Assembly: GCF_900115055.1 (NCBI RefSeq)
Contig: NZ_FOVD01000001.1
Span: forward strand, 620,001-684,000
Reading direction: 5' to 3'
Source of the DNA: Chryseobacterium oleae
GTDB taxonomy: Bacteria; Bacteroidota; Bacteroidia; Flavobacteriales; Weeksellaceae
DNA: 64,000 nucleotides
Shown here: positions 1-64,000 of the stretch, in pieces
How the letters are laid out: every line of letters starts with the position of its first letter
How positions within the stretch are numbered: position 1 is the stretch's first letter
Notes under the pieces: generated by a model
Database searches by the model: none
Told to the model about the DNA's origin: nothing
The model's input: the letters and a program-made list of their open reading frames with translations, nothing else
Made by a program: the position numbers and the translations under genes

Positions 1-3000
1 GCAGATGCATTGGCCATCAGGGTGAGCTGGTAAGAATCTTTTGTAGCTAATACTTTATTCAATGCATTTTTATAAGGTTCTTCCAATTCATTTTTTAAAC
101 CGACTTTTGACAGAACATAGATCACATACATATTTCTCGACCAGGCATAATCGGAGAAAGGACTCTTCATTTCAAAACTTTTCCTCACTTCAAAAGTTCC
201 GTTCTGATTTTTCCTGGATAAAATGAAAGAGGTCAGATTCTGGATCAGCTTAGGATCAATATCCACATATTTCTTAAGATCCCTGAATTCCAGCAAGGCA
301 AAAGCTGAAACCGAAGCATCAGATTCCGAAGCATTGAAATATCCGAAACCTCCATCCTTGTTTTTATAGCTCAGCATTTTCTGGTAGCCTTTTCTCATAT
401 TTCTTATCACAAAACTTTCCGTTTCAGGCGTAATCTTTTTAATTGATTTTAAATAATTCAGAATAAAAATATTTGGATACACCGTAGATGAGAGCTGTTC
501 GAAACATCCGTGAGGCTCGCGTTTCAATCTTTCCATATCATCAAACAACTGAAGGGCCGTATTTTGATAGATATAATACGAAGATGAGAAACTACCGTTG
601 ATGTATTCCGGAATAGTGAGCTTTATGTTTTCAGAGGTATTGCTGATGACAGAATAATGGTGCGGAAATCCTTTTTCTTCAACATTAAACGGAAAAATAG
701 CCGCTTCCCTGAAATCTCCCGACTGTATTGAAAACTGAATATTCGAACTTACCACATCATCGGTCTGCATAGTTACAAACAGCCTTCCCGATTCCAATGG
801 TTTCAGGGTAATGATACTATCAAATTTTATTAATTTAACGCTATTCGGAACAATGACATCCATGACCATTTTCCGGGTTTCTGCAGAGTTGTTTTTAATA
901 ACTACCGGAATCGTCATCTGATCCGCCCTTGTCAGGTACTGCGGAATTTTAGCATCAATGGAGATGAGGCTTTGAGCCGCGTATACCGTTTCATCTCTTC
1001 CTATCTGCCCTTTTCCCGAAATGCCTTCGGTGATGATTCTGAAAGCAGTATTGGCATCGGAATTATAAAATTCGACCTGTGCTTTTCCTTTTTTATCGGT
1101 TTCTAATACAGGATTCCAGTAGATGGTTTCCCTGTAGTCAAAACGGTATGAAGTATTGGTACTCTGATAGACAGGATACTGAAAATTTCTGCTGTAAGAA
1201 TAGGTAACCAGGCTGTCATTCGGAACTGCCATCACTGCATAATATGATTTTGGAGTAACATCAATTCTCAGCTGTGAACGTGAGTTTTTGGCAGAATTAA
1301 TAAGGATAACCCCATTCACTCCCAAACTCCCGTAAACAGATGTGGCGGCAGCATCTTTCAAAACCGTTATACTGTTGATATCACTGGGATTGATGGCTGT
1401 TTTAAAATTTTCTACCGGTACACCATCAACCACATACAATGGAGTTTTGTTTGACACGGAGGCCATTCCTCTTATCAGAACATTGCTTCCGGGCTGTCCA
1501 CTGGCTCTGTTGACCATAACTCCGGAGACTTTTCCTGTTAATAAAGAAGCAACATCCGGATTCTGCAATCCTTCTTCCTTTGAAATAATTGTTCCAGATG
1601 TTAACCCATTTTTTTTGATGCTATAAGCCATTACTACGACCTCTTCAATTCTATCGGACTTTATAGTGTCACTCTTCATATTGCCCTTGCTTCCGGATGA
1701 TCTTTTTGTACGACTTTCCGGAACATATTTTGTCTTTTCCTGCTCCACAACCTTTTTTTCAGGATCTTGCCGGAGTTCTATCTTTCCTGTTTCTTTTACA
1801 GCTTCTTTAACGATTTCCTGTACATTGACGTTATTCAGTGACTTTTTTGCCAGAGGATTTACCGGAAGCCTGTAGGATAAAATCCTGATCTTCACTTCCT
1901 GTTTAGGCTGAAAAGATTTAGCAACAAGTTTGTAGGAATTATCTTTTTTAAGATCCGAGAAATAGAATGTTCCTTCTTCGGAAGTCGTCTGTTTAAGAGT
2001 TTTGTATCCTTCTATGAGGTAAACGTCGGCTTTGACAGGTTTCCCATTCTCATCTTCCACAATCCCATAAATAGGGTTCTTTTTTTCAGGAAGGTATTTA
2101 TATTTTTGATTTGTAATGACTTCAGGAACCATCTCAAAATACCGGTAGCCGTTGGTAAGCATGAGAAGATCAAGACTTTTGGCTGCCTTTTCTTCTTTTT
2201 TATCAAAATAAAATTGTGGCCTTTCCACTTTTCCTTTCAATTCAGAATCCATCAGAAGCCAGGAAAGGATATTATTCTGTTTATCATCCGCATATGTCCA
2301 GAGTTTATCATCTACAACGCTCATAGCCAGATTGGCAGGAACAGGAATTCCGTTTTCATCCGTGGTTTCAATGTCCAGTACTACCTTTTCCCTTGGAAGA
2401 TATTGTTGTTTTACAGGCTTGATTTTCACATTCATCTGTCTGTTTTCATTGGCAAAAACAATACGTTCTGCAAGGGGGATTTCTCCCTCAAAAACAGTAA
2501 ATCGACAAATACCTGCCGGAAGTTCTTTTTCAGAAATTTCAAACTGATTGAAACCTTTCTGTAATGAAAATGTCTGATTATACATCTCTTTTTCGCGGAA
2601 GCTTCCTTTTAAAACAATTGTTCTTGCCCCTGTAGATATGATCTTTGCGTAGATCTTCCGGTTTTCTTTACGCACATTAAAAACCACACCTTCATCTTTA
2701 GCCTCAGGAAGCGGATATGTCTGGGAAATATTTTCAGGTTTCAGGACTTTTGCGTAATACGTTTCTCCTTTTTTAGGAGTAAAGAGAAAGCTTTCCATTC
2801 CAAAATTATAGGCTGAATTTTCTGCTACTTTTTGGTTGTTCTGATTAAAAATTTCCAAAACGGCATCGACAGGTTTTTCATATTCATCTACAATTTTAAA
2901 TGCTACATTCTGCTGAATTCCATTGATAAAAGAACCTCCTTCCGGCATGAATTTCACATCAAGATGATTCAGAACAATTGGAATATTTCTGGAAACAGAT

Positions 3001-3689
3001 TCTGTAAAACCATCAAAATTCACTTTAATATTCAGTAAAGCATCGGAAGATTTCAAAACCTTCGGAAGATTGAATTTAAGCTGTTTTTTACCTTCTTTAT
3101 CGGTAAGCAGTTTTCCTTCAGAAATGATTTCCCCATTGTGCATCACCGTATAATCTGCTTCATAGAAAGGAATCACCTGATTGCTCAGACTTCGCATTGA
3201 AAAATCTGCCAAAACCTCATCACCCGGGCCATATCCTTTTTTAGGAAACTCAAGCTTCATCAGAATTCTGGGTGAAACCACTTTCTGTAAAGTGATTTCT
3301 TTTTCAAAAGCATTTTTCCCTTCCTCATTCTGCATCCAGTTCGTAAAAGCCCTGATTTTGTAAATTCCGCCTTTCATCTCATCACTGAAATAGAAATATC
3401 CTTCTGCGTAGCCTTTTTCAATTTCGTATTTGGCTTTTTTAATAACACTTCCGCTTGGGTCAATCAGTTCAAAGTTCACCACTCTGCTCTGATCTGCCGG
3501 AAGATTATTTTCAGCTTTCACGATATAAATTTTAAAGTACATTTCCTCACCGGGCTTATAAAAAACATGGCTGGTTTGTATATACGTTTTTTCTTTTTCG
3601 AAATCTTTAAACTGATTCTGCGCTTTCAAACCAACATTTGAAAACCCTAAAGCGAACAGTAAAATATATTTTGTTATCCTGAAATCCAT
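1..3689 (-). CDS. Alpha-2-macroglobulin family protein with TonB plug domain and thioester (3' end outside window)
   Basis: The reading frame opens at ATG 3687-3689 and stays open to the left edge, giving at least 1229 codons. A signal peptide is visible (MDFRITKYILLFALGFSNVG, cleavage near LKAQ). MG-type beta domains follow, beginning with YIQTSHVFYKPGEEMYFKIY. A carboxypeptidase-regulatory-like domain (PIYGIVEDENGKPVKADVYL) sits at about residues 535-565. A SusC-type plug (LTGKVSGVMV, IRGMAS, YVVDGVPV, VLKDAAATSVYG, NGVILI) lies at about 690-800, introduced by the TonB-box-like EEVVVM. The A2M part then has the thioester motif GCFEQ with Cys at about 1062. A2M proteins trap proteases or bind targets covalently; bacterial versions are usually periplasmic or envelope-anchored. 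The fusion with a plug is unusual. The gene starts 3 bases after the barrel gene stops, so the two are almost certainly co-translated. Confidence 0.9.
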   Translation of the reverse strand, partial: MDFRITKYILLFALGFSNVGLKAQNQFKDFEKEKTYIQTSHVFYKPGEEMYFKIYIVKAENNLPADQSRVVNFELIDPSGSVIKKAKYEIEKGYAEGYFYFSDEMKGGIYKIRAFTNWMQNEEGKNAFEKEITLQKVVSPRILMKLEFPKKGYGPGDEVLADFSMRSLSNQVIPFYEADYTVMHNGEIISEGKLLTDKEGKKQLKFNLPKVLKSSDALLNIKVNFDGFTESVSRNIPIVLNHLDVKFMPEGGSFINGIQQNVAFKIVDEYEKPVDAVLEIFNQNNQKVAENSAYNFGMESFLFTPKKGETYYAKVLKPENISQTYPLPEAKDEGVVFNVRKENRKIYAKIISTGARTIVLKGSFREKEMYNQTFSLQKGFNQFEISEKELPAGICRFTVFEGEIPLAERIVFANENRQMNVKIKPVKQQYLPREKVVLDIETTDENGIPVPANLAMSVVDDKLWTYADDKQNNILSWLLMDSELKGKVERPQFYFDKKEEKAAKSLDLLMLTNGYRYFEMVPEVITNQKYKYLPEKKNPIYGIVEDENGKPVKADVYLIEGYKTLKQTTSEEGTFYFSDLKKDNSYKLVAKSFQPKQEVKIRILSYRLPVNPLAKKSLNNVNVQEIVKEAVKETGKIELRQDPEKKVVEQEKTKYVPESRTKRSSGSKGNMKSDTIKSDRIEEVVVMAYSIKKNGLTSGTIISKEEGLQNPDVASLLTGKVSGVMVNRASGQPGSNVLIRGMASVSNKTPLYVVDGVPVENFKTAINPSDINSITVLKDAAATSVYGSLGVNGVILINSAKNSRSQLRIDVTPKSYYAVMAVPNDSLVTYSYSRNFQYPVYQSTNTSYRFDYRETIYWNPVLETDKKGKAQVEFYNSDANTAFRIITEGISGKGQIGRDETVYAAQSLISIDAKIPQYLTRADQMTIPVVIKNNSAETRKMVMDVIVPNSVKLIKFDSIITLKPLESGRLFVTMQTDDVVSSNIQFSIQSGDFREAAIFPFNVEEKGFPHHYSVISNTSENIKLTIPEYINGSFSSSYYIYQNTALQLFDDMERLKREPHGCFEQLSSTVYPNIFILNYLKSIKKITPETESFVIRNMRKGYQKMLSYKNKDGGFGYFNASESDASVSAFALLEFRDLKKYVDIDPKLIQNLTSFILSRKNQNGTFEVRKSFEMKSPFSDYAWSRNMYVIYVLSKVGLKNELEEPYKNALNKVLATKDSYQLTLMANAS

Positions 3690-3692
3690 ACC

Positions 3693-6464
3693 TTAAAATT
3701 GAAATGAAACCATACATCCAAAAGTCTTGTAAGAAGGGAGATTGAAGAAATCAAGCCCTTTCCCGCTGTCCAGATCGTAAAAATTCTGGTTGGGATCTGC
3801 TCCCTGATTGGCCTGCCAGAGAAGAATATTATTGACGTAGAACGTAATTCCCAAGCCTCTTTTAAATCGGCCAACATCAAATTTTCCTGTCAGTGAAATA
3901 GTGTTGATCCTTACATAATCTGCCTTCTGCACATAATCTTCTGCCACACCAAGATAACCGTACCTTGTCCATCTGTTCTGTGAAACATTCTGTGCCGGAT
4001 TGTAAAAATCAACGGGAATCTGGTTAGGGCTTCCGTTTGAATCTACTCCCTGAAACACATAGTTTTTGATATTTCTTTCATCTCCTGAATTTTGAGAACG
4101 TCCGTAGTAATCCAGTACCGCTTTGGTTCCGTTCCAGATCTGACCGCCTTTTTTCCATTCCCAGTTGATATCCAGAGAGAACATTTTATAGTTGATGGTA
4201 TGATTGAATTTAACCACAAAATCAGGGGTAGGGTCAGCAATAATTTTCAATCCGTCTGCTTTTTTCGGGTATCCGAATTCATCAATAATCAGCTCTCCGG
4301 CAGCATTTCTTTCAAAATAACTTCCCATCACGGCTCCAAAAACCTGCCCTCCGGATAAAGTCTTATACACATCACTGAATCCTGCAACCGAAAGATTGTT
4401 ATATCCTGCATTTACCCTGTCTACTACGTCTTTGTATTTAAAAAAGGAAACCTTATTGCTCATTTTGAAATCTGTTCCCAAATACATATTGTCATAGATG
4501 AAATTCGCTTCATAACCGCTGTAGGTATGGTCTGCCAGATTCTTCAGCTGCAATTGGTTATTGTCAAAAACCGGAAAAATATCATTGATCACTTTTCGAT
4601 TAAAATATTCGGCTTCCAAACTCATGTTGTAAGTAGCCTTCAATCTAAAGCCTGCTTTTCCTTCCTTGCTGTTGATATTGGAAAGGTTTCGGAATGTCTG
4701 AGCTTCTAAAACCGGAAAATACTGGTGTGCATTCTGAGCTTTCAACAAGGTTGTGGCATAAGAAGCATAAGATTTCGTGATCTCCGGCTCTGAGCTCATT
4801 TCCGTGTAGGCGCCCAGGATTTTAAAATCTACGCTGTTCCAGTTAAAAATATTCTGAAATGTCAGATAGGCATTCACTTTCGGAAGCCAGTAGGTATTTT
4901 CAGCGGATGTGTTTGATATATAGAAAGCATTCCCAGCATTAAATCCTGCGCTGATATCGCTGCGGTAGCTGGAATAATCATATTTATAGTTCAAGATATA
5001 ATCCTGCGATGTCCTTTGATATACATAATCTGTTTTTGTCAGGCTATTGTAAACTTCAGATTTTCTGTCATTCAGGAGAAAATTCAGGCTCACAACACTT
5101 CTCCTGTCGCTTTCACCGAAAGTGTAGGATCCTGAAACATTAGAACTGTAAAGTTTATTCTGCTGGCTGCGTTCACTGTACAAACCGTTTGTAAAGCCGG
5201 AAGCAGATGGATATCGATAATCAACATTCATGAAACGGTCGTTTTCGTAAGATTGACTGATCATCAGTTTAAAATCAGAAAAGTTTCTTTCCAGCCCAAA
5301 GCTGAACTGTCTCCTGCGATCGCGGTAGTTGTATTTATTTTCCTGCTCCAGTAAAAAGTAAGGATTGTCTGCAGACTGGCCATAGCTTCTCTGTAAGCCA
5401 TTTGTCAGAAGTGCATTCTGCGCATTTGAAAAAGAAACGGGCGTAAGCAGAGCATTTTGATAGACCCTGTTGAAAAGTCCGGTTCTGTTGGAATTTACCG
5501 CTTTATTTTCATCATAATTAAATCCCAGATTGACAGAAAATTTCAGAATTTCAGAACTCAGCTTTGTTTTAAATGTATTGAAAATATTGTACTGATCTAC
5601 AAAATACATCTGGTCTTTCTGCTGCCCCAAGTCTAAGGAAAGTCTGAGTTGTTCACTGTAATACCCTTTGTTCAGGGAAGTATTCAGCCTCAGCTGATTG
5701 TTGTGGCTGAAAACCGTTTTGAAAATATCGTTGTTATAAGCTTTGGCCGGAGAGATTCCGGTGCCAACAGGGATCAGTCTTCCGTTCCAGTCGTATTCAT
5801 ATGGGTGATGATCAAATCCCAATGAAGAAATATCCGGCCCGAAACTGAACATTTCACCTGTTTCAGGTCCCTGCCATTCCAACAGACCGTTTTGGGAACG
5901 CCCCTGAACATACCGGTTTTGAGTATGAGGAATAGAATTTCTTGTTTTGACGTCAAAAGAGGTTGTAAAACTTCCGCTAAAATCAATAAATTTATTGGGT
6001 TGCTCTCTTAAATAGTAGGTATTATCAGTAACCTTTTTGATCTTTCGCACTGCAGAAAAGTTATACGCTGACTTTCCTATTACATATTCTTTGGAATCTT
6101 CAACGCTGAATTCATCTTTGAGTTCTTTTGTTACTAAACTGTCGTAGGCCCTGCTTCTGGTTGTCCAGACACTTGCTTTCTCCGTTCTGCTTTCTAAAAT
6201 ACTCTTAAGCTCACGAAGTCCGCGGGCTACAAGCTTGCTTTTCCCATCATTCCAGATCAGGGTGTCATTTTCTTTGGCGGCAATAATGGCAAAACCCTTT
6301 CCATCGGTAAGTTCATATATTCCGTTATTCTTATTATAAACCTTAAGGAAATTCTGAGGTTTATCTTTTTTATTTAAAAATATTCCTGAATAGTACAACT
6401 GAGAGTTTTGCGAAAACAGAAAGTTCGCTGCAAAAGGCAACAACACCAAATAAATTTTCTTCAT
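3693..6464 (-). CDS. SusC/RagA-like outer-membrane beta-barrel protein lacking a plug domain
   Basis: The protein is 923 aa from ATG 6462-6464, chosen because it begins a clean signal peptide (MKKIYLVLLPFAANFLFSQ); a longer frame adds 21 residues without one. After the signal comes a short carboxypeptidase-regulatory-like segment (YYSGIFLNKKDKPQNFLKVY), then about 150 residues of unrecognised sequence where SusC proteins carry their plug. From about residue 230 the sequence shows SusC barrel features: NNDIFKTVFSHNNQLRLNTS, alternating aromatic strands, and a C-terminus of SusC type (ILLWQANQGADPNQNFYDLD, ending in Phe). The core plug signatures (VVDGVP, SIEVLKDA, YGSRGANGVI) are absent. Its neighbours on both sides carry plugs, so it may work with them. 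The barrel fold is well supported; the substrate is unknown. Confidence 0.88.
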   Translation of the reverse strand: MKKIYLVLLPFAANFLFSQNSQLYYSGIFLNKKDKPQNFLKVYNKNNGIYELTDGKGFAIIAAKENDTLIWNDGKSKLVARGLRELKSILESRTEKASVWTTRSRAYDSLVTKELKDEFSVEDSKEYVIGKSAYNFSAVRKIKKVTDNTYYLREQPNKFIDFSGSFTTSFDVKTRNSIPHTQNRYVQGRSQNGLLEWQGPETGEMFSFGPDISSLGFDHHPYEYDWNGRLIPVGTGISPAKAYNNDIFKTVFSHNNQLRLNTSLNKGYYSEQLRLSLDLGQQKDQMYFVDQYNIFNTFKTKLSSEILKFSVNLGFNYDENKAVNSNRTGLFNRVYQNALLTPVSFSNAQNALLTNGLQRSYGQSADNPYFLLEQENKYNYRDRRRQFSFGLERNFSDFKLMISQSYENDRFMNVDYRYPSASGFTNGLYSERSQQNKLYSSNVSGSYTFGESDRRSVVSLNFLLNDRKSEVYNSLTKTDYVYQRTSQDYILNYKYDYSSYRSDISAGFNAGNAFYISNTSAENTYWLPKVNAYLTFQNIFNWNSVDFKILGAYTEMSSEPEITKSYASYATTLLKAQNAHQYFPVLEAQTFRNLSNINSKEGKAGFRLKATYNMSLEAEYFNRKVINDIFPVFDNNQLQLKNLADHTYSGYEANFIYDNMYLGTDFKMSNKVSFFKYKDVVDRVNAGYNNLSVAGFSDVYKTLSGGQVFGAVMGSYFERNAAGELIIDEFGYPKKADGLKIIADPTPDFVVKFNHTINYKMFSLDINWEWKKGGQIWNGTKAVLDYYGRSQNSGDERNIKNYVFQGVDSNGSPNQIPVDFYNPAQNVSQNRWTRYGYLGVAEDYVQKADYVRINTISLTGKFDVGRFKRGLGITFYVNNILLWQANQGADPNQNFYDLDSGKGLDFFNLPSYKTFGCMVSFQF

Positions 6465-6531
6465 CGTTATTAATATTTCTAAAAATAGAGAAAAAAAAGA
6501 AATTCCCGAAGAAATTTCTTTTTTCAATACG

Positions 6532-8811
6532 TTAATTTTTGATCACCTTAAAGGTTTCCCACCGATCTCCGGATCTTAATCTCAACAGATAAATACTCTG
6601 AGGATAGGAAGTAATGTCGATTGTGTTTTTACCTTCTTCAAGTTTCTCTTTTCTCATGATGATCTTTCCTGCCAGATCATAAACGAACAGTTCATCTATG
6701 GCATATCTGGATTTTATATTGATGATTCCTTTGGTAGGATTCGGGAAAATCACCGTTTTGGATTCCTGTTGATTATTAACTTCTGTTTCAAGCTTTTTGT
6801 TCAGATGATCATTAGAAATTCCGTCGCTGCATTCCGGAAGTGTTGCTCTCTGAAGAATCAGTCTTAATAACAGTGCATTCAGCTTTTCTACTTCATAGGA
6901 ATCAATGGTAGGTTTTATATGGTCATTACCAATGCCACTATCGTTGGTCAGAAAAGTATAGGTTCCGTTCGTCAGCAGGGCAAATGTTCTCATCAGATAT
7001 TCCGTCTGTTTGTCCGTATCACTGGCTGCCAAAGGAATTACTGTAATCCCTTTTTTGGAGGCCAGTTTTATTTTCTCATAAAGTTTACTGATATTCTCCT
7101 CTGAATGGTGTGGAGGTGCATCAAGAATCAAAAACATGATTTTCGCTGAATTTTCATTGCTCCATTTCAGTTCGTCAATGGAAACCTGCATAGCTTCTAC
7201 CACGGCTTCAGGCGTATCTCCGCCTCCCCCTGCATTTTGTTTTTTAATGAAACTGACTAGTTCTTCGGCTTTATCAGAAAAATCAAATTTTCTGGTCACA
7301 TATTCGTCACCATGGTCTCTGTAAAAGACGGATCCGTATCGCACCGTTGTATTTTTAAGATTGCTTTCCACCTTTTTTAAGACATCAAGAAGTTCAGACT
7401 GCAGATACGAAATTTCGTCTCCCATAGAGCCTGTAGCATCCACTACGAAGGCGAGATCCAGATTTCGTTTGGTAACACAGGCTCTGTCCATCATCACCAG
7501 GTTCTGTCCGTTTTTAAAATCTCTGATATTCGTACTGATGATCTGTCCTGAGCCGTCCGCTAAATAATATTTTCCAAAAACAGGATTACTGCCTTTCATA
7601 GGCTCTATCCACAATTCTGCATTTCCTAAATTATTGGAAACCGCTTCCCAGATGACCTCTTTTTTATCGTTCAACAGTTTTACTTTTTCTCCGATTACCG
7701 GTTTTCTGTTTTTATTGACTAACTGCACGGAAACCCTTCTGTCAGGAAAGAACTTCCATATGTTTTTATATTCGTCAAGCGTAGGAACTGCAATATCTTT
7801 CCAATAATCCCATTTTGAGAAATCATTCACTTCGCCGGCAGTTAGTAGTCCTGCTTTCGGAAGATCCTTATCTTCTTCTTTAATGGCTTCTTCCGCTTTT
7901 TTTGAGGCTTCTTCTTTAAGTTTTTCCAGTTCGGATTTCGAGAGGCCACGGGTGGTCACCAAAATGACCCCATTGCGGGCCTTACTGCCATATAAAGCCG
8001 TAGCTTCCAATCCTTTTAAGACTTTTATTTCTTTAATATTGCTGGGATCCAATGAATTCAGCACTTCTGATTCTTCCCCAAATACCACTCCATCTACCAC
8101 AAATAATGCTTTATCAACGCTCAAACTTTTAGCCCCTCTTATCTTTATTTCTGAATCTTTTCCTGATAAAACAGATACCCCTGCTACTTTACCACTTAAA
8201 GAAGCCAGTACCGATGGTCTTCCGGCTCCTTTATCTATAGAAGCAACCATCGTGCTTGATGAAGTTACTGAACTCACCTTTTTTTTCAATCCCATAGAAC
8301 CAGTCATCACGACTTCTTCTATCCTTGTTTCTCTTAAAGTATCTCTTTTTCCTTGTCCGGAATATGTATCTTCCTCTGGCGGTTCAGGGAGTTCGCAAGA
8401 AATGGTTCTTGGGTTGTCTAAACCTATGGGCGCTACGGGTTCATAAGCAAGTACGGGTTGCACAGGTTTTAGTTCTAGTTCTTTTTCTATATTGGCTTTT
8501 ACCGTACTGTCTACTGTCTGGATATTATTCTTTTCAGAACGATTTTCAGTCCTGTTTTCTACGATTACAGGTTTCGGGTTTTCAGTAGTTTTATCTTTAC
8601 TGATAAAATAAAATGCCCCCAATCCAATGATTAAACTTGCCGCGATTCCATAAGGAAACCATACTGGCAGTATTCTTTTTTTCTCTTCTTTTTTGTCTAA
8701 TTTTTCTTCAACTTTTGCCCAGACTTTATCAAAACCCGGAAAAACGGTCGGTTCTTCTGAAAGCTTAGAAGCATCATTGAATTTTTTATCTATGTCGTGA
8801 TTGTTTTCCAT
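6532..8811 (-). CDS. Membrane-anchored plug / von Willebrand A / T9SS sorting-domain protein, anti-sigma-like
   Basis: This 759-aa protein has an unusual domain order. Residues 1-46 are charged and cytoplasm-like. One membrane segment lies at about 47-71 (WFPYGIAASLIIGLGAFYFI). A Pro/Glu-rich linker leads to the TonB-box-like RIEEVVM at about 163. A SusC-type plug follows at 180-290 (LSGKVAGVSV, IKIRGAKSL, FVVDGVVF, IKVLKGLEATALYGSKARNG). An Ig-like stretch comes next, then a VWA domain at about 450-640 with MIDAS residues DATGS from Asp458. The C-terminus (690-759) is a type A T9SS sorting domain (VIFPNPTKGIINIKS, VYDLAGK). Lying 10 bases after an ECF sigma gene, the N-terminal part with its membrane segment resembles an anti-sigma factor; that role is inference. 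A cytoplasmic N-terminus and a T9SS signal in one protein are hard to reconcile. Confidence 0.87.
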   Translation of the reverse strand: MENNHDIDKKFNDASKLSEEPTVFPGFDKVWAKVEEKLDKKEEKKRILPVWFPYGIAASLIIGLGAFYFISKDKTTENPKPVIVENRTENRSEKNNIQTVDSTVKANIEKELELKPVQPVLAYEPVAPIGLDNPRTISCELPEPPEEDTYSGQGKRDTLRETRIEEVVMTGSMGLKKKVSSVTSSSTMVASIDKGAGRPSVLASLSGKVAGVSVLSGKDSEIKIRGAKSLSVDKALFVVDGVVFGEESEVLNSLDPSNIKEIKVLKGLEATALYGSKARNGVILVTTRGLSKSELEKLKEEASKKAEEAIKEEDKDLPKAGLLTAGEVNDFSKWDYWKDIAVPTLDEYKNIWKFFPDRRVSVQLVNKNRKPVIGEKVKLLNDKKEVIWEAVSNNLGNAELWIEPMKGSNPVFGKYYLADGSGQIISTNIRDFKNGQNLVMMDRACVTKRNLDLAFVVDATGSMGDEISYLQSELLDVLKKVESNLKNTTVRYGSVFYRDHGDEYVTRKFDFSDKAEELVSFIKKQNAGGGGDTPEAVVEAMQVSIDELKWSNENSAKIMFLILDAPPHHSEENISKLYEKIKLASKKGITVIPLAASDTDKQTEYLMRTFALLTNGTYTFLTNDSGIGNDHIKPTIDSYEVEKLNALLLRLILQRATLPECSDGISNDHLNKKLETEVNNQQESKTVIFPNPTKGIINIKSRYAIDELFVYDLAGKIIMRKEKLEEGKNTIDITSYPQSIYLLRLRSGDRWETFKVIKN

Positions 8812-8821
8812 TGCCTAAAAT

Positions 8822-9340
8822 TTAAATGTTCTGATTAACCAAAAGTTCCTGTAGTTTTTTCCTTGCAAAATTGAGCTGAGACTTGGAAGTCCCCTCGCTT
8901 ATAGAAAGCATGGATGCAATTTCCTTATGCGGATATCCTTCAATAGCAAACAGGTTGAATATGGCTCTGCAGCCCTCGGGAAGGAAATTCAGCAGACTCA
9001 GGATATCTTTCTCAAACGAAATGCTTTCAGATAAGGTTCCGGAGGTTTCTACAAAACTGTCGTCCATAGAAACGAACTGTGCTTTGGTAGCTCTCAATTT
9101 CTGAAGGCATTCATTCACAGCAATTTTTCTGGCCCAACCTTCAAAAGTGTCCACATTCTGGAGTTGGCCGATCTTCGTGAATATTTTGTAGAACGTATCG
9201 GCCAATACTTCTTCAATATCTTCATCATTTTTCAGGTAGCGTCTGCAGACTGAGTACAGCTTGCCCGCCATTTTCTCGTAAACCTTCCGCTGTGCGCTGC
9301 GGCTGTTACGTTGGCATTCTATTAGTAATTCTCTTTCCAT
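8822..9340 (-). CDS. ECF RNA polymerase sigma factor
   Basis: The 172-aa protein has the two regions of an ECF sigma-70 factor. Region 2 includes QRKVYEKMAGKLYSVCRRYL and NDEDIEEVLADTFYKIFTKI, with the DAEDlvQ-like NDEDIEEVL. Region 4 is an HTH (LPEGCRAIFNLFAIEGYPHK, then EIASMLSISEGTSKSQL). It should direct RNA polymerase to a small regulon. It is the first gene of the cluster running from 9340 to the left edge, and its stop lies 10 bases before the start of the membrane-anchored plug/VWA protein, the usual place for an anti-sigma factor. A cell-surface signalling role like FecI is possible, but no FecR-type gene is present. Confidence 0.93.
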   Translation of the reverse strand: MERELLIECQRNSRSAQRKVYEKMAGKLYSVCRRYLKNDEDIEEVLADTFYKIFTKIGQLQNVDTFEGWARKIAVNECLQKLRATKAQFVSMDDSFVETSGTLSESISFEKDILSLLNFLPEGCRAIFNLFAIEGYPHKEIASMLSISEGTSKSQLNFARKKLQELLVNQNI

Positions 9341-9560
9341 AGTCAGGCTTTATACTGTTATAGATGCATCAACTTTGAGATAGGTTGGAAACATTTTAAA
9401 TCTTTTTTAGTAAAAAGGCAAAATAGTGAATAAACTGATACACAAACACCTCCGTTTGATTTATATTTTTTCAAGTTTTTTCACTTTCAAATTTAACTTT
9501 TCCCCTTGTAACAAATCTTTAATAGGAACGACTATTCATATAAATAATCTTTTTATAGTA

Positions 9561-10763
9561 ATGAAAAATACCAAAATTGCCTCATTACTTTTTGTTTTGT
9601 CTGCAGGAAGTATGATGTTTGCCCAAGATGACTTGATCAACAAATTAAAGAACAATCAATCACAAAATGCTAATTTTCAGTTCACCGCGTTAAAAGACGT
9701 AGGAGCTACTTCAGTAAAAAACCAGGGATCATCCGGAACCTGCTGGAGCTATTCAGGGAATTCTTTCCTTGAATCTGAAATGCAGAGGATGGGTAAAAAA
9801 CCTGTAGATCTGGCTGAAATTTTCACGGCAAGAAATTCTTACCACGATAAAGCTAAATTATTTGTCCTTAACGGCGGAGCGATCAGCTGGGGTGACGGAG
9901 GCGAACTGCACGATGTTATTAATATGTATAAAAAATACGGTGCGGTACCTCAGGATGTGTATACAGGATTAAAATCCGGACAGAGCCTTAATAACTTTAA
10001 GGAAATGCAGGGGAAATTAAAAACAGTTCTGGACAGTCTTGTTCAGGCAAGTTCAAAAGGAAAGCTTTCGGATAACTGGATGGATTCCGTAGATTCAATT
10101 CTGGATGAATATCTTGGAAAAGTGCCCGCTAATTTTACCTACGAAGGAAAAAATTATACACCTAAAACATTCGCTAAGGAAGTTGTAGGAATCAATCCTG
10201 AAGATTATATCGAAATTTCTTCATACAAAGATTACCCGTACTACCAGAAATTCGTAGTTCCGATTCCTGATAACTGGAGCCATGATTCTGACTGGAATGT
10301 TCCGATGAAAGATTTAACAGCAATCATTGACAATGCTGTAAACAAAGGATATTCCGTAGGATGGGCTACAGACGTTTCTGAGCCTTATTTCTCATACAAA
10401 AACGGAGTTGCTTATGTTCCTGATGTGGACCTGGATGGGATCACTGCTGAAAACAAGCAAACGCTGTTCACTGAGCCTAAGAAAGATAAAACTATTACCG
10501 AAGATATGCGTCAGAAAGCGCTTAACAACCTTTCTACCACAGATGATCACGGTATGCATATCGTAGGATTGGCGAAAGATCAGACCGGAAAAGAATATTA
10601 TATGGTTAAAAACTCATGGGGTGTAACCAATGATTTCGAGGGTTATCTTTATGTAACCAGACCTTATGTAGAATACAAATCAACTGCGATCCTTATCCAC
10701 AAGAATGCGGTTCCAAAAAGTATTCTTAAGCAGCTGAAGCCTACTAAAAATATTGGTTTATAA
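9561..10763 (+). CDS. Secreted papain-like (C1, bleomycin hydrolase type) cysteine peptidase
   Basis: I chose ATG 9561 because it starts a signal peptide (MKNTKIASLLFVLSAGSMMF, AQ cleavage); an upstream in-frame start at 9426 adds 45 residues of non-signal-like sequence. The 400-aa product has the C1 catalytic set: NQGSSGTCWSYSG with Cys61, DDHGMHIVGL with His333, and VKNSWG with Asn351. The order Cys-His-Asn and the long insertion before the His fit the bleomycin hydrolase/PepC branch, although those enzymes are normally cytosolic and this one appears exported. It is transcribed away from the sigma-factor cluster and ends in a strong terminator. Two double-glycine leader peptides lie just downstream, but it is not a C39 leader peptidase. 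Confidence 0.9.
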   Translation: MKNTKIASLLFVLSAGSMMFAQDDLINKLKNNQSQNANFQFTALKDVGATSVKNQGSSGTCWSYSGNSFLESEMQRMGKKPVDLAEIFTARNSYHDKAKLFVLNGGAISWGDGGELHDVINMYKKYGAVPQDVYTGLKSGQSLNNFKEMQGKLKTVLDSLVQASSKGKLSDNWMDSVDSILDEYLGKVPANFTYEGKNYTPKTFAKEVVGINPEDYIEISSYKDYPYYQKFVVPIPDNWSHDSDWNVPMKDLTAIIDNAVNKGYSVGWATDVSEPYFSYKNGVAYVPDVDLDGITAENKQTLFTEPKKDKTITEDMRQKALNNLSTTDDHGMHIVGLAKDQTGKEYYMVKNSWGVTNDFEGYLYVTRPYVEYKSTAILIHKNAVPKSILKQLKPTKNIGL

Positions 10764-10818
10764 TACAAAATCACTGTTACCGCTCACTGCGGTAATTTTA
10801 GATATTTAAATCTGTTAA

Positions 10819-10857
10819 AACCGCGCTCCAAAAATTTTGGAGCGCGGTTATTTTTTT
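10819..10857 (+). terminator. Intrinsic terminator after the C1 peptidase
   Basis: A GC-rich stem (AACCGCGCTCC paired with GGAGCGCGGTT, extended by A/T pairs) is followed by a run of T. It separates the peptidase from the leader-peptide genes. Confidence 0.9.
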
Positions 10858-10937
10858 CTACAATCATATTTTTTTATGCAAATATTTCGCTGTGTGGTGA
10901 AAATATTTTACTTTTAATATTCAACAAATTATTACAT

Positions 10938-11096
10938 ATGAAAAATTTAAAGAAATTAGCCAAATCAGATTTAAAGAAAATTAGTGGTGGAATTGCACCA
11001 GACTGTCCGGTAGAAACAACACCATGTTATCATGGTCCTAAAAATGGTATTCCAAGCCATTGGACATGTGAACCGGGGATAGGGTGTCCTAAATAA
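10938..11096 (+). CDS. Double-glycine leader peptide (bacteriocin-like), copy 1
   Basis: This short gene encodes 52 aa starting MKNLKKLAKSDLKKISGG. The leader ends in Gly-Gly, as in peptides cut by C39 peptidase-transporters and in the bacteriocin-like family common in Chryseobacterium. The mature part would be about 34 residues with four Cys and the signature PKNGIPSHWTC. It is paired with a paralogue 90 bases downstream that shares the leader, the Cys pattern and PKNG(I/F)P..W.C. No transporter or modifying enzyme lies nearby. Whether it is an antimicrobial, a signal or something else cannot be told from sequence. Confidence 0.8.
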   Translation: MKNLKKLAKSDLKKISGGIAPDCPVETTPCYHGPKNGIPSHWTCEPGIGCPK

Positions 11097-11185
11097 GATC
11101 AATCAGAATGCATCTCCTTTGTGAAATATATTCTTTTATCTTCCACCCCAAATAAAAATAGTATACACCTAACAAATTATCACCT

Positions 11186-11347
11186 ATGAACAATCTAAAG
11201 AAATTAAAAAAATCAGATTTAAAGGAAATTAATGGCGGAAATGCACCGGAATGTCCAGACGGAACTATTGCCTGCCTTATACCCCCTAAAAATGGATTTC
11301 CAGTACGTTGGAGATGCACTCCTGTTACTGAGGAATGTCCTGATTAA
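11186..11347 (+). CDS. Double-glycine leader peptide (bacteriocin-like), copy 2
   Basis: This 53-aa product starts MNNLKKLKKSDLKEINGG and is a paralogue of the gene at 10938. Both keep four Cys in the predicted mature peptide (CPDGTIAC here) and the segment PKNGFPVRWRCTP, while the rest has diverged. The region before each start is also similar (AACAAATTATnACnTATGAA), consistent with tandem duplication. A terminator follows directly. A frame on the opposite strand over this gene lacks any recognisable features. Confidence 0.8.
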   Translation: MNNLKKLKKSDLKEINGGNAPECPDGTIACLIPPKNGFPVRWRCTPVTEECPD

Positions 11348-11356
11348 CACCAATCA

Positions 11357-11394
11357 AAACCCGCTTCCAGAAGTTCTGAAAGCGGGTTTCTTTT
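11357..11394 (+). terminator. Intrinsic terminator after the tandem leader peptides
   Basis: The stem AAACCCGCTT pairs with AAGCGGGTTT, with an inner CAGAA/TTCTG pairing, followed by CTTTT. The core sequence is almost identical to the terminator at 13170-13202. Confidence 0.85.
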
Positions 11395-11448
11395 AAATAA
11401 ATAGGTGAAAATTAAATATAAATTAAAGAAAATTTGTATTGTGTAAAA

Positions 11449-11555
11449 GTGAGTAGTCAATGGTCAATTTTGCTACACAAGTGAATGATGCCCCCGCCAA
11501 TTCTTTTATAAAATTAAAAATTGACAGCGAAGCGAATTCACAATTGACCATTCAC
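11449..11555. repeat. Intergenic inverted repeat
   Basis: Arms AATGGTCAATT (11459-11469) and AATTGACCATT (11542-11552), with GTGA/TCAC at the outer ends, enclose about 70 bases. It lies between the leader peptides and the OYE gene and resembles a short REP-like element; no gene is visible inside. Confidence 0.7.
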
Positions 11556-11558
11556 CTT

Positions 11559-12620
11559 TTAATACAGTTTCGCCATGCTTTCTGCTGAAAAATCCAAAAG
11601 CTCTTCTGTATTTCCGGTTTTTATTTTTTGAACCCATCGAGGATCCTGTAATAGTGCACGTCCTACGGCTACAAGATCAAATTCCTGATTATCCAGTCTT
11701 CTGATCAGTTCCGTAAGGTCTGCTTTCTCTGTTCCCTGTCCTGCGAAGGCACTCATGAAGTCTCCTTTCAATCCTACAGAACCTACCGTGATTGTTGGCT
11801 GTCCTGTAATTTTTTTAGCCCAACCTGCAAAATTTAAGTCAGAACCTTCAAATTCCGGTTCCCAGAAACGACGCTGTGAACAGTGGAAAATATCCACTCC
11901 GGCTTCTTTTAACGGCAGTAACCATTCTTCCATTTCAGTTGGATTGGCAGTTAATCTGCTGCTGTAATCCTGCTGCTTCCATTGTGAAAGACGAAGAATA
12001 ATTGTGAAATCCTCTCCTACTGCAGCTCTGATGGCTTTAACCACATCTACTGCGAAACGGTTTCTTTCTTTGATGGTTTTTCCACCGTATTCATCGGTTC
12101 TGGTATTGGTTACTTCCCAAAAGAACTGATCGATAAGGTAACCGTGTGCACCATGAATTTCAAGGCAGTCGAAACCAAGATCTTTTGCAGATTTTGCAGA
12201 AGCCGCGAACTGAGCAATCGTATCCTGAATATCTTCTAAAGTCATGGTAGAAGCTTTCTCCATTGGAGCCAGCGGATAGTCTTCGGACGATCTCGTATCT
12301 CCTACGTGCCAGATCTGAGGCCCCATTTTTCCGCCATGCTGATGAACAGCATTGATCACGTTTTTCCAGCCTGCCAGTGCTTCATTTCCGTAGAAGTCCG
12401 GGATGTTCTGCATATTTTTGGAAGCTGTTCTGTTGATCACGGTTCCTTCAGAAAGAATTAATCCAACGTCGGAAGCGGCTCTTCTTGCATAATATTCTGC
12501 GATATTTTGAGTAGGAACTCCATTATCAGACTGTGCTCTGGTCATAGGTGCCATTACGATTCTGTTTTTAAGTTCCAGGTTTTTGTAAACAAAAGGTTTA
12601 AATAATGATTCTGTGCTCAT
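11559..12620 (-). CDS. Old Yellow Enzyme family alkene reductase (NADH:flavin oxidoreductase)
   Basis: This 353-aa TIM-barrel flavoprotein matches the OYE family over its full length. Visible landmarks are LKNRIVMAPMTRAQSDNGVP at the N-terminus (FMN site), QIWHVGDT, the His/Asn-type substrate region LEIHGAHGYLIDQFFWEVTN, RLSQWKQQDY, and the C-terminal FMN phosphate loop (VGRALLQDPRWVQKI). Such enzymes reduce activated C=C bonds with NAD(P)H in the cytosol and often respond to electrophile stress. It is divergent from an HxlR regulator with 124 bases between, containing repeated GTAACTT motifs, so regulation by that protein is likely. Confidence 0.95.
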   Translation of the reverse strand: MSTESLFKPFVYKNLELKNRIVMAPMTRAQSDNGVPTQNIAEYYARRAASDVGLILSEGTVINRTASKNMQNIPDFYGNEALAGWKNVINAVHQHGGKMGPQIWHVGDTRSSEDYPLAPMEKASTMTLEDIQDTIAQFAASAKSAKDLGFDCLEIHGAHGYLIDQFFWEVTNTRTDEYGGKTIKERNRFAVDVVKAIRAAVGEDFTIILRLSQWKQQDYSSRLTANPTEMEEWLLPLKEAGVDIFHCSQRRFWEPEFEGSDLNFAGWAKKITGQPTITVGSVGLKGDFMSAFAGQGTEKADLTELIRRLDNQEFDLVAVGRALLQDPRWVQKIKTGNTEELLDFSAESMAKLY

Positions 12621-12652
12621 TTTTAAATGGGTATTTTATAATTGTTACACAA

Positions 12653-12739
12653 AGTAACTAATAATAGTTCGTATTTGTATCTCTTGTCAGAAAAAAGTGG
12701 TAACTTCGCAGTAACTTACATTAGTAACTTAAAAGTAAC
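12653..12739. promoter_or_regulatory. Putative HxlR operator: repeated GTAACTT motifs
   Basis: Five (A/G)GTAAC motifs occur in the divergent OYE/hxlR spacer, at 12653, 12699, 12710, 12723 and 12734. The last four are spaced 11-13 bases apart, about one helical turn each. This spacing on one DNA face is typical of a regulator binding several sites. Assignment to the adjacent HxlR protein is inference. Confidence 0.6.
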
Positions 12740-12744
12740 AACGA

Positions 12745-13131
12745 ATGGTAAAGAGTGAACTGATGAAATACAGCTGTCCTCTGGGCAAAGCAATGTCTGC
12801 CCTAGGAAGCAAGTGGAAACCAATCATTGTATTGGTTATAAAAGACCGTAAACTTCGATTTGGAGAACTTGCCGTACGGATTAATGTCATCTCGAGAAAA
12901 GTACTGACCGACCAGTTAAAAGAAATGCAAAATGACGGGTTGATTATCAGAGAAGAGTTCAAAGAACTTCCTCCAAGGGTTGAATATTCGTTGACAGAAA
13001 AGGGGTTGGCATTGTTGCCTATTTTATATTTGCTGGAAGAGTGGGAAGCGAAGTTTGATAATAAGGAAGTACAATATGATAAGGACTGTAATGTGCTTAA
13101 TAATAAAATGAAAAAAGCTGCTGAAGCCTGA
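12745..13131 (+). CDS. HxlR-family winged-helix transcriptional regulator
   Basis: The 128-aa protein shows the HxlR signature: YSCPLGKAMSALGSKWKPII near the N-terminus, FGELAVRINVISRKVLTDQL as recognition helix region, DGLIIREEF and VEYSLTEKGLALLPIL as the wing. The Cys at residue 11 is the position used for redox or electrophile sensing in some HxlR proteins such as HypR and YodB. Divergence from an alkene reductase suggests it senses electrophilic compounds and controls detoxification. That role is inferred. Confidence 0.93.
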   Translation: MVKSELMKYSCPLGKAMSALGSKWKPIIVLVIKDRKLRFGELAVRINVISRKVLTDQLKEMQNDGLIIREEFKELPPRVEYSLTEKGLALLPILYLLEEWEAKFDNKEVQYDKDCNVLNNKMKKAAEA

Positions 13132-13169
13132 TTTTATTTTCCATTTATGAGTATAAAAAATAAATATAA

Positions 13170-13202
13170 AAACCGCTTCCAGAAATTCTGAAAGCGGCTT
13201 TA
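13170..13202. terminator. Bidirectional terminator between hxlR-type gene and E1 gene
   Basis: The stem AAACCGCTT/AAGCGGCTTT with inner CAGAA/TTCTG has T-rich tails on both sides. It lies between convergent genes and shares its core with the terminator at 11357. Confidence 0.85.
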
Positions 13203-13220
13203 TTTTATCTAAAATCCCAA

Positions 13221-15653
13221 TTAGAATATCGCAGGATATTTCTGAGGGTTTGTTTCATTGAACATCGCGTAGATTCTTTCTACCATATCATCTGAAGATG
13301 GCTTGCTGAAGTAATCTCCGTCACTTGCATAAGCAGGTCTGTGATCGTTGGCAGCAATCGTCAACGGATCTGAATCCAGGTATCTGAATGCTTTCTGCTT
13401 CTCAAGGATTTGCTGAAGAATAAACGCTGAAGTACCGCCTTCCACATCTTCGTCGATTACGACTAATCTGTTGGTTCTTTTCACGCTTTCGGCAATTTCG
13501 TTTGTTAAATCGAATGGAATTAAAGACTGAACGTCAATAACTTCTGCAGAGATTCCTAATTTTTCAAGTTCTTCCGCTGCATCCATTACAATTCTCCATG
13601 TAGAACCGTAAGTCACTAGAGTAACATCTTTTCCTTCTTTCGTTACTTCAATTTTTCCGACAGGAACAGTGAATTCACCTAAGTTATCAGGTTGTTTTTC
13701 TTTTAATCTGTATCCGTTCAGACATTCAACAATAACAGCAGGATCATCACTTTGAAGCATCGTGTTGTAGAATCCGGCAGCTTTTGTCAGGTTTCTTGGT
13801 ACCAATACCAAAATACCTTTAGAAAGGTTCAGGATTCCCGCCATTGGAGAACCTGAGTGCCATACACCTTCTAGTCTGTGACCTCTTGTTCTGATGATTA
13901 CAGGTGCTTTCTGACCGCCTTTTGTTCTGTACTGAACAGTCGCTAAGTCATCACTCATTCCCTGTAAACAGTATAGAATATAATCTAAGTACTGGATCTC
14001 AGCAATAGGTCTCAAACCTCTCATCGCCATACCAATACCCTGGCCAAGAATGGTAGCTTCACGGATTCCGGTATCTGCTACACGTACATCACCGTATTTT
14101 TCCTGCATTCCTTCCAGCCCCTGGTTCACGTCACCGATATTTCCGGCATCTTCACCAAATACTAAAGTTTCAGGATATTTTTCGAAAATTTTGTCAAAAT
14201 TATTTCTTACTACCACTCTTCCGTCTACTTCTTCAGAATTTTCTGAGAACACAGGAGCGATTTCTTTTACGTTTTCAGCTTTCCACTGAGACTGAGAATA
14301 TAAGTGGGAAGAATAGTTGTCTTTTTCTATTTCAAAAACTTCATTGTATTTCTGCATCAATTGGGTTCTTTCCGCAGAATTCGCTCCTCTTGTAGCCAAT
14401 AAAGCTTTTCTTATCAGGTGGAAAACATCTTTTTTCGCTTTGGAAACCAATTTGTTGAACTGACTGATATAGCCTTCAATTTCAGCATTCTGACCTTTAA
14501 GATTTTCTACTAACGGAAGAACAGACTGAATAAGATCCGTAATGGTTTTCTGATAATTTTCCCAGGCATTTTTCTGCCCTGCTTTTACTATTTTTTTTGC
14601 TTCTTCATCTATAGCATCCAATTCTTCAACAGAAGCAATAATTTCTTCTTTTCCTTCAATTTCGATTGAATAATTTAAAACCCATTCTCTGAATTTTACC
14701 AATCCATCAAACTGAGATTCCCATGACAAACGCTCTTCATTTTTATATCTCTCATGAGATCCTGAAGTAGAGTGACCCTGAGGTTGTGTTACTTCAATGA
14801 CATGAACCACTACAGGAACACTTTCCATTCTTGCAAACTGCTCTGCTCTTGCATAAGCATCCAATAATGCAGGATAATCCCATGCTTTCACCTGAATGAT
14901 TTCACATCCCTGGTTCTCCCCTTCTTTTCTTTGGAAACCGCTTAACATTTCTGCAATGTCAGCTTTTGCTCTCTGATTTTTAGTAGGAACAGAAATTCCG
15001 TACCCGTCATCCCAGATAGAAACAATCATAGGAACCTGAAGCGCACATGCTGCATTCAATGTTTCCCAGAAATGTCCTTCTGCAGTAGACGCATCCCCAA
15101 TGGTTCCGAAAGCAATTTCGTTACCTTCTTTAGAGAACTTCTCAGAACTTTCAAATTTTACACTTTTATACACTTTAGAAGCCTGAGCCAGTCCTAATAA
15201 TCTAGGCATCTGTCCTGCAGTAGGAGAAATATCTGAAGAGATATTTTTCTGTGCCATAAGATCTTTCCAGCTTCCGTCTTCATTTAAACTTCTTGTAGCG
15301 AAGTGTCCGTTCATCTGTCTTCCTGCGGATGCCGGCTCTCTTTCCACGCTTGTATCTGCATAAAGCTGTGCGAAAAAGCTTTCAACCGTTAAAGCATCTG
15401 CTGCCAATGCAAAAGTCTGATCCCTGTAATATCCTGAACGGAAGTCTCCATTTCTGAAAACTTTCGCCATCGCAAGCTGAGGAAGTTCTTTACCATCCCC
15501 AAAAATTCCGAATTTAGCTTTTCCTGTAAGCACTTCTCTTCTTCCAAGATAAGACATCTCGCGCGATATCCTTCCTAATCTATAATCCTCAAGTATCTGA
15601 TTTTTAAAATCATGGAAAGAAATTTGCTGTGTTTCAATATAGGTTGTCTGCAT
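13221..15653 (-). CDS. Fused E1 alpha/beta 2-oxoacid dehydrogenase (thiamine-diphosphate enzyme)
   Basis: From ATG 15651-15653 the product is 810 aa; a frame 10 residues longer has no support. The N-terminal half is E1-alpha like, with a thiamine-diphosphate segment GDASTAEGHFWETLNAACAL followed by WDDGYGISVPT. The C-terminal half is E1-beta like (VFGEDAGNIGDVNQGLEGMQ, GIGMAMRGLRPIAEIQYLDY, RTRGHRLEGVWHSGSPMAG). Fusions of this kind in Bacteroidota are annotated as branched-chain or related 2-oxoacid dehydrogenase E1, giving acyl-CoA with E2 and E3. No E2 or E3 gene is in the window, so they must be encoded elsewhere. The exact oxoacid is not determined. Confidence 0.93.
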   Translation of the reverse strand: MQTTYIETQQISFHDFKNQILEDYRLGRISREMSYLGRREVLTGKAKFGIFGDGKELPQLAMAKVFRNGDFRSGYYRDQTFALAADALTVESFFAQLYADTSVEREPASAGRQMNGHFATRSLNEDGSWKDLMAQKNISSDISPTAGQMPRLLGLAQASKVYKSVKFESSEKFSKEGNEIAFGTIGDASTAEGHFWETLNAACALQVPMIVSIWDDGYGISVPTKNQRAKADIAEMLSGFQRKEGENQGCEIIQVKAWDYPALLDAYARAEQFARMESVPVVVHVIEVTQPQGHSTSGSHERYKNEERLSWESQFDGLVKFREWVLNYSIEIEGKEEIIASVEELDAIDEEAKKIVKAGQKNAWENYQKTITDLIQSVLPLVENLKGQNAEIEGYISQFNKLVSKAKKDVFHLIRKALLATRGANSAERTQLMQKYNEVFEIEKDNYSSHLYSQSQWKAENVKEIAPVFSENSEEVDGRVVVRNNFDKIFEKYPETLVFGEDAGNIGDVNQGLEGMQEKYGDVRVADTGIREATILGQGIGMAMRGLRPIAEIQYLDYILYCLQGMSDDLATVQYRTKGGQKAPVIIRTRGHRLEGVWHSGSPMAGILNLSKGILVLVPRNLTKAAGFYNTMLQSDDPAVIVECLNGYRLKEKQPDNLGEFTVPVGKIEVTKEGKDVTLVTYGSTWRIVMDAAEELEKLGISAEVIDVQSLIPFDLTNEIAESVKRTNRLVVIDEDVEGGTSAFILQQILEKQKAFRYLDSDPLTIAANDHRPAYASDGDYFSKPSSDDMVERIYAMFNETNPQKYPAIF

Positions 15654-15787
15654 AGCTAGATATAAAAGTTTTTTATTCTTCAAGTATGGCGCTAATATAC
15701 AATTTTTAAATTAATTTTAATTTTCAATAATCTTTTTTAAAAATTTGATAATAAAAAAATAGTGTTTTATATTGTAAAAAATTGTAA

Positions 15788-16084
15788 ATGATGGAAAAAA
15801 AGTCGCCCCATATCCTGAATGCATCGAGCAACCTTTTAGGTTTTTCCCTGATTATCATCACCTCGCTTAAAATCACTAAAATCAGTGCCAATACACATCT
15901 GGATGAATTTGCAGGTCTTTCCTGCCTGTTGTTTGCCTGCAGTTGTTTCTTTTCCTTTCTGGCTATCCGTACAAAAAACGAAAGGAGAGAAATAAAATAT
16001 GAGACTATTGCGGATTATTTATTTTTAACTGCTTTATTTTGTATAGTTCTAGCCGTTATAATTGTAACCATTAAAATAATCTAA
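15788..16084 (+). CDS. Small membrane protein of unknown function
   Basis: The 98-aa product (a start at 15791 is equally possible) has three hydrophobic stretches: LLGFSLIIITSL, LSCLLFACSCFFSFLAI and LFLTALFCIVLAVIIVTIKI. I recognise no family. The gene is divergent from the E1 gene and followed by a 500-base gene-free stretch. Length, codon use and hydrophobic pattern support a real inner-membrane protein. Confidence 0.65.
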   Translation: MMEKKSPHILNASSNLLGFSLIIITSLKITKISANTHLDEFAGLSCLLFACSCFFSFLAIRTKNERREIKYETIADYLFLTALFCIVLAVIIVTIKII

Positions 16085-16591
16085 GCCAATTTATATTTTA
16101 AAACAAAATACTAAATTTCTGAATTCTGAAAGGCTTCAAAAATAAGTTTAATAAAATAATCTCCAAACCTAAACAAAATACGGAATAAGATTTCTGACCA
16201 GACTGGTGAAAAAAACATGTGAAAAGCAAGATTTCTGGTGATTATTTTTGGCGAAATCACATCAATACCCCAAAAAATGAGTTTTATAATTTCTTTAAAA
16301 AATTAAATACTAAATATTATATTCTCAATATTCTACAGTTTAATTTATATCGTATTTATTTTGCAATCAATAACCTAGCTTTAGCCTAAAAACGTCAAAA
16401 ATAGACAATTTTAAAACGTTTTTAATTTAAAATTTTAATTAAAAATCAATCAAAAACATATTATTTAAACCAAAACAATAAATTATAAATAAAAAACAGA
16501 TAAAATAATTAACAATTATCCATAATTGAATTTTATTCTATACATTTAATAGTGAAAAAATCACGTCATGTTGAATTAAAATAAAATTCTT
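16085..16591. other. AT-rich gene-free region
   Basis: About 500 bases of very AT-rich DNA without a convincing reading frame on either strand, hairpin or copy of the repeats found elsewhere in the window. It probably holds the promoter of the gene at 16592, but no clear TAnnTTTG element with a spaced TTG was found. Confidence 0.5.
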
Positions 16592-17398
16592 ATGAAAAAA
16601 ATTACTTTTGTTGTGATAATTTTCATGATTTTCACAACTCATTCATCACAGATCGGGATTCATACCAGCAATCCTCAGGCGAGTTTCCATATAGACGGAG
16701 CAAAAGACAATGTAGGAACGGGCATTCCGACATTAGCTCAACAGTCTAATGATGCTGTAATCACTTCTTTGGGCAGAGCAGGACTGGGAACTCTTACTCC
16801 AACCGAGAAGCTGGACCTTTTTTCAGGCAATGCCCGTATCCGTGAAATCAATAGTAATATTGGAATAGCTGGTACGGACAGAGTGGTAGTTGCAGATTCA
16901 GAAGGCATACTGAAAACAATCGGATTTGGAGCTTATTCTTTGTTTCATGCCAGACTATCTGTTGACCAGACTATTTCAAATGTATCAGTAGCAACACTAA
17001 TATTTGCAAATCCTTTAACCACTTCATCACTGTATTCTTATAACACCGGAAATGGAGTTCTTACATTTAATCAGGCAGGAAACTATCTGATCACTTTGCA
17101 GGCCAGTTTTGCTAACATTTCTGAAGGAGAACAACTGGTTTTGGGAATACGTCCGTTTCCTGATGCCAATTATTTAGGAAGAGGGAGCCATTACGCTGGT
17201 TTTGGTACTCCTACGGTGGATGCCAACAGCAGGATTGGAGAACTGATGAGTTATACCACAATGATTATTGTTCCTACCCCAGGGTACCAGATTCGCTTTA
17301 CTGTAACTGCTACAGGAGTCAGCAGTGTAATTCTTTCAGACGAAATAGGCCCTACAGGAAGCGGAAATGTTACGAATGTAACCATACAGAAAATATAA
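16592..17398 (+). CDS. Secreted surface-type protein with tail-fibre-like N-terminus and C1q/TNF-like end
   Basis: The 268-aa protein has a signal peptide (MKKITFVVIIFMIFTTHSSQ). It continues with IGIHTSNPQASFHIDGA, a motif widespread in secreted Flavobacteriia proteins and resembling phage tail-fibre head domains. The C-terminal part (FNQAGNYLITLQASF, then GELMSYTTMIIVPTPGYQIR) looks like a jelly-roll of the C1q/TNF type. No catalytic residues are recognised. A role as an extracellular adhesin or structural protein is inference from the fold. Confidence 0.75.
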   Translation: MKKITFVVIIFMIFTTHSSQIGIHTSNPQASFHIDGAKDNVGTGIPTLAQQSNDAVITSLGRAGLGTLTPTEKLDLFSGNARIREINSNIGIAGTDRVVVADSEGILKTIGFGAYSLFHARLSVDQTISNVSVATLIFANPLTTSSLYSYNTGNGVLTFNQAGNYLITLQASFANISEGEQLVLGIRPFPDANYLGRGSHYAGFGTPTVDANSRIGELMSYTTMIIVPTPGYQIRFTVTATGVSSVILSDEIGPTGSGNVTNVTIQKI

Positions 17399-17418
17399 AT
17401 GTATCGTTTATATCAAAA

Positions 17419-17456
17419 AAAATCTGAGTGCTTTGGGGCATTCAGATTTTTTATTT
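17419..17456. terminator. Terminator between convergent genes
   Basis: AATCTGAGTGC pairs with GCATTCAGATT around TTTGGG, flanked by A-rich and T-rich runs. It serves the gene ending at 17398 and probably also the polyprenyl synthase on the other strand. Confidence 0.85.
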
Positions 17457-17472
17457 ATGGTAATTTGTCGTT

Positions 17473-18447
17473 CTAAAATTTTCGTTCAATCACGTAATCC
17501 AGCATACTATGGAGTGATTTTTTGGCTTCTGAGTCGGGAAACTCATTAAGAATGTCTTTAGCCTTCTGCTGGAAATCTTTCATCACTTGAATCGCGTAAT
17601 CCATGCCTCCGGAATTCTTGACAAAGTCTATCAGCTCCTTCACACGTTTCGGGTCGTTATTGTAACGTTTAATGGTGTTGAAATAATATTTTCTTTCTTT
17701 TTCACCCGCCATTTTTAAAGTATGGATGAGAGGAAGGGTCATTTTCTGCTCCTTAATATCAATCCCTACAGGTTTTCCGATGACATTGGAACTTAAATAA
17801 TCGAAAAGGTCGTCTTTGATCTGGAAGGCCATTCCGGTGTAGGTTCCGAAGTTCATCATCTTTTTGGCAAGATCTTCATCGGCATTATTGGAAAGAACAC
17901 CTATTTCGCAGCATGCCGCAATCAGTGTTGCTGTTTTCTGACGGATAATTTCGTAGTAAACATCCTCGGTAATATCCAGCTTTCTTGCCTTTTCAAGCTG
18001 AAGAAGCTCACCTTCAGACATTTCACGAATAGTTCTTGAGATCACACCCAGAAGGTCGTAATCTTTGTGGTCTGTAGAAAGTAATACTGATTTTGATAAA
18101 AGATAATCGCCTACCAATACCGCAATTTTATTCTTCCACAAAGCATTGATTGAAAAGAAATTACGTCGTTTAAAACTTTCATCAACGACATCATCATGAA
18201 CCAGAGTTGCAGTATGAATCAATTCTATCATGGAAGCTCCACGGTACGTTTTCTCATTAACCTCTCCTACCAGTTTTGCGCAGAGAAATACGAACATGGG
18301 ACGCATCTGCTTACCTTTGGTCGTAACAATAAAACGGGTTACTTTATCCAATAAAGGCACTTTACTCTGCATCGATTCATAAAACTTCTGCTCGAAAAGT
18401 TTCATTTCCTCATTGATCGGTCGTTTGATTTCTTCTACGATGTTCAC
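17473..18447 (-). CDS. Trans-polyprenyl diphosphate synthase (menaquinone side chain)
   Basis: The 324-aa protein has both Asp-rich motifs of the isoprenyl synthase family: LVHDDVVDE (first, substrate Mg binding) and IKDDLFDY (second). It also has KGKQMRPMFVFLCAKL for the isopentenyl-PP site and VGDYLLSKSVLLS. The family adds isopentenyl units to make hexa- to octaprenyl chains; in this lineage the product would go to menaquinone. Chain length cannot be read reliably. A TATATTTG box on the minus strand at 18545-18552 may mark its promoter. Confidence 0.95.
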   Translation of the reverse strand: MNIVEEIKRPINEEMKLFEQKFYESMQSKVPLLDKVTRFIVTTKGKQMRPMFVFLCAKLVGEVNEKTYRGASMIELIHTATLVHDDVVDESFKRRNFFSINALWKNKIAVLVGDYLLSKSVLLSTDHKDYDLLGVISRTIREMSEGELLQLEKARKLDITEDVYYEIIRQKTATLIAACCEIGVLSNNADEDLAKKMMNFGTYTGMAFQIKDDLFDYLSSNVIGKPVGIDIKEQKMTLPLIHTLKMAGEKERKYYFNTIKRYNNDPKRVKELIDFVKNSGGMDYAIQVMKDFQQKAKDILNEFPDSEAKKSLHSMLDYVIERKF

Positions 18448-18544
18448 TACTATTTAATAAAGTATTTATTTTCAACCTTACAGGCACCTACAGAATGTAT
18501 TATTTAAATCTATACTGTGTACTTTCCGGACATTTTTCGATTAG

Positions 18545-18552
18545 CAAATATA
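18545..18552 (-). promoter_or_regulatory. Candidate -7 box for the polyprenyl synthase gene
   Basis: The minus strand reads TATATTTG, a match to the Bacteroidota consensus TAnnTTTG, about 100 bases before the start codon. No TTG at the expected upstream distance was seen. Confidence 0.4.
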
Positions 18553-18649
18553 TGGAAAACTAATCAATTATTATTTGATGCATGACTATGTTAAATTAAG
18601 ATTTATTCCCTGTATGGCAAGTATTTTCAATCTGAACTTATTTTTAAAA

Positions 18650-18680
18650 CAAAAAATAGCCCCTGTCATAGGCAGGGGCT
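18650..18680 (-). terminator. Terminator of the leader peptide at 18704
   Basis: AGCCCCTG pairs with CAGGGGCT around a 7-base loop, followed by a T run on the minus strand. Confidence 0.88.
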
Positions 18681-18703
18681 TTATCTTGAAAGCAAATAAT
18701 TTC

Positions 18704-18865
18704 TTAGTCGATAACTATTGGCGGGCAATAAGGCGAATTGATAGGTCTGCAGCTACTTCCTGCACAACACCAGCCTTCTCCACATGGTTCTCCTCCTCCA
18801 CAATATTTAAGTCCTCCTTTGATCGTCTTCAAATTTTCGCGTGACATTTTCTTTAAATTTTTCAT
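18704..18865 (-). CDS. Double-glycine leader peptide, Cys-rich
   Basis: The minus strand encodes 53 aa starting MKNLKKMSRENLKTIKGG, the typical Chryseobacterium bacteriocin-like leader with a Gly-Gly end. The predicted mature part of 35 residues has six Cys, including CGGGEPCGEGWCC and SPYCPP, a pattern that suggests disulphides or metal binding. A strong terminator follows at 18650-18680, which supports its expression as a single gene. No exporter is adjacent. Confidence 0.82.
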   Translation of the reverse strand: MKNLKKMSRENLKTIKGGLKYCGGGEPCGEGWCCAGSSCRPINSPYCPPIVID

Positions 18866-19011
18866 AAGTATTAATTTTATATTTGTGTCACTAATATATG
18901 AATAATTCTAAATATCCAACATTCAAGCTGTTATTTTTTTATCAAAATCAAATATTTTATAACTATTATCAATCAAATACGCGATCTATACTCATTTAAC
19001 CACAAAAAAAA

Positions 19012-19890
19012 TTAATCTTTGAGTTCCTCTTTTGGAATAAAATACAAGGCAGGCTGTGCACTTCCCAATGCCGATCTGAATTTCTCCCCTGAAATATAAA
19101 TTCCCTTTTCATTGACTGCAATACCTTCAATCTGTCCTACTGTCAAAGAACTTCCCAGATAATAATGTTTCGGAGCTTCTTTAAAAAAGATTCCCGGTTC
19201 TGTTTCAGTAAAAACATTCATGAAAACTTCTGTTCGCTTCGTGTAGCCAACCAGATATAATTTCTTTTCAAAATAAGCAGCATCCGTCACTACGAAATTC
19301 GTTTTATATGACTCAATTTTCTCTGCTTTCTGCTTTTCAGTAATCGCCGGGTCAATGATGTAATGAGAAGTTGATTTTGATTTCCATTCTTTGGAAAACA
19401 GGTGCAGTTTTCCGTTGAGATAGATCATGGCTTCGGCATCAAAGTCATTGTTCGTGTATTGAGGGATAAATTCTGTCTGTTCCGGATAGTAAAAAGAAAT
19501 TTTCGCAATGGAATCATTCTTTGCTTCATTGTTTTCAAAAGGAAGTTTGTAGATCTCCAGGTCTCTTCTTGTTCCCCCATTATTTCCAAAATCACCAATG
19601 TAGAAATTTTTTCCGTCATGGGTTAAGGCTTCCCAGTCTTTATTTTTAGCATTGATGGTCAATGTATTTTTGATCATGCCGGAAGTTTCATTCAGTTCAA
19701 AAAGTTCCGGAGCATTCCCGCTGTCATTGAACGTATATAATTTACCATTCAAAATACTCAGTCCTGAGGTTTCCTGAATCTTATCATCTAAATAGCCAAT
19801 CCTGAATTTTCTTATTTTCAATGACTCCGTCTTTTGTGAGAATGACGATTGGAAAATAATAACGGCAGCAAGAAGAATGAGTTTTTTCAT
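19012..19890 (-). CDS. Secreted beta-propeller-like protein of unknown function
   Basis: The 292-aa product has a signal peptide (MKKLILLAAVIIFQSSFSQ). Repeating units such as GLSILNGKLYTFNDSGN, GKNFYIGDFGNNGG, YLNGKLHLFSKEW, KKLYLVGYTKR and EGIAVNEKGIYISGE look like blades of a propeller. The pattern resembles SdiA-regulated/YjiK-like proteins, but I cannot assign it firmly. It has no sorting domain and no lipobox, so it is probably periplasmic. No operon partner is evident. Confidence 0.75.
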   Translation of the reverse strand: MKKLILLAAVIIFQSSFSQKTESLKIRKFRIGYLDDKIQETSGLSILNGKLYTFNDSGNAPELFELNETSGMIKNTLTINAKNKDWEALTHDGKNFYIGDFGNNGGTRRDLEIYKLPFENNEAKNDSIAKISFYYPEQTEFIPQYTNNDFDAEAMIYLNGKLHLFSKEWKSKSTSHYIIDPAITEKQKAEKIESYKTNFVVTDAAYFEKKLYLVGYTKRTEVFMNVFTETEPGIFFKEAPKHYYLGSSLTVGQIEGIAVNEKGIYISGEKFRSALGSAQPALYFIPKEELKD

Positions 19891-19947
19891 AGAGCAAAAA
19901 TAAGGGTTTAAGGGGAATTGAGAAAGTTAGAAGCGTTTTGTTTTTGG

Positions 19948-20352
19948 GAACCACCTGTCAAAAATTCTTTGAATTCTCGCAATCCTCCGGAGGACGGAAA
20001 TAGTCATCCATTCAATAGTATTCATCACGAAAATCAGATTTAGTTTTTTTTTTTAACCATTAAGAGCAATGAAGATGATAAGAATAGTTAAGAAAAATCA
20101 AATGATTTTTTAAGTTGTATCACTAAAAAAAGCGAAGCTCTCCTTAATATTCTTAAAAACTTAAAGTATTCTTAATGGTTTAATCTCTTTATCTCCCGCG
20201 GATTTCACAGATGGCGCAGATTTTCATTAGTATTATTCTGGATAAAATCTTTGATTTTTTTTTAAAACTTAAGTGCTCTTTTTTGCAGTATGAATTTAAA
20301 CTTCAAATAAACTTAAGTGTTGAAAAACTTTTGCGTCTTTTGTGGTTGAATT
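19948..20352 (+). repeat. Dispersed ~400-bp intergenic repeat, copy 1
   Basis: This gap contains an element whose inverted copy lies at 32703-33088. Shared landmarks in order are GGAACCACC, ATCACGAAAATCAGATT, AACCATTAAGAGCA, AAAAATCAAATGATTTTTTA, AAAAAAAGCGAAGCT, CTTAATATTCTTAA, the segment around TTCACAGAT, and CTTTTGTGGTT at the end. There is no convincing reading frame inside. The second half recurs alone at 28183-28340. Confidence 0.8.
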
Positions 20353-20370
20353 AAAAAAAATATTTACGAA

Positions 20371-21309
20371 TCATGCAGATTTCATTTTTTGCTTCTGCTC
20401 CTGTCTTTTAGCCTGTTTCTTTAAATGATCTTTCTGATATTGTCTCACTGTTTTACCGGTACCATCATGTCTCCAGCCCGGAGAATTGAAGATATAATTA
20501 ATCCTGTCAGAAAATCTCAGTCCCGGCTGCCTGATATCTTTCCAGATCTTTCGCCATTCATACAAAAGAACGGTATCAGGTTTATTGTCAGGCATTTTTG
20601 GATATATCCCGTATTTTACGGGTACATTCGGGTCTTCTTTTTCAAAGGTACCGAAGATTTTATCCCAGATGATCAGACACATTCCCATATTTCTATCGAG
20701 ATACTTAATATTGCAGGCATGATGCACCCTGTGATGAGAGGGAGTTACCAGAATATATTCCAGAATGCCCATCGTTTTCACGGTTTGCGTATGCACCCAC
20801 GTTCCGTATACCTGCCCTATCGCATAAACGACCATGATATGCCATGGATTGAAGCCTAAAAAAGCAAGTGGGGAAAAATAAAGATATCTGTACAGCGGTT
20901 GAAGTACGGGACTTCTGAACCCTGTGGTTAAATTGAAATATTCTGAATTGTGATGGGTAATATGAACCGCCCAAAACGCTCTGGAATGATGATCCACATA
21001 ATGCAGCACATAATAGGCAAAATCTGTAATCACAAAGCAAATGAGCCAGTACCAAACTGTAAAATCCCATGAGAAAAGCCTATGGTTGTAGAAGAAAAAC
21101 ATCATTCCCATAGCAAAAGCCTTCATGATCAGGTCCAGACCGAAGTTCATCAGAGCGAGATAAACGCTTGTGGCCACATCTTTTCCGTTGTACAGCTTAG
21201 CTTCAGAAACATGACTGTAGATCATTTCTGCCAATATAACGGCAGCATGAACCGGAATAGACCATGCATAAACGTTTTCCAGTCCGTCCTCGCCCATAAA
21301 GAAGTCCAT
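20371..21309 (-). CDS. Sterol desaturase / fatty acid hydroxylase family membrane enzyme
   Basis: The 312-aa protein has several hydrophobic segments and the di-iron histidine clusters of the family: HYVDHHSRAFWAVHITHHNS (HxxxHH plus HxxHH) and PSHHRVHHACN. Family members hydroxylate or desaturate lipids at the membrane with oxygen. The C-terminus is strongly basic (HLKKQAKRQEQKQKMKSA). The substrate is unknown; in Flavobacteriia, relatives act on carotenoids or fatty acyl chains. No lipid genes are adjacent. Confidence 0.9.
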   Translation of the reverse strand: MDFFMGEDGLENVYAWSIPVHAAVILAEMIYSHVSEAKLYNGKDVATSVYLALMNFGLDLIMKAFAMGMMFFFYNHRLFSWDFTVWYWLICFVITDFAYYVLHYVDHHSRAFWAVHITHHNSEYFNLTTGFRSPVLQPLYRYLYFSPLAFLGFNPWHIMVVYAIGQVYGTWVHTQTVKTMGILEYILVTPSHHRVHHACNIKYLDRNMGMCLIIWDKIFGTFEKEDPNVPVKYGIYPKMPDNKPDTVLLYEWRKIWKDIRQPGLRFSDRINYIFNSPGWRHDGTGKTVRQYQKDHLKKQAKRQEQKQKMKSA

Positions 21310-21386
21310 AATAAACTTTTTTGCTTTATGTAAAGGTAGGGTTTTAGGAAATTTTTAAGAAAAATTTTGAATTTTTTAAGGAAATT

Positions 21387-22421
21387 TTAATCAGTTGCTT
21401 TATTGGCCAATTGTCCGCAGGCTGCATCAATGTCTCCACCACGGCTTTTTCTGATCATCACTGTAATTCCTGCATTTTCCAGCTGACGTACATAATTGTC
21501 CTCCGCCTGCTTGTTACACTGGTCATATTTTCCGTCTCCAATAGGATTATACTGGATAAGATTCACTTTGGAAGGAACCTGTTTACAGTATCTGATTAAA
21601 GCTTTGATATCTTCATCGCCATCATTGATTCCTTTCCATACACAGTATTCAAAAGTAATCACAGAACCAGTTTTCTGGTACCAGTATTGAAGGGCCTCCA
21701 TAATATCCGTCAACGGAAATTTATCAGAGAAAGGCATGATCTCGTTACGTTTGGACTCGATTGCAGAGTGAAGAGAAAGGGCTAGTTTTACACGAAGTTC
21801 GTCGTCTGCCAGCATTTTGATCATCTTCGGAAGTCCGGATGTAGAAACGGTAATTCTTCTCGGTGACATTCCCAAACCTTCCGGCTGGGTGATTTTTCTG
21901 ATGGCTTCCACCACATTTTTGTAATTCATCATAGGCTCTCCCATTCCCATAAAAACGATATTGGAAAGCGGTCTGTTAAAGTACATTTTGCTTTGGCTGT
22001 CGATCAGGGCCACCTGGTCTACGATTTCGGCTACTTCAAGGTTTCTCATTCTTTTCAGCCTTGCCGTTGCACAGAATTCGCAGTTTAATGAACATCCCAC
22101 CTGTGAGGAAACGCAGGCTGTGGTTCTTGTTTCTGTAGGAATAAGAACAGATTCTACCAACAGTCCGTCATGAAGTTTCACGCCGTTTTTGATGGTTCCG
22201 TCCGTACTTTTCTGAAGCTGATCCACAGAAACGGGATTGATGGTGTACTCTTCGGAAATTCTTTCGCGGAGAGATTTCGAAAGATTCGTCATTTCATCAA
22301 TCGAATGGAGGTTTTTACTCCATAACCAGTCATAAACCTGCTTCGCACGAAACGGTTTTTCCCCTAAAGTCAAAAAATAGTCTTTAAGCTGGTCTAGTGA
22401 TAAAACTCGGATATCTTTCAT
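21387..22421 (-). CDS. rlmN: 23S rRNA (adenine-2503-C2)-methyltransferase / tRNA methyltransferase RlmN
   Basis: I chose ATG 22419-22421 (MKDIRVLSLDQLKDYFLTLG), giving 344 aa; the longer frame would add 19 residues encoded by an intergenic repeat. It has the radical-SAM cluster motif CSLNCEFC, GMGEPMMNYKNV, the Ser-rich loop RRITVSTSGL and the C-terminal Cys in DIDAACGQLANK that forms the methyl-carrier intermediate. RlmN methylates A2503 of 23S rRNA and A37 of some tRNAs. It follows queA on the same strand. Confidence 0.97.
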   Translation of the reverse strand: MKDIRVLSLDQLKDYFLTLGEKPFRAKQVYDWLWSKNLHSIDEMTNLSKSLRERISEEYTINPVSVDQLQKSTDGTIKNGVKLHDGLLVESVLIPTETRTTACVSSQVGCSLNCEFCATARLKRMRNLEVAEIVDQVALIDSQSKMYFNRPLSNIVFMGMGEPMMNYKNVVEAIRKITQPEGLGMSPRRITVSTSGLPKMIKMLADDELRVKLALSLHSAIESKRNEIMPFSDKFPLTDIMEALQYWYQKTGSVITFEYCVWKGINDGDEDIKALIRYCKQVPSKVNLIQYNPIGDGKYDQCNKQAEDNYVRQLENAGITVMIRKSRGGDIDAACGQLANKATD

Positions 22422-22426
22422 TATAG

Positions 22427-22498
22427 ATGATAGGTTGCAGATCTTAGGTGGCAGGTTGCAGATACCTAATACCTGCAACCTGTTACCTATTATCTTTT
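22427..22498. repeat. Intergenic inverted repeat between queA and rlmN
   Basis: CAGGTTGCAG (22452-22461) and CTGCAACCTG (22473-22482) form the core, with extended pairing outward (GATAGGT/ACCTATTATC). A further TAGGTTGCAG lies at 22431. It resembles other palindromic spacers in the window and may also act as a terminator for queA. Confidence 0.7.
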
Positions 22499-23548
22499 TT
22501 ATAGGATTAACATTGCGTCACCGTAAGAATAGAATTTATACTGTTCTTTTACGGCTTCTTCGTAAGCATGCATGATGAATTCTCTGCCTGCAAATGCAGC
22601 GATCATCATCAGCAATGTAGATTTCGGCGTGTGGAAGTTCGTGATCATTGAATTCGCTACTCCAAAATCGTGAGGCGGATAAATGAACTTGTTTGTCCAA
22701 CCGTTGAATGCAGAGATCTTTTTGTTTGAAGAAACAGAAGTTTCCAATGCTCTCATCGTTGTAGTTCCTACTGCACAAACTCTTCTGTGAGCATCTACTG
22801 CTTTATTGATGATATCAGCATTTTTCTCATCGATGATGATTTCCTCAGACTCCATTTTGTGCTTTGAAAGATCTTCTACCTCAATTGGGTTGAAAGTTCC
22901 TAAACCAACGTGAAGCGTTACTTCAGCAAAATCGATTCCTTTGATCTCCAGTTTCTTCATCAAATGCTTAGAGAAGTGAAGACCTGCTGTAGGGGCTGCT
23001 ACTGCTCCTTCAATTTTTGCATAGATCGTCTGGTATCTTTCGGCATCTTCCGGTTCTACTGCTCTTTTGATATATTTTGGAAGTGGAGTTTCTCCTAGTT
23101 CTTTCAGTTTTGTTCTGAATTCGTCGTAAGAACCATCGAAAAGGAATCTTAATGTTCTTCCTCTTGAAGTCGTGTTATCAATAACTTCAGCTACCAAAGA
23201 TTCATCTTCAGTAAAGAATAATTTGTTACCGATTCTTATTTTTCTTGCAGGATCTACAAGAACGTCCCATACTCTGGTTTCTTTGTCAAGCTCTCTTAAA
23301 AGGAAAACTTCAATTTTAGCACCTGTTTTTTCTTTATTTCCGTAAAGACGTGCAGGGAAAACCTTAGTATTGTTGAAAATGAATAGATCTTTCTCATCGA
23401 AATAATCCACAACATCTTTAAACAGTTTATGCTCAATGGTTTCTGTTTTTCTGTTTAGAACCATTAATCTAGCTTCGTCTCTGTGTTCAGATGGGTGTTC
23501 TGCCAATAATTCCGCAGGAAGATCAAAATTAAAATCTGATGTTTTCAT
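22499..23548 (-). CDS. queA: tRNA preQ1(34) S-adenosylmethionine ribosyltransferase-isomerase QueA
   Basis: The 349-aa protein is full length for QueA. Landmarks are [80 protein letters not shown] and [18 protein letters not shown]. It transfers and isomerises the ribose of SAM onto preQ1-modified tRNA to make epoxyqueuosine. The gene is followed by rlmN, another tRNA/rRNA modification gene, though a repeat separates them. A TTG/TATATTTG promoter lies upstream. Confidence 0.98.
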
Positions 23549-23603
23549 TTTTTTAAATTACGGTTTAAAAATTATAAAAATTACTAGTGTAATTTTCGGA
23601 GTG

Positions 23604-23635
23604 CAAATATACGACATTGAACACCCCTTTGTCAA
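23604..23635 (-). promoter_or_regulatory. Candidate queA promoter
   Basis: On the minus strand TTG (23633-23635) lies 21 bases before TATATTTG (23604-23611), close to the Bacteroidota -33/-7 arrangement and about 55 bases before the start codon. Confidence 0.6.
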
Positions 23636-23730
23636 GTATTATTTAAAATCTAATTTAAAACCGTGATTCTACGGTGATTTATGAAGGAAAAAAAGATTAT
23701 TTTTGAAAAAAATTAATAATTTTTACACGT

Positions 23731-24423
23731 ATGAGCAAATATTCATTGGAAGCTTTCGTCAACGAAACAAAAGAAAATCCACAACAAAGAGATTATTTTG
23801 AGCTGGAAACTCCACATCTTCTGGAAATCAACCTTAACAATCAGGCTGTATGGACCAAAAGAGGAAGTATGGTAGGCTATGTAGGAGGCATCAACTTCGA
23901 AAGACAGGGAATGCTGGCCGGAGGTATCGGCAACCTTTTAAAGAAAGCCATCAGTGGTGAAGGAACAAAACTGATGAAAGCAGAAGGAACCGGCAAGCTG
24001 TATGTGGCTGATTCCGGGAAGAAAGTACGTATCCTTTATCTGAATAATGAATCAGTATGTGTCAACGGAAACGACGTACTGGCACATGAGCAGAGTGTAA
24101 AAAGCGATATTACCATGCTTAAAAGCGTTGCAGGAATGATGGCCGGCGGTCTTTTCCAGGTAAAACTTTCCGGAACGGGACATATTGCTATAACGACTCA
24201 TGGTGAGCCATTAACCCTTATGGTCACTCCTGACAGTCCGGTTTTCACAGATCCTAATGCTACAGTAGCATGGTCAGGAAATCTAAGTCCGGATCTGAAA
24301 ACGAATGTTTCTTTCAAAAGCTTAATCGGAAGAGGAAGCGGTGAAGAATTCCAGATGAAGTTCTCAGGAAACGGATGGGTATTGATACAACCATACGAGG
24401 AAGTATATTTTACAGAGAAGTAA
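23731..24423 (+). CDS. AIM24 family protein
   Basis: The 230-aa protein matches the AIM24/TIGR00266 family: a beta-rich fold with repeated Gly-containing strands such as QAVWTKRGSMVGYVGGINFE, GTGKLYVADSGKKVRILYL, FQVKLSGTGHIAITTHGEPL and GSGEEFQMKFSGNGWVLIQP. Function in bacteria is not established. It has no signal peptide. It is a single-gene unit divergent from queA and ends in a terminator. Confidence 0.88.
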   Translation: MSKYSLEAFVNETKENPQQRDYFELETPHLLEINLNNQAVWTKRGSMVGYVGGINFERQGMLAGGIGNLLKKAISGEGTKLMKAEGTGKLYVADSGKKVRILYLNNESVCVNGNDVLAHEQSVKSDITMLKSVAGMMAGGLFQVKLSGTGHIAITTHGEPLTLMVTPDSPVFTDPNATVAWSGNLSPDLKTNVSFKSLIGRGSGEEFQMKFSGNGWVLIQPYEEVYFTEK

Positions 24424-24440
24424 TTTTTTAATTCTAAATA

Positions 24441-24472
24441 AAGCTATTTCAATCATGAGATAGCTTTTTTTG
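24441..24472 (+). terminator. Intrinsic terminator after the AIM24 gene
   Basis: AAGCTATTTCA pairs with TGAGATAGCTT, followed by a T run. Confidence 0.85.
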
Positions 24473-24567
24473 TGATCAAAAAAAATATATAAACCATATT
24501 TGTTTATTTGATTAATAATATTCTAAATCCTTTTAGATACTGATATTTTAAATATCTTTAAGAATAA

Positions 24568-26856
<2,289 letters not shown>

Positions 26857-26866
<10 letters not shown>

Positions 26867-27891
26867 AAACAATCGTTACCGGATTTACCGGAACTGAAAA
26901 TTGCACGATCACTCCTATTACCAACGGGCTGATCAATACAACCTATCTGGTGGAGGATTATGATGCTGATGAAAAATTTATCCTTCAAAAGATCAATACT
27001 CAGGTTTTTCCGTTTCCGGAGATTATCACCAATAATCACATTCTGATCAACAGATTACTGGAAGATGGGAACTATCCGCTCGAGCTGGTAAAACCTAAGG
27101 AAACTTTATCCGGGAATTTCATTATTAAAGATGAAAACGAAGAATCCTGGAGAATGCTCAGCTTTATTGAGGACACGAAGACCTTCTTTAAAATCCCTGA
27201 TATAAAAACAGCCTATGAATCAGCAAAAGCGGTCGGTGCTTTTCTAAATACGGTCAATCCTGAATATCTTCCCTACATTCAATCCCCGATTCCTGATTTT
27301 GTTAATTTTGAAAAAAGAATCTCGGATTATCAGATTTCTTTACAATCTGCAAGTCCGGATCTGCTGGACAATGCTGAACAAGAAATCGAAGCAATGAATG
27401 AACTCCTCTCCCTTCCTGAAAAATGGATTGAGATGGAAAAGGAAGGTATTTTACCTAAAAGAATTATTCATGGAGATCCTAACGTCAGAAATATTCTTTT
27501 TGACAGCAATTCAAGGCCTCTTGCTGTGATCGATCTGGACACCGTAACCATTTCTACCATCCTCTATGACTTCGGTGACATGGCAAGATCCTACACCAAT
27601 ACTCTGGATGAGGACAATGGAAATGCTGATCATAATTTCAATCCCCAGATTTACAGAACTGTGAAAGATGGATTTCTGCTGTCTTTAAAGAAAAAACTGA
27701 CTTTTGAAGAGTTGGAAAATCTTGATTATGCGGCACAGACTGTGATTTATATTCAGGCGGTTCGTTTTCTTACTGATTATCTGAATGGAAGCACCTATTA
27801 TTCTACGAAATATGCTGAACATAATCTGGACAGAACCAGGAATCAATTGCAGTTGCTGAAAGGTTTGAGAAAGTATTTGCGCGTGGATTAG
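26857..27891 (+). CDS. Phosphotransferase family protein, NahK-like N-acetylhexosamine kinase candidate
   Basis: The 344-aa protein has an aminoglycoside-phosphotransferase fold: nucleotide-binding region GLINTTYLVEDYDADEKFIL, catalytic IIHGDPNVRNILFD and metal site AVIDLDTV, then DFGDMARSYTN. Among relatives are choline/homoserine kinases and N-acetylhexosamine 1-kinase (NahK). Placement after a GH109-like glycosidase and a nucleotidyltransferase favours an amino-sugar 1-kinase. Substrate is not provable from sequence alone. Confidence 0.85.
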
Positions 27892-27942
27892 ATTTTTTAG
27901 ACACAGATAACACGAATTTTTTCACGAATAAAGACCATACTG

Positions 27943-28092
27943 CCATTGCGGGGGAGTAACGAAACAATCTCAATCTAAGGCAAGTTCTTATGCAATAAAG
28001 ACTATCCATTTCTTTCGGAAAATTGCTTCGCTATGCTCGCAATGACTGGGGAGTTTCGGGGCGGGGAGCGAAGCTCCCGCCCCGAAACTCCC
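27943..28092. repeat. CATTGCG-type inverted repeat with adjacent GC-rich hairpin
   Basis: The gap 27892-28342 holds no gene. Arms near 27943 (CATTGCGGGGGAGTAACGAA) and 28021-28046 (TTGCTTCGCTATGCTCGCAA) are imperfect inverted repeats of a kind seen in many genomes. A 45-base hairpin follows at 28048-28092 (GGGAGTTTCGGGGCGGG against CCCGCCCCGAAACTCCC), very GC-rich for this genome. Confidence 0.7.
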
Positions 28093-28182
28093 ACATAAGT
28101 TTTTGAAAATCTCTGATTTTTCCACTGATGTGAATTTATTCCAAGATCATTACCTTTTTTAATCTTGTGGTTGATATTTTTT

Positions 28183-28340
28183 CACCACAGATTGCACAGA
28201 TTCTCACAGATGTTTGAAGATATTATCCCGTATAAAAATCTATGATTTTTATAATCTTAAGTGTACTTATGTACAGTTCGCATTTAAACTTCGAATAAAC
28301 TAAAGTGTTAGAAAACTTTTGTCCCTTTTGTGGTTAAAAA
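28183..28340 (+). repeat. Partial copy of the dispersed intergenic repeat (second half)
   Basis: It runs from ACCACAGATTGCACAGATT through TTTAAACTTCGAATAAACT to CTTTTGTGGTTAAAAAC, matching the end of the elements at 19948 and 32703. Confidence 0.75.
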
Positions 28341-28342
28341 CT

Positions 28343-28834
28343 TTACATCAGGAATTCCATAATCTTCTTCCATTCTTCCAGTTTAACATCAAAAGATACC
28401 GTATGCAGAGGACTGGTAGAAGGAAGCTGAATGATCGGTAACCTGTAATTTTTCCCTAAAAGTTTCTGCAGATTTTTGTACGATTTCCCACCATTACAGA
28501 AAACAGCTTTGATATTGGGATGCTCATCCAGAAGTTCGGCAATTTGGTTGGCTTCTTCATTTTTGATTTCAGAATCCAGGCTTCCTTTTCTTTCGCAGGA
28601 GTCGATGACGTCCCAGACTGCTATATGATGTTCCTTTAAAATATCTAAACGTTGAGTATAATCATCTGTAAATTCTTCATTAAACAGATGGAAAATAATC
28701 GTCCAGAATTTATTTTGTGGGTGAGCGTAATACTGCTGTTTCTCCAAAGATTTGACACCGGGAATTGAACCTAAAATTAAGATTTCAGATTGAGCATCAA
28801 TTAAGGGTGGAAACGAGGAAATTCTGTTTTGCAT
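28343..28834 (-). CDS. DNA-deoxyinosine (hypoxanthine) glycosylase, UDG superfamily
   Basis: From ATG 28832-28834 the product is 163 aa; a longer frame adds 9 residues. Motif 1, ILGSIPGVKSLEKQQYYAHP followed by QNKFW, and motif 2, QLPSTSPLHT, match the hypoxanthine-DNA glycosylase branch (family 6) of the uracil-DNA glycosylase superfamily. Such enzymes excise deaminated adenine from DNA to start base-excision repair. The gene stands alone between repeats. Confidence 0.88.
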   Translation of the reverse strand: MQNRISSFPPLIDAQSEILILGSIPGVKSLEKQQYYAHPQNKFWTIIFHLFNEEFTDDYTQRLDILKEHHIAVWDVIDSCERKGSLDSEIKNEEANQIAELLDEHPNIKAVFCNGGKSYKNLQKLLGKNYRLPIIQLPSTSPLHTVSFDVKLEEWKKIMEFLM

Positions 28835-28997
28835 ACTCAAATATATAAAAATTGGGGCCAAGGGGGAAAGGTTTTAGATTCTAGATTTCAGATTTCAGAC
28901 ACGAGACTTTAAGATTAAGGTTGAAGTTGAGAGACGTCAGAAAACTTAAAGTTTATCATTAATAATTTGGCTAAAGCCTTCGGATAATTGCATAAAA

Positions 28998-29069
28998 AAA
29001 CGGGCTAAAGCCCGTTTCCATTGATATTTTCAGGAATCATTAAAATAAATTCAATTCATTTTAATGATT
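28998..29069. repeat. Two intergenic hairpins (CGGGCTAAAGCCCG type and AT-rich)
   Basis: AAACGGGCT/AGCCCGTTT (28998-29017) has a 2-base loop. Next to it AATCATTAAAAT (29035-29046) pairs with ATTTTAATGATT (29058-29069). The first recurs in varied form at 41211-41228. Confidence 0.75.
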
Positions 29070-29084
29070 CATTTTTAGTTTACA

Positions 29085-31079
29085 TTACAAAGTTTCTTTC
29101 AACCAGTCGAAGAATTCTCTCTGCCATACCAATCCGTTTTGAGGATGAAGTACCCAGTGGTTTTCGTTCGGGAAATAGACTAATTTAGATTTCAAACCTC
29201 TCAATTTAGCTGCCTGGAAAGCTTCCTGACCCTGCTCGTAAGGGACACGGAAATCAATACCTCCCTGGAAAATCATAATCGGCTTGTTCCATTTTTCAAC
29301 AAAATTACTTGGGTTGAATTCTGTGTATGCTTTCGGAAGTGGCTTTTCCCATGGAGAACCTAAATCCCAGTTCGCAAACCAAAGTTCTTCCGTAGTAAGG
29401 TACCATGATTTCATATCAAATAATCCATCATGTGCGATGAAGGTTTTGAATCTGTTTTCGTGGATTCCGGCTAACATGAATACACTGTATCCTCCGTAGC
29501 TTGCTCCTACTGCCGCTACTCTTTCTCCGTCTACATACGGTAATGTTTTCGCAAAATCTGTTGCAGCCAGATAATCTCTCATCGGCTGTCCGCCCCAGTC
29601 TTTAGAAATTTCTTCATTCCATTTTGTTCCCCAGCCCGGCATTCCTCTTCTGTTTGGAGCCACTACGATATATCCGTTGGCTGCCATAAGAGAGAAATTC
29701 CATCTTGTGCTGAAAAACTGAGTCAATGCAGATTGTGGGCCTCCCTGACAGTATACCAAGGTAGGGTATTTTTTATTTGGGTCAAAGTTTGGTGGATAGT
29801 GGAACCATACGCCCATTTCTTTTCCATCCGTTGTTTTCACCATCTTCAGTTCAGATTTCCCTTGTGCCAGCTTAGCATAAGCTTCCTTGTTGGCTTCGGT
29901 TATCTGCTTCATTTCTCCGTTTTTTACATTGACAGAGAATAATTCCGTTGCATGGTTTACATCTGTTCTTCCGACTAAAAGTGAAGATTTATTGTCAGTA
30001 AAGATTTCATTAACGTCAAAATCACCTTTTGTGATCTGCTGAACTTTTGCTGCTTTCGGATCTAAAGAGAAAAGCTGTTTTGTTCCTCTGAACGCAGCTG
30101 TAAAATAGATCGCTTTGGAATCTCCGCTCCAGAATACATCTCCGGAAACGCTTTCGTCCCAGCCAGTCGTAAGGTTTATAGTTTTACCGGACTTCCAATC
30201 CATGATTTTTACATCATTTTTATCCGCCTCATAACCTTCTCTGGCCATACTCTGCCAGATCAGGGATTTTCCGTCAGGACTGAATTTTGGATTAACATCG
30301 TATCCTTTATTGGATTCTGTTAAATTTTTTGTTGTTCCTGAAGCAAGATCGTAGGCAAAAATGTCTGTGTTGGTACTTGTGGAATATTCTTTACCGCTTT
30401 TAGGTTTTGTAACGTATAAAAGCTGAGTCGAATCCGGGCTCCAGATGAAGTCTTCTGCTCCACCGAAAGGTCTTTGAGGAGAATCCCACGTTTTACCTTC
30501 TAACAGATCTTTTGCAGACTCTGCTTTGTCTGTGGTATTGACAACAAATACGTGGTTGTATTTTCCTTCATTGAAATAGTCCCAGTGTCTGTGATTCAGA
30601 TCAGTATACACCTGAGCCGTAGTTTTAGGCGTATCACTGTATTTGTCTTTCCCCATTAATTTCTCTACCAGAACCTGCTTACTGAAGGCAATTTTCTTAC
30701 CGTCCGGAGAGATCACGATATTGTCAGCTTCCCCGATGGTATAAAATTCAGACCAGGTTTTCCCGCTGTCCTTTGAAAGATAAATCTTATCTCCTTCCTG
30801 TGCATAAATTCCGTTTTTATCCCACTGAATAAGGGCTTTTTTACCGAAATCTATTTTGGAAGACTGGTTATTAAGAACATTGAGAAAATAGTTCTCGCTT
30901 TTTGTTTTTTCTGTTTTCAGATCTACCTGCCCCACTTTATAGATAAGCGAAGACTGATCCGGTGAAACTGCCTGCACCCCCACTTTTTTCAAAGTCCAGA
31001 GGATTTCAGGTGTCATTAACTGTTGTGCATTCATTAAGAGAGGAGCTGCCAGAGCCAGCAGACTGTACTTAAGCTTCAT
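29085..31079 (-). CDS. Secreted S9-family prolyl oligopeptidase / dipeptidyl peptidase
   Basis: The 664-aa enzyme has a signal peptide (MKLKYSLLALAAPLLMNAQ), an N-terminal beta-propeller with repeats such as VISPDGKKIAFS, FIWSPDSTQLLYV and PKFSPDGKSLIWQS, and a C-terminal alpha/beta hydrolase. The catalytic triad is visible: Ser in VGASYGGYSVF, Asp in QGGIDFRVPYEQG and His in NENHWVLHP. S9 enzymes cleave short peptides, often after Pro or from an acylated N-terminus, in the periplasm. A TAACTTTG -7 box lies about 80 bases upstream. Confidence 0.96.
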   Translation of the reverse strand: MKLKYSLLALAAPLLMNAQQLMTPEILWTLKKVGVQAVSPDQSSLIYKVGQVDLKTEKTKSENYFLNVLNNQSSKIDFGKKALIQWDKNGIYAQEGDKIYLSKDSGKTWSEFYTIGEADNIVISPDGKKIAFSKQVLVEKLMGKDKYSDTPKTTAQVYTDLNHRHWDYFNEGKYNHVFVVNTTDKAESAKDLLEGKTWDSPQRPFGGAEDFIWSPDSTQLLYVTKPKSGKEYSTSTNTDIFAYDLASGTTKNLTESNKGYDVNPKFSPDGKSLIWQSMAREGYEADKNDVKIMDWKSGKTINLTTGWDESVSGDVFWSGDSKAIYFTAAFRGTKQLFSLDPKAAKVQQITKGDFDVNEIFTDNKSSLLVGRTDVNHATELFSVNVKNGEMKQITEANKEAYAKLAQGKSELKMVKTTDGKEMGVWFHYPPNFDPNKKYPTLVYCQGGPQSALTQFFSTRWNFSLMAANGYIVVAPNRRGMPGWGTKWNEEISKDWGGQPMRDYLAATDFAKTLPYVDGERVAAVGASYGGYSVFMLAGIHENRFKTFIAHDGLFDMKSWYLTTEELWFANWDLGSPWEKPLPKAYTEFNPSNFVEKWNKPIMIFQGGIDFRVPYEQGQEAFQAAKLRGLKSKLVYFPNENHWVLHPQNGLVWQREFFDWLKETL

Positions 31080-31155
31080 ATGTTGATATTCATTTTAACG
31101 GAAATATGAAATCACGCCGATTTCATTAATTCCTTTTATTTAATTCAAAGATCCC

Positions 31156-31163
31156 CAAAGTTA
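31156..31163 (-). promoter_or_regulatory. Candidate -7 box for the S9 peptidase gene
   Basis: The minus strand reads TAACTTTG, matching TAnnTTTG. A properly spaced TTG was not found. The rest of 31080-31392 holds no supported gene. Confidence 0.45.
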
Positions 31164-31392
31164 GTACTTAAAATACCAATGAACGAAAGAATTAACAAGA
31201 AAATTCCATTTCACAAGCCAGGATCTGTCTTACAGGAAAACCCCTGTTTTTTAAAGATGGGTACTTTCCCTCTTCTTTCACATCATTCAAAACCTGAATT
31301 TTACTTCAACAAAATCATCAAAATACCATCTTTACACTCGAAACAAATCAACCATCCCATATATTAATTAAAACCATTTAAAAATTTACATC

Positions 31393-31647
31393 ATGAGTAC
31401 ACCAGAAACAGGAAATTTTAAAGGAACATCGCTAGATGCAGGCGCACCTAACCTTTGGCACATCCACGAGAACCATTTAAAATATGGTAAAGATACTGAC
31501 ACAAGGGTTAATTTTGCAGGCAAAACCCTTGAACAGATTATGGCAAAAATTGCCGAAAACGAACCCATCAATGCACGTTATATGACTACGCCCAATCAGA
31601 AAATGACGTACGAACAATGCATAAAATGGATTGAGAAATACTGTTAA
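31393..31647 (+). CDS. Small hypothetical protein
   Basis: The 84-aa acidic/neutral protein (starting MSTPETGNFKGTSLDAGAPN, ending CIKWIEKYC) has no signal peptide or membrane segment and no family that I recognise. ATG follows an AT-rich leader and the gene ends at an excellent terminator, so it is probably a real single-gene transcript. A frame on the opposite strand is less likely. Confidence 0.7.
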   Translation: MSTPETGNFKGTSLDAGAPNLWHIHENHLKYGKDTDTRVNFAGKTLEQIMAKIAENEPINARYMTTPNQKMTYEQCIKWIEKYC

Positions 31648-31650
31648 AAC

Positions 31651-31685
31651 AAGAGGCTGTCCGGATAGGACAGCCTCTTTTATTT
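31651..31685 (+). terminator. Intrinsic terminator
   Basis: AAGAGGCTGTCC pairs with GGACAGCCTCTT, followed by TTTATTTT. Confidence 0.92.
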
Positions 31686-31703
31686 TGCGATATGTTTTGT
31701 TAT

Positions 31704-32048
31704 TTATTCTCCATCTGAAAACATGGAATTCGCCAGTGAAGTCACAAAGGACAGCAGCACACTAAAGATCAGTGCCCACCAGAAGCCATCTACGACCATA
31801 CTGTCTATAAAATAATCTGCAATCAGAATAATCACAGCATTGATCACCAGGGCAAATAATCCCAATGTGATAATCGTAAGAGGCAGTCCCAAAAGTCCTA
31901 AAATAGGTTTTACAAAAATATTTAATACCCCCAGAACGATGGCAAAAATAATTGCCGAAGAAAATCCTTCGAAATGTACACCCGGAAGCACCTTAGTCAA
32001 AAGGTAGGCAACGATTGCTGTAATGAACAGCCTGATAATTAAGTTCAT
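31704..32048 (-). CDS. Phage_holin_4 family small membrane protein
   Basis: From ATG 32046-32048 the product is 114 aa with four membrane segments (LIIRLFITAIVAYLLTKVLP, FAIVLGVLNIFVKPILGLLG, ITLGLFALVINAVIILIADY, FWWALIFSVLLSFVTSLA). It matches the YvlD/Phage_holin_4 family, widespread in chromosomes and not evidence of a prophage. A longer frame adds 18 non-conserved residues. Function is unknown. Confidence 0.88.
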   Translation of the reverse strand: MNLIIRLFITAIVAYLLTKVLPGVHFEGFSSAIIFAIVLGVLNIFVKPILGLLGLPLTIITLGLFALVINAVIILIADYFIDSMVVDGFWWALIFSVLLSFVTSLANSMFSDGE

Positions 32049-32160
32049 ATTATTATGTTTTAATGTTATGGTGTTTACGTTGCAAATCCTGTTCCATTTC
32101 ATCCGGAAAAAGGCCCGTAATTCCTTTATCTACCGAATATTTTGATTGATGGGCTTCTAT

Positions 32161-32583
32161 TTATTTGATCCTCATCATGGTGACCAGTGAAGTCGCCACA
32201 TGACTTTCCGAACCGGTACTTTCATCAATGACATAGATTTCTGTTCTTACCACAATGATTTTTGCACCGCCTTTGATCACGTAAGACCTCGATATCAGGG
32301 CATCTCCCAGTGCGGGACGAAGATAATTAACCTTCAGTTCAACAGTCACTACATAGCAATCGTCTTTATAATGACTTACTGAAGCATATCCTGAAGAAAC
32401 ATCCACCAGAGAAGCTATCATAGCACCATTGAACATGCCGGCTTTCCGGGTCATCATTTCCATTTTTGGAATTTTAATGGAGACAAAATCGGTATCTACT
32501 TCCAATAATTCGGCGTTGTAAAATTTTAATGTTTCTGAACGGCCGAAGCTGTCCGTCATGAGTTTCTTTTTTTCCGGAGTCAT
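32161..32583 (-). CDS. Hotdog-fold thioesterase-like protein (PaaI/YiiD type)
   Basis: From ATG 32581-32583 (MTPEKKKLMTDSFGRSETLK) the product is 140 aa. AGMFNGAMIASLVDVSSGYA is the hotdog central helix region and VVTVELKVNYLRPALGDALI the typical strand pair seen in PaaI-like thioesterases. These hydrolyse acyl-CoA thioesters. The substrate is unknown, and no CoA-pathway neighbour helps. Confidence 0.8.
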   Translation of the reverse strand: MTPEKKKLMTDSFGRSETLKFYNAELLEVDTDFVSIKIPKMEMMTRKAGMFNGAMIASLVDVSSGYASVSHYKDDCYVVTVELKVNYLRPALGDALISRSYVIKGGAKIIVVRTEIYVIDESTGSESHVATSLVTMMRIK

Positions 32584-32702
32584 GAATATGTATTTTAATT
32601 TGAATGTAAATACAAAGTACACCAATGTTTTTCAGAAATACCAGAAAATTGGGAACAAGTTTACTTACTGATGCTGAAATTTTAAATAATACAGTCAGTT
32701 TT

Positions 32703-33088
32703 TTAACCACAAAAGAGGCAAAAGTTTTCTAACACTTTAGTTTATTTGAAGTTTAAATTCATACTGTCAAAGAGTACACTTAAGTTTAAAAAAAATCAAA
32801 GATTTTTATTCGTTGTGGTGCAATCTGTTTATTAAATAATTGAACCATTAAGAGCATTAAGTTCTTAAGAATATTAAGAGCAGCTTCGCTTTTTTTAATG
32901 ATATGGCTTAAAAAATCATTTGATTTTTCTTAACTATCCTCATCTTCTTCACTCATCTTAATGGTTTAAAAACTTACCCTAAAAAACTACTCAATCTGAT
33001 TTTCTTGATGAATATTGTTTATTGGAAATTATTCCCATCCTCAGGAGGGGTGACGAAAATTCGAAGAATTTTGAAGGGGTGGTCTCCA
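32703..33088 (-). repeat. Dispersed ~400-bp intergenic repeat, copy 2 (inverted)
   Basis: Read on the minus strand it follows the copy at 19948-20352 through most of its length, with the same landmarks in the same order (GACCACCCC, AAAATCAGATT, AACCATTAAGA, AAAAATCAAATGATTTTTTA, AAAAAAAGCGAAGCT). It fills nearly all of the gap 32584-33134, and no gene is seen inside. Confidence 0.8.
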
Positions 33089-33108
33089 GAAATACTTACA
33101 AAAAATAC

Positions 33109-33116
33109 TAGCTTTG
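33109..33116 (+). promoter_or_regulatory. Candidate -7 box for gene 33135
   Basis: TAGCTTTG matches TAnnTTTG and ends 18 bases before the ATG, giving a short leader. No spaced TTG is visible. Confidence 0.4.
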
Positions 33117-33134
33117 CAGTAAACAACCAACCAT

Positions 33135-33557
33135 ATGCCCTTGAAAAAGATTTTCACATTCCTAATCTTTCTTCTGTGCTGTATTTTTCAGGCGCAGACG
33201 CTACATCTGTATGGTGGCTCCAATGAGGATCAATATCTGGGCTGCATCAACTGTGATACTTTTGATAAAAACTCGATATGGAATCCTTACGGTGATTATG
33301 GAAATCTGCTCAGTTCAAAATCCATCTGGAATGGTTCCGGCAACTATGGAAGTTCGTACAGTACGTATTCACCATGGAGCGATTATGCTTCGTATCCTCC
33401 CGTAATTCTGGATCAGGATGGAAATTTTTTCGGCTATCTGACTTTAAATCCCTACAAATCTGAACGATCACAGCTGCAACTGGCGCAGGTCTTGTGTAAA
33501 AACCACGATAGCATTAAGAAAGATCTCAGTGGATGGTATGATAAATTATTCCGGTAA
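33135..33557 (+). CDS. Small secreted protein with SIWN-YG repeats
   Basis: The 140-aa product has a signal peptide (MPLKKIFTFLIFLLCCIFQA). The mature part starts near LHLYGGSNEDQYLGCINC and has three imperfect repeats: SIWNPYGDYGN, SIWNGSGNYGS and SPWSDYASYPP, followed by VILDQDGNFFGYLTLN. Proteins with YLGCxNC plus SIWN-YG repeats occur across several phyla with no assigned function. The gene stands alone beside a dispersed repeat. Confidence 0.78.
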   Translation: MPLKKIFTFLIFLLCCIFQAQTLHLYGGSNEDQYLGCINCDTFDKNSIWNPYGDYGNLLSSKSIWNGSGNYGSSYSTYSPWSDYASYPPVILDQDGNFFGYLTLNPYKSERSQLQLAQVLCKNHDSIKKDLSGWYDKLFR

Positions 33558-33627
33558 AAACGTAATGAAGATATCTAGAAATTCTGATTTGTTTTAACTT
33601 CTGTGTTATCACTAAAGGTACATAAAA

Positions 33628-33653
33628 CAAAAAAATCCCTCTGCATGAGGGAC
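33628..33653 (-). terminator. Terminator of the leader peptide at 33665
   Basis: On the minus strand GTCCCTC pairs with GAGGGA around ATGCA, followed by a T run. Confidence 0.85.
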
Positions 33654-33664
33654 TTATCTTTATC

Positions 33665-33823
33665 TTATACTATTGGAATGCATGTACACATGCAAGGCTC
33701 ACCTATATTGGGATCACATACGCTCATGTCTTCACAAACCAACATGTATCGCGGCTTGCAAAAAGTGATTCCGCCTTTAATTGTTTTTAAACCCTCTCTG
33801 GAGATTTTTTTGAAATTTTTCAT
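33665..33823 (-). CDS. Double-glycine leader peptide, Cys-rich
   Basis: The minus strand encodes 52 aa starting MKNFKKISREGLKTIKGG, a close relative of the leader at 18704. The predicted mature part has six Cys, including EPCMCTC near the end, but its core has no resemblance to the other copies. A hairpin terminator follows. No transport gene is adjacent. Confidence 0.82.
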   Translation of the reverse strand: MKNFKKISREGLKTIKGGITFCKPRYMLVCEDMSVCDPNIGEPCMCTCIPIV

Positions 33824-33948
33824 GTTTAAATTTTAATTTGTTACGTGCTAAATATAAAAAATATTCTCCAAATAGAGATTTAATTAAAAAAAACAAATTA
33901 ACTGTTACGGAGATCCATAACAAAACTAAACATATATGATTAAATTGA

Positions 33949-36075
33949 TTAACTAAGCTGTACCTGAAAACCTTCTTCAAGTGTCAGAACTCCTTCCGTC
34001 AAAGCTTCTGAATGAGTCGTGAATCCTTTCAGTTTTGAAGTTTTCCCTTTTAAAACCAAATCCAAAAGTTGTTTATCAGAAAGCTTCTTGCCGAAAATAT
34101 CAAACGTAATTTTAAAACCACAGTTCTTGAAATCGGAACAACCTACCGCAGTTTTCCCTTTGATCAGGTTGTGTTCTTTACATTTTGGGCATTGGGTTTC
34201 TTCCCACGATTGAAGTTCTTTTTTTACGGCAGGTTCACGCTTTTTCTTTTCTTTGACCTCTTCTTTTTCTTCTTCCTGCAGCATGATCACTTTTCCTTTT
34301 CCGTCCACCACTTTTCGGGTAAGCTCGGAAACCATCTGGATCAGCTCTTCTTTAAACTGGTTGGCTTCGTACTCGCCTTTTTCAATTTTACGGAGTTTCT
34401 GTTCCCATTCTCCGGTCAGTTCCGGGCTTTTCAGAAGTTCGTCTTCAATGGTATCAATTAGTTGAATTCCGGTTTGGGTAGCGATAAGATTTTTTCTTTT
34501 CTTCTCGATATATTTCCTTTTGAAAAGGGTCTCGATGATATTTGCACGGGTGGAAGGTCTTCCGATCCCGTTATTTTTAAGCAGTTCGCGAAGCTCATCA
34601 TCTTCTACCTGTTTTCCGGCAGTTTCCATAGCTCTCAGGAGTGTTGCTTCCGTGTAAGGCTTTGGTGGGGTCGTTTTTCCCTGGTGAATCATTGGATCGT
34701 GTGGTCCGCTTTCTCCCACGGTAAATTCAGGAATGGTCTGTTCTTCCTCCTTTTCTTTTTCTTTATCAGTGGATTCTTCTTTCGGTTCTTTTGCATAAAC
34801 GGCTCTCCATCCCGGTTCCAGAACCTGTCTTCCACTTGTTTTAAAAGGAATCGTTCCTACTTTTCCTTCCACTAATGTATTTGAAATTTTACATTCCGGA
34901 TAAAAAGCAGAAATAAAACGTTTTGCCACAAGATCATAGATCAGTTTCTCTTCCCTGCTCAGATTCTGAGAAGGCGGAACTTCTGTAGGGATAATCGCAT
35001 GGTGATCAGTTACTTTCGCATCATCGAAAACGGCTTTTGATTTAGGAATAGGTGCTTCCAATAATGGAGCAACCAGATCCTGATAAAAATGCATTTTCCG
35101 AAGAATGCCTTCAATTTTAGGATACAGACTTTCGGATAGATAAGTGGTATCTACACGCGGATAAGTCACGTGCTTTTTTTCGTACAGACTCTGGATATAA
35201 TGTAAGGTATTTTCTGCGGAGTAGCCATATTTTTTGTTGGCTTCCACCTGAAGTCCTGTCAAATCGAAAAGTCTGAGGTTTTTTTCTTTTCCTTCTTTAA
35301 TCTCAAAAGAAACAATTTCAAAAGGGTTGAGCTTAAGATATTCAAGACCCTTTTCAGCACGGTCTAAGGTTTTTAAACGATCAATCGCAGCATTGAAAAT
35401 AACGTCACGGTATTTGGTTTTAAGTTCCCAATATTCTTCCGTATTAAAGGCATCAATTTCTTTCTGTCGCTGAACCAGCATCGCCAAAGTCGGCGTCTGA
35501 ACTCTTCCGATGGAAAGAACCGCTTTGTTTCCTCCAAATTTTTTGGTAAATAATCTTGTCGCATTGATTCCCAGCAGCCAATCACCAATTGCTCTTGCAT
35601 TTCCAGCCAGATACAGATTTTTATAATCCTCAGCAGGTTTCAGATTGTCAAAACCTTCTTTGATCGCTTCTTCGGTAAGGGACGAGATCCATAAACGCTG
35701 AACGGGTTTGTTACATTTTGCTTTCTGTAAAACCCATCGCTGGATCAGCTCACCCTCCTGCCCGGCATCACCACAGTTAATGACCTCATCACATTCCTCC
35801 ACCAATCTTTCAATGACTTTAAACTGATTTTCAACGCCTTTGTTTGGAATTAATTTGATCCCAAAACTGGCTGGAATGATCGGCAGTAAAAACAAATTCC
35901 AGGATTTGTACTGAGGGCCATAATCATGAGGCTCTTTTAAGGTACAAAGGTGTCCGAACGTCCATGTCACACAGTATCCGTTGCCCTCCATATAGCCCTG
36001 TTTAGGCGTGGTAGCACCTAATACTTTGGCGATATCTCTGGCAACACTGGGCTTTTCGGCAATACAAAGTTTCAT
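33949..36075 (-). CDS. topB: DNA topoisomerase III (type IA)
   Basis: The 708-aa enzyme starts with the Toprim domain (MKLCIAEKPSVARDIAKVLG, and NCGDAGQEGELIQRW with acidic metal ligands). The catalytic Tyr is in HVTYPRVDTTYLS. SIGRVQTPTLAMLVQRQKEI and GIGRPSTRANIIETLFKRKY are conserved family blocks. A basic linker and a C-terminal zinc-type domain (CPKCKEHNLI, CSDFKNCGF) finish it. It relaxes and decatenates DNA. The gene appears complete and ordinary. Confidence 0.96.
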   Translation of the reverse strand: MKLCIAEKPSVARDIAKVLGATTPKQGYMEGNGYCVTWTFGHLCTLKEPHDYGPQYKSWNLFLLPIIPASFGIKLIPNKGVENQFKVIERLVEECDEVINCGDAGQEGELIQRWVLQKAKCNKPVQRLWISSLTEEAIKEGFDNLKPAEDYKNLYLAGNARAIGDWLLGINATRLFTKKFGGNKAVLSIGRVQTPTLAMLVQRQKEIDAFNTEEYWELKTKYRDVIFNAAIDRLKTLDRAEKGLEYLKLNPFEIVSFEIKEGKEKNLRLFDLTGLQVEANKKYGYSAENTLHYIQSLYEKKHVTYPRVDTTYLSESLYPKIEGILRKMHFYQDLVAPLLEAPIPKSKAVFDDAKVTDHHAIIPTEVPPSQNLSREEKLIYDLVAKRFISAFYPECKISNTLVEGKVGTIPFKTSGRQVLEPGWRAVYAKEPKEESTDKEKEKEEEQTIPEFTVGESGPHDPMIHQGKTTPPKPYTEATLLRAMETAGKQVEDDELRELLKNNGIGRPSTRANIIETLFKRKYIEKKRKNLIATQTGIQLIDTIEDELLKSPELTGEWEQKLRKIEKGEYEANQFKEELIQMVSELTRKVVDGKGKVIMLQEEEKEEVKEKKKREPAVKKELQSWEETQCPKCKEHNLIKGKTAVGCSDFKNCGFKITFDIFGKKLSDKQLLDLVLKGKTSKLKGFTTHSEALTEGVLTLEEGFQVQLS

Positions 36076-36279
36076 GAATTTCGGAATTATTGAAGGGGGA
36101 CAAAAGTCGGGATTTTTTTTGGATTAAGCTAATTTAGTTGGGAGTTGATGTTTGAAAATTACAGGGATGAGTATGGACGTTTATTCCGCTAAAATAGGTC
36201 TGATTATGTTGGTATCATTCTTTTGGATTAAAGTTTAATGAATGGTAGCAGATATATTGCGGATTGAGTTTAGTAATGG

Positions 36280-36370
36280 GCACGAGCGGGACGCTCGCGC
36301 CAGCACATGGATGTCCAGCAATGCAGCTCAATATGTAAACACAATGCTAGCGCGAGCGTCCCGCTCGTGC
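36280..36370. repeat. Perfect 21-bp inverted repeat in the gap before topB
   Basis: GCACGAGCGGGACGCTCGCG(C) at 36280-36300 is the exact reverse complement of 36350-36370, with 49 bases between. The GC-rich arms stand out in the AT-rich gap 36076-36438, which otherwise holds no gene. Confidence 0.85.
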
Positions 36371-36438
36371 TAATAATTATAACAAAAAACTCCCCTTAAA
36401 AAAGGAGAGCCTTCACAATATTAATGAAAACGGGTTCA

Positions 36439-37137
36439 TTATTTTCTATTCACTTCGGCAATGGCAGCCTGAATTCCGCCACCTGCTACTTCAAAGAAAG
36501 ATGGACCTGCCAGGAAGTATATTTTTTTCAATTTCTTTGTATGGGAAAGTTGATGCTCTTTGAGATAGATTTCGGAACGGTTGGCCAATACAATCCCTTT
36601 CACTACATTTCCAGCTATTAAAGCGGTTGGAGAATCTATTCCGGCGTCCTTCAGATCACTGGCAAACGCGAAATTGGTTACGCCTAATCTCATTGCTTCA
36701 CGGGCAGCCACTTCACCTACGGAAGTCATCAGTTCGGGCGTGAAATTATTTCGGTCACCCAACCCGATTAGCAATAGTTTTTTAGCAGACATAGAACCAG
36801 CCGGCGGTGTGATTAATAGTGTTTCCAACGCATGTCCTTTAAACTGTCCGGACTGTCTGATTTTTGTAAATTCACCTTTTAATGCATCGTCCAAATGCAC
36901 TAAACCGTTCAGATTGGCGGGTAAAGCCTGAGCACTGTGGATATCATTTTCCGTGTATTCAAACACACAGGCCACCTGTAATTGGGCATCTGCAGAAGAA
37001 GGTCCCTGAACCAGGCCGATAATTGAGATTCCGTCTACTGATCCCCAGTTTTTTGAGGTGCCGACAGAGGTTGTATTTTGAGCAGTCAGTGTTAAGGATA
37101 ATAAACCAGCTGCGAATGATAGCATAAAATTTTTCAT
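36439..37137 (-). CDS. Secreted M17 peptidase N-terminal-domain protein (no catalytic domain)
   Basis: The 232-aa product has a signal peptide (MKNFMLSFAAGLLSLTLTAQ). The rest resembles the N-terminal macro-like domain of leucine aminopeptidase M17 (FTKIRQSGQFKGHALETLLI, KKLLLIGLGDRNNFTPE, VGEVAAREAMRLGVTNFAFA). The C-terminal catalytic domain with metal ligands is absent, and the stop is natural. It lies 25 bases downstream of a secreted pirin gene, likely co-transcribed. It cannot be a peptidase as it stands; a binding role is possible. Confidence 0.85.
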   Translation of the reverse strand: MKNFMLSFAAGLLSLTLTAQNTTSVGTSKNWGSVDGISIIGLVQGPSSADAQLQVACVFEYTENDIHSAQALPANLNGLVHLDDALKGEFTKIRQSGQFKGHALETLLITPPAGSMSAKKLLLIGLGDRNNFTPELMTSVGEVAAREAMRLGVTNFAFASDLKDAGIDSPTALIAGNVVKGIVLANRSEIYLKEHQLSHTKKLKKIYFLAGPSFFEVAGGGIQAAIAEVNRK

Positions 37138-37162
37138 GGTTTCAAATCTTTTCTATTCGTGA

Positions 37163-38038
37163 TTACATGGCCATCGGAACTTCCATTAGCAAGATTTCCG
37201 TATGTTCTGCCGTAGATTTCATATTCAGGTTTTTAATATCCCAAACTCCGAATCCATCCCGTTCTTCCAATTTCTGACCTTCAATTTCAGCGCTTCCTTT
37301 AAGGATAAAAACATACACTCCATTTCCACTTTTTTTGATCTGATAACTGGTTTCCAAACCGTTTTCAAACCGCCCTAAATGAAACCAGGCATCCTGATGA
37401 ATCCACACCCCCTCGTCATCAGCATTGGGAGAAAGGATTTGCTGGAATGCATTGTGACTTTTTGTTTTGTCTAAAGTGATCTGGTCGTATCTTGGCGTTA
37501 CATTTCTCCTATTCGGATATACCCATATCTGCAGGAATTTGACAAGTTTATCGCTGTTCTTATTAAATTCGCTGTGCATCACCCCTGTTCCTGCGCTCAT
37601 CACCTGGATATCTCCACTTTTGATCACCGTGGTATTTCCCATATTGTCTTTGTGCTCAAGATCGCCTTCCAGCGGGATACTGATGATTTCCATATTATCA
37701 TGGGGATGCGTTCCAAAACCTCTGCCCGCTTCCACTTTGTCATCATTTAAAACTCTCAGCACTCCAAAATGCATTCTTTCAGGATTATGATAATTGGCAA
37801 AACTGAATGTATGCTGGCTCAGCAGCCAACCATGATCTGCCTTTCCTCTTGAATCCGCCTTATGAATCACGGAATTATCTTTAATTTTCGACTCAGGATT
37901 GGGTAAGTGATTGTATCCGATGGGTTCTAATGGCTCAATCTCATCGATCTCATTTTTCATGGTATTTCCAAGAGAAGCAGATGCTACAAACATCCCGGTT
38001 CCCAATAAACCTTTCTTTAAAAAATCTTTTCTGTCCAT
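37163..38038 (-). CDS. Pirin family protein with export signal
   Basis: The 291-aa protein carries an N-terminal export signal (MDRKDFLKKGLLGTGMFVAS) similar to Tat signals but with only one Arg at the key position. The bicupin body shows the pirin metal site: FGTHPHDNMEIIS (His, His, Glu/Asn) and AGTGVMHSEFN (His, Glu). Pirins act as quercetin dioxygenase or iron-binding regulators and are usually cytosolic, so an exported one is unusual. The next gene, 25 bases downstream, is a secreted M17-like protein. Confidence 0.92.
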   Translation of the reverse strand: MDRKDFLKKGLLGTGMFVASASLGNTMKNEIDEIEPLEPIGYNHLPNPESKIKDNSVIHKADSRGKADHGWLLSQHTFSFANYHNPERMHFGVLRVLNDDKVEAGRGFGTHPHDNMEIISIPLEGDLEHKDNMGNTTVIKSGDIQVMSAGTGVMHSEFNKNSDKLVKFLQIWVYPNRRNVTPRYDQITLDKTKSHNAFQQILSPNADDEGVWIHQDAWFHLGRFENGLETSYQIKKSGNGVYVFILKGSAEIEGQKLEERDGFGVWDIKNLNMKSTAEHTEILLMEVPMAM

Positions 38039-38515
38039 ATCTTGTCGTTATTTTTTTGATTTTGATAAGACAAATTTAGGGAGACTGAAATGGCTGTGCA
38101 TTTAACTAGTTTAATAAATTGCTTTTTGATTAAAAAATTGAGGGGAATATTGTGTGTTTATTTTTCAGGCAAAGATTTCATTTTTAAACACAAATTTCAC
38201 AAATAAGTTCACAAATAACACGACTATAATCTGCGTAATCTGTTGGATCTGCGGGAGATTATATTTCTAACCACTGATTTCACGGATTGACACAGATGAT
38301 TGCGCATATTTTTATTCTTCTGGATATTTTGAGAGAAGCAAATGGGACTGCCTGCATCGTTGATGAAACTACTTGGATATATAAGTGCGCTTAATCAAAT
38401 CAATCGAAGATTGATCTCTCCTTTGCAGGCTTACATAAACCGCTTTATGATCGATCTTTGCGTTAAAAAAACACTAAAAGAATAGTTTTAAATAGCCAAT
38501 CCAACAAAAGGAAAT
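38039..38515. other. Gene-free gap with partial dispersed-repeat copies
   Basis: The stretch 38274-38345 (ACCACTGATTTCACGGATTG onward) resembles the second half of the dispersed repeat, and 38190-38260 has a degenerate version. No reading frame, terminator or promoter is convincing. Confidence 0.55.
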
Positions 38516-39100
38516 CTATTTTTCCTTGGAAGCCAGACGCTTTCTTATAGTGCTCACAAATTCCTTCGAGACTCCGAGATAGGACGCGATATAGTACTGA
38601 GCCACTCTTTGTGGAATGGAAGGATATATTTTAATAAATTCAAGGTAGCGGTCTGTTGCGGTTTTGGAAATGGTATCCACCAGACGGTTCTGAAGTGTGG
38701 AGAGGTTTCTTTGCACGAGCATTCTGAAAACTCTTTCAAATTTTGGAATTTCCTGCAGTAATTTTTCTTTAGTAGCCGGAGTCAGCACATAGATTTCGGA
38801 ATCTTCCAGGGCTTCAATATATACTTTTGAGGGCTTCTGTTCCTGAAATGAAGCAATATCACTGATCCACCAGTCTTCAATGGCAAATAAAAGGGTAACT
38901 TCTGTACCGTTATCATCCAGACAGTACAACCTTACACAACCTTTCTGGATATATCCCTCAAACAGGCAGATCTCTCCTTCCCTTAACAAAACGGCCTTTT
39001 TAGAAAATGTCTGGCAGCTCAATAAGTCGGTAAAGGTTTTATGTTCTTCTTCGGTAAGATCTATAAATCGGCTGACGTTCCGGATGATATTTTCAAACAT
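38516..39100 (-). CDS. Crp/Fnr family transcriptional regulator
   Basis: From ATG 39098-39100 (MFENIIRNVSRFIDLTEEEH) the product is 194 aa. The cNMP-binding beta-barrel includes LLREGEICLFEGYIQKGCVR and VTLLFAIEDWW. The C-terminal helix-turn-helix region is VAQYYIASYLGVSKEFVSTI. The SQxxLA-type helix resembles Bacteroidota Crp-like proteins, which often control single transporters or redox genes. Its target is not evident; the small unidentified gene at 39110 ends 9 bases earlier and may be co-transcribed. Confidence 0.9.
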   Translation of the reverse strand: MFENIIRNVSRFIDLTEEEHKTFTDLLSCQTFSKKAVLLREGEICLFEGYIQKGCVRLYCLDDNGTEVTLLFAIEDWWISDIASFQEQKPSKVYIEALEDSEIYVLTPATKEKLLQEIPKFERVFRMLVQRNLSTLQNRLVDTISKTATDRYLEFIKIYPSIPQRVAQYYIASYLGVSKEFVSTIRKRLASKEK

Positions 39101-39109
39101 GCACAAATT

Positions 39110-39421
39110 TTATCCCTGCAAATTAGGGAAAAGACTGTAAACTTCATTCTTTAAAAGTCCGCTTCCGCCACCGTAATGATCAATCACTTTAGTTTCTTTG
39201 TCTAAATTTTCGCAGAATATTTTAATGTCTTTTTCGAACTGTTCTTCCAAACCTGAACTTAGAAGCACAATATCAACCTGATTTTCTTTGATATAATCGT
39301 AGGAAGCGGTTTCATCGCTTTGGATTTCAGCTTTCCAGCCTTCATTATTTTCGATGATTCTTTTCAATGTTTCAAGAATTTCCTGATTTTTTCCAATGAC
39401 TAAAAATTGTAATGTTTTCAT
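39110..39421 (-). CDS. Small receiver-like hypothetical protein
   Basis: The 103-aa protein has a response-regulator-like pattern (KTLQFLVIGKNQEILETLKR, NQVDIVLLSSGL) with a possible Asp in VDIVLL but lacks a clear full acidic pocket and no Lys-containing end motif is certain. It is too short for a full receiver. It lies directly before a Crp-type gene. I cannot name its function. Confidence 0.65.
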   Translation of the reverse strand: MKTLQFLVIGKNQEILETLKRIIENNEGWKAEIQSDETASYDYIKENQVDIVLLSSGLEEQFEKDIKIFCENLDKETKVIDHYGGGSGLLKNEVYSLFPNLQG

Positions 39422-39460
39422 TGTATTCCGTATTAAAAGTGAAGAGCTTAAGTTTTAAAA

Positions 39461-41071
39461 TTACAGATGCTTATTCCCAGTTATTTTCAATTCATTTAAA
39501 TCCAATTGAGATTCTGCTTTCCGGATCTCATCATCACTGAACAGTTTTTCTCTTTTCAGCCTGAAGAGTTCTTTCCGTTGTATGGCAAATATATCCAACA
39601 TGATTTCATGATATTCTTTAAGGTCATTCTGTCTGTTGGTACACATTTCCAGAGAACTTAGGTGGCTCTCATGAAGCTTGATATCATTTTGCAGGTTTTC
39701 TTTTAAATTCCCGACCAAACTGTTGCCGGTTAAGCTTTTTTCATATTTTTCATTCAATCTGTCAACAGCCAAATGATCCAGTCTGATCTGAATTCCCGTC
39801 TGCTGCTCGTGAGATGGTAAAATAGGATCAATTTCTCCAATTTTGGTTAATTTAATAATCAAAGGAAGCGTTAAACCCTGAAAAACCAATGTCACAAAAA
39901 TGACCACGAACGTGATGAAAATAATTAAGTTTCTTAACGGAAACTCAGCTTGGTCATTCATCATCACCGGAATTGACAGCGCTGTAGCTAATGAAACTAC
40001 ACCTCGCATCCCTGCCCAACCGATGATCAAAGGGTTTTTCCAGCCCGGACTTGGGTCCTGACGTACTTTTTTACTCAGCCATCTCGGAATATGAGCCACT
40101 GGATAAATCCACAGCAAACGGACAACAATTACGATTAAACTAATGATTAAACCATACTTTATACCGTCCATTAAAGAAGTTTCACCCAAACCATTGATAA
40201 TATCGGGAAGTTCCAATCCGATTAAGACAAACACCAAAGCATTCATCACGAAAATCAACGTGTTCCAGACTCCCGTCATATTGATTCTGGTGGTTCCCGT
40301 TTTAAAAATTTCATGGGCACGGAAAGACATGAATAATCCTCCACTCACTACTGCCATCACTCCGGAAAAGTGAAAATGCTCCGCTCCCAAAAACAAAATA
40401 TAGGGCGTCATCACCGTCAATGCCGCATCGATCGCCGGAGTGGTCGGGAGAAAGCGATGGATGGCATAGAAAATATGAGCTCCTACGATACCTACCACAA
40501 CTCCCATTCCTGCAACAAGAAAAAACTGCCCGGTTGCTTCCTGCATGGAAAAGACGCCCGTCATCACCGCCGCTAAAGCAAATCTGAAAACAATCAGTGA
40601 TGATGCATCATTGATCAGACTTTCGCCTTCCAGCATCGCAATGGTTCTTTTCGGAACTTTTAATCCTTTTAAAACCGTAGTCGCGGCAACAGCATCGGGT
40701 GGAGAAACAATTCCACCCAGCAAAAACCCTAGAGCCAGTGTGAACCCCGGAATGATAGACTGAGCAGCAAAAGCCACTACAATGGAGGTTAAAAATACCA
40801 ACCCGAAAGCCATTAACGAAATGGTCCGTTTCCATTTCCAGAAATCATTCCATGAGGTGTACCACGCAGCTTCATATAAAAGGGGCGGTAAAAATATCAG
40901 GAAGATAATCTCCGGATCTAACTTTAAAACAGGAACCCCGGGAATAAAACTGATGCCCAATCCGGCCAGTACCAGAAAAATGGGATATGCGATTTTGATG
41001 CGCTGTGCCAGCATAACCAATAGCATGACGATGAGTAGCAGTCCGAGTATTAAAAGGAGGTGTTCGTGCAT
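39461..41071 (-). CDS. CPA1-family Na+/H+ antiporter
   Basis: The 536-aa protein has about 12 membrane segments followed by a roughly 120-residue cytosolic tail. The ion-site helices are visible: GGIVSPPDAVAATTVLKGLK and ESLINDASSLIVFRFALAAV. Also IIGWAGMRGVVSLATALSIP is a conserved family block. Such antiporters exchange Na+ or K+ for protons for pH and salt homeostasis. The gene starts next to a short tandem repeat. Confidence 0.95.
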   Translation of the reverse strand: MHEHLLLILGLLLIVMLLVMLAQRIKIAYPIFLVLAGLGISFIPGVPVLKLDPEIIFLIFLPPLLYEAAWYTSWNDFWKWKRTISLMAFGLVFLTSIVVAFAAQSIIPGFTLALGFLLGGIVSPPDAVAATTVLKGLKVPKRTIAMLEGESLINDASSLIVFRFALAAVMTGVFSMQEATGQFFLVAGMGVVVGIVGAHIFYAIHRFLPTTPAIDAALTVMTPYILFLGAEHFHFSGVMAVVSGGLFMSFRAHEIFKTGTTRINMTGVWNTLIFVMNALVFVLIGLELPDIINGLGETSLMDGIKYGLIISLIVIVVRLLWIYPVAHIPRWLSKKVRQDPSPGWKNPLIIGWAGMRGVVSLATALSIPVMMNDQAEFPLRNLIIFITFVVIFVTLVFQGLTLPLIIKLTKIGEIDPILPSHEQQTGIQIRLDHLAVDRLNEKYEKSLTGNSLVGNLKENLQNDIKLHESHLSSLEMCTNRQNDLKEYHEIMLDIFAIQRKELFRLKREKLFSDDEIRKAESQLDLNELKITGNKHL

Positions 41072-41084
41072 TTTTTTTAAGATA

Positions 41085-41228
41085 TTAGATGTTAGATGTT
41101 AGATGTTAGAATTTAGAAGCTAGAGGTTAGACGTAAGAACTTTTTGGTATTTGATATATTTTTAGTGCTCTAGGTTTTGGCTAAAGCCGATTTATTCCTG
41201 GGCTAATTTAAGCGGGCTGAAGCCCGCT
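41085..41228. repeat. TTAGATG tandem repeat and GGGCTGAAGCCC hairpin
   Basis: Three perfect TTAGATG units (41085-41105) and a truncated fourth are followed by GGCTAAAGCC (41180s) and AGCGGGCT/AGCCCGCT (41211-41228). The hairpin resembles the one at 28998. The gap 41072-41326 holds no gene. Confidence 0.75.
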
Positions 41229-41326
41229 CCTATTGAATATTTTATTCTTTTTTTTGTAAAAAAGGCTAATATTTTTTTGTACATACAATCATTTTTTTGA
41301 TTGTTCCTTTCATAAGTTATACAATT

Positions 41327-41620
41327 TTAATCTTCTTTCAGCCAGACATCATTATATTCATCCGGATGACGCTTGAATTGTAAGTGAACATATGGACAAA
41401 GCGGTACAATTTTCAAATCATTTTCTCTTGCATAGGAAACCAGTCTTTCCAGTAATATTTTGGCAAAGCCTTTTCCTTCGTGTTCAGGATTAACTTCTGT
41501 ATGGTAAACGGTTAATTTTTTTCCGATCACTGAAATATCCATTTTACCAGCTTTTTGATCGTCCGAGAAAAGCTGGATTTCTCCTCTCACATTTCCTAAA
41601 ACTATTTCTGTTCTTTCCAT
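41327..41620 (-). CDS. GNAT-type N-acetyltransferase (NATD1/YjdJ-like)
   Basis: The 97-aa protein matches the short GNAT branch: MDISVIGKKLTVYHTEVNPE, then the acetyl-CoA loop EHEGKGFAKILLERLVSYAR and KIVPLCPYVHLQFKRHPDEY. Acetyl acceptor is unknown. It is a single gene on the minus strand. Confidence 0.88.
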   Translation of the reverse strand: MERTEIVLGNVRGEIQLFSDDQKAGKMDISVIGKKLTVYHTEVNPEHEGKGFAKILLERLVSYARENDLKIVPLCPYVHLQFKRHPDEYNDVWLKED

Positions 41621-41965
41621 TTTTTTATTCTTTTAAATTAATAGTTCAAAATTAGGGTCTTTAGTAAAACTGAGTAATGATCTATGATAATTTCGGTAAA
41701 GCTCCTTAATTTTATCATACAACTTCTCTTATTCCCAATAAAATTTCAGTGCTGTTTTATCAAGCAGCGTCCAATTGTCACTTATATCATTTCGTACAAA
41801 CCGTGAAAATCAGGCTTTCCAACATTAATCAAACAAAATTAATTCATTGAAAAACAATACATTAAAAAGTTTCAAGATAAAAAACATTAAAAAGTCTATC
41901 TTTTTAGTGGACTAATAAAAATATATGCCCTATATTTGCAACCGTATTCAGGAAAAGAAAATAAA
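41621..41965. other. Upstream region of the methionine-transport operon
   Basis: This 345-base gap has no reading frame of note. At its right end it contains the TATATTTG box at 41931-41938; the rest is unremarkable AT-rich DNA. Confidence 0.5.
41931..41938 (+). promoter_or_regulatory. Candidate promoter -7 box of the met operon
   Basis: TATATTTG matches TAnnTTTG. It ends 27 bases before the leader-peptide ATG, which leaves a short 5' leader. The -33 element is weak (no clear TTG at 19 bases). Confidence 0.55.
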
Positions 41966-42064
41966 ATGAAACAAGGATCTAAACATCAATCCATTAAGAA
42001 ACAAAACATCAAAACTATGATGATGTGCAACTGTATGCCTATGCATCAGAAATTCCGTGGCTGA
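41966..42064 (+). CDS. Met/Cys-rich leader peptide of the methionine transport operon
   Basis: A 32-codon frame starts MKQGSKHQSIKKQNIKTMMM and ends CNCMPMHQKFRG. Near its end it has Met-Met-Met-Cys-Asn-Cys-Met-Pro-Met. It stops about 26 bases before an intrinsic terminator (42091-42125) that lies before an EamA permease and metN-metI-metQ. This is the arrangement of a ribosome-mediated attenuator: ribosomes stalled by scarce methionyl- or cysteinyl-tRNA could prevent the terminator from forming. CGTGG (42056-42060) could pair with CCACG (42099-42103) as an antiterminator, which is speculative. The peptide itself need have no function. Confidence 0.7.
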   Translation: MKQGSKHQSIKKQNIKTMMMCNCMPMHQKFRG

Positions 42065-42090
42065 CCTTACTTTTATATCACATATTTCAG

Positions 42091-42125
42091 AGGCCTTACC
42101 ACGTTGTAGGGCCTTTTTATTTTTA
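42091..42125 (+). terminator. Intrinsic terminator / attenuator of the met operon
   Basis: AGGCCTTAC (42091-42099) pairs with GTAGGGCCT (42106-42114) with one G-U pair and a 6-base loop, followed by a T-rich run. It sits between the Met-rich leader and the permease gene, where a plain terminator would make no sense for the downstream genes. Confidence 0.82.
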
Positions 42126-42149
42126 CCCATCACACAAAAAACATACAGA

Positions 42150-43145
42150 ATGAGCACTTCTAAAAACAGCTGGCTGGTGCCGGTGGCATTTATCAATATT
42201 TACGTCATTTGGGGAATCACATTCCTCGCGATTTCATTTGGTCTGAAAGGATTCCCACCTTTTATCCTTTCCGGTTTCCGTTTTCTAGCGGCTGGATTAA
42301 TGATGATCGGGTGGCTGCTTGCTAAGGGTGAAAAAGCGAATTCCCTGATCAACTGGAAAAAGAATGCCATCACTGGAATATTGATTCTTACCGGTGGAAC
42401 GGGTCTGGTAGCTTGGGGTGAACAGTATGTATCGGCTTCTGAAGCGGCAATTGCCATTGCAACAGGCCCGTTCTGGTTCATTGCAATTGATAAGAAAAAC
42501 TGGAAGTATTATTTCTCTGATAAATTTATTCCCATAGGATTAATCATAGGGTTTGTGGGCTTAATATTATTCCTGAACGGAAGTGTTTCCAGCGCACACC
42601 ATACCGCAGTAGACGGAAATCTGAGAATCACAGCCTTCATTGTACTGGCATTAAGTTCAGTGGCTTGGGTACTAGGATCTTTATATTCAAAGAAAAATCC
42701 GGCTTCGCAGTCTACCTTTATGAATATTGCACAACAGCTGATCACAGCGGGAGTCGCTGCATTTATTATTGCATCATTCAGACAGGAATGGCACGGTTTT
42801 TCATTCTCCAATGTTCCTGTATCGGCATGGGCTGGTGTACTGTTTCTGGTGTTCTTCGGATCGATCGTCGCTTATTTATCTTATATATGGCTGCTTTCTG
42901 TAAAACCTGCGGCCTTGGTAAGTACGCATACCTACATCAACCCCATTGTTACAGTCTTCGCAGGCTGGATCGTAGCCGGACAAACCATTAACGGAAGTCA
43001 ATTATACGGACTATCTGTGATATTATTGGGTGTTTTATTAACCAATGTTACCAAGTATTTCAGGCTTTCAAAACGCTCAAAAGTGAAAATAAGAAGACTG
43101 AAGCGATTGGTGAATAAGACGGTACGACCGTATCAGCCTATTTAA
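42150..43145 (+). CDS. EamA/DMT-family permease
   Basis: ATG 42150 (MSTSKNSWLVPVAFINIYVI) gives 331 aa; the frame open further upstream runs through the attenuator terminator. About ten membrane segments in two EamA repeats are visible (VIWGITFLAISFGLKGFPPF, GTGLVAWGEQYVSASEAAIA, FFGSIVAYLSYIWLLSVKPA, SLVSTHTYINPIVTVFAG-type end). DMT permeases often export amino acids or related metabolites. It is the first gene after the Met-rich attenuator and lies 21 bases before metN, so a role with methionine or a sulfur metabolite is inferred. Confidence 0.9.
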   Translation: MSTSKNSWLVPVAFINIYVIWGITFLAISFGLKGFPPFILSGFRFLAAGLMMIGWLLAKGEKANSLINWKKNAITGILILTGGTGLVAWGEQYVSASEAAIAIATGPFWFIAIDKKNWKYYFSDKFIPIGLIIGFVGLILFLNGSVSSAHHTAVDGNLRITAFIVLALSSVAWVLGSLYSKKNPASQSTFMNIAQQLITAGVAAFIIASFRQEWHGFSFSNVPVSAWAGVLFLVFFGSIVAYLSYIWLLSVKPAALVSTHTYINPIVTVFAGWIVAGQTINGSQLYGLSVILLGVLLTNVTKYFRLSKRSKVKIRRLKRLVNKTVRPYQPI

Positions 43146-43166
43146 AATTAAAACTATACATTAAAA

Positions 43167-44195
43167 ATGATAGAGATCAAAAACATTTCAAAGACATTTC
43201 ATCAGAAAAAGCAGTCTTTCAAAGCACTGGATCAGGTGAGTCTCAGTATTGAGAAGGGAGATATTGTGGGAATCATTGGATTTTCCGGAGCTGGAAAAAG
43301 TACCCTGATCCGTACCGTAAATCTTCTGGAAAGACCTGATGAAGGCCAGATCATCATTAACGGAAAGGATTTTATTCAGTTAAGCTCCAAACAGCTTGCT
43401 GCCGAACGAAAAAAAATCGGGATGATCTTCCAGCATTTCAACCTGCTTTCATCGAGAACGGTTTTTGACAATGTAGCCCTTTCATTGGAACTGGATCATG
43501 TCAGTAAAGATGAGATCAACAGAAAAGTGAATGAACTGCTTAAAATTGTAGGACTGGAAGACAAAGCCAACGATTATCCCAGAAGTCTTTCCGGAGGTCA
43601 AAAGCAGAGAGTGGCCATCGCAAGGGCACTGGCCAATGATCCGTACCTCCTTCTCTGCGACGAAGCTACCAGCGCACTGGATCCTGCGACTACACAATCC
43701 ATTCTGCAGCTTTTAAGGGATATCAATCAAAGACTTGGGATTACTATTCTGCTGATCACGCATGAAATGGAAGTTATCAAAGCAGTCTGCAATCACGTGG
43801 CTGTTATCGACAAAGGAAAATTATTAGCAAAAGGAACATTAAGCGAGATCATCTCGGATAAAGAAAATCCGGTGATCCGACAATTTATAAATTCAGACAT
43901 CATGACGATTCCTCAGGAACTCAATAAAAAACTGCAGAAAGAGCCACAGGTTGGTTTATTTCCGCTGGTTGAAATAGAACTCAATGAACATATCAGTGTT
44001 GAAAAACTGCTTTCAACGCTGTATGACCAATATAAAATCCCTTACCGACTTTTGAAAGCTGATGTGGAATATCTCGGCAATTCCAACTTTGGGAAACTTC
44101 TGCTTCATTTGCAGGGTGAAACCGAGGAAAACCAGCAGGCGATCTATTATTTAAACCAGAATAAAATTCAAAATACAGTAAAAGGATATGCTTAG
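43167..44195 (+). CDS. metN: Methionine ABC transporter ATPase MetN
   Basis: The 342-aa protein has Walker A GFSGAGKST, the Q-loop (KIGMIFQHFNLLSSRTVFDN), the signature LSGGQKQRVAIARAL, and Walker B LLLCDEATSALDPATT. The C-terminal NIL domain (from about 265) is typical of MetN and binds methionine to inhibit transport. It overlaps metI by 8 bases. It drives uptake of methionine with MetI and MetQ. The upstream leader peptide fits methionine regulation. Confidence 0.97.
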   Translation: MIEIKNISKTFHQKKQSFKALDQVSLSIEKGDIVGIIGFSGAGKSTLIRTVNLLERPDEGQIIINGKDFIQLSSKQLAAERKKIGMIFQHFNLLSSRTVFDNVALSLELDHVSKDEINRKVNELLKIVGLEDKANDYPRSLSGGQKQRVAIARALANDPYLLLCDEATSALDPATTQSILQLLRDINQRLGITILLITHEMEVIKAVCNHVAVIDKGKLLAKGTLSEIISDKENPVIRQFINSDIMTIPQELNKKLQKEPQVGLFPLVEIELNEHISVEKLLSTLYDQYKIPYRLLKADVEYLGNSNFGKLLLHLQGETEENQQAIYYLNQNKIQNTVKGYA

Positions 44196-44844
44196 TGACT
44201 CGGTAATTGCTCTTTTGGGAAAAGGACTTTGGGAGACGGTTTATATGACGTTTGTTTCAGGATTTTTCGGATTTGTTTTAGGCCTTCCGGTAGGTATTTT
44301 ACTGTTTTTAACAAGAAAAGGACAGCTGCTGGAAAATAAAATTTATTACAGGATTATTTCAATTCTGGTTAATATTTTTCGGTCCATTCCTTTTATTATT
44401 TTAATTGTCTGGATGATTCCTTTCACAAGGGTAATCATTGGAACTTCCATCGGTATGAATGCGGCTTTGGTTCCGTTAAGTGTCGGGGCAGCTCCATTTA
44501 TTGCCAGACTGGTGGAAAACAGCCTTCTTGAAGTTCCGCATGGTTTGATAGAAACAGCGAGAGCTTTGGGTGCATCTCCTTTACAGATTATTCAGAAAGT
44601 ACTGCTTCCGGAAGCACTTCCTTCCCTGATCAATAACGCTGCAATCACTCTGATCACTTTGGTGGGTTATTCTGCGATGGGTGGAGCGCTTGGAGCCGGT
44701 GGATTGGGACAGATTGGCTATCAGTACGGTTACATCGGCTATGATGCTGTGATTATGAATGTAGTATTGGTACTTTTGGTAGCATTGGTGTTTATCATAC
44801 AATTTGCAGGGGACAGATTGGCTAAGAAATTCGATCACAGGTAA
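44188..44844 (+). CDS. metI: Methionine ABC transporter permease MetI
   Basis: The 218-aa protein is full length for MetI with about five membrane segments. The EAA loop contacting MetN is visible (LIETARALGASPLQIIQKVL). GYSAMGGALGAGGLGQIGYQ and RSIPFIILIVWMIPFTR are typical. It overlaps metN and is followed by a hairpin and metQ. Confidence 0.96.
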   Translation: MLSDSVIALLGKGLWETVYMTFVSGFFGFVLGLPVGILLFLTRKGQLLENKIYYRIISILVNIFRSIPFIILIVWMIPFTRVIIGTSIGMNAALVPLSVGAAPFIARLVENSLLEVPHGLIETARALGASPLQIIQKVLLPEALPSLINNAAITLITLVGYSAMGGALGAGGLGQIGYQYGYIGYDAVIMNVVLVLLVALVFIIQFAGDRLAKKFDHR

Positions 44845-44884
44845 GTTAAAGACGGAAATTAAAAATATAAATCTAATAATAAAG

Positions 44885-44914
44885 AGGTGGCTGAGGCACT
44901 CGAAGCCACCTTTT
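44885..44914 (+). promoter_or_regulatory. Hairpin inside the met operon, between metI and metQ
   Basis: AGGTGGCT (44885-44892) pairs with AGCCACCT (44904-44911), followed by TTTA. The T run is short, so it may only partially terminate or protect the 3' end of the metN-metI message; metQ starts 18 bases later. Confidence 0.7.
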
Positions 44915-44931
44915 ACTCATAAAAAATTCTA

Positions 44932-45750
44932 ATGAAAAAGATAAAAACCATAGCCGTTTTAGCGGCCGGACTTCTCCTATTCAATGCATGTTCAGGAAAG
45001 AAAGATGACCCGAATCATATCGTAGTGGGAATTACTTACGGTCCGGAACTGGAAATTGCTGAAGCGGCCAAAAAAGTAGCCAAAGAAAAATACAATCTTG
45101 ATGTGGAATTGATTCCCTTCAATGATTATGTAGTTCCAAATGAGGCTTTGAACAACGGAGACATTGAAGCCAATGCTTTCCAGCATGTTCCATATCTGAA
45201 CGAGCAGTCGAAACAGAGAGGTTACAAACTGGCAGTAGTAGGAAATACTTTTGTCTATCCTATCGTTGCTTATTCAAAGAAGATCAGAACGATCAGTCAG
45301 CTTCAGAATGGAAGTACGATCGTTATTCCGAATGATCCCACCAATGAAGGACGTTCTCTCCTTCTCCTGCAGAAAAACGGGCTTTTAAAACTAAAAGAAG
45401 GTGTCGGACTTCTTCCAAAAGTCACAGACATCACCGAAAATCCAAAACAGCTGAAGATTCTCGAAATCGAAGCGCCACAACTTCCGAGAGTTCTGGATGA
45501 TAAAGAAGTGGTTATCGCTATTATCAACAATAATTTTGCATCACAGGCAGGATTAGATCCCAATAAACAGGGCGTTTTCAGTGAGGATAAGGATTCTCCA
45601 TACGTGAACGTCATCGTGGCTACCCATGACAATAAAAATTCCGCCAAAGTAAAAAACTTTGTAAAGGCCTATCAGTCTGATGAAGTGGCGAAAAAGGCTG
45701 AGGAGATCTTCAAAGGAGGTGCGGTGAAGGGATGGGAAGATCATGAGTAA
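44932..45750 (+). CDS. metQ: Methionine-binding lipoprotein MetQ
   Basis: The 272-aa protein has a lipoprotein signal with lipobox LFNAC (Cys at about 20). The body matches NlpA/MetQ: VVGITYGPELEIAEAAKKVA, ELIPFNDYVVPNEALNNGDI, EANAFQHVPYLNEQ, TIVIPNDPTNEGRSLLLLQK. It binds methionine and hands it to MetI-MetN. The gene follows metI across a hairpin, so binding protein dosage may differ from the pump. Confidence 0.97.
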   Translation: MKKIKTIAVLAAGLLLFNACSGKKDDPNHIVVGITYGPELEIAEAAKKVAKEKYNLDVELIPFNDYVVPNEALNNGDIEANAFQHVPYLNEQSKQRGYKLAVVGNTFVYPIVAYSKKIRTISQLQNGSTIVIPNDPTNEGRSLLLLQKNGLLKLKEGVGLLPKVTDITENPKQLKILEIEAPQLPRVLDDKEVVIAIINNNFASQAGLDPNKQGVFSEDKDSPYVNVIVATHDNKNSAKVKNFVKAYQSDEVAKKAEEIFKGGAVKGWEDHE

Positions 45751-46200
45751 TGAGCAATGGGTAATAGGTAATAGGTGATGAGTTATAAATGATGAGTGAT
45801 GAGATTGTTGCGGGGTGCGAGTTTCGAGTTATGGGGTTGGGAAATAAGGGATTCGGGTTGTTTATTCATAAAAGAGAGCTCAAAATCTAAATAAGCTTTT
45901 ATATTTCGGGTCATAGGCGCAAGCTGTTTACTGCAGGAGTAGCAGTCAGATATTTTTCTTTTATTCAATATTTCTATATTCACAGCCTAAACGCTCAACC
46001 ACCTAAATCCATATCTCCCAAACCCTAACTCATACCCTTAAACCCTCATACTCACACACCCATAACTCGAACATCACACCCTCCCACTCTCAAACCATAA
46101 ACCCTCAAACTCTCAAACTCTCAAACTCTCCGACTCCAACCCCTGGAACACGAAACCCGAATCAAAATCAAACATTTATCTATTAAAATCCATTTTCTCA
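45751..46200. repeat. Low-complexity gap with inverted arms
   Basis: Purine-rich GATGAGT-type repeats at 45745-45810 and pyrimidine-rich ACCCTCAAACTCTC-type repeats at 46090-46130 flank the gap. TTCGAGTTATGGG (45823-45835) is the reverse complement of 46059-46071, and ATTCGGGTT (45851-45859) of 46154-46162. An open frame on the minus strand inside (45783-45983) lacks support. Confidence 0.65.
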
Positions 46201-46202
46201 AT

Positions 46203-46232
46203 TTGAGATAATAAAAATTTTACTTACTTTTG
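46203..46232 (+). promoter_or_regulatory. Strong Bacteroidota-type promoter of the GH3 gene
   Basis: TTG (46203-46205), part of TTTG, is followed 19 bases later by TACTTTTG (46225-46232), an exact fit to TTG-N19-TAnnTTTG. It lies about 25 bases before the start codon. Confidence 0.85.
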
Positions 46233-46257
46233 TTGTTAATCAATAAAAAGGCATTTT

Positions 46258-48519
46258 ATGTTCAAGAAAACCGCCATTGTAAGTTTATTCACTTTTATTG
46301 CTGCTTCGTATATGGCTCAGACTCATACTCAACCCGTTTATTTAGATGAATCAAAACCTGTAGAGCAGCGTATTCAGGATGCTCTTTCGAGAATGACCGT
46401 GGAAGAAAAAGTGGCTATGCTGCATGCACAGTCTAAATTCAGTTCACCCGGTGTTCCAAGACTGGGAATTCCTGAATTCTGGACTACAGACGGACCTCAC
46501 GGGGTACGTCCGGAAGTGATGTGGGACGAATGGGACCAGGCTGGATGGACGAATGACTCGATCATCGCCTACCCTGCCCTGACGGCACTTTCTGCAACAT
46601 GGAACAAAAAAATGTCCTGGAATTATGGAAAAGCTTTAGGCGAGGAAGCTCGATACAGAAAAAAAGACATCCTTCTCGGACCTGGTGTCAATATCTACAG
46701 AACACCATTAAACGGAAGAAACTTCGAATATATGGGTGAAGACCCTTACTTAACTTCAAAAATGGTGGTTCCTTACATCAAAGGGGTACAATCCAATGGT
46801 GTAGCGACTTCTGTGAAGCATTTTGCGTTGAACAATCAGGAAATGTTCCGTCATACGAGCAATGTCAATATTGATGACCGAACGCTTTATGAGATCTATC
46901 TTCCACCTTTCAAAGCGGCAGTTACTGAAGGTGATTCATGGACGATCATGGGTGCTTATGACATGTATAAAAACCAATATGCCAGCCAAAACCAATATCT
47001 CTTGAATGACATTCTGAAAAAAGAATGGGGCTATAAAGGGGTTGTCGTTTCCGACTGGGGAGCGGTCAACAATACGGAACAGGCCATCCACAACGGACTG
47101 GATCTTGAATTCGGGAGTTGGACGAACGGACTGTCTGCAGGAACTAAAAATGCTTACGACAACTATTATTTAGCAAAACCTTATTTAGACCTCATCAAAG
47201 CTGGAAAAGTAGGAACACAGGAGCTTGACGACAAGGTAACAAGACTCCTTCGTTTAGCTTATAAAACGACGATGAACAGGAATAAACCTTTCGGGAATAT
47301 TGCTTCTGAAGAACATAAAGCGGTAGCCAAAGAAATCGGTGAAGAAGGAATTGTATTGTTGAAAAATCAGGGAAATGTGCTTCCCATCGATCTTAATAAA
47401 GCTAAAAAAATTGCCGTTATTGGTGAAAATGCCATCAAAATCATGACTGTTGGTGGTGGTTCTTCTTCTTTAAAAGTTAAATATGAAACCCTTCCATTAG
47501 ACGGAATCAAATCCAGATTCGGAAAACAGGCGGATGTACAGTATGCGAGAGGTTATGTAGGAGACATCGGTGGAGAATACAACGGGGTAAAATCCGGACA
47601 GAACTTAAAAGACGACCGTTCTGCAGCAGAATTACTGAACGAAGCTGTAGAATTGGCCAAAAAATCCGACTATGTTATTTTCGTAGGTGGACTGAATAAA
47701 GCAGACTTCCAGGACAGTGAAGGTAACGACAGAAAAAGCTACGGACTTCCTTATAATCAGGACAATGTGATCTCAGCTTTAGCAAAAGCCAATAAAAACC
47801 TTGCTGTAGTCCTGGTTTCCGGAAACGCAGTAGCAATGCCTTGGATTAAAGAAGTTCCTTCTGTTCTGCAGTCGTGGTATCTGGGTTCTGAGGCAGGAAA
47901 TTCCATCGCTTCTGTTTTGGCAGGTGATGCGAATCCTTCCGGGAAGCTTCCGTTTACTTTTCCTGTGAAACTTGAAGATAATTCAGCACATCAGTTGGGA
48001 GAATACCCCGGACAAAAAGACGAACTGGCTGCCGGAAAAGGAAAAGATCAGAAAAACCCGATCAATATTACGTATAACGAAGGTGTTTTTGTAGGATACC
48101 GTTGGCATGATACGAAGAAAATCAAGCCATTGTTCAGCTTTGGGTATGGTTTAAGTTATACCACCTTTGAGTTTGGAAAGGCTAATGCTGATAAAACAGT
48201 AATGTCTGCGGACGATAAGATTACTTTCACCGTAACTGTAAAAAATACAGGAAAGAAAGCCGGTGCTGAAGTTGCGCAGTTATACATCAGCGATATCAAA
48301 GCTTCTGTACCCCGTCCAGCAAAGGAACTAAAAGGTTTTGAAAAGGTATATTTAAATCCTGGTGAGCAGAAAGAAGTAACATTCACGATTGATAAAACGG
48401 CATTGAGCTTTTTTGATGCAAATAAGCATGAATGGACGGCTGAGCCTGGAGATTTTGAGGCGCAGATCGGGAATTCTTCTGATGCGATTAAGACGAAGGT
48501 GAAGTTTACGTTGAAGTAG
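46258..48519 (+). CDS. Glycoside hydrolase family 3 beta-glucosidase, secreted
   Basis: The 753-aa enzyme has a signal peptide (MFKKTAIVSLFTFIAASYMA). The GH3 N-terminal barrel shows TVEEKVAMLHAQ, WTTDGPHGVRPEVMWDEWDQ, KHFALNNQEMFR and the nucleophile VVSDWGAV (Asp266). The C-terminal alpha/beta domain includes GGLNKADFQDSEGNDRKSYG and the fibronectin III-like domain at the end (VAQLYISDIKASVPRPAKEL). It hydrolyses beta-glucosides or related oligosaccharides in the periplasm or outside. A strong promoter precedes it; it stands alone. Confidence 0.97.
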   Translation: MFKKTAIVSLFTFIAASYMAQTHTQPVYLDESKPVEQRIQDALSRMTVEEKVAMLHAQSKFSSPGVPRLGIPEFWTTDGPHGVRPEVMWDEWDQAGWTNDSIIAYPALTALSATWNKKMSWNYGKALGEEARYRKKDILLGPGVNIYRTPLNGRNFEYMGEDPYLTSKMVVPYIKGVQSNGVATSVKHFALNNQEMFRHTSNVNIDDRTLYEIYLPPFKAAVTEGDSWTIMGAYDMYKNQYASQNQYLLNDILKKEWGYKGVVVSDWGAVNNTEQAIHNGLDLEFGSWTNGLSAGTKNAYDNYYLAKPYLDLIKAGKVGTQELDDKVTRLLRLAYKTTMNRNKPFGNIASEEHKAVAKEIGEEGIVLLKNQGNVLPIDLNKAKKIAVIGENAIKIMTVGGGSSSLKVKYETLPLDGIKSRFGKQADVQYARGYVGDIGGEYNGVKSGQNLKDDRSAAELLNEAVELAKKSDYVIFVGGLNKADFQDSEGNDRKSYGLPYNQDNVISALAKANKNLAVVLVSGNAVAMPWIKEVPSVLQSWYLGSEAGNSIASVLAGDANPSGKLPFTFPVKLEDNSAHQLGEYPGQKDELAAGKGKDQKNPINITYNEGVFVGYRWHDTKKIKPLFSFGYGLSYTTFEFGKANADKTVMSADDKITFTVTVKNTGKKAGAEVAQLYISDIKASVPRPAKELKGFEKVYLNPGEQKEVTFTIDKTALSFFDANKHEWTAEPGDFEAQIGNSSDAIKTKVKFTLK

Positions 48520-48543
48520 TTTTTATTAATATATTTAAATATC

Positions 48544-48573
48544 TAAGCAGGTTCTACGGGATCTGCTTTTTTT
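48544..48573 (+). terminator. Terminator after the GH3 gene
   Basis: AAGCAG pairs with CTGCTT around a partly paired loop, followed by a T run. Confidence 0.7.
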
Positions 48574-48581
48574 GTTTTTTT

Positions 48582-48655
48582 TAACCACAGATTTCACAGA
48601 TGTACACAGATGTTTGCGGATATTATTTTGGATAAAAATTTTTGTTTTTTTTTAA
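48582..48655 (+). repeat. Short partial copy of the dispersed repeat
   Basis: ACCACAGATTTCACAGATGT and GGATATTATTTTGGATAAAA match the middle of the elements at 19948 and 28183. Confidence 0.65.
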
Positions 48656-48741
48656 ATGAAGATGCTATTCATTTACAATAATTTATTTCTTTTCAGCTTC
48701 TTTTTTATACTCAATTCTTACCTCAATATTCCATCTTAACC

Positions 48742-49701
48742 TTAACCTATAAATTGATACTCAGTCAATCGCTGCTCTCCATATTTCTCTAAAATCTTCT
48801 GTTGTGTGGCCCATTTTAAATCTCTGCTAGCGGTGGGGGCCGAAATATTTTTGAAATGTTGTAAATAATCTTTTCTGCTGAACCTTTCGTCATTCATCTT
48901 TTCTTTAAAAATCAGGATCCTTTCTTTCGTATTTAGGTTCGTATTCTGAGACTGCAAAACCTGTTGAAGCGCTTCCAGAATAATTCCCATCATAAATTCA
49001 ACAAATGGTGTAGAGTTTCCTTTTTTATCAGATTCCGAAAGCTTATTGTAATATTCCTCCTGGTTTTTCTTAATAAGGCTCTCTACCGGAAGATACTCAA
49101 ATACAGGATACTGTTGCATCAGAATTAAAGTTTGCCATAATCTTCCCATTCTTCCGTTACCATCTAAAAAAGGATGGATAAATTCAAATTCATAGTGAAA
49201 TACACAGCTTTTTATCAGTACAAGTTCAGGGTCTTCCTTTACATAACGGAAAAGACCATTCATTAAGCCTTTCACTATAGATCCGTCCGGCGCTATATGT
49301 TCCACTTTAGAACCTTTTACTATTCCTACATTGGAAGTCCTCAATTTCCCTGATTTATCGATCAGATCTTTCATTAAAACAGCATGAGCCTTTTCCAGAT
49401 CCTTAATACTGGTAGGGTCAAGCTCTTTTAGACACGCGTACACTTCGATAGCATTCTGTACTTCCTGAATATCTTTTAAAGGTGCAATGATTCGCTTATT
49501 ATCAAGTAATGCCGTGATCTGTTCCTCAGTCAGGGTATTTCCTTCGATTTCCAATGAAGACTGGATTGTTTTAATACGGTTCTTCTTACGCAGCTCCGTT
49601 GTTGGTTTATAAAGATGATGCGCATTAATTTCTCCAATCTTTTCAGAGATGGAAGCAACTAATGAAAGGATTTTATCGGTAATGGTATATGGCGGTCTCA
49701 A
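48742..49701 (-). CDS. Fic family protein, class II, with winged-helix C-terminus
   Basis: The 319-aa protein has the Fic motif HPFLDGNGRMGR with catalytic His176, which transfers AMP or another nucleotide to a target protein. SLEIEG at residues 49-54 matches the inhibitory motif (S/T)xxxE(G/N), placed before the Fic core as in class II. The C-terminus (ERFSRKDYLQHFKNISAPTA, SRDLKWATQQ) is a winged-helix DNA-binding domain. The only fitting start is TTG at 49699-49701, preceded by an in-frame stop; no ATG fits. Two palindromes overlap the upstream bases, suggesting autoregulation. Confidence 0.92.
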   Translation of the reverse strand: MRPPYTITDKILSLVASISEKIGEINAHHLYKPTTELRKKNRIKTIQSSLEIEGNTLTEEQITALLDNKRIIAPLKDIQEVQNAIEVYACLKELDPTSIKDLEKAHAVLMKDLIDKSGKLRTSNVGIVKGSKVEHIAPDGSIVKGLMNGLFRYVKEDPELVLIKSCVFHYEFEFIHPFLDGNGRMGRLWQTLILMQQYPVFEYLPVESLIKKNQEEYYNKLSESDKKGNSTPFVEFMMGIILEALQQVLQSQNTNLNTKERILIFKEKMNDERFSRKDYLQHFKNISAPTASRDLKWATQQKILEKYGEQRLTEYQFIG

Positions 49702-49705
49702 AACT

Positions 49706-49729
49706 TGATAGTATCATTTGATAGTATCA
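49706..49729. promoter_or_regulatory. Twin palindromes upstream of the Fic gene (putative operator)
   Basis: TGATAGTATCA occurs at 49706-49716 and 49719-49729, both near-perfect palindromes, centre to centre 13 bases apart. They begin 5 bases before the TTG start, a position for repression. Binding by the winged-helix end of the Fic protein is inference. Confidence 0.65.
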
Positions 49730-49825
49730 AAGATAAGAAATTACTTGTACATTTTCTGATTTCCCCATAAAAACCCATAGTTTGAAAACAAGCAGACAGA
49801 GCAGATCAGTGTTCTTAAGGGATAA

Positions 49826-49855
49826 GAATAAAAAGCCCTCTTAAAAAAAGAGGGC
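49826..49855 (-). terminator. Terminator of the peptide gene at 49865
   Basis: GCCCTCTT pairs with AAGAGGGC, followed on the minus strand by TTTTTATT. Confidence 0.88.
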
Positions 49856-49864
49856 AATATCTGA

Positions 49865-50047
49865 TTACATACATGTAGATGTGCTGCAATAATTTCCTGC
49901 ACGATGATAACAACATCTGTAGCTGTCATCAGGACAGTGCGAACCTCCACATGCAACACCTGTTGGATCACCTATTCCTGTTTCTGGCTTAAAAGGTCCT
50001 GATCCCGTTGTGTTTTTCAATTCTTTTCTTGTTAGTTTTCTTTTCAT
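49865..50047 (-). CDS. Double-glycine-like leader peptide (GSG variant), Cys-rich
   Basis: The 60-aa product starts MKRKLTRKELKNTTGSGPFK, with Gly-Ser-Gly in place of Gly-Gly. The mature part has six Cys, including CGGSHCPDD, YRCCYH and CSTSTC. The leader resembles the other GG peptides (basic, KLTRKELK). A terminator follows. No processing or export gene is nearby. The region 50048-50380 holds only a terminator and no gene. Confidence 0.8.
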   Translation of the reverse strand: MKRKLTRKELKNTTGSGPFKPETGIGDPTGVACGGSHCPDDSYRCCYHRAGNYCSTSTCM

Positions 50048-50314
50048 AGTATAAATCTTTAATTTGATCGAATTGTAAACATATTATTTTTTATTGGAAA
50101 AATCAATAAAATAATCAAAAAATTAGAATATTTTTAATTAAATTTTAAATAAATTAAATTAAAACACAATTAAGTGATTTATTATTACTGAAAGCAACAC
50201 CTTATTTATTTTAAAGGAAGCATTTTGATTCAGTATGAATTTTGGAGAGAGAATGAAGTTTAGCTTGTCTTGCCTCCTGTTTCTTTTAGCTGAAATCCAC
50301 CACTGCATGAGCCA

Positions 50315-50342
50315 TAAAAAATGCCCGGATCTCACCCGGGCA
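50315..50342 (-). terminator. Terminator of the DUF2652 gene
   Basis: On the minus strand TGCCCGG pairs with CCGGGCA, followed by a T run. The remainder of 50048-50380 shows no feature. Confidence 0.85.
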
Positions 50343-50380
50343 CCGCATAGCAAATTTACAAGGATTAAAAAATAGATATG

Positions 50381-50935
50381 CTAGTTGACACTTTCAAAAT
50401 AGTGAATCATTCCTCCTTCCGGCAGATGATATTTCTGTGTATGGGTTTCTGACTCCCTGTTTCCGCTGTTTTCTAAAAAAGAATGACTGAACAGAGCGTA
50501 CGACGGCTGCTCGGCAAATTCATTTTTCAGCATCTGATGGGCTTCCACTATCGTTTTTCCATAGAGTTTTTTAAAACTTCCTATCGTATACTGTGAAAAC
50601 TTTCCATAGTGAACGATGAATTTTAACGACATATCGATGGCCGTACTGAGCTCCTTGCTCAATTCTTTAATCTTTTGGTTAAAAGCATTCCGCATTTTCC
50701 AAAGCATCGTTGAAATGCTCTGATAAGAAGGTTTGTCATCATATCTGTAAAATAAAATGGCATCGCCTTCGATCTCTGAAATTTCAAAATACCGATCATT
50801 CATATCGATCAGCGTAGATAGTAGTTGTCTTACAATATATTCTCCTGTATAAAGTTTTGTATTGAACACAAATTCAGTAAACCCGCTGAAATCAGGAATA
50901 AGAATAATACCCTCATGTATATTTGTATTCTTCAT
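50381..50935 (-). CDS. DUF2652 protein with nucleotidyl-cyclase-like fold
   Basis: The 184-aa protein has segments typical of the class III nucleotidyl cyclase fold: IPDFSGFTEFVFNTKLYTGE with Asp14, EISEIEGDAILFYRYDD with a second Asp, and KLYGKTIVEAHQMLKNE. It is in DUF2652. Whether it makes a cyclic nucleotide is unknown; the substrate-specifying residues cannot be assigned with confidence. It follows an RND efflux operon, separated by a terminator-like hairpin. Confidence 0.83.
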   Translation of the reverse strand: MKNTNIHEGIILIPDFSGFTEFVFNTKLYTGEYIVRQLLSTLIDMNDRYFEISEIEGDAILFYRYDDKPSYQSISTMLWKMRNAFNQKIKELSKELSTAIDMSLKFIVHYGKFSQYTIGSFKKLYGKTIVEAHQMLKNEFAEQPSYALFSHSFLENSGNRESETHTQKYHLPEGGMIHYFESVN

Positions 50936-50948
50936 AATGATTATAGTT

Positions 50949-50985
50949 TAAAAACCTGCTGCATCCTTATAGACGAAGCAGGTTT
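50949..50985 (-). terminator. Terminator of the RND efflux operon
   Basis: AAACCTGCT pairs with AGCAGGTTT, with a T run on the minus strand. Confidence 0.8.
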
Positions 50986-50994
50986 CATTTTACT

Positions 50995-52413
50995 TTACTG
51001 CCAGCCGCCGCCCACCGCTCTGTACAGAGAAGTAATGGCATTTAAGCGTTGCGCTTTCAGAGAAGCCAGATCCAGTTCTGCCTGAAGCTTATTGCTTTGC
51101 GCGATAATCACCTCTACATAGGTCGCTGAATTATATTTAAATAAAATATCAGCTTTCTTCACCGCTTCACCGGATTTCGCAGCTAATCCTTCTGCAATTT
51201 TCTGCTGTTCTTCCAGCTTCTGAATCTGTACCAGTGCATCAGAAACTTCTCCAACCGCTTTTAAAACGGACTGTTTAAAATTAATTTCAGCCTGATCTGC
51301 CAATACTTTAGACTGTTCGTATTGGGTCTTTAATTGTTTTCCGTTTAAAATAGGCTGTGCAATCATTCCTGCCGCCATTCCGAAAAGCGAACCGGGAACA
51401 CTGAACCAGTGGCTTGCCTGAAAAGCATTCAGTCCGCCCTGAGCAGTAATATTCAGAGAAGGATACATACTCATTTTTGCGACATGGATCGCAGCGGCAC
51501 TTTTTCTGACTTCGAGTTCAGCCGTTTTAATATCCGGTCTGTAACTTAACAGTTCTGATGGAATTCCTGCTGCAATGCGGTCCGGCGACTGTACATTATT
51601 CAAACTTGCACTTCTTTCAATTTTATCTGGCATTGAGCCTGTCAAAAGACTCAAAGCATTTTCCTGAACCGCGATGGAACTTTCAATGGCAGGAACTGTT
51701 TTTAAGATCTGATCTTTCACAATTTCCTGCTGCTGCACAGCAAGAGCGGTCGTTAAACCTAATTCCTGCTGCTTGGTTAAAAACTTCAGGGTCGTATCAG
51801 AATATTCCAGATTCGATTTTGTGATCTGCAATTGGGTATCCAGCATGAGTAAGTTGTAATATCCCTGCACCACTGAAGCGACCAGCTGGGTTTTCACTGC
51901 CTTTGCCGCTTCCTGGGTTTTAAGGTATTCTGTCAGAGCCTGCTCTTTTCTTCCTCTGATCTTCCCCCAGATATCTGCTTCCCATGAGATATTAACCGAT
52001 GTGGTATAATCTTCGGTATACTTTCTCCCCATGAACTGTCCGGCCATCATTCCGTTCATACTGTTATCTGAAGGACGGCTGATACTCGCATTCGCAACCG
52101 TAGCGCTGATCGTGGGAACATTCCCCCACTTGCTCTGGTTATAAGCAAGGGAGGCGTATTCTATCTGTTTTAATGCCACAAGAAAATTATTATTCTGTGC
52201 AATGGCTTTGTCGATAAGACCTACCAACACCGGATCTTTAAAAAAGTCCCTGTAGCTGGTCTTTGCTATATTGTCCTGAGCGTCCGCAACGATGCTGTCA
52301 TTTCTAAAAGCTTCAGGCATTTTCACTTCGGGCTGTTCAAATTTCTGAACTTTGCACGAAACGGCAACCCCTGAGATCAATGCGATATATGCTATATTTT
52401 TAATTGAATTCAT
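50995..52413 (-). CDS. TolC-family outer-membrane efflux lipoprotein (OprM type)
   Basis: From ATG 52411-52413 the product is 472 aa; the lipobox VAVSC gives a lipoprotein. Two OEP repeats are visible (WEADIWGKIRGRKEQALTEY, then SAAAIHVAKMSMYPSLNITA and NGKQLKTQYEQSKVLADQAE), as in the NodT/OprM family. It forms the outer-membrane channel of the RND pump encoded by the two genes upstream, with 17 bases between it and the pump gene. Confidence 0.94.
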   Translation of the reverse strand: MNSIKNIAYIALISGVAVSCKVQKFEQPEVKMPEAFRNDSIVADAQDNIAKTSYRDFFKDPVLVGLIDKAIAQNNNFLVALKQIEYASLAYNQSKWGNVPTISATVANASISRPSDNSMNGMMAGQFMGRKYTEDYTTSVNISWEADIWGKIRGRKEQALTEYLKTQEAAKAVKTQLVASVVQGYYNLLMLDTQLQITKSNLEYSDTTLKFLTKQQELGLTTALAVQQQEIVKDQILKTVPAIESSIAVQENALSLLTGSMPDKIERSASLNNVQSPDRIAAGIPSELLSYRPDIKTAELEVRKSAAAIHVAKMSMYPSLNITAQGGLNAFQASHWFSVPGSLFGMAAGMIAQPILNGKQLKTQYEQSKVLADQAEINFKQSVLKAVGEVSDALVQIQKLEEQQKIAEGLAAKSGEAVKKADILFKYNSATYVEVIIAQSNKLQAELDLASLKAQRLNAITSLYRAVGGGWQ

Positions 52414-52430
52414 TTTAATAATCATTTGGA

Positions 52431-55400
52431 TTAATATTCCCAGTCGGCTTCTGTTATTACTTTTCCGCTCATTCTTTCATGTAAAGCCTGGAAGACCACA
52501 AAAAGTACCGGAACCACGAAGATTCCTAAAACAGTTCCGAAGATCATCCCGGAAACTGCTGCATATCCAATGGAATGGTTTCCTAACGCTGAAGGTCCTA
52601 TGACAAACAGCAACGGAAGAAGTCCAGCAATAAATGCTAATGACGTCATCAGAATCGGACGGAGACGCGCTTTGGCTCCTTCTACCGCAGAAGCGATAAG
52701 GCTTTTCCCCGCTCTTCTTCGCTGAATGGCAAATTCTACAATCAGAATCCCGTTTTTCGCTAAGAGGCCAATCAACATCACCAAAGCAATCTGAACATAG
52801 ATATTATTGGAAAGATCTGCCATGGTAATTCCTACAAATACTCCTGATAAACCTACAGGAATCGCAATCAGTACCGCAAACGGAAGTACATAACTTTCAT
52901 ACTGCGCCGATAAAAGAAAGAACACAAACACAATACACAATCCAAAAATCATCACCGACTGTGAACCTGCACTTACTTCTTCACGGCTCATTCCCTTGTA
53001 ATCGTAGGTGTATCCCGGAGGCAGCACCTGCTTGCTCACCTCATCGATAGCTGCCATCGCCTGTCCTGTACTGAATCCCGGAGCCGGCATTACGGTTAAG
53101 TTCGAAGAGTTGAACAGGTTGAAACGGTCTACCACTTCTGCACCTGTCACTTGTTTTAAACTTACCAACGTATTGATAGGAACCATTTCTCCTGAATTAT
53201 TTTTAACGAAAATACCGTTCAATGATTCTTTATCCTGTCTTGTTTCAGGAGTAGACTGAACCAATACTCTGTAATATTTTCCGAATCTGTTGAAATCCGA
53301 GGACTGAATACTTCCGTAATAACCCTGCATCACACCCAATACATCAGAAACATTAACGCCAAGCTGAGCTGCTTTCACCTCATCTACCAATACTTCATAC
53401 TGAGGATAGGTTACATCAAACGTTGTAAATGCTACTGCCACTTCCGGTCTCTGCATCAAGGCTCCCATCATTCCGTAGGAGATATTTCCAAGATTCTGAA
53501 GTTCACCGTTTGTACGGTCCTGAAGCACAAGCTCCATACCGCTGGTATTTCCAAAACCATCTACCGTAGGTGTATTCAGAACAAGGAAATTTGCTCTTTT
53601 ATCCTGAGAAAGTCCTCCCTGAATCTGGCCGATAATGTCATTGATATTTTTCACATTTCCTCTTTGTTCCGTCTTTTTCAGTTTAACGAAAATAGAAGCC
53701 GCCGAAGATGACATGGATCCGCTAAAAAGATTCAACCCATCTACTGAAATTACTTTGTCTACCGCTGGATTTTTCATCAGCAGATCTTCCGTATCGGAAA
53801 CTACTTTGGTGGTTCTGTCTTTCGAAGCTCCCGGAGCAAGATTGGCCGTTACGATGATAAAACTCTGGTCTTCATCAGGAATAAATCCTTTAGGTGTTGT
53901 CATGGACATCCATACAAACAGTCCACCAAATCCTAAGATGATGATTGCTGCCACCCATTTTCTCTTTAATAAAAACAGGATCGCTTTTCCATAACGGAAG
54001 GTCAGTTTATTAAAACTTGCATTAAAACCGGCAAAGAATCGGTCTTTGAAATTCATTTTTTCATGCGTTCCCGGATGGTGTTGTTTTAAAAATATAGCAC
54101 ACAAGGCAGGACTCAATGTCAATGCATTAATCGCTGAAATCACAATCGCAATCGCCAGTGTTAATGCAAACTGCTGGTAGAATAATCCTGTAGAACCACT
54201 CATAAAGGCTACCGGAACAAATACCGCAGACATAATCAGGGTAATCGAAACAATAGCTCCCGTGATTTCACTCATCGCCGACATGGTCGCAGCCCTTGGG
54301 TTGAGCTTTTTATGTTCCATTTTAGCATGGACTGCTTCCACGACGACAATGGCGTCATCCACCACAATACCAATGGCCAGTACCAGGGCAAACAACGTCA
54401 GGATATTAATAGAAAACCCAAATAAGTTCATAAAGAAGAACGTTCCTACAATAGACACCGGAACCGCAATGGCTGGAATCAGTGTTGAACGGAAATCCTG
54501 CAGGAAGATATACACTACAATGAATACCAGGATAAATGCCTCAATCAAAGTATGAATTACCTGATCTATCGACTGGTCCAGTGCTTCTTTCGTCGCATAA
54601 GGAATTTCATAGCTCATCCCCGCCGGAAAAGATTTTTCAAGTTCTTTCATTCTGTTCTGAAGCGCGATCTGTACCTCATTGGCATTGGATCCGGCCATCT
54701 GGAAAATCGCCATCGTCACCGAAGGTTTTTTATTGAACGTAGAAGAAACCGTATAACTGTAGGCCCCAAATTCTACTTTAGCAACATCTTTTAGTTTTAA
54801 AACGGAACCGTCACTTAATGCTTTGATCGTAATATTTTCATACTGCTCAGGCTCTGTGAATTTTCCTTTGTAACGCAGAACATACTCCATGGCTTCCTTA
54901 CTTCTTTCCCCGAATCTTCCCGGTGCCGCTTCAAGGTTCTGAGCCTGAATCGCCCGCGAAACATCTGAAGGGGTAAGGTTGTAAGAGGTCAGTTTATTCG
55001 GATCAAGCCATACTCTCATGGAGTAATCCTTGTTTCCGTATACCATGGCATCTCCTACTCCTTTTACCCTTTTCAATTCGGGAACGACATTGATTTTTGC
55101 GTAGTTTTCAAGGAAGAGGTCATCCATTGCACCATCCTTGCTGGTCAATGAAATTATTGCCGTCATACTGTTCTGTCTCTTCACCGTAGTAATTCCGGCC
55201 TGGATAACTTCTGCAGGAAGCTGGTTGGTCACCTGGGCTACCCGGTTTTGAACATTAATGGCCGCCTGATCCGGATCTGTTCCCAGTTTAAAGATGACGG
55301 TAATATTTAAAGTCCCGTCGTTACTCGCTGTGGACGTAATATAGTCCATATTTTCCACCCCGTTGATGGCATTTTCCAAAGGAGGTGCTACGGATCTTGC

Positions 55401-55571
55401 GATCGTTTCTGCATTGGCCCCCGGATACACTGCGGTTACCATTACGGTAGGCGGAGCAATATCAGGGAATTTAGTAATCGGCAGACTGATCATACCGACG
55501 ATACCCAGAATGACGAGCAATACGGAGATAACCGTTGCCAGTACGGGTCTTTTTATAATGGTCTTTAACAT
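52431..55571 (-). CDS. RND multidrug efflux transporter (HAE1/AcrB-like)
   Basis: The 1046-aa protein is full length for the AcrB/MexB family. It has the proton-relay Asp pair (GIVVDDAIVVVEAVH), 12 membrane segments and periplasmic porter domains (PDIAPPTVMVTAVYPGANAE, VNVQNRVAQVTNQLPAEVIQ, GYYGSIQSSDFNRFGKYYRV). It pumps hydrophobic or amphiphilic drugs out through TolC-type channels. It is the middle gene of adaptor-pump-channel, with 9 and 17 bases between. Confidence 0.98.
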   Translation of the reverse strand: MLKTIIKRPVLATVISVLLVILGIVGMISLPITKFPDIAPPTVMVTAVYPGANAETIARSVAPPLENAINGVENMDYITSTASNDGTLNITVIFKLGTDPDQAAINVQNRVAQVTNQLPAEVIQAGITTVKRQNSMTAIISLTSKDGAMDDLFLENYAKINVVPELKRVKGVGDAMVYGNKDYSMRVWLDPNKLTSYNLTPSDVSRAIQAQNLEAAPGRFGERSKEAMEYVLRYKGKFTEPEQYENITIKALSDGSVLKLKDVAKVEFGAYSYTVSSTFNKKPSVTMAIFQMAGSNANEVQIALQNRMKELEKSFPAGMSYEIPYATKEALDQSIDQVIHTLIEAFILVFIVVYIFLQDFRSTLIPAIAVPVSIVGTFFFMNLFGFSINILTLFALVLAIGIVVDDAIVVVEAVHAKMEHKKLNPRAATMSAMSEITGAIVSITLIMSAVFVPVAFMSGSTGLFYQQFALTLAIAIVISAINALTLSPALCAIFLKQHHPGTHEKMNFKDRFFAGFNASFNKLTFRYGKAILFLLKRKWVAAIIILGFGGLFVWMSMTTPKGFIPDEDQSFIIVTANLAPGASKDRTTKVVSDTEDLLMKNPAVDKVISVDGLNLFSGSMSSSAASIFVKLKKTEQRGNVKNINDIIGQIQGGLSQDKRANFLVLNTPTVDGFGNTSGMELVLQDRTNGELQNLGNISYGMMGALMQRPEVAVAFTTFDVTYPQYEVLVDEVKAAQLGVNVSDVLGVMQGYYGSIQSSDFNRFGKYYRVLVQSTPETRQDKESLNGIFVKNNSGEMVPINTLVSLKQVTGAEVVDRFNLFNSSNLTVMPAPGFSTGQAMAAIDEVSKQVLPPGYTYDYKGMSREEVSAGSQSVMIFGLCIVFVFFLLSAQYESYVLPFAVLIAIPVGLSGVFVGITMADLSNNIYVQIALVMLIGLLAKNGILIVEFAIQRRRAGKSLIASAVEGAKARLRPILMTSLAFIAGLLPLLFVIGPSALGNHSIGYAAVSGMIFGTVLGIFVVPVLFVVFQALHERMSGKVITEADWEY

Positions 55572-55580
55572 GATTTTTTC

Positions 55581-56726
55581 TTACGATTTTTTCGGTTGAG
55601 CATTCTTTTTCTGAGCGACTACGGGAGTTCCCGGCTGCAGTCTGTCGAAACCTGTTACAATGTACTCGTCACCAGCTTTCAATCCTTTTGATACAATGAA
55701 ATCAGTACCAGCTTTTCCAGTGACTTCTACCGGAAGCATCACAGCTTTTCCTCCTTTGATAGAGAACACGAAGATCTTATCCTGAATGGTTCTCGTAGAA
55801 GCTATCGGCAGAAGAACGACGTTGCTGTAAAACTGATCCATGACAATTTTTCCGGTATTCCCGCTTCTCAAAAGATTATCCGGGTTGTTGAATTTTGCTC
55901 TTAAAGTGATGGAACCTGTAGTTTTGTTGAACTGTCCTTCCACGGCATCTATCTTCCCGGTCTGTGCGTATTTTTCGCCTCCTGAAAGCAGAAGAGAAAC
56001 TGCCGGTGTATTTTTGATGATCTCATTGATATTACTGCCTGCCTGCTGTTTCTGGAAGCTGTTGAAATCATTTTCACTCATGCTGAAATAGGTATACACC
56101 TCATGAATGTCAGATAAAAGTGTGATCGGCTCCTGATTGGAAGGCGTCATTAAACTTCCCAGACGGTAATTGAATCTTCCGATAAACCCGCTTACCGGGG
56201 CTTTGATCGTAGAAAAATTAAGATTGATCTTTGCGGATTCAATGGCAGAAACCGACTGACTTACCGCGCCTCTTGCAGCGTTGTAATTGGCTTCCGCTTC
56301 TTTCACCTGGATATCAGAAACCATTTTGTTTCTTAATAATTCCTTTTTTCTGTCGAGATCAATTTTAGAAGTGGAAAGATTGGCCTGTGCGGTGATCAGC
56401 GCTGCCTGAGCACTTTTCATCTGCTCGCGGAAGATCTGGTCTTCTATTTTGAACAGAGGCTGCCCTGCTCTTACATAATCCCCTTCATCTACGAAGATTT
56501 TGCTTAAATATCCTGTAACCTGTGGTCTGATTTCTACATTGGAAATTCCTTCCACGGAAGCTGCATATTCTCTGGAAACAGAAGCGTCTCCCTGCTTCAC
56601 TTTTTCTACCGGAAGTTCAGGGGCCTGCTGTTGGTAAGCCTGGTTTTGATTATTTTTCCTGCATCCCGCCAAGACAATCAGCGAGAGGAAAAGTATAGTT
56701 GATTTTTGGATAAAAAATCTCTGCAT
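55581..56726 (-). CDS. RND periplasmic adaptor lipoprotein (MFP)
   Basis: From ATG 56724-56726 the product is 381 aa with lipobox IVLAGC. Biotin/lipoyl-like and hairpin regions are visible (RPQVTGYLSKIFVDEGDYVR, AGQPLFKIEDQIF, then IKAPVSGFIGRFNYRLG). It links the pump to the outer-membrane channel. First gene of the efflux operon; two direct repeats upstream suggest AraC control. Confidence 0.96.
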   Translation of the reverse strand: MQRFFIQKSTILFLSLIVLAGCRKNNQNQAYQQQAPELPVEKVKQGDASVSREYAASVEGISNVEIRPQVTGYLSKIFVDEGDYVRAGQPLFKIEDQIFREQMKSAQAALITAQANLSTSKIDLDRKKELLRNKMVSDIQVKEAEANYNAARGAVSQSVSAIESAKINLNFSTIKAPVSGFIGRFNYRLGSLMTPSNQEPITLLSDIHEVYTYFSMSENDFNSFQKQQAGSNINEIIKNTPAVSLLLSGGEKYAQTGKIDAVEGQFNKTTGSITLRAKFNNPDNLLRSGNTGKIVMDQFYSNVVLLPIASTRTIQDKIFVFSIKGGKAVMLPVEVTGKAGTDFIVSKGLKAGDEYIVTGFDRLQPGTPVVAQKKNAQPKKS

Positions 56727-56787
56727 AACAATATTCCTTTTAAATTTACCGGGCAAAATTCGCCCTAAAAAAATTCAATCGAAATAT

Positions 56788-56822
56788 TCAAAAAACTCCT
56801 TGTTTTGTCAAAAAGACTCCTT
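56788..56822 (-). promoter_or_regulatory. Direct repeats before the efflux operon (putative AraC operator)
   Basis: On the minus strand AAGGAGTCTTTTTGA and AAGGAGTTTTTTGA are direct repeats, 21 bases apart from start to start, or two helical turns. They lie about 60 bases before the adaptor gene start and immediately downstream of the AraC-type regulator gene. Confidence 0.55.
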
Positions 56823-56966
56823 ATTTATAAAAACATGAGAAATGTCATTATTTACCTTTAATAGAATATGTAAATAACATAATTCCATTTTTCGTATCGG
56901 AAAACCGTGTTAATTTAGCAAAAAGACATCAATACTCAAACCAACAAACACACAAAGTGTTGATTA

Positions 56967-57884
56967 TCAATACAAATCATCTTTTTTATACTCCAAAGGT
57001 GACTTACCTACATGCTTTTTAAAGAATTTGCTGAAAGACGCCTGATCGGAGAACTTCAGCTGTACGGCTACATTATTGACATTCAGGTTGGGATTCCTGA
57101 GAAGAAGTCGTGCTTCTACGGCCAGTACTTGGTGAATAATATCTCTCGGTGATTTGAACATGGTTTTATTGATCACTTTAGTCAGATACTTCCGGCTGAT
57201 ACAGAGCTTGTCGGCATAAAACTGTACATTATGTTCTTCTTTGAAATGTTCCCGGACCAAAGTAAAAAAACTGGTCGTCAACTCATCCTCGCGGTGTGTC
57301 ACCTGATGGGGTTTCTCAATCTTTTTGAAATAGTTGTCAATCTCATAAATCACCAGTGAAAAGTGATGCCAGATCATTTCATTGAAGTAGTAATCTTCCT
57401 TTTCCGTGTTGTTAAGGCTTTTCAGTTCATCAAGGTGGAAGTTCATTCTCCGGTACAGATCAGGTTCATTTCTGATAATGTGGGTAGGATCTGATGAAAG
57501 GCTTTTCAGGACATTATTTGATTTATAATTAAACCCGGCATCAGAAATAAAATCCAGGGAAAAAAAGATGTATTTTGCTCTGTAGTCCTCTGAGATCATA
57601 TCTACCCAGAATATTTCTGAAAAAGGACAGAAAATAACATCCCCTTCAGACACATCATAGCTTTTGTCATCCAGCCTGAACCGGATACTTCCCTCCTGCA
57701 CCATAAAAATACAGAAATAGTCTGAGCGGTACGGCGTATTGAGCTTGATGAGATAATTCGCCTTATCAATTTCCATGACCACAAATTCTTTTACCCTGAG
57801 ATCAAACTCTACGTCCCTAAGAAGTTCTTCAAAGGTAAACAGGGAGACAAATTCTGAGGGGTCTACGGTGGACTTTTTCGCCAT
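56967..57884 (-). CDS. AraC-family transcriptional regulator
   Basis: The 305-aa protein has a cupin-like N-terminal sensor (YFCIFMVQEGSIRFRLDDKS, VSEGDVIFCPFSEIFWVDMI) and a C-terminal pair of helix-turn-helices (CISRKYLTKVINKTMFKSPR, LKFSDQASFSKFFKKHVGKS). It lies directly upstream of the RND efflux operon on the same strand, with about 240 bases between, so it probably controls that operon. The inducer is unknown. Confidence 0.93.
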   Translation of the reverse strand: MAKKSTVDPSEFVSLFTFEELLRDVEFDLRVKEFVVMEIDKANYLIKLNTPYRSDYFCIFMVQEGSIRFRLDDKSYDVSEGDVIFCPFSEIFWVDMISEDYRAKYIFFSLDFISDAGFNYKSNNVLKSLSSDPTHIIRNEPDLYRRMNFHLDELKSLNNTEKEDYYFNEMIWHHFSLVIYEIDNYFKKIEKPHQVTHREDELTTSFFTLVREHFKEEHNVQFYADKLCISRKYLTKVINKTMFKSPRDIIHQVLAVEARLLLRNPNLNVNNVAVQLKFSDQASFSKFFKKHVGKSPLEYKKDDLY

Positions 57885-57972
57885 GAAGGATGGATTAGAC
57901 TACGAAATTAGGGTATTTGAGTGAAAGGGGCAAAACCTGGATGATTAGCGGGTAGAGAAAACGTTTCGATTT

Positions 57973-58719
57973 CTACAATTCAATAATCAGCTCTTTTTCA
58001 AAACCATTATATTTTTCATCGATATAGCCATGTGGGTTACAGATCACCTCGGTTTTCCCAATAGTGTATCTGCAGGGCGTATGGATGTGCCCGTGAATCC
58101 AGTAGAGCGGCTGATATTCTGTAATAAAATCTTCCAGATTGGAGGCATAAGCGGAAGTCACAGGATCTTCTTTGTATTGTTGCGGAACAGACTGAATGCT
58201 GGGTGCGTGGTGGGTAACGACAATATTTTGTAAGCCCACAGAATTCTCCAGACTTTCTTTTAACCATAGCTTTGAAAACTGATGAATTTTAAATGTATCA
58301 ATAGTCCTCATCTTTGAATAGGAAGGATCCCGTCTGATCTTTTTATAATCATTCATTATCGGCTGGCAGACCATTCCGTGATACAAAGGATCTCCGAAAA
58401 TAGAAAAATCCGTCCACAGTGTTGCTCCGTGAAAACGAACACCATCAATATCCACGGATTCATTTTCAAGAACAAATACATTTGAATCTATCCCAGCATG
58501 CTTGATTTTATCGAGTGTTTTTGGGTAAGACCCTTTATAATATTCATGGTTTCCCAGAACATAGATGACAGGTTTATCTTTTATTTTTGATTTGATCCAT
58601 TCAATACCTTTGGTCCCAAGATTAATATCTCCGGGCAATACGACGACATCCGCATGATCAAAACATAAATCAGTCGATCCGAATTCCTGATGAAGGTCGC
58701 TGATGATTTGTATTTTCAT
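57973..58719 (-). CDS. Calcineurin-like metallophosphoesterase
   Basis: From ATG 58717-58719 (MKIQIISDLHQEF) the product is 248 aa. The metallophosphoesterase motifs are complete: SDLHQEF, VLPGDINLG, VLGNHEYY, VTHHAPS and WIHGHIHTP. They bind two metals to hydrolyse phosphate esters. The substrate is unknown and neighbours give no clue. Confidence 0.93.
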   Translation of the reverse strand: MKIQIISDLHQEFGSTDLCFDHADVVVLPGDINLGTKGIEWIKSKIKDKPVIYVLGNHEYYKGSYPKTLDKIKHAGIDSNVFVLENESVDIDGVRFHGATLWTDFSIFGDPLYHGMVCQPIMNDYKKIRRDPSYSKMRTIDTFKIHQFSKLWLKESLENSVGLQNIVVTHHAPSIQSVPQQYKEDPVTSAYASNLEDFITEYQPLYWIHGHIHTPCRYTIGKTEVICNPHGYIDEKYNGFEKELIIEL

Positions 58720-58790
58720 TTTGCTAAAATAAAAAGAACCGGCACAATAATGCCGATCCTTTTTCATATAGTTTGTATATTTTAATCCAC

Positions 58791-60179
58791 TTACGAAACC
58801 GCAATTTCCGTTTCTCTGATTTTTAAACTTTTAAAGATGAAATACAAGAGCATTCCCAGAGCCAATAAAGCATAACCTGCCAGAATAATTAAACTCAAAT
58901 CTCCAACTGCATATTTTGACGGAAAGATCTGACTCATCAAAGTCATGAACGAAAGTCCGATACCCGCTCCCAGAAAGTAACTGGTAGAACTCAAGCTTGA
59001 TGCCACCCCGTAATGAGAAGGTTCTACATCCTGAATTCCCATCACCGAAAGTGCCGTAAAACAGAAGGTCATTCCGATTCCTGAAATACACGCAGCTCCC
59101 AGTAAAACAACGGCCAGCGGATGTCCTGTATATACCGCAATCAGTAAGGATAAAGCTCCGGCCAACATAAAACTCCAACCGAATACACCCATCTGGGAAG
59201 AACTCAATCTTTTAGAAACAGAAGGCAGTATAAATTTCGCAGCTAATGCAGACATAATACTGAACGGCACCAGCATCAGTCCAGCCGAAGCCGCACTGTG
59301 TCCCATATCTTTCTGAAGCATTAATGAAATAAGAAACAAAAATCCTATGAAAAACGCTCCTAGTGTGAGGAAAACCACATTAGAAATCACTAAAGACCGG
59401 TGCTTAAATATTTTCAGATCAATCAGTGGCTGGGCTACAGACTTCAATCGGATAAATACAGCAACTAAAAGCAGAACAGCAAGTACCAGAGAACCGATAA
59501 TCATTATGGGATTCTCTTTGATATGGATCAATTCATGCGTTCCGTAAGTAAGGCTTAATAGTCCGAAAACCAGCAGCATTCCTGAAACGAAATCTGTTTT
59601 TTGTCCGGCTTCGCTTTTTTCATCCGCAGGCAGGTATTGATAAGCAAAGATCAGCGTCAGTAAAAGAATAGGAACATTGATCAGGAAAACCCAGTGCCAA
59701 CTCAGATACGTACTGATAATTCCTCCCACAGAAAGTCCGCTTCCGGAACCGATCGCAGCAAACGAACTGAAAACCCCGATCGCTCGGTTACGTTCCTGTT
59801 CTCCTCTGAAGGTATTCGTCACAATAGATAAAGCGGAAGGCATGATCAAGGCTGCTCCCAATCCCTGAAGGGCACGGAATATGGCTAAAGCTTCAAAGCT
59901 CTGCGAAAGTCCGGCTCCCAAAGAAGTCAGCATAAAAATCAGGCCTCCGATAAGAAATACTTTTTTACGTCCGATCTGATCGGAAAGCTTTCCACCAATG
60001 ATCAGAAAACCTCCAAAAAACAATACATACAGGGTTTGCAACCATTGTACTGTTTCCGCTCCAATATTGAACTGCTCCTGAATAGAAGGAATGGTTAAAT
60101 TAATAATGGCAATATCCAAAGCCTCTACAAATGTTCCCACCGATGCTAAAATTAATATTAAATTTTTCCTTGTACTCAT
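58791..60179 (-). CDS. MFS drug exporter, DHA2 (EmrB/QacA) family
   Basis: The 462-aa protein has about 14 membrane segments, with the motif A loop LSDQIGRKKVFLIGG and motif C GSGSGLSVGGIISTYLSWHW (GxxxGPxxGG-type). It starts TFVEALDIAIINLTIPSIQE, typical of DHA2. It should expel drugs with proton influx. It is divergent from an Lrp-type regulator across a 142-base spacer with a palindromic -7 box, so it is probably repressed or activated by that protein. Confidence 0.93.
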   Translation of the reverse strand: MSTRKNLILILASVGTFVEALDIAIINLTIPSIQEQFNIGAETVQWLQTLYVLFFGGFLIIGGKLSDQIGRKKVFLIGGLIFMLTSLGAGLSQSFEALAIFRALQGLGAALIMPSALSIVTNTFRGEQERNRAIGVFSSFAAIGSGSGLSVGGIISTYLSWHWVFLINVPILLLTLIFAYQYLPADEKSEAGQKTDFVSGMLLVFGLLSLTYGTHELIHIKENPIMIIGSLVLAVLLLVAVFIRLKSVAQPLIDLKIFKHRSLVISNVVFLTLGAFFIGFLFLISLMLQKDMGHSAASAGLMLVPFSIMSALAAKFILPSVSKRLSSSQMGVFGWSFMLAGALSLLIAVYTGHPLAVVLLGAACISGIGMTFCFTALSVMGIQDVEPSHYGVASSLSSTSYFLGAGIGLSFMTLMSQIFPSKYAVGDLSLIILAGYALLALGMLLYFIFKSLKIRETEIAVS

Positions 60180-60213
60180 AGATTCAAATTTCCTGCAAAA
60201 TTAATTTTAAAAG

Positions 60214-60243
60214 AACATATGTCAAAATTATATGTTAAATTTG
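60214..60243. promoter_or_regulatory. Palindrome and divergent -7 boxes between MFS exporter and Lrp gene
   Basis: AACATAT (60214-60220) and ATATGTT (60230-60236) are inverted repeats around 9 bases. The minus-strand TAATTTTG (60223-60230) lies exactly in the spacer, and the plus-strand TAAATTTG (60236-60243) begins at the right arm; both match TAnnTTTG. Neither has a clear TTG. A regulator bound here would cover both promoters. Confidence 0.6.
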
Positions 60244-60321
60244 GAACGTATTGTTAATTTAATCAATTCAAAAAGAACAAATACACTATAACCATTCATA
60301 ACAAGCTTAAAAACAGAACAA

Positions 60322-60792
60322 ATGACCGCAGAACAATATACTCCCGACGAAAAAGACCTTTCCATCCTGCGTTTGCTACAGAAAGACGCTAAAATGAGTG
60401 TCCGTGATATTTCCGCCAGGATCAATTTAAGCCCCACACCTACCCACGAACGGATTAAACGGATGGAAAAGCTCGGAATCATCAAAGAATACACCGCCGT
60501 AGTTGACCGTAAAAAAGTAAATAAAGGCATGATGGTGATCTGCATGATTGCTTTAAATGTTCACAATAAAAAAACAGCCGGAAAATTCATTGAAGAAGTA
60601 GGTAAGCTGAAAGAAGTGGTAGAATTTTACAACATCAGCGGGGATTTTGATTTTATGCTTAAGATCCTTGCTCCGAATATGGATGACTTCCATGAATTTT
60701 TTGTCAATAAGCTTTCTGAAATTGAGGGCATCGGACAGACGAAGAGTATTTTTGTGATGAATAGTATTAAGGAAAGTGTGCAGATTTTGTAG
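60322..60792 (+). CDS. Lrp/AsnC-family transcriptional regulator
   Basis: The 156-aa protein has the N-terminal helix-turn-helix (LLQKDAKMSVRDISARINLS, PTPTHERIKRMEKLGIIKEY) and the RAM ligand domain (FYNISGDFDFMLKILAPN, KLSEIEGIGQTKSIFVMNSI). Such proteins sense amino acids. Divergent from an MFS exporter with a palindrome over both -7 boxes, it probably controls the exporter and itself. Confidence 0.94.
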   Translation: MTAEQYTPDEKDLSILRLLQKDAKMSVRDISARINLSPTPTHERIKRMEKLGIIKEYTAVVDRKKVNKGMMVICMIALNVHNKKTAGKFIEEVGKLKEVVEFYNISGDFDFMLKILAPNMDDFHEFFVNKLSEIEGIGQTKSIFVMNSIKESVQIL

Positions 60793-60811
60793 AGGTTTCG
60801 ATGATGGAAGT

Positions 60812-61072
60812 GGGAAGATGGGAGATGGAAGTTACTTTCAGCCTGTGAATTGATTCAGATCTTTTGCATGTAAAATATTTAACTCAATCTGAATGCTGGG
60901 CTAACTTACGTTTTCTACCCTTGGCAAGGTTTTAAACCTTGCCAAGGGTTCAAGCTCCAAGATCATTATCAAGACCTGAGTGCCTTAGCCCAATTAATAA
61001 GCTTTAAATATTCAATAAAAACGGGAATGATTACCCTTTCTCCTTCCAGTAACTTCCATCTCCCATCTTCCC
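60812..61072. repeat. Inverted-repeat element with inner palindrome
   Basis: Perfect 25-base arms at 60812-60836 and 61048-61072 (core GGGAGATGGAAGTTACT) enclose about 210 bases. Inside, 60917-60949 is a perfect palindrome (ACCCTTGGCAAGGTTT and its complement around one T). No gene lies within 60793-61163. Confidence 0.85.
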
Positions 61073-61163
61073 GCTCCCTATCTTTTAAGAATCTTTTAAT
61101 ACTTAAAATTCTTTGTTCTATTCAGTAATTGCTAAATTGAAGATCCATTTAAAATCACCGAAT

Positions 61164-61931
61164 ATGCCCTGGAATCCTGACGTTTACAATCAATTTAAAG
61201 ATATCCGTTTTAAACCGTTTTACGATCTTGCCGAACTGATCACCAATGAGAATGACATGAAAGCAGTAGACCTGGGCTGCGGAACGGGTGGACAAACATC
61301 CATACTTACGGACAAACTGACTCATGCCACCTTTACAGGAATTGATTCATCTCCTGAAATGCTGGAAAAATCTAAAGCGCTGGAAAATGAACGCCTCCAC
61401 TTCAGGATCGCAACAACAGAAGACATGTTAGAAGCTGATGAAAACTGGGATCTTATCTTCAGCAATGCGGCTCTGCAATGGTCTGACAATCATCAGGAGC
61501 TTTTCCCAAAACTGATTTCCAAACTGAATACTGGCGGTCAGCTCGCTGTACAGATGCCTTACCAACCGGGAAACACCCTGAATATTATTCTTTCCGAACT
61601 GGCGACTGGGGAGCCTTTCCGTGCACAACTCAATGGCTGGAACCGCCCGTCTGCCGTGCTTACCATCGATGAATATGCGCAGATTTTGTTTGAGAACGGT
61701 ATTAAAGATCTGAATTTATCACAAAAGGTATATCCTATCATCGCGGAAGATCACGAAACTTTATTCAAATTTATCTCCGGATCAGCTTTGATTCCTTATC
61801 TGGAAAGACTTGACGAGGAACAACAAACCATCTTTACGACAGAATTTAAAAAGCGTATTGAGAAGAGTTTCCCAAAACTTCCTGCTATTTATGCTTTTAA
61901 GAGAATCCTTCTGTATGGAAGAAAAAAATAA
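61164..61931 (+). CDS. tam: Class I SAM methyltransferase, trans-aconitate methyltransferase-like
   Basis: From ATG 61164 (MPWNPDVYNQFKDIRFKPFY) the product is 255 aa; a longer frame adds 17 residues. Motif I VDLGCGTGGQTSILTDKL, the acidic loop FTGIDSSPEMLEKS and WDLIFSNAALQWSDNHQEL match the trans-aconitate 2-methyltransferase family. It would use SAM to methylate trans-aconitate formed by spontaneous isomerisation of cis-aconitate. Substrate is assigned by family resemblance only. Confidence 0.85.
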   Translation: MPWNPDVYNQFKDIRFKPFYDLAELITNENDMKAVDLGCGTGGQTSILTDKLTHATFTGIDSSPEMLEKSKALENERLHFRIATTEDMLEADENWDLIFSNAALQWSDNHQELFPKLISKLNTGGQLAVQMPYQPGNTLNIILSELATGEPFRAQLNGWNRPSAVLTIDEYAQILFENGIKDLNLSQKVYPIIAEDHETLFKFISGSALIPYLERLDEEQQTIFTTEFKKRIEKSFPKLPAIYAFKRILLYGRKK

Positions 61932-61967
61932 AAAAAGCCCTGCGTATAATTCATGCAGGGCTTTTTT
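61931..61967. terminator. Bidirectional terminator
   Basis: AAAAAAGCCCTGC pairs with GCAGGGCTTTTTT around 11 bases, between convergent genes; T runs lie on both strands. Confidence 0.92.
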
Positions 61968-61986
61968 GAACAGTTTGACACTGTAA

Positions 61987-62502
61987 TTATTTCCAGTAAT
62001 TCCAAACGGTTCCGTCAAAGACAGCGAAAGTTTTACTGGCTGTATCATAACAGATCATTCCGGGATACGGATTTTTCACGTTGAGATGAGGCACCGATAT
62101 TTTAGGAAGAATCATCGCTTTATCCGGTGATTCCAGGACGAGTACTCCATCTGCGCTGCCAACCTGAGTGCCGATCACCACTCCATTACCGGTTTCATCC
62201 GAAGTATTAACGATAACTGCAGATGAATTCCCCGTATCACTTAGAGGTTTCCAGATATCATTTTCGTACACCTTTATTTTATCGTCGGATTTATCGAAAA
62301 TAAAAGTTCCGTTTGCCGGACTAGCCGTTGGAAGTCCCTGTGTAGCGGGAAGAATAATACCTTTTGTATTGGTCGGGGTATTATTGAAATCCAATACTGT
62401 ACTGTTGCCATCAACAGTTTCTTTTTCTATAGCTACCTGGGCGTAAAAAGTATTAAAAACTACTAATAACAGGGCTATACTTATGTTTTTTATAGGTTTC
62501 AT
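61987..62502 (-). CDS. Secreted tail-fibre-like surface protein
   Basis: The 171-aa product has a signal peptide (MKPIKNISIALLLVVFNTFY, AQ cleavage) and ends GMICYDTASKTFAVFDGTVW. Strands such as GNSTVLDFNNTPTNTKGIIL and GTFIFDKSDDKIKVYENDIW resemble the collar or tail-fibre type modules common in Flavobacteriia. It has no catalytic motif. It follows a related gene by 17 bases; both probably act at the cell surface. Confidence 0.75.
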   Translation of the reverse strand: MKPIKNISIALLLVVFNTFYAQVAIEKETVDGNSTVLDFNNTPTNTKGIILPATQGLPTASPANGTFIFDKSDDKIKVYENDIWKPLSDTGNSSAVIVNTSDETGNGVVIGTQVGSADGVLVLESPDKAMILPKISVPHLNVKNPYPGMICYDTASKTFAVFDGTVWNYWK

Positions 62503-62519
62503 ATTATTGACAGATTAAG

Positions 62520-63572
62520 TTAATCATTACAGCTTCTTTCGATGCATTTCCATTGGGTTCCATTGTATAGCTTGACACAATGGTCCTGAATATCGTACAC
62601 CAGCATTCCCTCTTTCGGCTCTGCAACGGCATCTCCCAACTGAGGCGTCTGGCTTACATGCTGTACCCGGGTAATAACGAAACCTTTCGTTTTTGATTCC
62701 AATGCGAGAAAACCATTTGGAACATTTTCCGGCCAACTGGTCGTTTTCTGTTGTACGGTAATTCCCATTTTGGTAAAACCGTCCGGCGTTCCCAAAGTTC
62801 CAGGTTTGGTACAGTAATCGTCTAACTCATGAACAATCTCATCCGCGAAACCGCAGGCGAACTTATCTTCAGGAAGTCCGTCAGGCCATAAGGTCGGACA
62901 TGAGGCTTTGGTAGCATTAGGTCCACAGAAGCTGGCGTTTCCTGGCAGCAATCCTGTTACGGTATCCATGGCGATGGCTACAATCTGACTATCATTACTG
63001 AATATGGAAGTTCCTCCTCCACTCACCTGTGCTTTTGCAATACAGTAGGCTTTTCCCAAAGGAGCTCCCACATAATTCACAAAGGGATAGGTGGTAGACT
63101 GCTGGCTGAATGTTCCGCATATTTCCACAACACTGTAGGTTCCCATATCAATCGTAGACATGGATCCCGGAAATGTTCCCAAAAATGTAGGATCACCCTG
63201 GGATACCGATCCCGTAAGCGAAAGGTAAGCTTTTGTTCCCAGCTTTATTTTTGAGTTCTTCTGGCTTCCGAAAACCCCTATCAGGATCGAGCCTTCTGAC
63301 TTTACACTTCCTGCATCACCAATTTCCAAACTACCATTCACGGTAATCCCTTTTACGATAAGCGAAGCTCCCGGCTGGATGATCAGAAGTGCATCCTCAG
63401 GAATCATGATATCGTTAACTAAAGTAAGGCTCCCGGTAAGACAATAGGTCTGTCCAGGATTCATGGCCTGGCCGGTATAAGCTGTACATTGTGCTCCCAC
63501 AATGCCGTAAAAAAGAGCCATTAACAAGAAAATGAATTTCTCATTAATGGCACTAAAATTTAAATTATCCAT
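62520..63572 (-). CDS. Secreted protein with beta-helix-like N-terminal region
   Basis: The 350-aa product has a signal peptide (FIFLLMALFYGIVGAQ, after a longer start region). The N-terminal third has repeats like LVNDIMIPEDALLIIQPGAS and LIVKGITVNGSLEIGDAGSV, which look like a short beta-helix. The C-terminus (GMLVYDIQDHCVKLYNGTQW) resembles the end of the downstream gene. The two form an operon. Function unknown; adhesin or surface-layer component is a guess. Confidence 0.78.
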   Translation of the reverse strand: MDNLNFSAINEKFIFLLMALFYGIVGAQCTAYTGQAMNPGQTYCLTGSLTLVNDIMIPEDALLIIQPGASLIVKGITVNGSLEIGDAGSVKSEGSILIGVFGSQKNSKIKLGTKAYLSLTGSVSQGDPTFLGTFPGSMSTIDMGTYSVVEICGTFSQQSTTYPFVNYVGAPLGKAYCIAKAQVSGGGTSIFSNDSQIVAIAMDTVTGLLPGNASFCGPNATKASCPTLWPDGLPEDKFACGFADEIVHELDDYCTKPGTLGTPDGFTKMGITVQQKTTSWPENVPNGFLALESKTKGFVITRVQHVSQTPQLGDAVAEPKEGMLVYDIQDHCVKLYNGTQWKCIERSCND

Positions 63573-63911
63573 ATGATTTTATAATAAATTAGTATTTTTT
63601 ACATAATATAAAGAGGGAAAAATGAAATTCTACATCACAAGATTTGTGAACAAGATGCATACCAAAGTCCGATTTAAGCCCCCTATCTGCTCTGTTATTT
63701 TTTGAATTAAACAGATCTATTTGGCGGCATAGAAGGCACTTAAATGGTAGTGAAAAAAAATGATTTTATTTTTGAAAACAAAATTCTTTTCTCGTAAAAA
63801 TGATTATAAATCTTATTTACTTCTTTCTTATTAAACACAAAAAAAGATGCACCCTTATGATGCATCTTTGGAAATTATATACGTATTATTTTTTCCAGAT
63901 TTCAAAACAGA
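63573..63911. other. Upstream region without genes
   Basis: This gap holds the terminator at 63838-63869 and probably the promoter of the operon starting at 63572. No further gene is supported. Confidence 0.5.
63838..63869 (-). terminator. Intrinsic terminator for the gene entering from the right edge
   Basis: AAAGATGCA pairs with TGCATCTTT, with a T run on the minus strand. It fits the end of the partial frame that stops at 63912. Confidence 0.85.
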
Positions 63912-64000
63912 CTAATGAATTGAACCAGGTGTTATATAATTAGGAATTCTCTTTAAAGTATCTCTAAGAAGCGTATCCGAACCTCTTATTTCAAAACTCT
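63912..64000 (-). CDS. C-terminal end of an unidentified protein (partial)
   Basis: Only one minus-strand frame is open at the right edge; it encodes a 28-residue tail (starting SFEIRGSDTLLRDTLKRIPN, ending TPGSIH) with stop TAG at 63912-63914. A strong terminator follows, which supports a real gene. The family cannot be judged from this fragment. Confidence 0.45.
   Translation of the reverse strand, partial: SFEIRGSDTLLRDTLKRIPNYITPGSIH

Follow-up and report, generated by a model that had tools for sequence, protein, structure and literature searches.

Four minus-strand genes in two separable modules

The window analysed here, a 64,000-nucleotide stretch of Chryseobacterium oleae DNA, carries on its minus strand the following genes, in this order:

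8822..9340, minus strand: ECF sigma factor, 172 aa (Sigma70_r2, E 3e-11; Sigma70_r4_2, E 2e-14)
6532..8811, minus strand: gene 2, 759 aa, with plug, VWA domain, and T9SS tail (domain matches, N-terminal conservation, one hydrophobic segment)
3693..6464, minus strand: plugless SusC-like barrel, 923 aa, with an N-terminal domain ahead of the barrel
1..3689, minus strand: alpha-2-macroglobulin (A2M)-like protein, with about 880 bases of the gene past the window edge

The window edge cuts the A2M gene; the complete protein, taken from the genome, has 1522 aa. The four genes lie where a sequence-only reading of the window had placed them, and the intergenic gaps of 10, 67, and 3 bases that it gave are true with the barrel starting at the ATG at 6464, the start assumed here (the mechanical open reading frame begins with TTG at 6527). 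That reading had asked for a comparison with relatives, and the comparison shows that the genes are linked: sigma factor, gene 2, barrel, and A2M are all present in 90 of 97 fetched loci of the family, some with single broken genes, and a sigma open reading frame is present in 91 of the 97. Because all four recur in this way, the arrangement is not due to chance. There is next to no probability that an ordinary SusC has been split by pseudogene formation or by faulty assembly: single loci are broken in at least one gene (for example, L063, L071, L073, L104, L117, L119, and L121), but the barrel and A2M frames are intact in the great majority of loci, in several families and also in complete chromosomes, and the plug and thioester motifs are invariant. 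The conservation of frames and motifs refutes such an origin.

The four genes constitute two separable modules: module A, comprising barrel and A2M, and module B, comprising sigma factor and gene 2. Module A lies downstream of gene 2 on the same strand in 90 of the 97 fetched loci, mostly with short gaps, although some of these loci contain a 2-kb insert. Module A also exists without sigma factor and gene 2, and module B also exists without barrel and A2M. Since each module occurs without the other, the proposal that the four genes form a single receptor as a unit has to be given up.

A barrel without a plug and an A2M with one

TonB-dependent receptors are understood as a barrel and a plug in one chain. 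The barrel in the window matches TIGR04056 (OMP_RagA_SusC) only at positions 214-981, beginning just past the plug, with a score of 62.8 bits, under the family full-length cut-off of 368, and it has no Pfam Plug match. A plug overlooked by these profiles is ruled out by an A2M-derived plug HMM which, run at full sensitivity (filters off, E < 10), matched none of 84 homologous barrel open reading frames (78 of at least 780 aa plus 6 fragments) and matched, as a control, 5/5 conventional SusC frames with 16-44 bits. We conclude that the barrel is plugless, as the sequence-only reading had it. The barrel chain contains no EEVV string, and its profile match begins at 214, past the TonB-box region, in a search by string and profile range that a degenerate box could escape. 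The fold predicted for the barrel is that of a SusC-type barrel: an AlphaFold model of a homologue (L162) matches SusC BT1763 (5t4y_C) with Z 25.1, 647 aligned residues, and rmsd 4.0, and a search of PDB sequences gives no match at E 0.001. The barrel has no Pfam match to an STN signalling domain at E up to 1, and inspection of recurrent neighbours by eye noticed no SusD beside it. The barrel also weakly matches BamP (E 0.0019, 17.6 bits vs a cut-off of 230); the available part of PMC12611786 holds nothing that corresponds to a SusC-like BAM component.

The A2M has the following features:

1308..1568, minus strand: SusC-type plug within the A2M, residues 708-794, at the bait-region position (PF07715, E 9e-13)
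1629..1646, minus strand: TonB-box-like EEVVVM, residues 682-687 (V684 kept in 123/125 aligned A2Ms)
495..509, minus strand: thioester motif GCFEQ, residues 1061-1065 (CFEQ in 125/125 aligned A2Ms)

The location of this plug at the bait-region position was not remarked in the sequence-only reading. The protein has MG2, bait-region, A2M, and TED matches above cut-off and a bMG10 match below cut-off, its fold matches those of A2M, C3, C5, and E. coli A2M (best Z about 20-22), and its N-terminus resembles a signal peptide. A profile of residues 665-821 aligns with residues 101-258 of SusC BT1763 (E 3e-35), the TIGR04056 positions matched by the plug are 75-255 (76-205 for the plug of gene 2), and the plug-core residues G719, G723, R740, G741, L751, G787, and G793 are present in all 125 aligned A2Ms. 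In an AlphaFold model of the A2M alone, linker, TonB box, and plug all have low confidence, so that the model does not display a folded plug on a tether. The protein thus resembles the alpha-2-macroglobulins (E. coli YfhM, human A2M, C3, CD109) in MG domains, CxEQ thioester domain, and fold, and differs from them in that the bait-region position is filled by a SusC plug on a long linker. Set beside SusC/RagA systems (SusCD, RagAB), the locus shares the barrel fold and, in the A2M, a plug with a TonB box; here, however, plug and TonB box reside in other proteins than the barrel, and no SusD was noticed by eye.

Barrel and A2M are paired in many Bacteroidota. Among the best 80 of at least 455 candidates, which span two classes and genera including Chryseobacterium, Cloacibacterium, Epilithonimonas, Flavobacterium, Aquimarina, Tenacibaculum, and Chitinophaga, the A2M lies directly behind the barrel in 80/80 named loci, and a plug is found in the A2M in 78/80, the two A2Ms seen without plug being broken (L201) or cut by the contig (L224). 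The same adjacency is present in 4/4 additional loci from other families of the order. In 320 genomes of the family, barrel and A2M are both present in 96 and both absent in 222; of the two exceptions, one has an A2M match that begins at contig base 2 (G170), and the other has a barrel remnant without A2M (G155). In a phylum sample (n=392), full-length barrel and full-length plug-bearing A2M are confined to the same 4 genomes, and a full-length A2M without plug match (G757) has no plugless barrel adjoining. As a separate matter, the idea that barrel and plug both descend from a single SusC that still survives gained no support: in 20 regions, searched with a barrel HMM that passes over most conventional SusCs, the barrel score ranks L242 first among conventional barrels, but the plug score ranks another first.

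Many Bacteroidota also carry half-A2M proteins of about 820-930 aa, whose MG domains, plug, and MG7 are arranged as in the A2M of the window but which, unlike it, are without the thioester domain. No plugless barrel was recognised at 15 half-A2M loci by the barrel HMM, which at these loci also missed conventional SusCs. Of the eight largest unassigned frames there, scanned individually, three are ordinary, plug-bearing TonB-dependent receptors (L262, L270, L271) and two are CcmF; the others are a penicillin-binding protein and proteins of TolB-like and GH57 type. None of the eight is a plugless barrel. These plugs, together with that of gene 2, would fit an alternative according to which the plugs of A2M and gene 2 are free periplasmic adaptors, for example TonB- or protein-binding, the pore is shut by loops or the N-terminal domain of the barrel itself, and the genes are neighbours only because they share a pathway. 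Two further results point the same way. First, the sequence-only reading had named co-folding of barrel and plug in advance as a test that could refute it, and in an AlphaFold model of a natural read-through of gene 2 plug and barrel, the plug was not placed in the canonical site: it is not superposed on the SusC plug site, and all 50 aligned ranges among the matches listed start past the plug. (The model, the best of five, was made with a shallow plug alignment and a signal peptide inside the linker; pLDDT is mostly 86-98 in barrel blocks and about 77-93 in the plug core. Some Foldseek alignments cover more columns, but with rmsd near 20.) Second, mutual information between A2M plug and barrel, computed for 125 barrel-A2M pairs (effective number 58), gives no excess overall, with 13 of the top 300 vs 24.7 expected; the Chryseobacterium subset gives 40 vs 24.7 expected, in a subset where the plug columns are also the most variable. 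The adaptor reading, however, leaves unexplained why the barrel has lost its plug exactly where a plug-bearing full A2M adjoins, in 96 genomes of the family. In addition, for barrels of the Chitinophaga type (799-901 aa), the alignment starts at profile position 96 at the earliest, and the N-terminal domain, a candidate for closing the pore, is therefore largely missing. We regard free adaptors as unlikely.

The best explanation, we infer, is that the A2M supplies the plug in trans. Supply in trans had been proposed for both neighbours of the barrel, and the two now part ways: for the A2M, co-occurrence in 96 genomes, adjacency across two classes, and the conserved TonB box make a good case, whereas for gene 2 the case is weak, because gene 2 occurs in genomes without the barrel and because the co-fold did not place its plug in the canonical site.

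Gene 2, the sigma factor, and a promoter-like motif

Gene 2 and the region upstream of the sigma gene contain the following features:

8602..8811, minus strand: residues 1-70 of gene 2, cytoplasmic segment and transmembrane helix, putative sigma-binding part
8305..8319, minus strand: TonB-box-like EEVVM of gene 2, residues 165-169 (similar boxes in relatives)
7966..8223, minus strand: SusC-type plug of gene 2, residues 197-282 (PF07715, E 6.6e-11; TIGR04056 76-205)
6970..7458, minus strand: VWA domain of gene 2, residues 452-614, a module swapped between loci
6544..6750, minus strand: T9SS type A sorting domain of gene 2, residues 688-756 (PF18962, E 1.7e-11)
9361..9391, minus strand: promoter-like motif TTTCCAACC-N15-GCATCTA, upstream of the sigma gene

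Profile matches and the strings EEVVVM and EEVVM thus bear out the claim that both neighbours of the barrel carry SusC-type plugs with TonB-box-like EEVV(V)M sequences. The sorting tail of gene 2 scores 42 bits against TIGR04183 (cut-off 23); no T9SS sorting domain was found in a YfbK-type gene 2 (L165 scanned). The most conserved part of gene 2 is the N-terminus, with a mean major-residue frequency of 0.82-0.84 vs 0.53 for the plug (83 sequences). Anti-sigma profiles give no match to gene 2; the conserved cytoplasmic stretch and the one hydrophobic helix at its start indicate that gene 2 is probably a plug-bearing membrane anti-sigma factor. This stretch and helix had not been remarked in the sequence-only reading.

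The motif GTTTCCAACC-N15-GCATC is exact in 81 of 88 sigma upstream regions, and the other 7 are each one base off, as judged by eye; controls with altered spacer or reversed motif are near zero. In the C. oleae genome, the site before the sigma gene is the sole perfect one. Twenty further sites in the genus were taken in the order listed; 10 of them precede stand-alone plug genes by 16-23 nt, and genes for VIT-domain proteins in other genomes are also preceded by the motif. The coupling of the locus to transcription that had been suggested stands in outline, with an ECF sigma factor, a probable plug-bearing anti-sigma factor, and a conserved promoter-like motif; that the sigma factor uses the motif is the part that we infer.

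The organisation is like that of FecIRA, FpvA, and their relatives in having an ECF sigma factor, an outer-membrane receptor gene nearby, and a membrane protein whose N-terminus is cytoplasmic and which extends into the periplasm (compare PMC9249621). In FecIRA-type systems, the receptor touches the anti-sigma factor through an N-terminal signalling domain; here, by contrast, it is the candidate anti-sigma factor that bears a plug, and no signalling domain was matched in the barrel. It is quite possible, if somewhat short of probable, that the gene 2 plug probes TonB-dependent barrels, whether conventional SusC or others, and senses pores that are open or unplugged, with module A a later passenger that need not use the gene 2 plug. 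Sigma factor and gene 2 are present in 13 of 28 read genomes without module A, with a plug match in gene 2 in 10 of the 13, and the motif stands before stand-alone plug genes in seven genomes without module A (G016, G017, G025, G033, G034, G035, G047). The presence of module A behind gene 2 in 90 of 97 fetched loci nevertheless suggests at least shared regulation.

A two-module account and its alternatives

According to a two-module account, to which we give even chances, an A2M cork closes the barrel, the gene 2 plug senses, and the sigma factor transcribes the operon. In module A, the A2M plug, on its long linker at the bait-region position, would close the plugless SusC-type barrel from the periplasmic side, and TonB would bind the A2M TonB box and pull the cork in the manner of conventional TonB-dependent receptors. 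The cork doubles as the A2M bait, and its removal or cleavage would therefore cause the thioester A2M to change shape and covalently catch the incoming substance, such that barrel and A2M together would act as a receptor that is gated and carries its own trap for proteases or proteins. In eukaryotic A2Ms, bait cleavage and retraction of the bait from a channel trigger the change (PMC9352918). In module B, a membrane anti-sigma factor, with the second SusC-type plug in its periplasmic part, would keep the ECF sigma factor bound; that plug would sense the state of SusC-type barrels, leading to release of the sigma factor. The freed sigma factor may then transcribe the operon to which it belongs, and with it module A wherever gene 2 is followed by that module; in many genomes, its targets would also include stand-alone plug proteins and VIT-domain proteins.

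The barrel could instead be an export pore for its A2M or VWA neighbours, with the plug as a handle, by analogy to Oar, a TonB-dependent transporter reported to be required for PopC secretion in Myxococcus (PMC6434023). Neighbouring VWA proteins do have T9SS tails or lipoprotein-like signals, and an A2M having only a signal-peptide-like N-terminus would need a route to be exposed at the surface; but the T9SS is the expected route for sorting tails, and a surface location of the A2M is without support here. We consider an export pore improbable.

A search of mainly open-access literature, preprints excluded, yielded no description of a plugless SusC, of a plug in an A2M, or of a plug in an anti-sigma factor. 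The T9SS translocon SprA is an outer-membrane pore shut by a separate Plug protein, and in this respect is like the proposed barrel and A2M; barrel and plug of SprA/Plug are not known to be related to the SusC type, nor is the system known to depend on TonB. A strain without the plug, which opens the T9SS channel, is mentioned in PMC12611786. If the two-module account is true, the locus would encode a natural plug-in-trans receptor, one of a conserved family, present in two classes, whose plug has been transferred to an alpha-2-macroglobulin, and bacterial A2Ms would gain an outer-membrane partner. Plug movement in transport would become testable with separately manipulable parts, and a plug-bearing anti-sigma factor, combined with stand-alone plug genes that share its upstream motif, would represent a new mode of sensing outer-membrane receptor state.

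A wider reading, tentative and leaning to the unlikely side, is that the cork-bearing anti-sigma factor senses open SusC-type barrels, that its regulon supplies separate corks, and that corks are exchangeable among barrel, trap, and sensor. On that reading, the A2M would provide the cork for a dedicated corkless barrel, and the stand-alone membrane cork proteins would serve other barrels.

The four-gene locus and its two modules

The window forms part of contig C7 of a 5.28 Mb genome, and the nearest named relatives of the locus, among the best 80 of at least 455 confirmed candidates in a locus scan, are Chryseobacterium. The arrangement of four minus-strand genes described in the sequence-only reading is confirmed, and Pfam and NCBIfam matches define their products as follows:

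8822-9340, minus strand: sigma, an ECF sigma factor.
6532-8811, minus strand: gene 2, with plug, VWA, and T9SS type A tail.
3693-6464, minus strand: barrel, which matches position 214 to the end of the SusC model and no part of the plug.
1-3689, minus strand: A2M, 1522 aa at full length (gene read beyond the window edge), with MG2, bait-region domain, plug, A2M, thioester (TED), and weak bMG10.

In the A2M, the plug comes after the bait-region domain and before MG7, and so occupies the bait-region position. We conclude that the finding of receptor parts divided among neighbouring genes is real, that the system is undescribed as far as the literature was searched, and that the four genes form two modules, barrel with A2M and sigma with gene 2, which lie together in Chryseobacterium and its close relatives. 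The proposal that both plugs are supplied in trans to the barrel is partly supported: it has a good basis for the A2M plug and is uncertain for gene 2, the plug of which is not placed canonically in a predicted model. A C1-type peptidase gene (Peptidase_C1_2; 9426-10763, plus strand) is divergent from the sigma gene and has a similar counterpart in 37 of 46 loci; since other genes recur beside the locus likewise, this is probably general synteny.

A plugless barrel and a plug-bearing A2M

To search barrel ORFs for a plug we used an HMM built from A2M plugs, run without filters at E < 10. The HMM detected a plug in 5/5 conventional SusC control frames (16-44 bits, with frames cut by locus ends) vs. 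0/84 homologous barrel ORFs (78 of at least 780 aa and 6 fragments), which upholds the claim that the barrel lacks one. In Chitinophaga-type barrels (799-901 aa) the profile alignment starts no earlier than position 96; most of the N-terminal domain present in Chryseobacterium barrels is therefore missing.

Barrel and A2M occur together. The barrel query matched 100 of 320 genomes of the family (E 1e-20), four of which were left out of the count: G112, G175, and G306, in which solely the C-terminal third of conventional-size frames matched, and G155, in which the barrel is a 109-residue remnant and sigma and gene 2 are retained (locus L127). The A2M profile matched 97 of 320 (E 1e-60), one of which, G170, has a fragment starting at contig base 2. 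With these set aside, the two lists contain the same 96 genomes; thus both genes are present in 96 genomes and neither in 222, with G155 and G170 the exceptions. Across a phylum sample of 392 genomes, full-length plug-bearing A2M and full-length barrel occur in the same 4. In 80/80 named loci (best 80 of at least 455 candidates), the gene next after the barrel, in the same orientation, encodes an A2M. Its plug was seen in 78/80 of these; the other two are broken (L201) or truncated at a contig end (L224). The pair also occurs in 4 further loci, belonging to other families within the order. The named loci overlap with the genome samples, and the counts are not additive.

In 125 non-identical barrel/A2M pairs, the A2M plug core (G719, G723, R740, G741, L751, G787, G793) is invariant, TonB-box V684 is retained in 123/125, and CFEQ is present in 125/125. 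A single A2M profile finds eukaryotic A2Ms (E 1.5e-37) as well as BT1763 at its SusC plug (residues 101-258, E 3e-35). In an AlphaFold model of residues 30-1229, which overall matches A2M, C3, C5, and E. coli A2M (Z about 20-22), the MG domains before and after the plug stretch are confident. Residues 614-748 (linker, TonB box, and first plug part) have pLDDT < 50 and the remainder of the plug near 50-58, indicating a plug on a long flexible stretch, not confidently folded alone.

Against supply of the A2M plug in trans counts a family of half-A2Ms spread through the phylum, in which the plug is present and the thioester domain is absent (loci L258, L260-L272, L274; about 820-930 aa; MG domains, plug, and MG7); some loci (L258, L268) have them in tandem. 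In 15 loci read, no plugless barrel was recognised next to half-A2Ms, and the eight largest frames left unassigned in such loci include none either, three of them being ordinary plug-bearing receptors; plugs outside barrels thus need not come with a dedicated barrel.

Gene 2 and its plug

Gene 2 takes three forms: plug only (about 360 aa); plug, VWA, and T9SS tail, as in the window; and plug with YfbK-type VWA. In one locus (L162), a plug-only gene 2 reads naturally into the barrel across one in-frame stop, and was folded with it using 79 alignment rows. The barrel part of the model has the SusC fold (Z 25.1), and the aligned ranges begin at about residue 400, after the plug, which places the plug outside its canonical position. 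As far as a single prediction can show, the model tells against the gene 2 plug as cork of the barrel.

The best conserved part of gene 2 across 83 sequences is residues 1-70, a cytoplasmic stretch and one hydrophobic helix. No known anti-sigma profile matched gene 2; topology, operon, and conservation suggest an anti-sigma function. One distant genome (G460, L238:3410-12385) carries in succession sigma-like, anti-sigma-like (by eye), mini-plug, barrel, and A2M genes, the mini-plug protein comprising two half-plug repeats; such an order would be expected if gene 2 were split.

Some loci also encode, as separate genes, lipoprotein-like proteins in which VWA modules accompany thrombospondin type 3 repeats (Pfam match in L161). 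A VWA lipoprotein-like protein lies behind A2M in 8/14 intact plug-only loci (excluding L171 and L218, which are broken or cut). Such proteins with a gene 2-type VWA are downstream of A2M in L044, L102, L105, and L161, and between gene 2 and barrel in L064.

A promoter-like motif and a possible wider regulon

The motif GTTTCCAACC-N15-GCATC is present upstream of the sigma gene in 81/88 loci, 16-23 nt from the start. In these loci (1.47 Mb) there are 87 copies of TTTCCAACC-N15-GCATC, against one in total for ten other spacings and none for the reversed pattern. We infer that this sigma factor uses the motif. In the genome containing the window, the longer motif has its sole perfect site at the sigma gene, one two-mismatch site, and 15 weaker sites (reversed control, 7 in all). 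By rough estimate about one two-mismatch site is expected by chance; the position of this one, 16 nt ahead of the gene for a stand-alone plug protein of 243 aa, is striking.

Within the genus sample, 115/118 genomes have a site at no more than 1 mismatch, with 233 sites vs. 15 for the reversed control. In a set of 30 motif loci, one per genome, sigma and gene 2 follow the motif in 28; in L299 it is followed by a plug protein of the 243-aa family, and in L305 by a VIT-type protein similar by eye to that of L316. Barrel and A2M are absent in 13 of these 28 sigma-gene 2 genomes; in 10 of the 13 a gene 2 plug match is present within the stretch read. Twenty further sites, taken in listing order, precede plug proteins of the 243-aa family (10, two being neighbours in G016), sigma (2), VIT-type proteins (3), and other genes or nothing clear (5).

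VIT-type proteins lie behind the motif in L305 (G041), L316 (G015), L325 (G033), and L334 (G043), with a Pfam VIT match in L316, the only one scanned. Two sites in G043 (L332, L333) are followed by a long leader with no close start codon. The 243-aa protein (C7:420429-421160; L285:6429-7160) has a cysteine-rich N-terminus (FCSVC) and a hydrophobic stretch, and its family has the same kind of upstream motif in several Chryseobacterium genomes. A 244-aa frame on contig C5 of the same genome (L254:236-967), with a plug and the apparent start of a SusC barrel, is possibly a broken SusC gene.
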